From positions 1 through 20,343 of IMG/VR virus record IMGVR_UViG_3300030110_000442: a DNA stretch of 20,343 nt; one strand, written 5' to 3'. The stretch is from a virus. Positions 1-20,343 of this stretch are shown here, in pieces. The notes beneath the pieces were generated by a model. It searched no databases. It was given only the letters and a program-made list of their open reading frames with translations, and had not been told where the DNA came from. The stretch's first letter is position 1. Every line of letters begins with the position of its first letter. Made by a program: the position numbers and the translations under genes.

Positions 1-1
1 A

Positions 2-214
2 CATGTGTTATATTTAACAGATGCTGGTGAATATACTGGTAACTTTGTAGCCTTACCCAACAATAGGGTTAGAGCAACAAACCCAGCATTATGGAGAGTA
101 GGTGAAGGTGCTCCAGACTTTATGCCTTCACAGTGGACACACTCAGCAGAACAACATGAGAGTTATATGGACCCAAACATTACATTTAATAATCTGTATA
201 ATGAAGAGGAGTAA
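2..214 (+). CDS. Unrecognised phage protein, C-terminal part (5' truncated)
   Basis: This reading frame is open from the left edge of the window and stops at TAA 212-214, so only about the last 70 residues are visible. A GTG occurs at position 5, but the frame continues upstream of it (codon CAT at 2-4), so I treat the gene as truncated and not as starting there. The visible tail is rich in Trp, Asn and acidic residues, has no obvious hydrophobic segment and ends in a short acidic run. It sits directly upstream of connector genes, where portal, capsid or other head genes are normally found, so a head-associated role is a positional inference. I do not recognise the family. Confidence 0.6.
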   Translation, partial: HVLYLTDAGEYTGNFVALPNNRVRATNPALWRVGEGAPDFMPSQWTHSAEQHESYMDPNITFNNLYNEEE

Positions 215-216
215 AG

Positions 217-339
217 ATGGCTGAATTAACTATTGCACAGAAAAGAAAAATGGTACAACAGCTTAAAAAAGCAGCAAAGATGCACGCAGCTCAAGCTAAG
301 ACTATTGAGAAAAGCATCATGGCTAAGAAGAGAAAGTAA
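217..339 (+). CDS. Small basic 40-aa peptide in head-connector cluster
   Basis: This is a complete 40-codon gene starting at ATG 217. A good Shine-Dalgarno (GAGGAG, within the last codons of the previous gene) lies about six bases upstream. Its stop codon shares a base with the next start (TAATG at 337-341), which indicates translational coupling. The product is strongly basic, with Lys-rich ends (KRK near residues 9-11, KKRK at the C terminus) and a predicted amphipathic helix rich in Ala, Gln and Lys. Similar short basic peptides occur beside connector genes in marine phages. A DNA-binding or assembly-factor role is possible but not demonstrated. Confidence 0.65.
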   Translation: MAELTIAQKRKMVQQLKKAAKMHAAQAKTIEKSIMAKKRK

Positions 340-1034
340 TGGCGACAAGTAGTAGCAAAAATTTTGAGCCTGATGTTGCAGAATATATAGAAGAAGCTTT
401 TGAGAGGTGTGGTATAGAGTTAAGAACTGGTTATGACCTGAAAAGTGCTACTAGAAGCTTAAATATTATGTTAGCTGAGTGGGCAAATAGGGGTCTAAAT
501 CAATGGACTGTGACAGAAAAAACAGTTGCTATGGTTAAATCCTCTGCTACCTACAATATAGACAGCACTAATTCTACAGCTCCTATTGATGTCTTAGATG
601 TATTTATAAGAGAAACAACTGGTTCAGAAACCACTGACATACCACTAAGCAGATTAAGTAGAGCTCAGTATTCACATGTCACAAACAAAACCAGTGAAGG
701 CAAGCCAAACCAATTTTTTATTAATAAACAGCTTTCTCCAACAATAACTGTTTATCCAGTGCCTGATAAATCTAGCACATACACTTTATACTTAAATGTT
801 CTTACCAGAATGGATGACGCTGATTCTGCTACAAACACTATGGACATGCCTTTTAGATTTTTTCCTTGTCTCACAGCTGGGCTTGCATATTACATTTCTA
901 TGAAAAGAGCACCTCAACTTACAGGACAGCTCAAAGCAATATATGATGAAGAATTTGATAGAGCACTGTCTCAAGATGAAGAAAGAAGTTCCTTTCACAT
1001 ATCACCTAATCTTAGAAATTATAACAACGCATAA
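339..1034 (+). CDS. Head-tail adaptor, P22 gp4-like (packaged DNA stabilisation)
   Basis: The 231-residue product resembles the tail accessory factor/adaptor family of phage P22 gp4. That protein binds the portal ring after packaging, closes the head and links it to the tail. The N-terminal 45 residues show the family pattern: a helical segment with a Cys-Gly pair and a 'GYDL' turn, then 'LNIMLAEWANRGLNQW', which corresponds to the gp4 helix ending in an AEW-x-x-x-G motif. The middle is a beta-rich domain, and the C-terminal third is helical (residues about 175-215), as expected for a portal-contacting arm. It overlaps both neighbours by one base and a second adaptor-type gene follows at 1342. 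The family assignment is from motif recognition by eye. Confidence 0.65.
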   Translation: MATSSSKNFEPDVAEYIEEAFERCGIELRTGYDLKSATRSLNIMLAEWANRGLNQWTVTEKTVAMVKSSATYNIDSTNSTAPIDVLDVFIRETTGSETTDIPLSRLSRAQYSHVTNKTSEGKPNQFFINKQLSPTITVYPVPDKSSTYTLYLNVLTRMDDADSATNTMDMPFRFFPCLTAGLAYYISMKRAPQLTGQLKAIYDEEFDRALSQDEERSSFHISPNLRNYNNA

Positions 1035-1345
1035 TGGCTTTTGCTTCTAACAAAAATGCTTATGGAATCTGTGATTTAACTGGTTTCAGGTATAAACATA
1101 AAGACCTTAGAAGAACTTGGGATGGCTTATTGGTAGGTAAAGACCAGTGGGATGCAAAACATCCACAACTCATGCCTAAACCATCACCAGTAGACCCTGA
1201 AGCCATAAGAGATGCAAGAATAGAAAGCAAAGAAACCAACAATTTTTTTACTGTATATACCAATGTTGGTGATGGTAAATTGGGCACAGAGCTTACTTCA
1301 TTTGGATTGACAGCAAGCATAGGAACAGTCACAGTAACAACATGA
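1034..1345 (+). CDS. Small virion-cluster protein with decayed zinc-ribbon pattern
   Basis: The product is 103 residues. The N-terminal 50 residues follow the layout of a common phage protein that typically carries a four-cysteine zinc ribbon (CxxCGFRY ... W-x-G-L-x-V-CxxC-W-x-x-x-HPQ). Here the aromatic and HPQ landmarks are kept (GFRY, RRTWDGLLV, KHPQL), but only one cysteine remains (Cys13). The others are replaced by Thr, Gly and Gln or similar residues, so metal binding is unlikely. The C terminus ends in a short beta motif (GLTASIGTVTVTT) that recurs in the gene at 5336. Start and stop overlap the neighbours as TAATG and ATGA. Function is unknown; a structural or connector role is inferred from position. 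Confidence 0.65.
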   Translation: MAFASNKNAYGICDLTGFRYKHKDLRRTWDGLLVGKDQWDAKHPQLMPKPSPVDPEAIRDARIESKETNNFFTVYTNVGDGKLGTELTSFGLTASIGTVTVTT

Positions 1346-1989
1346 GTTTTACACTATCTACATTAAAAACAGCTGTACAAGACTACTTACAAGTTTCTGA
1401 AACAGCATTTACAAATCAACTGCCAAGATTTATACAAGAGTCAGAAGATAGAATATTTACCTTAGTGCAACTGCCTTTTCAAAGAAAAAACGTACAGGCA
1501 TCACTTACTGTCGATAATAGGTTTTTAGCAACACCTACAGATTTTTACGCACCCTTTAGTTTGGCTGTAATAAACAGCAACACATACGACTATTTAGACT
1601 TTAAACACCCATCTTTTATTAAAGAATATGCACCATCATCTGCTGCAACTGGACAACCAAAATATTATTCTCAGTTTGATGATACTTCTTTTGAGCTTGC
1701 TCCAGTTCCAGACTCAGCATATACTATTGAATTACATTATTTGTATAAACCAGCCTCTTTAACGAGTGGTAGTGACAGTGGTACAACAATACTTAGCAGC
1801 GATTATCCTGATGCTTTATTGTATGGTACTTTAGTAGAAGGAGCTGTCTTTCTGAAAGAACCCCCTGATGTCATTGGTCAATTTGAGGCTAGATTTAAGG
1901 AGGCAGTAGGCAGAATGAAAAACTTATCTGAAGGTCGTGGCACACGAGATGAATATAGATACGATCAGTTGCGAACTGGTGTATCTTAA
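1342..1989 (+). CDS. Phage adaptor protein, SU10-type
   Basis: The 215-residue product matches the architecture of the short-tailed phage adaptor family described from phage SU10. It has an N-terminal helical pair ('TLKTAVQDYL' then 'LPRFIQESEDRIF', residues about 7-40). A beta domain follows with a 'FLATPTDFYAP' strand and a 'PKYYSQFDDTSFELAPVPD' hairpin. A C-terminal helical arm ('GTLVEGAVFLKEP ... FEARFKEAV') would contact the portal or the next ring. It overlaps the upstream gene by ATGA and the downstream gene by TAATG. The P22 gp4-like gene at 339 would be a second ring-forming adaptor, so the two may stack below the portal. The family call is by eye. Confidence 0.6.
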   Translation: MSFTLSTLKTAVQDYLQVSETAFTNQLPRFIQESEDRIFTLVQLPFQRKNVQASLTVDNRFLATPTDFYAPFSLAVINSNTYDYLDFKHPSFIKEYAPSSAATGQPKYYSQFDDTSFELAPVPDSAYTIELHYLYKPASLTSGSDSGTTILSSDYPDALLYGTLVEGAVFLKEPPDVIGQFEARFKEAVGRMKNLSEGRGTRDEYRYDQLRTGVS

Positions 1990-2708
1990 TGCAACCCATT
2001 GAATCATTAGAAGGCAAGAGAATTGCCTTGGTTGGACTTGGCATATCACAAGTTGATTTTGCTGTTGGTTTACAGAATGGCAAGACATGGGATGAAGTCT
2101 GGACAATAAATTCAGCAGCAGCTGTATATGGAACAGACAGAATGTTTATGTTAGACCCAGCAAGCAGATTTTTTGACAGCAATGATGCTGGTAAACAAAC
2201 CAATGCTTTGACAAGAATTTTGCCAACAGCTGACTATCCTATTTACACCTGTGAATTAGATGAGCGAGTGCCTAGTGCTGTGGTATATCCAATACAAGAA
2301 GTTTGCAATGCTACTAAGTGTGCCTATCTAAACAATACAGTAGCGTATGCCATAGCCTTTGCTCTTTACAACAAAGTAGGTGCTCTCGATTTGTATGGCA
2401 TAGATTTTTCTTACAAAGAGAATATGCACTTTGCAGAAGCTGGTAGAGCTTGTGTTGAGTTTTGGATATGCAAGTGTATGGAAGCTGACATCATAGTAGG
2501 TGTTAGTGCTAGATCGACAGTGTTAGATTCTAATGTTGTAGCAACTGACAGACTTTATGGTTTCCATAGATTAGACAAACCATTAGTTGCTGTACCACAC
2601 GAAGGCAAGTGGATAATAGAACCATTCCAAGACATAGATAAGAAGTTAGCAGAACATGGATTAGTATTGCACAAAGAAGAAGAACCACCTGAACCATACA
2701 AAGGATGA
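1989..2708 (+). CDS. Rossmann-like accessory protein in the connector operon
   Basis: The product is 239 residues. It opens with a beta strand and glycine-rich turn (KRIALVGLGISQVDF, residues about 10-24) typical of nucleotide- or dinucleotide-binding Rossmann folds. A later segment, 'LDLYGIDFSY' followed by 'EAGRACVEFWI' (about residues 132-162), resembles phage proteins distantly related to the DUF115/motility-accessory (Maf) glycosyltransferase-like group. The C-terminal 20 residues are acidic and proline-rich. It overlaps the upstream gene by one base and the downstream gene by four (ATGA at 2705-2708), so it is co-translated with virion genes. It could be an enzyme that modifies virion or host components, or a structural protein that has recruited the fold. 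The specific reaction is unknown. Confidence 0.5.
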   Translation: MQPIESLEGKRIALVGLGISQVDFAVGLQNGKTWDEVWTINSAAAVYGTDRMFMLDPASRFFDSNDAGKQTNALTRILPTADYPIYTCELDERVPSAVVYPIQEVCNATKCAYLNNTVAYAIAFALYNKVGALDLYGIDFSYKENMHFAEAGRACVEFWICKCMEADIIVGVSARSTVLDSNVVATDRLYGFHRLDKPLVAVPHEGKWIIEPFQDIDKKLAEHGLVLHKEEEPPEPYKG

Positions 2709-2989
2709 CAGATAGTTTTATAAAATTAGGACAAGTAGGTGTGCATACTACACAAAACAAAGGACATGACCCTGAGTTTTGGGCAGAGCAAGCTACTAAG
2801 AAAATATGTGAAGTTTCTTTGGATGCACCAGAGCATGTAAAACAACAGGCTTTGGCTTTTCAAAATCAAGTTTATACTGTAATCTTACACTCTATAAAGA
2901 ATGCAATAAATTCTAAAAATGTGACGTATGTGAATTTATTAAGGCAACAAGGTCATGATGACATGGCTAATATAATAAAGGAGCTTTAA
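2705..2989 (+). CDS. Conserved phage protein, 94 aa, function unknown
   Basis: This is a mostly alpha-helical 94-residue protein without signal or membrane segments. It has the pattern GHDPEFWAEQATKKI, then 'DAPEHVKQQALAFQNQV' and a closing 'LRQQGHDDMANII' helix. This layout recurs in small proteins located between connector and tail genes of marine podovirus-like phages. It starts at an ATGA overlap with the preceding gene. A Shine-Dalgarno for the next gene (AAGGAG, about 2975-2980) lies inside its last codons. A role in virion assembly is inferred from location; no biochemical function is assigned. Confidence 0.6.
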   Translation: MTDSFIKLGQVGVHTTQNKGHDPEFWAEQATKKICEVSLDAPEHVKQQALAFQNQVYTVILHSIKNAINSKNVTYVNLLRQQGHDDMANIIKEL

Positions 2990-2991
2990 AA

Positions 2992-3417
2992 ATGGCGATT
3001 ACATCAGCAATAACCACGAGTTTTAAACAAGAGATACTTGTAGAAGGACACAACCTTACAAATGGAGCAGACTCCATTAAATTGGCTTTGTACACCTCCT
3101 CTGCAACATTAGGAGCTGGAACAACAGTTTATGTAACAACTGGTCAAGTGACTGGTACAAACTATACTGCTGGTGGCAATGCTCTAACCAATGTGACTCC
3201 ATCAACGTCAGGCACTACAGCAATAGTGGATTTTGCAGACTTAACATTTGGTACAGCCACAGTTACTGCTAGAGGCTGTTTAATATACAACAGCACTAAT
3301 GGAAACAAAGCGATAGCTGCTATTGATTTTGGAGGAGATAAGACAAGTACAGCTGGTGACTTTACAGTAGTCTTTCCAGCAGCTAGTGCTACAGCTGCCA
3401 TCATAAGAATAGCTTAA
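2992..3417 (+). CDS. Small beta-rich virion structural protein
   Basis: The 141-residue product is rich in Thr, Ala, Gly and Val and is almost entirely predicted beta strand. It begins with a short helix (ITTSFKQEIL) followed by 'DSIKLALYTSSATLGAGTT', and later 'ARGCLIYNSTNGNKAIAAIDFG' and 'FTVVFPAASATAAIIRIA'. This pattern belongs to a widespread phage structural family often found between connector and tail genes. The start is supported by an AAGGAG Shine-Dalgarno roughly eight bases upstream. Possible roles include head decoration, a tail-tip or connector component, or a fibre base; I cannot separate these from sequence alone. It is followed by a 29-bp spacer, the longest in this part of the operon. 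Confidence 0.65.
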   Translation: MAITSAITTSFKQEILVEGHNLTNGADSIKLALYTSSATLGAGTTVYVTTGQVTGTNYTAGGNALTNVTPSTSGTTAIVDFADLTFGTATVTARGCLIYNSTNGNKAIAAIDFGGDKTSTAGDFTVVFPAASATAAIIRIA

Positions 3418-3446
3418 ATTTAATTTTGAAATGGTAGAGTTAGAGA

Positions 3447-5336
3447 ATGCCACTGACAAAATTTACATTTAAGCCGGGAATCAACAAAGAGCAAACTGAC
3501 TATGCTAATGAAAATGGTTGGGTTGATGGAAACCTAGTCAGGTTTAGAAAGGGTGGCGTAGAAAAACTAGGTGGTTGGACAAAAAAAAGCTCTGATATTA
3601 TACAAGACACACCAAGAGCTTTGCATAGTTGGATTTCTCTAGGTGGTGCTAGATATTTAGGAGTTGGCACAACATCAAAATACTACATAGACAGTGGTAA
3701 CAATTACAATGACATAACACCTATTAGGGCTACAACCACTGATGGCATAACTTTTTCAGCAACTGATGGTTCATCAGTGATTACAGCAACTGATTCTAGT
3801 CATGGTGCTGTTGTAGGCGATTTCGTTACTTTGTCAGGTGCTGCTACATTGGGCGGTAACATCACAGCTGCTGTTCTTAACCAAGAATACAAAATTACAG
3901 GTGTTCCCAATGCAAACACTTACACTTTTACTGCTGTAGATACAAGTGGCACTACTGTCACAGCAAATAGTAGTGATAGTGGTAATGGTGGCTCAGGCGT
4001 TGATGGTGTCTATCAAATAAACTCTGGACTTGATGTGTTTGTACAAGCTTCAGGTTGGGGCTCAGGTGCTTGGAGTGTTGGTGGCTTTGGCTCTACTACA
4101 GCTTTGACTGATACTGGTCAATTAAGACTTTGGACACATGATAATTTTGGAGAAGATTTAATAATAAATCCACGAGGTGGTAGCATCTTTAGATGGGTAG
4201 AAAATAATGGTTTATCAACCAGAGCTGTAAGCTTATCGGGAACCACAGGAGCTAATTTAGTGCCAACCAAAGGTCTGCAAGTAATTACTTCTGAGACAGA
4301 CAGGCATTTAATAGTTTTAGGAGCAGACCCTATCAATAGTGGTTCAAGAACAGGAAGTATTGACCCTATGCTGATAGCTTTTAGCGACTCAGAAAATGCT
4401 CTTGAGTTTGAGCCTTTAACCACAAACAGTGCTGGTGATGTCAGACTGTCTAGTGGCTCCACTATTGTGGGCGGTTTAAAATCTAGGCAAGAAGTTTTAG
4501 TTTGGACTGATACAAGTCTTTACAGCATGGCTTTTATAGGTCCTCCTTTGACCTTTTCAGTCAATCTAATAAATGAAGGTGCTGGTCTGGTAGGACCTAA
4601 AGCTGCTGTGAACTCACCAAATGGTGTGTTTTTTATGTCAAAAAACGCATTTTATTTTTACAATGGCTCTGTACAAAAATTACCATGCTCAGTACAAGAT
4701 TATGTCTTTTCTGATCTGGATAGAGCTCAAGCCTACAAATGTCACGTTTCTACTAACACTGAATTTTCAGAGGTATGGTTTTTCTATCCATCTTTAGAAG
4801 ATGGTACAGGCGAAATATCAAGATATGTAATCTACAACTACGAAGAAAACCTTTGGAGTATAGGAACTTTGATTAGATACGCTTGGTTAGATGCTGGCAT
4901 AGAAAATAAACCAGTAGCATCAGGCAAAGACTCATCAAAGAGTTATCTATATTTGCACGAAACAGGTTTTAACGATGATGAGAGTGCCATGGATGGTGTA
5001 TTTATAGAATCAGCTGACATAGATATATCTGATGGTGAAAACTTTGCTTTTGTTAAAAAAGTGATACCTGATGTCAAATTTGACAGTCAAACAGGTACAT
5101 CGCCCTCACCAGCAATGAATATTGTTGTCAAAAGGAGAAACTTCAATGGTGAGAGTTTGACCACAGATTCGACTACTCAAGTGACCACAACATCTACATT
5201 TTCAAGTTTAAGGACAAGAAGTAGGCAATTAGTGCTTAGGTTTGAGTCAGATGATGACAATACAGCAAGCAGAAAAGACTACAGATGGAGACTTGGTGCA
5301 ACAAGACTAGATGTACAACCTTCAGGGCGTAGGTAG
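3447..5336 (+). CDS. P22 gp10-like tail / packaged-DNA stabilisation protein
   Basis: The 629-residue product resembles the P22 gp10 class of tail hub proteins, which form a ring below the adaptor and carry the tail needle. The N terminus ('FTFKPGINKEQTDYANENGW') and repeated strands with Trp/Tyr-rich turns suggest a beta-propeller-like fold. The stretch from about residue 345 ('LVWTDTSLYSMAFIG' to 'ENLWSIG', about residue 475) has the expected arrangement: a question of which object emits signal, a 'GVFFMSKNAFYFYNG' blade and a 'VIYNYEENLWSIG' blade. Residues about 95-195 hold an inserted Thr/Ser/Gly-rich beta domain ('GDFVTLSGAATLGGNITA') common in marine phage tail proteins. The stop codon shares its G with the GTG start of the next gene. 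Confidence 0.6.
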   Translation: MPLTKFTFKPGINKEQTDYANENGWVDGNLVRFRKGGVEKLGGWTKKSSDIIQDTPRALHSWISLGGARYLGVGTTSKYYIDSGNNYNDITPIRATTTDGITFSATDGSSVITATDSSHGAVVGDFVTLSGAATLGGNITAAVLNQEYKITGVPNANTYTFTAVDTSGTTVTANSSDSGNGGSGVDGVYQINSGLDVFVQASGWGSGAWSVGGFGSTTALTDTGQLRLWTHDNFGEDLIINPRGGSIFRWVENNGLSTRAVSLSGTTGANLVPTKGLQVITSETDRHLIVLGADPINSGSRTGSIDPMLIAFSDSENALEFEPLTTNSAGDVRLSSGSTIVGGLKSRQEVLVWTDTSLYSMAFIGPPLTFSVNLINEGAGLVGPKAAVNSPNGVFFMSKNAFYFYNGSVQKLPCSVQDYVFSDLDRAQAYKCHVSTNTEFSEVWFFYPSLEDGTGEISRYVIYNYEENLWSIGTLIRYAWLDAGIENKPVASGKDSSKSYLYLHETGFNDDESAMDGVFIESADIDISDGENFAFVKKVIPDVKFDSQTGTSPSPAMNIVVKRRNFNGESLTTDSTTQVTTTSTFSSLRTRSRQLVLRFESDDDNTASRKDYRWRLGATRLDVQPSGRR

Positions 5337-5647
5337 TGGGCAAATTACTTGAAACCAGACTACCAATAGCTCAAGGTAACATGGTGTCTATAGACACTTT
5401 CAATAGGTTGGTTCGTATTCTGGAGATAAACCTGAACGCACATGACCCAGAAAGAGTAAAACATTTTAACGCTACAGAAATATCACAATTGCAATTTGCT
5501 ACAGGGCAGATTATATTTAACTCTACAGTAGAAGTTCATCAGGCTTTTGATGGTACACAGTTCAGAAATTTATATGAACACAATACATATCTAACTGGTG
5601 TTAGTGCTACAATGAGTGTTGGTACAGTGTCAGTTACAATAGGCTAA
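5336..5647 (+). CDS. Small virion-cluster protein with GTG start
   Basis: The product is 103 residues. The start is GTG at 5336, overlapping the TAG of the previous gene by one base (TAGTG), which fixes both ends of the arrangement. The N-terminal half is helical ('TFNRLVRILEINLN'). The middle is mixed, and the C terminus ends in 'TGVSATMSVGTVSVTIG', the same kind of short beta module that closes the gene at 1034. The phage tail-side location and the co-translation with the gp10-like gene suggest a virion component. I do not recognise a named family. Confidence 0.6.
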   Translation: MGKLLETRLPIAQGNMVSIDTFNRLVRILEINLNAHDPERVKHFNATEISQLQFATGQIIFNSTVEVHQAFDGTQFRNLYEHNTYLTGVSATMSVGTVSVTIG

Positions 5648-5651
5648 TAAT

Positions 5652-7856
5652 ATGGCAAGTAAAGAACTAGAAAGGCGAATACAAAATTTAATAGGTGCTG
5701 GTATGACTCCTAGTGCCGGTATGACTGATGTACAAGGTGCTGGTCAAATGTCTGACCAAGAAATGAACATGTTGATGGCACAACAAGGTGCTAGACAAGG
5801 TATTAGCCCTGTAGAGCAAAGAGCTATGGCTTTTGCCTCTTATTTACAAACGACAGATAGAACTGCACCTGAAGAGGTGGTTGATAACTATGCTATAGGT
5901 AACATATCTTTTGATGATGCTATACAGCTATCACAACCCATAGAAGTCATAGACGAAGTTGTTGTCACAGGACAAATGCCAGCTATGACCCCTACAACAA
6001 GACCTGTAGGTGCTGGTATGCTTACACCATTAGATAGAGCAAAAGTTAGTGTTATGCAACCAATGACAGATATGGGCATATACGAACCCAGTGCATCAGA
6101 TACAAAATTAATGGAGCTACAACAAGCTTTAGAGCAACTAGAAGCACAAAGGCAGATGACCAATGACCCAGAAGAAAAAGAACTTTTGGGCAGAATGATG
6201 GAAAATGCTACGACTAAAGCATTTGCACCTCAATCTGATTTAGTTGACCAACTTTCACAAGTAGCTGGTGAAGACGACATGATAGCTCATGTTAGATCAG
6301 GAGACATCAATGTTTCTAAAGAGATGTTGGAAAATAACCCAGCCTTAGAAGATGCGATAGAAAACGCTGCTCTTGAAGTAGGTATTGACCCAGAATCTAT
6401 GGTATATGGCACAGGTATTGCTAGTCTTAACGAAGTCACTGGTGCTGAACAACATGGTTTTTTAAAGAAAATAGCTAAAGGTGTTAAGAAAGTTGTAAAA
6501 GTAATTGCACCAGTCGCAGCTGTAGTGCCCGGTCCTTGGCAAGCTCCAGCTATTGCATACAACAGAGCTAAAGCTGTAGTCAATATAGCAAAAGGTGAAG
6601 GTGGCGTAGGTGACTTACTTACAGCTGCTGGTGGGATAGGTGGTGATAGTAAAATAGGCAAATTTTTGGGCAAAACACCCGGTTTCAATCCAGCTGCTGA
6701 TGCTACAGGTATGTTTGGTGGAACTATAGGACCCACTATTAGACGTGGTATTGGTACATTATTAGGGGGGGGTGATGGTCGTAATGGATTTTTTACACCA
6801 GCAGATGACGCAACAGGTATATTAGGTGGAACCATAGGTCCTTCTATAAGAAGAAGTGTAGGAAATATATTTGGAGCAGCTGACACAAGAAAAGTTGATA
6901 AAGGGGATGGTAAGTTCGAGTATAGACAATACAATAAAGATGGCACTTATCAAATAATTTCAAGAGAACAATATGATGCAACAAAAACATCGCCAATCAT
7001 AAAAGGTATTGGTGACGCAATAGGATTAGGTGGCAGAAGTGGTCTTAGAGATGTCTATGGTGGTGAAGAAATGCGAGATGCTGATGGTAACATTATAAGA
7101 AATCCTGATGGCAGCCCTGTTTTGAGTGGTTTCATGAGAAACGCACAAGGTGGTCTAAGTGGCATGGGTATGTTGGGTATAGGTGCTTTAGCTACTGGTT
7201 TAGGCAAGTTGGCATATGAAGACACCAAGAAACAAAAGGGTGTGCAACTTACACCTCTACTTACAATGAACGCAGCTGGTAGATACAATCTTGAGGCTGA
7301 GATGGCTAGAAGAATGGGTCAACAACCCCCTAACCCTACTGAGTTTGGTTTATTACCAGCTAACACAATGCCTCAACTGAGTGGTGGTCAACCAAGACTA
7401 GAAGAACAAGTTATGGCAGCAGCACAAGGTGGAGAGGTAGAATATCCAAACAAAGGCTTAGAGGCGTTATCTAAGGTAGCTCCAGATGTGGTTAGAAGAA
7501 TGGGTTACAACATGGGTGGTCAAGTAATGATGCCAATGAATTACAACATGGGTAGCAGACCTATGATGCCTATGGCTTACGCTGAAGGTGGTAACGTAGC
7601 TATGGAAGATTTTGAAAGAATGAATGGACAAATTAATGGTGAAGGTACAGAAACCAGTGATGATATACCAGCTATGTTATCAGATGGTGAGTTTGTCATG
7701 ACAGGACAAGCTGTAAGAGGTGCTGGTACTTACGACATGAAAAACGATAGTGGCATAATAACTCTAAGCCCTACAGGTGCTCCTAGTAGAGATGGAGGCA
7801 CAGATTTAATGTATCAACTTATGGAGGCTTTTAGCAGTCAAGCAAGACCAGCTTAA
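5652..7856 (+). CDS. Large internal virion / ejection-type protein with glycine repeats
   Basis: The product is 734 residues. The N-terminal ~250 residues are Met/Gln-rich and acidic. Residues 268-296 form a cationic then hydrophobic helix (FLKKIAKGVKKVVKVIAP and onward) like membrane-active segments. Residues 347-372 and 383-408 are two copies of a Gly/Arg module (DATGMFGGTIGPTIRR and DATGILGGTIGPSIRR), separated by a run of eight G bases in the DNA. Residues 617-647 are Met-rich (two MMPM blocks). From residue 670 it carries DDIPAMLSDGEFVM, a C-terminal cassette common in marine phage internal or tail proteins. Location after the tail hub gene supports a role in genome delivery. Function is inferred, not shown. 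No clear Shine-Dalgarno precedes ATG 5652. Confidence 0.6.
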   Translation: MASKELERRIQNLIGAGMTPSAGMTDVQGAGQMSDQEMNMLMAQQGARQGISPVEQRAMAFASYLQTTDRTAPEEVVDNYAIGNISFDDAIQLSQPIEVIDEVVVTGQMPAMTPTTRPVGAGMLTPLDRAKVSVMQPMTDMGIYEPSASDTKLMELQQALEQLEAQRQMTNDPEEKELLGRMMENATTKAFAPQSDLVDQLSQVAGEDDMIAHVRSGDINVSKEMLENNPALEDAIENAALEVGIDPESMVYGTGIASLNEVTGAEQHGFLKKIAKGVKKVVKVIAPVAAVVPGPWQAPAIAYNRAKAVVNIAKGEGGVGDLLTAAGGIGGDSKIGKFLGKTPGFNPAADATGMFGGTIGPTIRRGIGTLLGGGDGRNGFFTPADDATGILGGTIGPSIRRSVGNIFGAADTRKVDKGDGKFEYRQYNKDGTYQIISREQYDATKTSPIIKGIGDAIGLGGRSGLRDVYGGEEMRDADGNIIRNPDGSPVLSGFMRNAQGGLSGMGMLGIGALATGLGKLAYEDTKKQKGVQLTPLLTMNAAGRYNLEAEMARRMGQQPPNPTEFGLLPANTMPQLSGGQPRLEEQVMAAAQGGEVEYPNKGLEALSKVAPDVVRRMGYNMGGQVMMPMNYNMGSRPMMPMAYAEGGNVAMEDFERMNGQINGEGTETSDDIPAMLSDGEFVMTGQAVRGAGTYDMKNDSGIITLSPTGAPSRDGGTDLMYQLMEAFSSQARPA
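6690..6875 (+). repeat. Two-copy 26-residue Gly/Arg module with G8 tract between copies
   Basis: Codons at 6690-6767 and 6798-6875 encode two similar 26-residue modules 36 residues apart (DATGMFGGTIGPTIRR versus DATGILGGTIGPSIRR). An eight-base G run at 6765-6772 covers the end of the first copy and the start of the linker. This suggests an internal duplication that has since diverged at synonymous sites. Confidence 0.6.
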
Positions 7857-7865
7857 AGAAGTAAT

Positions 7866-10079
7866 ATGTCATTTTTTAGGAATTTAACAGAAAGAGTAAG
7901 AGAAAGGGTAGACGCTCCAGCTTTACAAACACAAGTGTCACCCAAAATTAATTTTGTGGATAGATTTGCTCCAGCGATGGATAGGCTTGTAGAAATGGGA
8001 AAGGATTCTGAACTAAAAGGCTACGATGCAAACTTAGATAAGTTTGTTAACTTACGAAACATGAATCTTTTAAAATCTAAGCCATCTAAACCGATTATCG
8101 GTCAAACAGCCAGAAGAGACGATGTTAAAGGGCTCAATCTTAGCATTGGAGACATAGATCCAATAACAGGCACTATTTTTACTGGTTTCCCTAAACCTCC
8201 ACCACCACCTGTTCCTACACAAATGAGTGGCATTGGTTCGATGTTACCTACACAAACTATCACACTACCTAATGGTCAAACAGTACAAATTCCAGAGATA
8301 AACATGGAAGAGCTCAATGCTAACTTGTTAGCAGCTGGCATAACACCACAAACACCTTTACCTAATATTGTTCCAGAGGTTGCTACTCCAACATCATCTC
8401 TACCTGTAGCAACACCATCTCTACCTGTAGCAGCTCCTATAACTACTGGGTATAACGATGGTAATAATGCTGTGACTGGAGACTTTAACCCATACGAAAG
8501 AGTGACTGGTGCAACCAATCCTGTTTACACTCCAACACCTTCTCCTGTAACAACACCAACACCAGCACCACAATTTAGAACAGCAGATTTCCAAGATTTT
8601 GATGGCAATGGCATAGACGATAGGGATGAACCAGTAACCATACCAGCAGTAGAACAACCACTAGCTCCATATACAGGCTCTAACGAACCAGACCCTAATT
8701 ACATACCTAGCCTGATGAGGCAAGAAACAGGCTTAGATGCACTGACACAACAATTATTGTTTGGTTTAGATGGCGAGGGTGGTTTTATACCCGGTGCTAT
8801 GCGAGCTGCTGAAAGAACATTTTTTAATCCTGATGGAACACCAAGAGTTGTAGAAGAGAGAAGAGCTGATTTAACTGCTGACCAGTTAGCTGGATTAGAT
8901 TTAGCGAGAAGAAATGTTGGCATACAAGACCCATTTTTAACAGGAGCAGAGAGAGCTTATAGGCAAGGTGTCACTGATATAGGTCAAGGCATAGAAAGAG
9001 GCAGAGGCTTTCAACAGAGAGGACTACAAGAGTTACAGAGTGGTATAGGTGGCTTACGAGGTGAATTAGGTGGTGTAGAAGGTATCGCAAGACGAGCTGC
9101 TGGTAACTTTGGCACACAATTAGGTGGCATAGCTAGAAGAGGTATAGGTGCTACAGGTAGATTTGGTAGGAGGTTAGGTGAGTCTGAGAACTTACTGAGA
9201 GGCACTACAGGTGCTTACGACCAAGGTTTAACCAGTCAATTCTACAACCCTTTTGAAGAAAGAGTCGTACAACAAACGATAGATGATGTATTAGAAGCTG
9301 GTGACAAACAAGATATGGCTCAAAGAGCTAGGGATATTCAGTCTGGTGGTGAATCTGCATTTGGTTCTAGGGCTCGTTTAGGAGCCTCAGAGCGAAGAGA
9401 AGCTTTAGGTAGGGGTCTTGGTGAGGCTTTAGGTGGTATCAGGTCAAGAGGATTTAGTGAAGCTCAACAGACAGGTTTAGGTGAGTTTGCAAGACAAAGA
9501 CAAGCAGAACGACTTGCATCCTCTGGTTTGGCTGGCTTATCAGGTCAGAGATTAGGTGCACAGCAAGCTTTGGGAAGTCAGTTGTCTGGATTAGCTGGAG
9601 CACAGCTAGGTGCACAACAAAACTTAGGTTCTACACTGTCTGGTTTAGCTGGTACAAGGTTTGGAGCAGCTCAGACTGGTGCTGGTGCACTTAGCAATAT
9701 GGGTGCTTTAGAAACACAATATGGTCAGACTTTAGCTGATGCTCAGTTTGGTTTAGGTGGCAACCTACAGAACTTAGGTTCTGCTAGACAACAGGCTGGT
9801 GCATTTGATGTGAACCAACTGTTAAGTTCAGGTGGTATGCAACAGGCACAGAATCAAGCTGTAATAGACGCTCAGAGGGCTAATCAGCTTACAGCACAAG
9901 CTGCTCCTCTTGCTCAGTATCAAGCTTTATCACCATTTATACAGATGGTTCCAAAAGGTTCTTTCCAAACATCAACACAGTTTGCTCCTAGACCTAGCCC
10001 AATGATGGCTGGTATCAATGTTGGATTAGGTGCATTAGGTGCTTTGGGTAACATGGCTAATCAACCAAGGACAGGCTAA
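7866..10079 (+). CDS. Large Gln/Gly-rich internal virion protein
   Basis: The product is 737 residues with three parts. Residues 1-250 are Pro/Thr-rich, including a 7-residue tandem repeat (SLPVATP, SLPVAAP). Residues 244-255 are an EF-hand-like loop (DFDGNGIDDRDE). From about residue 455 a recognisable phage segment begins ('YNPFEERVVQQTIDDV', then 'GGESAFGSRARLGASERREA'). It runs into degenerate Leu/Gly/Gln repeats (LGAQQALGSQLSGLAGAQ) likely to form long helical or coiled structures. This arrangement is frequent in uncharacterised internal or ejection proteins of marine phages. The gene ends TAATG into the next start, so it is co-translated. A long, repetitive, low-hydrophobicity protein in this position fits packaging in the capsid and ejection with DNA; that is inference. 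Confidence 0.6.
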   Translation: MSFFRNLTERVRERVDAPALQTQVSPKINFVDRFAPAMDRLVEMGKDSELKGYDANLDKFVNLRNMNLLKSKPSKPIIGQTARRDDVKGLNLSIGDIDPITGTIFTGFPKPPPPPVPTQMSGIGSMLPTQTITLPNGQTVQIPEINMEELNANLLAAGITPQTPLPNIVPEVATPTSSLPVATPSLPVAAPITTGYNDGNNAVTGDFNPYERVTGATNPVYTPTPSPVTTPTPAPQFRTADFQDFDGNGIDDRDEPVTIPAVEQPLAPYTGSNEPDPNYIPSLMRQETGLDALTQQLLFGLDGEGGFIPGAMRAAERTFFNPDGTPRVVEERRADLTADQLAGLDLARRNVGIQDPFLTGAERAYRQGVTDIGQGIERGRGFQQRGLQELQSGIGGLRGELGGVEGIARRAAGNFGTQLGGIARRGIGATGRFGRRLGESENLLRGTTGAYDQGLTSQFYNPFEERVVQQTIDDVLEAGDKQDMAQRARDIQSGGESAFGSRARLGASERREALGRGLGEALGGIRSRGFSEAQQTGLGEFARQRQAERLASSGLAGLSGQRLGAQQALGSQLSGLAGAQLGAQQNLGSTLSGLAGTRFGAAQTGAGALSNMGALETQYGQTLADAQFGLGGNLQNLGSARQQAGAFDVNQLLSSGGMQQAQNQAVIDAQRANQLTAQAAPLAQYQALSPFIQMVPKGSFQTSTQFAPRPSPMMAGINVGLGALGALGNMANQPRTG
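8395..8432 (+). repeat. Tandem 21-bp repeat in a proline-rich linker
   Basis: CATCTCTACCTGTAGCA occurs at 8395-8411 and again at 8416-8432, offset by 21 bases. It encodes the 7-residue repeats SLPVATP and SLPVAAP in the 737-codon gene. The repeat is in frame and so can change copy number without breaking the gene. Confidence 0.65.
8595..8630 (+). other. EF-hand / dockerin-like calcium-binding loop codons
   Basis: Residues 244-255 of the 737-codon gene read DFDGNGIDDRDE. Acidic or Asn side chains lie at loop positions 1, 3, 5, 9 and 12 with Gly at 6, the spacing of EF-hand or type-3 calcium loops. Calcium binding is inferred from this pattern only. Confidence 0.45.
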
Positions 10080-11266
10080 TGGCAGTTACACCTGACCCAC
10101 TTGAAGACCTCAGAAAAAAAATTGAGGACTTTGATTTTGAAAAACAAAAATCTAGTTATGAATCACGTCTAGGTGAACTTGCACAACCACCTAGAAATTA
10201 TAATTTGTTTGATTTAGCTACAGACTTATCACGAGGTCTTACAGCACAACAACAAACAGATAGACCTGATTCTTTAGCTGGTGGTCTAGCATTAGGTTTT
10301 GGTGAAGCCTCACAACGTATGAAGGAAACACAAGCTGCTAGACAAAAGGCTAAACGTGAAATAGGTTTAGAAGCAGCTAGATTAGCAATGGAAGATGAAA
10401 GAAAAGCTATACAATATTTAGATGAAGCAGAGTATGAATTAGCTGTTTCTGAATCTGGTGCTGGCAAAACAACAGCAGACATGACCAACTTTAACTTTTA
10501 TAACAGTTTAGATGAAGATGGTAAGAAAACATGGAACACCATGAAAAACCAAGACCCAACTCAACTTTTGTTGTTAGAAACCATTAAAAGACAAGCTGCG
10601 TCAGCTGGGGGTTTAGATTTGTTACCGGGGCAAATAGAGATAGATAAAGCTTTTGGTAAAACCATTGCAGACTATAAATTAAAAGGTCAAGCACAAGTCA
10701 TTTCAAATCTAAGAAATTTATCTGAAAAAATAAACATACTTGATGGAACAATTAAAAATAATAAAGGTCAAAAATATAATGTGTCAGGACCCTTAATAGG
10801 TGTTCTAGATGATGCTGCTTTAGCTGTAGCATACCCTGATGCTGCTGGTTTTCGTTCTGACATAAGAGATATTGTGTTTCAGTCTTTAAGAGAAAAACTA
10901 GGTGCTCAGTTTACTGAAAAAGAAGGTGAAAGATTAGTTAATGCTGCTTTTAACTTTTACCTTGAGGAAGAGCAAAATATAGGCAGATTAAAAAGACTTT
11001 ACAAAACAATAGAAGACGCTGCCAACGCAAAAAACGAGGCGATAGCATATTTTGATGAGAAGGGTACGTTGCAAGGTTATAGCTTAAAAGCTCCAGTAAA
11101 TTTTAATGACATACATGCTTCAATGGTACAAGAAAGTGACTTTGATAATATTTCTGATGAAGATTTAGCAAAAATTATTAAAGATGAAAGAACAGAAATA
11201 AAAGAGAGGGAGGTTGCTATAGCAGTCGCAAGAAAAAGAGTAGAGGATAGACAGGAAGAACAGTGA
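10079..11266 (+). CDS. Helical internal virion protein, 395 aa
   Basis: This is a mainly alpha-helical, charged protein without membrane segments. The N-terminal 100 residues are Gln/Arg-rich, with 'FDLATDLSRGLTAQQQ' and 'LALGFGEASQRM'. The best conserved segment is in the second half: 'SGPLIGVLDDAALAVAYPDA', 'LREKLGAQFTEKEGERLVNA' and 'IGRLKRLYKTIEDAANAK', ending in an 'AIAYFDEKGTL' unit. This matches a family found repeatedly beside large ejection-type proteins in podovirus-like phages. An AAGGA Shine-Dalgarno lies about eight bases before ATG 10079. It overlaps the previous gene by one base and the next by four (GTGA), so it probably acts in a complex with them, but no activity is known to me. 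Confidence 0.6.
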   Translation: MAVTPDPLEDLRKKIEDFDFEKQKSSYESRLGELAQPPRNYNLFDLATDLSRGLTAQQQTDRPDSLAGGLALGFGEASQRMKETQAARQKAKREIGLEAARLAMEDERKAIQYLDEAEYELAVSESGAGKTTADMTNFNFYNSLDEDGKKTWNTMKNQDPTQLLLLETIKRQAASAGGLDLLPGQIEIDKAFGKTIADYKLKGQAQVISNLRNLSEKINILDGTIKNNKGQKYNVSGPLIGVLDDAALAVAYPDAAGFRSDIRDIVFQSLREKLGAQFTEKEGERLVNAAFNFYLEEEQNIGRLKRLYKTIEDAANAKNEAIAYFDEKGTLQGYSLKAPVNFNDIHASMVQESDFDNISDEDLAKIIKDERTEIKEREVAIAVARKRVEDRQEEQ

Positions 11267-14136
11267 TAATACAAAACACAGGAGTTTTAACTGCCTTACT
11301 AGATGAGGTTGACGCACAAGAAAGAAAAAAACTATCTCAAGAAGAGTTAGATTCTATGTCCACAGGTGATGTCTTAACCACAGCACTAACCAACATACCT
11401 TCAAGTGCTGTTCAGTTGGTTGCTGATATAACCATGCCTATAAGACATCCTATAGAGACAGCCACTTCTTTAATATCATTAGGTAAAGGTATTTATCAAC
11501 TCACAACTCCCGGTGAACAAGCAGATGAGCAAACAGCTAAAGCTGTAGGTGAGTTTTTTGCAGATAGATATGGCAGTTTAGATGGTTTTAAAAATGCTTT
11601 TGCAACTGACCCCTTGGGTGTTGCGAGTGATATATCTGTTGTTTTGACAGGTGGAGCAGCGTTAGCAGCTAAAGTACCGGGTATTGCTGGCAAAACCACT
11701 ACCATTGCATCCAAAGTAGGTGAAGCTATTGACCCAATAAAAGCCACAGGTAAATTAACAAAATTTACCGGTGATGTTATGGGCAAGGGTGTAACAGCTG
11801 GATTAGGTGTTGCTACTGGTTCAGGCTCTGATGCTTTAAAAATTGCATTTGAATCAGGTCAAGCTGGTGGTGATGCTCAGGCTGCGTTTTTAGCTAATAT
11901 AAGAGGTCAGGCTTCAGGTGAAGAAGTTTTAACTCAAGCTTTTGATGCGTTGAAAGAACAGTCAAAACAAAAAACAAAAGATTACAAAACTGGCATGGAA
12001 GTTGTCAAAGGTGCTGAAAAGAAAGTTGATTTTAAAGGCATTGAAGAAGTTTACCAGTCAGTCAAAGATGAGTTCACTATCAAAACAGAGAAGGGAAATG
12101 TTTTAAAAGGTGGAGCTACTTTGCAATCAAAATTTGATGAAATAGAGAAATTAATTACACAATGGAAAAATAATCCTGAACTGCATTTAGCTGAAAATGT
12201 TGATGCACTCAAACAAGCTGTGGATAGTCTGTATGTAGTGGGAAAAGATGGCATACCTGTTACAAGAGTTAGAAACGCAATACATGAAGAAATTGTAAGA
12301 CAAGTGCCTGAATATGCAGACACCATGAGAGCTTATGAACAAGCAGTAAAACTTGAAAAAGAAATTATGAAAGAATTGTCTCTTAATAAGACTGCTGCTG
12401 CTGGTACAACATTAAGAAAATTACAATCAGTCATGAGAAACAACGTAAACACCAACTATGGCAATAGAATGGAGATGTTGCGAAACCTTGACCCTGATTT
12501 ATTACCAGCACTATCAGGTCAAGCACTAACTTCTCTTACGCCTAGAGGATTACAAGGTATGACTTTTACTGGTCAAATGGGAGCTGGTGCTTTTGGTTAT
12601 GCAGACCCAATAACTTTAGCTGCAACACTACCAGCTCAATCTCCTAGACTGATGGGCGAACTTTATGAAAAACTAGGTAGAGCTTCTCGCTTTGCAAAAC
12701 CTGTTACAGATTTAGCTTCAAGCCCAGCCCTTCTACCAACAGCAAGAACCACTAGGGTTCTGGGTGAAATAGAAAGAGCTGGAGACTTTGGAATACCAGA
12801 AGAATTAAAAAGCCAAGACACGAAAGCTCTTGAAGAATTATTAAAAAATCTTGAGGACAATGCAGAAACTACAGAAGAAATATTAGGTTTTAACAAGAAA
12901 GAAATTAACGAAATTAGGTCAGATGCGTTGAATCTAAAAAAAGAAGTTGATGAAGATGAAGATGATGACTTAATTTTTTCTGCTGAAGGTGGAGTTATAA
13001 CTGCTGGTTCTAGTAAGGTTGTGTCTGACATTTTAGAAAAATACAAAGGCTTGATGCCACAAGGAACTTCACAAGCTGTAGATACAGAGCTGGTTTCTTT
13101 ACAAAAACTTTTGAATCAAACAAACAATCCAAAATTCAAAGACCAAACATACAAAAAATTAGAAGACTATCAAAAAAGATTGCAAGCTAACATCAATAGG
13201 TCAAACACCAATGATAGAGAGATGGAGACATTGACCATGATGAAAGATGCCTCTTCAACCTCAATAAAAGACGATATTGAGCAAAAACTACTTAAAGGTG
13301 ACGCTGATACTATAAATCAATTACAAGGTGCTAAATCTTTATATAAAAATTACATGGGTCTGTCTGACGAAAAAAACATAGAATTACAGAAAGAGGAAGC
13401 ATCTGATGAGATATTAAATCAGATGTTAAGTAAAAATTATAAAGCTAGTGACGTTGTAAATTTATTGTTTTCACACAACAAACTGGCTCCTAACAACGCA
13501 GTGCCTATTGCAATATCTAAACTAAAAAGCATGACTTTGCCTGAAGATTTTACACAGCTTGAAAATACCTTGAAAGATGGCGTTACAGTCAAAGCTTTTG
13601 TAGGCGATGATAAAAACCAAAGTGTGTCTGATTTGTCAAAAAACTTCACTGATGTGATAAAAAATCAAAAGAATATAGTTGATGAGTTGTTTAGCCCTAC
13701 TGAAATTATAAGAATGAAACAATTTAAAGCTAAAGCTTTACCCTCTTTGTCTAAAGAAATAAAAGACAACCCTGATGACTCTAAATTTATTATGGCATCA
13801 GCTTTAGAAAAAAAACAGTTACTAAACAATGACGCAAGACAAACTCTGATGCGACTTGAGGAGCCTCTTGTTGTTGATACTGTTGAACCAGAGTCTCCAG
13901 TAATCCAGTCTAATGAGTCTCAAGCGATTGATAGTATGGTTATGGAAGCACCTATGAATACTGGCGATCTACAGACTTCCATTGATAGTTTTCAAGTTCC
14001 GACAGTAGGAGGCAATATATTTTCTCCTAACAAAACATTATCTCCTCAACAAATGTTATCTCCTACTGTCTTACCCAATGAAGACGATAGGGAGATTGCC
14101 ATGAGGCAACAGATGGGTATTGCTGGTTTAGTCTAA
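11263..14136 (+). CDS. Large internal virion / DNA ejection-type protein, 957 aa
   Basis: This is the last and largest gene of the late operon, starting at GTG 11263 inside the GTGA overlap. Residues about 40-145 carry a recognisable pattern: 'ALTNIPSSAVQLVADI', 'HPIETATSLISLGKGIY', 'FADRYGSLDGFKNAFATDP' and the hydrophobic 'ISVVLTGGAALAAKVPGIAG'. This is typical of large ejection proteins of marine podoviruses. A long helical body follows, then 'NTNYGNRMEMLRNLDPDL' and 'ALTSLTPRGLQGM', another family landmark (about residues 395-430). An acidic stretch (KKEVDEDEDDDL, near residue 560) precedes a less conserved C-terminal half. The likely job is to enter the host envelope with the DNA. Its last nine bases are overlapped by an antisense gene. 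Confidence 0.6.
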   Translation: MIIQNTGVLTALLDEVDAQERKKLSQEELDSMSTGDVLTTALTNIPSSAVQLVADITMPIRHPIETATSLISLGKGIYQLTTPGEQADEQTAKAVGEFFADRYGSLDGFKNAFATDPLGVASDISVVLTGGAALAAKVPGIAGKTTTIASKVGEAIDPIKATGKLTKFTGDVMGKGVTAGLGVATGSGSDALKIAFESGQAGGDAQAAFLANIRGQASGEEVLTQAFDALKEQSKQKTKDYKTGMEVVKGAEKKVDFKGIEEVYQSVKDEFTIKTEKGNVLKGGATLQSKFDEIEKLITQWKNNPELHLAENVDALKQAVDSLYVVGKDGIPVTRVRNAIHEEIVRQVPEYADTMRAYEQAVKLEKEIMKELSLNKTAAAGTTLRKLQSVMRNNVNTNYGNRMEMLRNLDPDLLPALSGQALTSLTPRGLQGMTFTGQMGAGAFGYADPITLAATLPAQSPRLMGELYEKLGRASRFAKPVTDLASSPALLPTARTTRVLGEIERAGDFGIPEELKSQDTKALEELLKNLEDNAETTEEILGFNKKEINEIRSDALNLKKEVDEDEDDDLIFSAEGGVITAGSSKVVSDILEKYKGLMPQGTSQAVDTELVSLQKLLNQTNNPKFKDQTYKKLEDYQKRLQANINRSNTNDREMETLTMMKDASSTSIKDDIEQKLLKGDADTINQLQGAKSLYKNYMGLSDEKNIELQKEEASDEILNQMLSKNYKASDVVNLLFSHNKLAPNNAVPIAISKLKSMTLPEDFTQLENTLKDGVTVKAFVGDDKNQSVSDLSKNFTDVIKNQKNIVDELFSPTEIIRMKQFKAKALPSLSKEIKDNPDDSKFIMASALEKKQLLNNDARQTLMRLEEPLVVDTVEPESPVIQSNESQAIDSMVMEAPMNTGDLQTSIDSFQVPTVGGNIFSPNKTLSPQQMLSPTVLPNEDDREIAMRQQMGIAGLV

Positions 14137-14364
14137 GGACTCAGTACCTTTTATCATAGCTCCATCTACCTCGAAATCCATGTCATATCCCATGGTAGTT
14201 TGCCCATCTATCTCTATCTCTAAGTTCCTAGAGATAAGTCTTAGAAGAGCTGTCTGGTGGTGCAATGTAAGTCTGCTGTAAAGCTCAATGACCTCTGGTG
14301 CTTCTACCACAGGTTTATAGCTTTGAGGCACTGTCTTTTTAGCCATAATGTTTTTGAAGAACAT
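14128..14364 (-). CDS. Unrecognised 78-aa protein, partner of RHH gene
   Basis: The product is 78 residues, with a Lys-rich N terminus, a central helix ('VIELYSRLTLHHQTALLRLI') and an acidic C-terminal third with a 'GYDMDFEVDG' strand. The start at 14364 is preferred because its ATG shares a base with the stop of the upstream RHH-like gene (TAATG on the minus strand), which indicates coupling. An internal ATG at 14346 (residue 7) is the alternative; neither has a clear Shine-Dalgarno. The 3' end overlaps the end of the 957-aa gene on the opposite strand by nine bases. I do not recognise the family. The pairing suggests a joint role, for example in regulation. Confidence 0.6.
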   Translation of the reverse strand: MFFKNIMAKKTVPQSYKPVVEAPEVIELYSRLTLHHQTALLRLISRNLEIEIDGQTTMGYDMDFEVDGAMIKGTESLD

Positions 14365-14534
14365 TAGTCTGTAATTGTGTTCAAGCGTTTATGTTCCTTC
14401 TCAATAAGTAACTTGAGCTGGTTTATAATAGACCTGTGCTCTGTTTTACATATGTCTTGAAGCAAATCATAAGTCTTGACATCTACAGCCAAACTTTTTC
14501 TTTGTTTACTATCTAATACTGCTTGATTTTCCAT
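14364..14534 (-). CDS. Ribbon-helix-helix-like small protein (putative regulator)
   Basis: This 56-residue gene reads from ATG 14534 to the TAA at 14364-14366. After a short polar N terminus there is a strand-like stretch (KSLAVDVKTYDLL, residues 13-25), a helix, a short turn with a small and a charged residue (KTEHRS), and a second helix (IINQLKLLIEKEHKRL, 36-51). This is the size and layout of MetJ/Arc-type RHH DNA-binding domains, which bind operators as dimers. An in-frame ATG at 14543 would add MTH. Neither start has a strong Shine-Dalgarno. It lies upstream of and overlaps the 78-aa gene by one base, and faces a divergent 2OG oxygenase gene, so it could control that intergenic region. 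The RHH call rests on pattern only. Confidence 0.55.
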   Translation of the reverse strand: MENQAVLDSKQRKSLAVDVKTYDLLQDICKTEHRSIINQLKLLIEKEHKRLNTITD

Positions 14535-14576
14535 GTGGGTCATTCTACTAATTTTTGCAACAAATTACAAATATAT

Positions 14577-14613
14577 ATTCTATATTATATGTTAAACTAC
14601 AAAACCATGTACA
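14577..14613 (-). promoter_or_regulatory. Candidate divergent promoter region for RHH pair and oxygenase
   Basis: The spacer between the two divergent genes is very AT-rich. On the minus strand there is a perfect TATAAT (plus-strand ATTATA, 14584-14589) about 40-50 bases upstream of the RHH gene start, with a weak -35-like TGTACA 18 bases further upstream. The same bases read as TATTAT on the plus strand (14583-14588), but no convincing plus-strand -35 lies at the right distance. AT-richness alone makes such hits common. Confidence 0.3.
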
Positions 14614-15320
14614 CACTCAAGAACTATCTACTCAGTATGCAATCTCACTGGATGGTCAACCAAACCACTTACGATGCTGTGCAAGAGACTTTACCACTGA
14701 TAGCTAAGTACAGGGCTAGTGATGGTGTGGATAAGATGGGCAAAACCCCTGTACACAAAGTGGTTAAGAAGATATTTCCAGAGGTTTACAGAGTACCTTT
14801 GTTTAGAAGACACTTCTGTAAGTTGTTGGTGAAAGAGATCGAGCTGATGAAAAAAGAGATAGGGTTTGTAGGTAATGATGAAGAAGATGAGCTCAGACAG
14901 ATACCTGAGATTGTGTTGCGAGAGCAAGTGCCTGAGCTGTACAGGAACATGTGGTTTGTCACACAAACTGTGCTCAACCCAATCTTCAATGCGATATGGC
15001 AACGTGACTGTAAAGACCCCACCACAATACAGATAGCCAACTACAACCTGAAAGATAAGAAGCAAGGTGCATGGCATCATGACGAGAGCTCAGAAATCAG
15101 TGTGGTTGTTCCCTTGAACACTGGCTCCTATGTAGGAGGTGGCACTGAGTTCCATAATCATGGTGTGCTCAATCCTTTGCCTAATGGTCATGCTTTGATA
15201 TTCCCAAGCTTTACAAGTCTACACAGAGGTCTGCCAGTGGAGAGTGGCGACAGATACTTATTGGTTTTCTGGTTATGCGACAAGCAAAGGTCGATAGATT
15301 TGTACCAAGCTATCCCTTAA
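14589..15320 (+). CDS. 2-oxoglutarate/Fe(II) oxygenase, PLOD/P4H type
   Basis: The product is about 243 residues from ATG 14589. A second in-frame ATG at 14607 is equally possible, and neither has a Shine-Dalgarno. The C-terminal third shows the double-stranded beta-helix signature of prolyl/lysyl hydroxylase-type dioxygenases. His163 and Asp165 form the HxD pair (WHHDES), followed by 'VPLNTGSYVGGGTEF', then distal His212 (SLHRGLP) and Arg222 (GDRYLLVFWL), the 2-oxoglutarate salt-bridge residue. All three iron ligands and the Arg are intact, so activity is expected. The first 130 residues are helical and family-unassigned. The substrate is unknown: hydroxylation of a phage or host protein, or of a small molecule, are possible. 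It follows a divergent AT-rich spacer. Confidence 0.75.
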   Translation: MLNYKTMYTLKNYLLSMQSHWMVNQTTYDAVQETLPLIAKYRASDGVDKMGKTPVHKVVKKIFPEVYRVPLFRRHFCKLLVKEIELMKKEIGFVGNDEEDELRQIPEIVLREQVPELYRNMWFVTQTVLNPIFNAIWQRDCKDPTTIQIANYNLKDKKQGAWHHDESSEISVVVPLNTGSYVGGGTEFHNHGVLNPLPNGHALIFPSFTSLHRGLPVESGDRYLLVFWLCDKQRSIDLYQAIP

Positions 15321-15349
15321 AATTAATTAATATTTCTTTATACAAATAC

Positions 15350-15377
15350 TTGCACATTTGTGTACATATGCTATTAT
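15350..15377 (+). promoter_or_regulatory. Sigma70-type promoter with extended -10
   Basis: TTGCAC at 15350-15355 and TATTAT at 15372-15377 are separated by 16 bases, and TG at 15369-15370 gives an extended -10. The spacer includes an imperfect palindrome (TGCACATTTGTGTACA) that could serve as an operator. The site lies in the 90-bp gap before a five-gene small cluster, about 34 bases upstream of its first start codon, so it very likely drives that cluster. Confidence 0.55.
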
Positions 15378-15410
15378 AGACATGTGAGATTAATAACAAA
15401 GGAGAAAAAC

Positions 15411-15548
15411 ATGGAAAACATTAATCATTTAGTAGAAGAAACTCTTTTAGAGAGCGAGATTGAAGAATTGTTACTTGAAGTAAAAAACCTAGAAAGCTTA
15501 AAGAGAATACAAAAAGCTTTAAATCAAAGAAAAAAGGAGGTGGCGTAA
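15411..15548 (+). CDS. 45-aa acidic helical protein
   Basis: This is the first gene of the small cluster. ATG 15411 is preceded by AAAGGAG about six bases upstream, a strong Shine-Dalgarno. The 45-residue product is nearly all helix, with Glu/Leu-rich heptad-like spacing (ETLLESEIEELLLEVKNL) and a basic C terminus (QRKKEVA), so a small coiled coil is plausible. The function is not known. Small early phage proteins of this type often bind and redirect host proteins, but nothing in the sequence identifies a target. A hairpin sits over its stop codon. Confidence 0.65.
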   Translation: MENINHLVEETLLESEIEELLLEVKNLESLKRIQKALNQRKKEVA

Positions 15549-15554
15549 GCCACC
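15539..15554 (+). other. GNRA-tetraloop hairpin over a stop codon
   Basis: GGTGGC (15539-15544) and GCCACC (15549-15554) form a perfect 6-bp GC-rich stem closing a GTAA (GUAA in RNA) loop. The loop contains the TAA stop of the 45-aa gene. The left arm extends a consensus AGGAGG (15535-15540), and a few more pairs with CTC may form past a bulge. It has no T-run, so it is not a typical intrinsic terminator. Confidence 0.5.
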
Positions 15555-15573
15555 CCTCTCACTGGAGAAGATT

Positions 15574-15981
15574 ATGAGAAATAGAAGAAGAGAGCATAGA
15601 CCATTTGATTTTGAAAGAATTGCATGGAGGTATGAAGGTTATAAAGATAATTGGGATGAGGAATGGACAGGTGGTAGCTATTGGGGAGATGATGGAACGC
15701 ATCAAATATTAAGTGAGAAACTAGATAAATTAGTTCCTAGTAGTGGTGAGGTAGATAACCTTGAAGAGAATCCAAAACTAGAAAGGTATCGCAAAATGGT
15801 TAATGCTTATTATGATTTGTATAACAATGGTGGTACAAATACTAGTCGTAAGACTGCTTACTATTTTCCTAGAACAGTAACCTATGCTAGACAAATGAGA
15901 TGGGATAGGTGTCATGAGATTACAGAACCTAGAATGGACAGAGCAATTTTACTTGCAGCTAAAGAACAGGGGCTAGTGTAA
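15574..15981 (+). CDS. Unrecognised 135-aa protein of the small-gene cluster
   Basis: This is a soluble 135-residue product. The N terminus is Arg-rich (RNRRREHR) and the first half is Trp/Asp/Gly-rich ('WRYEGYKDNWDEEWTGG'). The second half is helical ('RYRKMVNAYYDLYNNGG', 'YARQMRWDRCHEIT'). A GGAG Shine-Dalgarno is placed about nine bases before ATG 15574. The stop overlaps the next start (TAATG at 15979-15983). I know of no family with this pattern. The charged, aromatic-rich sequence without membrane or signal segments suggests a cytoplasmic role such as binding a host factor or nucleic acid; this is inference. Confidence 0.6.
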   Translation: MRNRRREHRPFDFERIAWRYEGYKDNWDEEWTGGSYWGDDGTHQILSEKLDKLVPSSGEVDNLEENPKLERYRKMVNAYYDLYNNGGTNTSRKTAYYFPRTVTYARQMRWDRCHEITEPRMDRAILLAAKEQGLV

Positions 15982-16118
15982 TGACTAAATTTACAAGCAT
16001 AAGTTCAGCACCAACCAGTGCTATCAATTCTGTTCATAAGAATAGAGGTTTAACTGACCAAGACAGAGCCAAAAGAAGAGAGCGTATCAAACGTAAAAAA
16101 CAAAGGAGAGGATTATGA
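15981..16118 (+). CDS. 45-aa basic protein
   Basis: The product has 45 residues from ATG 15981, which overlaps the previous stop by one base. The first half is Ser/Thr/Ala-rich and probably unstructured. The second half is a strongly basic helix (DRAKRRERIKRKKQRRG, residues 28-44), suggestive of DNA or RNA binding. The gene ends in an ATGA overlap (16115-16118) with the next one. An AGGAGAGG-like Shine-Dalgarno for that next gene encodes part of this basic tail. The frame is short and unrecognised. It is supported mainly by coupling on both sides and by leaving no gap in the cluster. Confidence 0.5.
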   Translation: MTKFTSISSAPTSAINSVHKNRGLTDQDRAKRRERIKRKKQRRGL

Positions 16119-16285
16119 GTGACGAAGAGATGATACAACTTGTCTGCATGTTGTCAGAGCTAGATGAATTTCAAAGAAAACAGATAGCTATACTATTAAT
16201 GTCTACTACCTTGAATCCCTTATCAATAGAAGAGGTTGCTGGTTTCATGGTGGGTATAGCAGAGGAGAAGAACAATGAATCTTAA
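16115..16285 (+). CDS. 56-aa acidic helical protein
   Basis: The product has 56 residues from ATG 16115 (ATGA overlap with the upstream gene; Shine-Dalgarno AGGAGAGG about six bases away). It is predicted as two or three helices: 'EEMIQLVCMLSELDEFQ', 'KQIAILLMSTT' and 'IEEVAGFMVGIAEEK'. It is acidic and moderately hydrophobic but lacks a clear transmembrane segment. Its end overlaps the following gene by eleven bases (16275-16285). The family is unknown. Its place directly before a membrane protein could mean a functional pair. Confidence 0.55.
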   Translation: MSDEEMIQLVCMLSELDEFQRKQIAILLMSTTLNPLSIEEVAGFMVGIAEEKNNES

Positions 16286-16439
16286 AAGCTGGTTTATAAC
16301 CATATTGATATTTATGATGTTGGGCTTTGTAGGTGCTATGGATTACCAAGATGAGCTGTTAGCTCAACAGCATTACACTGACATGGTGTGTGCTGGTCAC
16401 TACCCAGACTACAAAGAATTAAAGCCTAGCTGTAACTAA
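16275..16439 (+). CDS. 54-aa single-pass membrane protein with two C-terminal cysteines
   Basis: The product has 54 residues from ATG 16275, with GGAGAAG about six bases upstream. After 'MNLKS' there is one hydrophobic segment (WFITILIFMMLGFVGAM, residues 6-22) that reads as a membrane anchor or uncleaved signal. A short polar domain follows (YTDMVCAGHYPDYKELKP), with cysteines at 39 and 53 that could pair in the periplasm. The 'YxDMV...G.YPDYK...C' layout recurs in small phage proteins that I recall from other genomes, without known function. A lysis or superinfection role is possible, but no lysis genes are nearby to support it. It ends with a 4-bp convergent overlap with the exonuclease gene. 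Confidence 0.6.
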   Translation: MNLKSWFITILIFMMLGFVGAMDYQDELLAQQHYTDMVCAGHYPDYKELKPSCN

Positions 16440-17209
16440 TACAAGTCTCCTAGCTCTATGGTTTGGGTTCCTTCTAAGCCATAGGGCACAAACTTATCTT
16501 CTTCTTTACATCTGAGTAACAAAGACAAAGCCTGTTGGTTCTTAGCTCTAGCATACTCCATAGCTTCATCAGACAAGGTATAAACCACATAAGGATAAGG
16601 ATGAGTCTTCTCTTGTGCTAAGAAGTTAAACTTACCAGCTGGCAAATCTAAAGACCTACAAGCATCAACATATAAAGCTGCTTGCATATGATAATTAAAA
16701 GAGTTGATGGCTTGCTTGAATCCTCTGAAAGAAGCATCTCTACAAGTCTTTAAATCCCACACATCTACATTGTCGTACCAATCCATTCTACATTTGAATG
16801 GATGACCATGATAAGTAAACATCAATGTGCACTCGACCTTGTGGTCTTCTTTAGGTATGTATTCTTTGACCAGCTCTCTTCTCTCCATGCACAGATCGTA
16901 CAGGTCTTGTGTGATAGGAGTTCTGTTACCTACAGTAGCCAAGAAGTCTTCATATTCAGCCTTGCCTACCTTGGTTCTTCTGTCTATGTTGGGCTGTATA
17001 ACAAACTCTTCATCAAACTTATGATGTTCTAAGAACACTGTGTGTTGCACTCTGCCTTCCAGCAAAGCTGGAGAGGGTGTCAACCCTTTCTTGTTCTTCC
17101 ATGTATATGGACACTTAATCACGCTGGTTAGATCGTGTGACCTAAACGCTGGTATTGAATCATATTGCTCATAGGGTATGTCTTCATACAGACCTTCTTT
17201 AAACTCCAT
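16436..17209 (-). CDS. PD-(D/E)XK exonuclease, RecE/DUF3799-like
   Basis: The 257-residue product fits the phage and ExoVIII-like nuclease family that processes double-stranded DNA ends for recombination or end repair. Motifs are in the expected order. GRVQHTVFLE (52-61) carries the conserved His56 and Glu61. KCRMDWYD carries the metal-binding Asp143. VWDLKT carries Asp152 and Lys154 of the D-x-K core. MQAALY gives the QxxxY motif (Gln176, Tyr180). All key residues are intact. ATG 17209 has a textbook Shine-Dalgarno (AGGAG, six bases away) and overlaps the upstream oxygenase gene by eleven bases. As the last gene of an SSB-led operon, it probably works with SSB in phage replication or recombination. 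A matching annealase is not seen in the window. Confidence 0.75.
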   Translation of the reverse strand: MEFKEGLYEDIPYEQYDSIPAFRSHDLTSVIKCPYTWKNKKGLTPSPALLEGRVQHTVFLEHHKFDEEFVIQPNIDRRTKVGKAEYEDFLATVGNRTPITQDLYDLCMERRELVKEYIPKEDHKVECTLMFTYHGHPFKCRMDWYDNVDVWDLKTCRDASFRGFKQAINSFNYHMQAALYVDACRSLDLPAGKFNFLAQEKTHPYPYVVYTLSDEAMEYARAKNQQALSLLLRCKEEDKFVPYGLEGTQTIELGDLY

Positions 17210-17918
17210 CTTTCGCTCCTTTCATTTGTTCTTCTGTTACATCAAAGCAATTCATATTGCCAGCCACTGTCCTTCTCTCTCCTGAACCGAAGAAAGGGTA
17301 AACTGCATGTTGCATCCAAGATGGAAACAATAACAACTTACCCTCCTCTGGTTTCACATATCGAGACTGTGAAGGTCTTAACCTCTCTGGGTCAGAGGTC
17401 TGGTTAAGACCATATGTGAAATTGATATACCCATCTATTACTCCAGATGAGTTGTATAAATTGTAATCTTCTACCTCTTGTCCATCAGCTGTCTTACCTA
17501 TCTGCTCTGGCACTTTTGTCCAAGTAGTAAAGCTGATACCCATAGGTGAAGCTGTTAGGTGGTCATGTATAGGGTTGTAGTCACCCTCATAGCTATGCAC
17601 TGACCATAGTTTGTCTGTCACGACTTGCTTAGGTCTTATCATGGTTCCTGTCTGTTCTACGAAGTGTCTGAGATAAGCCACTCCTAAGTTCTCAACCATA
17701 GCTCTAAAGTCTTTGAGTTGGTCGCACTCAAAATCCATAGACAGTTGTTGTCCTTGATGTATCTGTCCTACCAACTCATTGCTGAGTGATTGTCTGTCTG
17801 GATTTTGTAATTCTTTGTCTAAGTAAGTGTTGAGTGTTTGTATTGTATTTGGAGACATTTGATGTTCCATCATTATGGCTGATGGTAGGTTGTAGATGTC
17901 ATACTCTAAACTATTCAA
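17199..17918 (-). CDS. 2OG-Fe(II) oxygenase, second type (putative hydroxylase)
   Basis: The product is 239 residues. It resembles the 2OG-FeII_Oxy_5 type common in cyanophages and other marine phages. 'WSVHSYEGDYNPIHDHLT' gives His118 and His120 in the first ligand motif. 'GKLLLFPSWMQHAVYPFFGSG' gives distal His204, followed by Arg215/Arg216 and 'AGNMNCF'. The start is TTG at 17918, chosen because TAAGGAA (17924-17930) is correctly spaced and the codon overlaps the end of the DUF3310 gene. The nearest ATGs (17873, 17870) have no Shine-Dalgarno. This gene sits inside the replication operon, unlike the PLOD-type oxygenase at 14589. The substrate is unknown, and HxH in place of HxD should be checked. 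Confidence 0.7.
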   Translation of the reverse strand: MNSLEYDIYNLPSAIMMEHQMSPNTIQTLNTYLDKELQNPDRQSLSNELVGQIHQGQQLSMDFECDQLKDFRAMVENLGVAYLRHFVEQTGTMIRPKQVVTDKLWSVHSYEGDYNPIHDHLTASPMGISFTTWTKVPEQIGKTADGQEVEDYNLYNSSGVIDGYINFTYGLNQTSDPERLRPSQSRYVKPEEGKLLLFPSWMQHAVYPFFGSGERRTVAGNMNCFDVTEEQMKGAKDGV

Positions 17919-18177
17919 TGAAATTCCTTACTTCTTCTATCATCTGGTTGTCTAGGTCTTTGAGCTCTTGTATGAGCTTACTGACATACCACTGATGCTT
18001 TTCTAAATCTTCTATCTCTTTGTCTTTGTACTTGAACCTATGCAGATACTTGATGGCTGTACCCTCTAAGTAGTATCTAAAGTTGTCGCCCAGTTGTTGT
18101 TTGATATAGTCAATACACTCAACCTCACCTTGGTTCTCATAGTGAGGTGGGTGATTAACCATATCTTTATCTGTCAT
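17911..18177 (-). CDS. DUF3310 protein
   Basis: The 88-residue product from ATG 18177 carries the DUF3310 signature common in phage replication regions: 'VNHPPHYENQGEVECIDYI', then 'YYLEGTAIKYLHRFKYK' and 'DLEKHQWYVSKLI'. The family has no established activity; it is sometimes loosely annotated as a nucleotide kinase. The frame extends upstream to a GTG at 18234, but the added residues are unlike the family, which begins close to NHPPHY, so I start at 18177. No Shine-Dalgarno is visible there. Instead, a long inverted repeat lies just upstream. It is the second gene of the minus-strand operon. Confidence 0.75.
   Translation of the reverse strand: MTDKDMVNHPPHYENQGEVECIDYIKQQLGDNFRYYLEGTAIKYLHRFKYKDKEIEDLEKHQWYVSKLIQELKDLDNQMIEEVRNFIE
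17923..17930 (-). promoter_or_regulatory. Shine-Dalgarno deciding the TTG start of the oxygenase
   Basis: On the minus strand TAAGGAA ends about five to six bases before TTG at 17918. No such site precedes the ATGs 45 bases downstream. It lies within the last codons of the DUF3310 gene, as expected for coupled translation. Confidence 0.55.
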
Positions 18178-18188
18178 ATTAAAGGGGG

Positions 18189-18239
18189 TGTGGGTGGAAT
18201 TTACTTGATGTGTGAGATAAGAGAAAAACACCACCCACA
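18189..18239 (-). repeat. Inverted repeat in SSB-DUF3310 leader
   Basis: TGTGGGTGG (18189-18197) and CCACCCACA (18231-18239) are perfect 9-bp inverted copies separated by 33 bases. A short additional stretch could pair inside after one mismatch. It fills the 73-bp gap between the SSB stop and the DUF3310 start, so RNA from the operon can fold there, just before a start lacking a Shine-Dalgarno. A role in translation or processing is inferred. It could also be a protein-binding operator. Confidence 0.5.
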
Positions 18240-18250
18240 GGAAACCTTAT

Positions 18251-18934
18251 TTAGAATGGCACAGAGTCATTGTCGTCTTCTGCTTGAAAGTCTGCCAAGC
18301 CATTAGACTCTTCCTCTACCACTACAGCTTCTTCTACAGACGCATTGCTGTCCTTCTTAGCTGCTTTCAACTCAAAGCTATCTTCAATATCTTTTTGTTG
18401 CCACTCTGGAAGTGTGTCAAAAATGTCACACATAGCCTTAGTTTTGTCACTAGAGTTACCATTGAACTCATCACAGTACACATCCATATCAAAAGCTGTC
18501 AGCTCATTGTGTGTGGTTGTATCTTGTACACCACCATCTGGTTTAAATATACCACCTATCTTGGCTTTGCCATTGGCAGTATGTGCTACCTCAATCAAAG
18601 CGTTTTTGCCCAATAGGTTGGATATATCAAAACCAGCTTCTTCATCTGGTGTAAAGTTCTTACCTCTCCATGACACCAAATCTTTTCTGAGTGCACTAGA
18701 CTCAAACAGACTCTGTGTGTAAGTTCTGGAAATACTCAAAGGTCTGCCATCTTCCATTTTCTCTGTTGGCAGTTCAAAGGTAATATTCACAGTGGTTCTC
18801 TTTTTTGGTTTGTCACCTTCTTTAAAAGGTGGCTCCATTCTTGTGCCCATATCTACTATGCGATAACACACACCTTCATACTGACCCACAGCCAAAGCTT
18901 CAAAGTCACCCTCACTTTTTATTGTCAAACTCAT
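18251..18934 (-). CDS. Phage single-stranded DNA-binding protein
   Basis: The 227-residue product begins with a beta-rich domain ('YEGVCYRIVDMGT', 'TTVNITFELPTE', 'LSISRTYTQSLFE') of the OB-fold type seen in phage SSBs. It ends in a long acidic tail closing with DFQAEDDNDSVPF. That ending matches the SSB C-terminal tip (acidic residues then a hydrophobic-Pro-Phe ending), which recruits replication and repair partners. Coating of ssDNA during replication, alongside the exonuclease of the same operon, is the expected role. ATG 18934 has a strong AAGGAG Shine-Dalgarno six bases upstream, and the gene follows the operon promoter at 18981-19008. The OB domain is inferred from strand pattern; the tail is seen directly. 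Confidence 0.7.
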   Translation of the reverse strand: MSLTIKSEGDFEALAVGQYEGVCYRIVDMGTRMEPPFKEGDKPKKRTTVNITFELPTEKMEDGRPLSISRTYTQSLFESSALRKDLVSWRGKNFTPDEEAGFDISNLLGKNALIEVAHTANGKAKIGGIFKPDGGVQDTTTHNELTAFDMDVYCDEFNGNSSDKTKAMCDIFDTLPEWQQKDIEDSFELKAAKKDSNASVEEAVVVEEESNGLADFQAEDDNDSVPF

Positions 18935-18980
18935 ATCAGTCTCCTTTTTTTGTTTGCTTAATTAAATAAAATCTTGTAGT

Positions 18981-19008
18981 ATTTTACACACTTTACCACA
19001 AACTGCAA
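18981..19008 (-). promoter_or_regulatory. Promoter of the replication operon
   Basis: Read on the minus strand, TTGCAG (plus-strand CTGCAA, 19003-19008) and TAAAAT (plus-strand ATTTTA, 18981-18986) are 16 bases apart. The same layout occurs in the promoter at 15350-15377. It lies about 47 bases upstream of the SSB start, in the gap shared with the divergent primase gene. I see no equally good promoter for the primase on the plus strand. Confidence 0.5.
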
Positions 19009-19033
19009 CAGACCTAACTAAAAGAGATAATTG

Positions 19034-20343
19034 ATGTCACTAAAAATAACACGCCCTACGAAGAATTTTGATAAACCATTTACAACAGATTTAATCCATG
19101 AGTTCTCCAACTTTTTACAAGAGAACCACATGGAACCAGACCCCAAGAAAGGCTTAGTCACTGATGGCTCAGTAGGTCGAGCATACATCAATGTTGGTGG
19201 CAAGCGTAAGTTCTGTGGGTGGTATCAGCTGTGGCTTGGTCAATCTGTGCCTTTTGGCAGATTGGGTGACTACCGATTCTCAGCTGATTCTCCTACAGCG
19301 ACATGGAAACCAGAAAATAAAAAGAAATTTGCACTGACTAAAGAAGCCAAGGCAGAGATAGAGGCTCTGAGAAAAGAAGCCAACATCAAACAAGAGGAGA
19401 AGTATTCCAAAGCAGCAAAGCGTGCACAAAGCCTCTGGGCTGAAGCACAACCTTGTGAGAAGCATCCTTACCTAGAAAGAAAGAAAGTGCTCTCCTATGG
19501 GCTTAGAATTAGCTCTGATGGGGTGTTGATGATACCTCTATACGACAAACAACTGACGATAGTTGGCATCCAATATATTAATGACGATGGCTCAAAGAAG
19601 TTTCTTACTGGTTCCAAAAAAAGCGGTAGCTTTTTTATATTAGGACAAGAGATATTAAAAAACAGTGACATTATTAATTATGCAGAGGGTTACGCTACTG
19701 CTGCTAGTATTTACGCTGACTACTCACAGCCAGTGGTCGTCAGTTTTGACGCTTACAACCTATCGCCTGTCGCTGAGGTTATGTTTGAGTTCTTTAATAA
19801 GAAGAAACACATATTTATTGCTGATAACGATGACAGTAAGACTGGTGAGAAAGAGGCAAGTAAAGCTTGTCAGTTGATACTGAAGAACAAAGGAAATGCA
19901 GAGGTTTTGATGCCTCAGACTCAAGGAGATTACAACGACCACAAGAATGATGCACTGGAGGGCGAGCTGATACCCTCGTTACAGAAACTTGACCTACCCA
20001 TCGAGTATGACTTTCAACGCAATGCCAATGGAAGGTTTCTCAACACCAAGGACAACGTGAATGGGGTTCTTAAAACCCATAGTGTTGAAGTGCGTTACAA
20101 CGTCATAAAGAAACGAATGGAAATAGAGATACCTAACACCCAATTCATCGCTGACATGAAGGAGGAGGCTTCTCTTATCGAGGTAGAGGATAGATGTATC
20201 AACATGGGCATACCCCACACTAAAGTCAGAGATTATTTGAAGATACTGGCACAAGAATACAACCCGGTGGTTGAGTGGATAGATAGCAAGCCTTGGGATG
20301 GCGAACCAAGACTACAAACCTTCTTAGACAGTCTCACTACACA
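19034..20343 (+). CDS. Toprim primase-helicase with VirE-type ATPase (3' truncated)
   Basis: This frame is open to the right edge; 436 codons are visible from ATG 19034. Residues about 1-215 form a primase-like N-terminal part, including 'HPYLERKKVLSYGL', a common landmark before the Toprim domain. The Toprim core is intact: catalytic-type Glu218 in AEGYATAASIY, Asp239 (SFDAYN) and the Asp264-x-Asp266-Asp267 motif (IADNDDSKTG). From residue 410, 'NPVVEWIDSKPWDGEPRL' is the start of a VirE-like (virulence-associated E) helicase domain, whose Walker motifs lie outside the window. It would prime and unwind DNA in phage replication, with SSB. It is divergently arranged from the SSB operon. The Shine-Dalgarno is weak. 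Confidence 0.8.
   Translation, partial: MSLKITRPTKNFDKPFTTDLIHEFSNFLQENHMEPDPKKGLVTDGSVGRAYINVGGKRKFCGWYQLWLGQSVPFGRLGDYRFSADSPTATWKPENKKKFALTKEAKAEIEALRKEANIKQEEKYSKAAKRAQSLWAEAQPCEKHPYLERKKVLSYGLRISSDGVLMIPLYDKQLTIVGIQYINDDGSKKFLTGSKKSGSFFILGQEILKNSDIINYAEGYATAASIYADYSQPVVVSFDAYNLSPVAEVMFEFFNKKKHIFIADNDDSKTGEKEASKACQLILKNKGNAEVLMPQTQGDYNDHKNDALEGELIPSLQKLDLPIEYDFQRNANGRFLNTKDNVNGVLKTHSVEVRYNVIKKRMEIEIPNTQFIADMKEEASLIEVEDRCINMGIPHTKVRDYLKILAQEYNPVVEWIDSKPWDGEPRLQTFLDSLTT

Follow-up and report, generated by a model that had tools for sequence, protein, structure and literature searches.

A small RHH-like gene and its constant partner form a candidate self-regulating operon in uncultured podovirus-like phages

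The window analysed here is the whole stretch of DNA given by IMG/VR record IMGVR_UViG_3300030110_000442, which is 20,343 nucleotides long. Two small open reading frames (ORFs) lie on its minus strand, facing the end of a plus-strand ORF of 957 codons (11263..14136) and diverging from a gene for a 2OG-Fe(II) oxygenase (Table 1). The first encodes a 56-residue protein resembling ribbon-helix-helix (RHH) regulators, and the second encodes a 78-residue protein that we call P78. At position 14364, one base of the sequence TAATG is common to the stop codon of the RHH-like ORF and the start codon of P78, an arrangement that has the layout typical of translational coupling. The RHH-like ORF, which ends at 14364, contains two in-frame ATGs, at 14534 (56 aa) and 14543 (59 aa). 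Because the MTH codons upstream of the 56-aa start are not conserved, and because the outer ATG overlaps the predicted -10 hexamer (14547-14542), we favour the 56-aa form, and the ATG at 14534 is likely the true start. The 3' end of P78 and the stop of the 957-codon ORF share nine bases (14128-14136). Both minus-strand ORFs, their TAATG link and this overlap were thus confirmed as described in the initial annotation. As it had also reported, no terminator-like site was found in the window between the convergent units.

The genes on either side of the pair were also examined. The 957-codon gene had been labelled an ejection gene. It occupies the place of the "DNA transfer protein" of phage DSL-LC04 and shows a marginal local similarity to it (E=0.003 over 67 aa), on which the label rests; it matched no PHROG, and the label is unproven. 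Among annotated tail proteins, the closest, with 38% identity, is the stabilization protein of phage DSL-LC04; a nuclease gene stands at the equivalent place in that genome. Most related loci retain the divergent 2OG oxygenase, with about 2 kb of extra DNA between it and the pair in some lineages. A second, different 2OG-Fe(II) oxygenase gene is present at 17199-17918 on the minus strand, and both oxygenase genes are conserved in many relatives.

Table 1. Coordinates of the genes and predicted control elements around the pair.
Feature	Position	Strand	Remarks
RHH-like protein gene (56 aa), candidate repressor	14364..14534	-	59 aa if the start is 14543
P78 gene (78 aa), partner	14128..14364	-	stop-start coupled (TAATG)
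Predicted promoter of the pair	14542..14570	-	TTGTAA, 17 bp, TAGAAT
Box A, candidate operator	14555..14570	unassigned	TTGTAATTTGTTGCAA (minus strand reading); TTGYA-N6-TRYAA
Predicted promoter of the divergent 2OG oxygenase	14565..14593	+	TTACAA, 17 bp, TATGTT; inferred from the sequence
Divergent 2OG-Fe(II) oxygenase gene	14607..15320	+	
Repeated promoter module, about 85 bp	15327..15413	+	TTGCAC-16-TATTAT, leader and AGGAG (TATGTGAGATTAATAACAAAGGAG); before the gene at 15411; E=2.3e-18
Box B, candidate operator	15350..15365	+	TTGCACATTTGTGTAC; 9/10 positions; lies within the next operon's promoter module

Relatives were collected by searching IMG/VR with P78 as a single sequence (42 loci), with a P78 profile (190 stretches confirmed, the best 80 retained) and with the RHH-like protein (30 loci). 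In 141 of the 141 fetched loci that hold the region, among which 89 pair sequences are distinct, the RHH-like gene and P78 are adjacent and co-oriented, and neither occurs alone in any of them. The comparison of synteny proposed as a check in the initial annotation therefore placed the pair in every related locus, and the neighbouring genes around it are largely kept. Among the relatives, synonymous differences outnumber non-synonymous ones in both genes, which indicates that the RHH-like protein and P78 are both under purifying selection. Given this excess and the unbroken co-oriented adjacency, the two ORFs are more than chance. In some relatives (L017 and L018; G001 22301-22552), P78 is separated from the long convergent gene by a small additional gene of about 84 codons, which also overlaps the P78 stop.

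We also scanned 84,980 bacterial and archaeal species genomes, where a homologue of the pair occurred on one contig, in a Maricaulis MAG. This contig (L087) is 7.2 kb long and may be either a hint of the host or a mis-binned phage contig. A tblastn search of the INPHARED phages with both proteins returned no relevant match, and no cultured phage in that collection has either of them. Judged by sequence comparison, an uncultured podovirus-like group carries the pair as a fixed core module.

AlphaFold modelled the RHH-like protein as a monomer consisting of an extended stretch followed by helices at residues 19-31 and 36-55, with a mean pLDDT of 71.5. The pattern of the superfamily is a short strand and two helices within about 45-55 residues; the extended stretch was not assigned as a strand in the model. 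Helix 2 reaches residue 55 of 56, and the protein ends about one residue later. PHROG 3180 (Arc-like repressors), a family without a curated cut-off, matched 13 of 23 members (E 0.002-0.005), and this Arc-like family picked only the RHH-like gene in three whole records. The Pfam families RHH_1 and RHH_5 matched a few members under the cut-off (E 0.036-0.14), the Pfam RHH models gave no match to the protein of the window, and no member reached the curated Pfam cut-off for the superfamily. Foldseek and VIA-align searches with the model returned no match. Sequence and profile searches of the PDB returned no convincing match; the sole match in the profile searches, a poxvirus Bcl-2 protein (E=0.05-0.08), was taken as chance. 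Comparisons by hhalign with single Arc or CopG sequences were uninformative because a single sequence makes a poor profile.

The conserved residues provide further clues. The motif RKSLA-x-D is invariant across 19 diverse members. The turn before helix 2, described as G-x-S/T/N for RelB (PMC2812701), keeps S/T at position 35; its usual glycine has given way, in most cases to H, R or N. The RHH patterning recognised in the initial annotation thus gains from the extended-helix-helix model and from the weak matches to Arc-like PHROGs, and loses from scores below curated thresholds and from the empty Foldseek search. Neither of the two outcomes that the initial annotation named as refuting its view thus occurred. 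We consider the assignment plausible but weak and take the RHH fold as likely. Binding of DNA by a dimer through the strand is pointed to indirectly by the invariant RKSLA-x-D and by a conserved two-arm box in the promoters described below.

P78 has invariant residues at 18 of its 78 positions. It was modelled by AlphaFold as two helices followed by four strands (pLDDT 81). No family in PHROGs, Pfam, NCBIfam or PADLOC matched the protein, no match to it was found in the PDB or BFVD, and Foldseek and VIA-align matched nothing to its model.

A promoter of the form TTGYA, 17 bp, TAnnnT precedes the RHH-like gene in 28 of 31 diverse representatives, which share less than 80% identity. Its spacer holds a second conserved arm, TRYAA. 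With the left arm and the -10 as the only anchors for the promoters, this right arm carried 2.2 and 1.7 bits at its core, compared with about 0.1-0.2 bits at positions 17-20, and it matched at 4/5 or 5/5 positions in all 28 anchored promoters. The full box, TTGYA-N6-TRYAA, is present at 10/10 in about two thirds of the representatives and in 0.34% of shuffled 75-bp stretches, a comparison in which the related promoters are non-independent samples and the region is AT-rich. Within the window, box A alone scores 10/10. It covers the -35 and the spacer of the RHH promoter and also the apparent -35 of the oxygenase promoter on the opposite strand. A repeat search flagged neither box A nor box B, both of which have short, degenerate arms. 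Box counts over complete genomes were a poor guide to whether sites were intergenic or coding because the ORF caller over-extended genes across known spacers.

The start codon of the RHH-like gene at 14534 is 7 nt past the -10 hexamer, and the distance is 6-9 nt in about 17 of 28 representatives. With the ATG so close to this hexamer, the gene is probably translated from a leaderless mRNA. The lambda cI message from PRM is a well-known leaderless mRNA. Unlike the RHH-like gene, the genes behind box B have a clear ribosome site.

Scanning the window with a position weight matrix of the RHH promoters ranked a site at 15348, before the gene at 15411, next after box A, and box-B promoters ranked next in several relatives too. 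Box B belongs to the repeated promoter module of about 85 bp. In relatives, this module stands at the heads of operons in 1-4 copies per genome, the structural cluster included; a 42.8-kb relative (G002) carries two copies between the gene for the major head protein and the tail genes. Most lineages with a new unit after the oxygenase gene keep the module there, with the box at 9/10 or 10/10 in 26 of 39. A degenerate box-B pattern run against 2.9 million viral contigs recovered 11 contigs, all in this phage group. Not every promoter of these genomes has the box: in relatives, the promoter region of the 18251 gene, which served as an internal control, shows it no more often than chance and has no second arm. 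A box-like 9/10 site upstream of that gene in the window (about 18996-19011, minus strand) was accordingly dropped as a target. A strong terminator-like hairpin directed leftward (minus strand) occupies 15537-15556, and no minus-strand gene ends there.

With moderate confidence, we propose that the pair is an autoregulated operon, in which the first gene encodes an Arc/CopG-like RHH repressor acting on boxes A and B and P78 modulates its action. The two arms of TTGYA-N6-TRYAA, which lie one helical turn apart, probably serve as binding sites for RHH dimers, which would repress rather than activate. Binding at box A would close the pair's own promoter and the divergent 2OG oxygenase promoter together, because the box overlies the -35 and spacer of the one and the -35 of the other. 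Binding at box B would close the promoter of the next accessory operon, and in relatives further boxes at promoters within the structural cluster may come under the same control. P78 would be made from the same mRNA through stop-start coupling and would probably modulate the repressor, as its co-repressor or anti-repressor, or work alongside it at a fixed ratio. What the sequence shows is the two ORFs, their invariant pairing, selection acting on either protein, and the conserved box with its position in the promoters; the RHH fold, binding to DNA, repression and the action of P78 are inferred from it. The presence of the box at the promoter of the accessory operon, and at promoters of the structural cluster in relatives, fits a role in gene timing. 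A switch between early and late transcription, as suggested in the initial annotation, would be a guess. More tentatively, P78 could be the founder of a new small-regulator family in phages, its fold unmatched in solved structures, and serve as the obligate partner of the RHH-like protein in a two-protein switch. Through a common 16-bp operator, this switch would co-ordinate the accessory and the structural promoters in a large group of uncultured podoviruses.

The strongest rival to the repressor operon takes the box for an extended promoter element that the host RNA polymerase, a phage-modified one or another phage factor would read, while the RHH-like pair acts elsewhere. This would account for the fixed phase of the box to the -35 in both the RHH and the B promoters. 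However, the 18251 promoters lack the second arm in the same genomes, the tightest version of the box is found at the RHH-like gene itself, and a small dimeric repressor would need just such a site, with two arms one turn apart over a promoter. We therefore judge this explanation unlikely. A DNA-binding pair might instead serve a structural or DNA-handling role, such as genome compaction or packaging, without controlling promoters. RHH proteins are also employed as relaxosome or partition proteins, and PHROG 509 (small terminase) gave weak matches to 4 of 23 RHH-like members. The boxes, though, lie within promoters instead of forming arrays or marking the genome ends, and we hold such a role to be quite improbable.

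Two further models fit the data less well than the repressor operon. Small overlapping genes with the RHH-like one first and an autoregulatory-looking box would suit a type II toxin-antitoxin system composed of an RHH antitoxin and P78 as the toxin. Such an antitoxin would be expected to carry a C-terminal toxin-binding tail, whereas the modelled protein stops about one residue after helix 2; P78 matched no toxin family or fold in PADLOC, Pfam, the PDB or BFVD; and all relatives carry the pair at one fixed place instead of in a patchy pattern. These points make a toxin-antitoxin system very improbable. The initial annotation had considered that the pair acts either by binding the divergent AT-rich spacer or by antisense transcription into the late operon. 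The conserved two-arm box over outward promoters lends sequence support to the former, and the latter has nothing in its favour beyond the convergent layout. That layout is consistent: a long convergent ORF is present in 69 of the 69 loci with enough flank, the stops overlap by 4-27 nt in 42, and just 3 of 76 distinct relatives have a terminator-like site 120 bases or less from the junction. Overlapping stops are nevertheless common in compact phage genomes, and about 25 genomes have their next long convergent gene 70-330 bases away, with a small extra gene in between in the inspected genome G001. Moreover, both genes are selected at the protein level, which antisense action or collision with the end of the late operon would not need. 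We regard an operon acting mainly in this way as the least probable of the explanations considered.

In a widespread group of uncultured bacterial viruses, two tiny genes that always occur together thus look like a self-regulating DNA-binding switch. If the repressor operon is confirmed, it would provide the first predicted transcription regulator for this large phage group, with a defined operator and target promoters that are testable with synthetic DNA and without a cultured phage. The conserved P78 family, whose fold is unmatched, would gain a known partner and hence a likely process. It would also reveal a regulatory operon beside the ejection genes, as in the immI region of P22, yet invariant and with an unrelated second gene.

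The proposed repressor can be compared with known RHH systems. It shares with PHROG 3180 and Pfam RHH_1 (CopG) its length, the extended-helix-helix order and an R-S/T at the start of helix 2, and differs in that its matches fall under curated thresholds and the turn glycine is missing. Arc, which contacts DNA through Q9, N11 and R13, aligns gap-free to the RHH-like protein at offset +3, a score equalled by 4% of shuffles, and these positions would correspond to R, S and A. The RHH protein RelB recognises the operator hexad [A/T]TGT[A/C]A, with dimers on one face of the DNA (PMC2812701), and the half-site of the box resembles this hexad. In relO, two 12-bp palindromes abut each other, whereas the arms of TTGYA-N6-TRYAA are 10 bp apart; unlike RelB, the candidate repressor has no toxin-binding tail in its model. 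The likeness to immI of the short-tailed phage P22 lies in an RHH-first operon next to what is putatively the last DNA-ejection gene, with a first gene near Arc in size. The immI region (mnt-arc-ant, sieA) is located between genes 16 and 9 and is very variable among P22-like phages (PMC8022706). The pair described here resembles the arc operon in anatomy but is not a member of immI, because in place of the Ant antirepressor its second gene encodes the 78-aa P78, unrelated to anything found, because its operon runs against the late genes, and because it is invariant in its own group.
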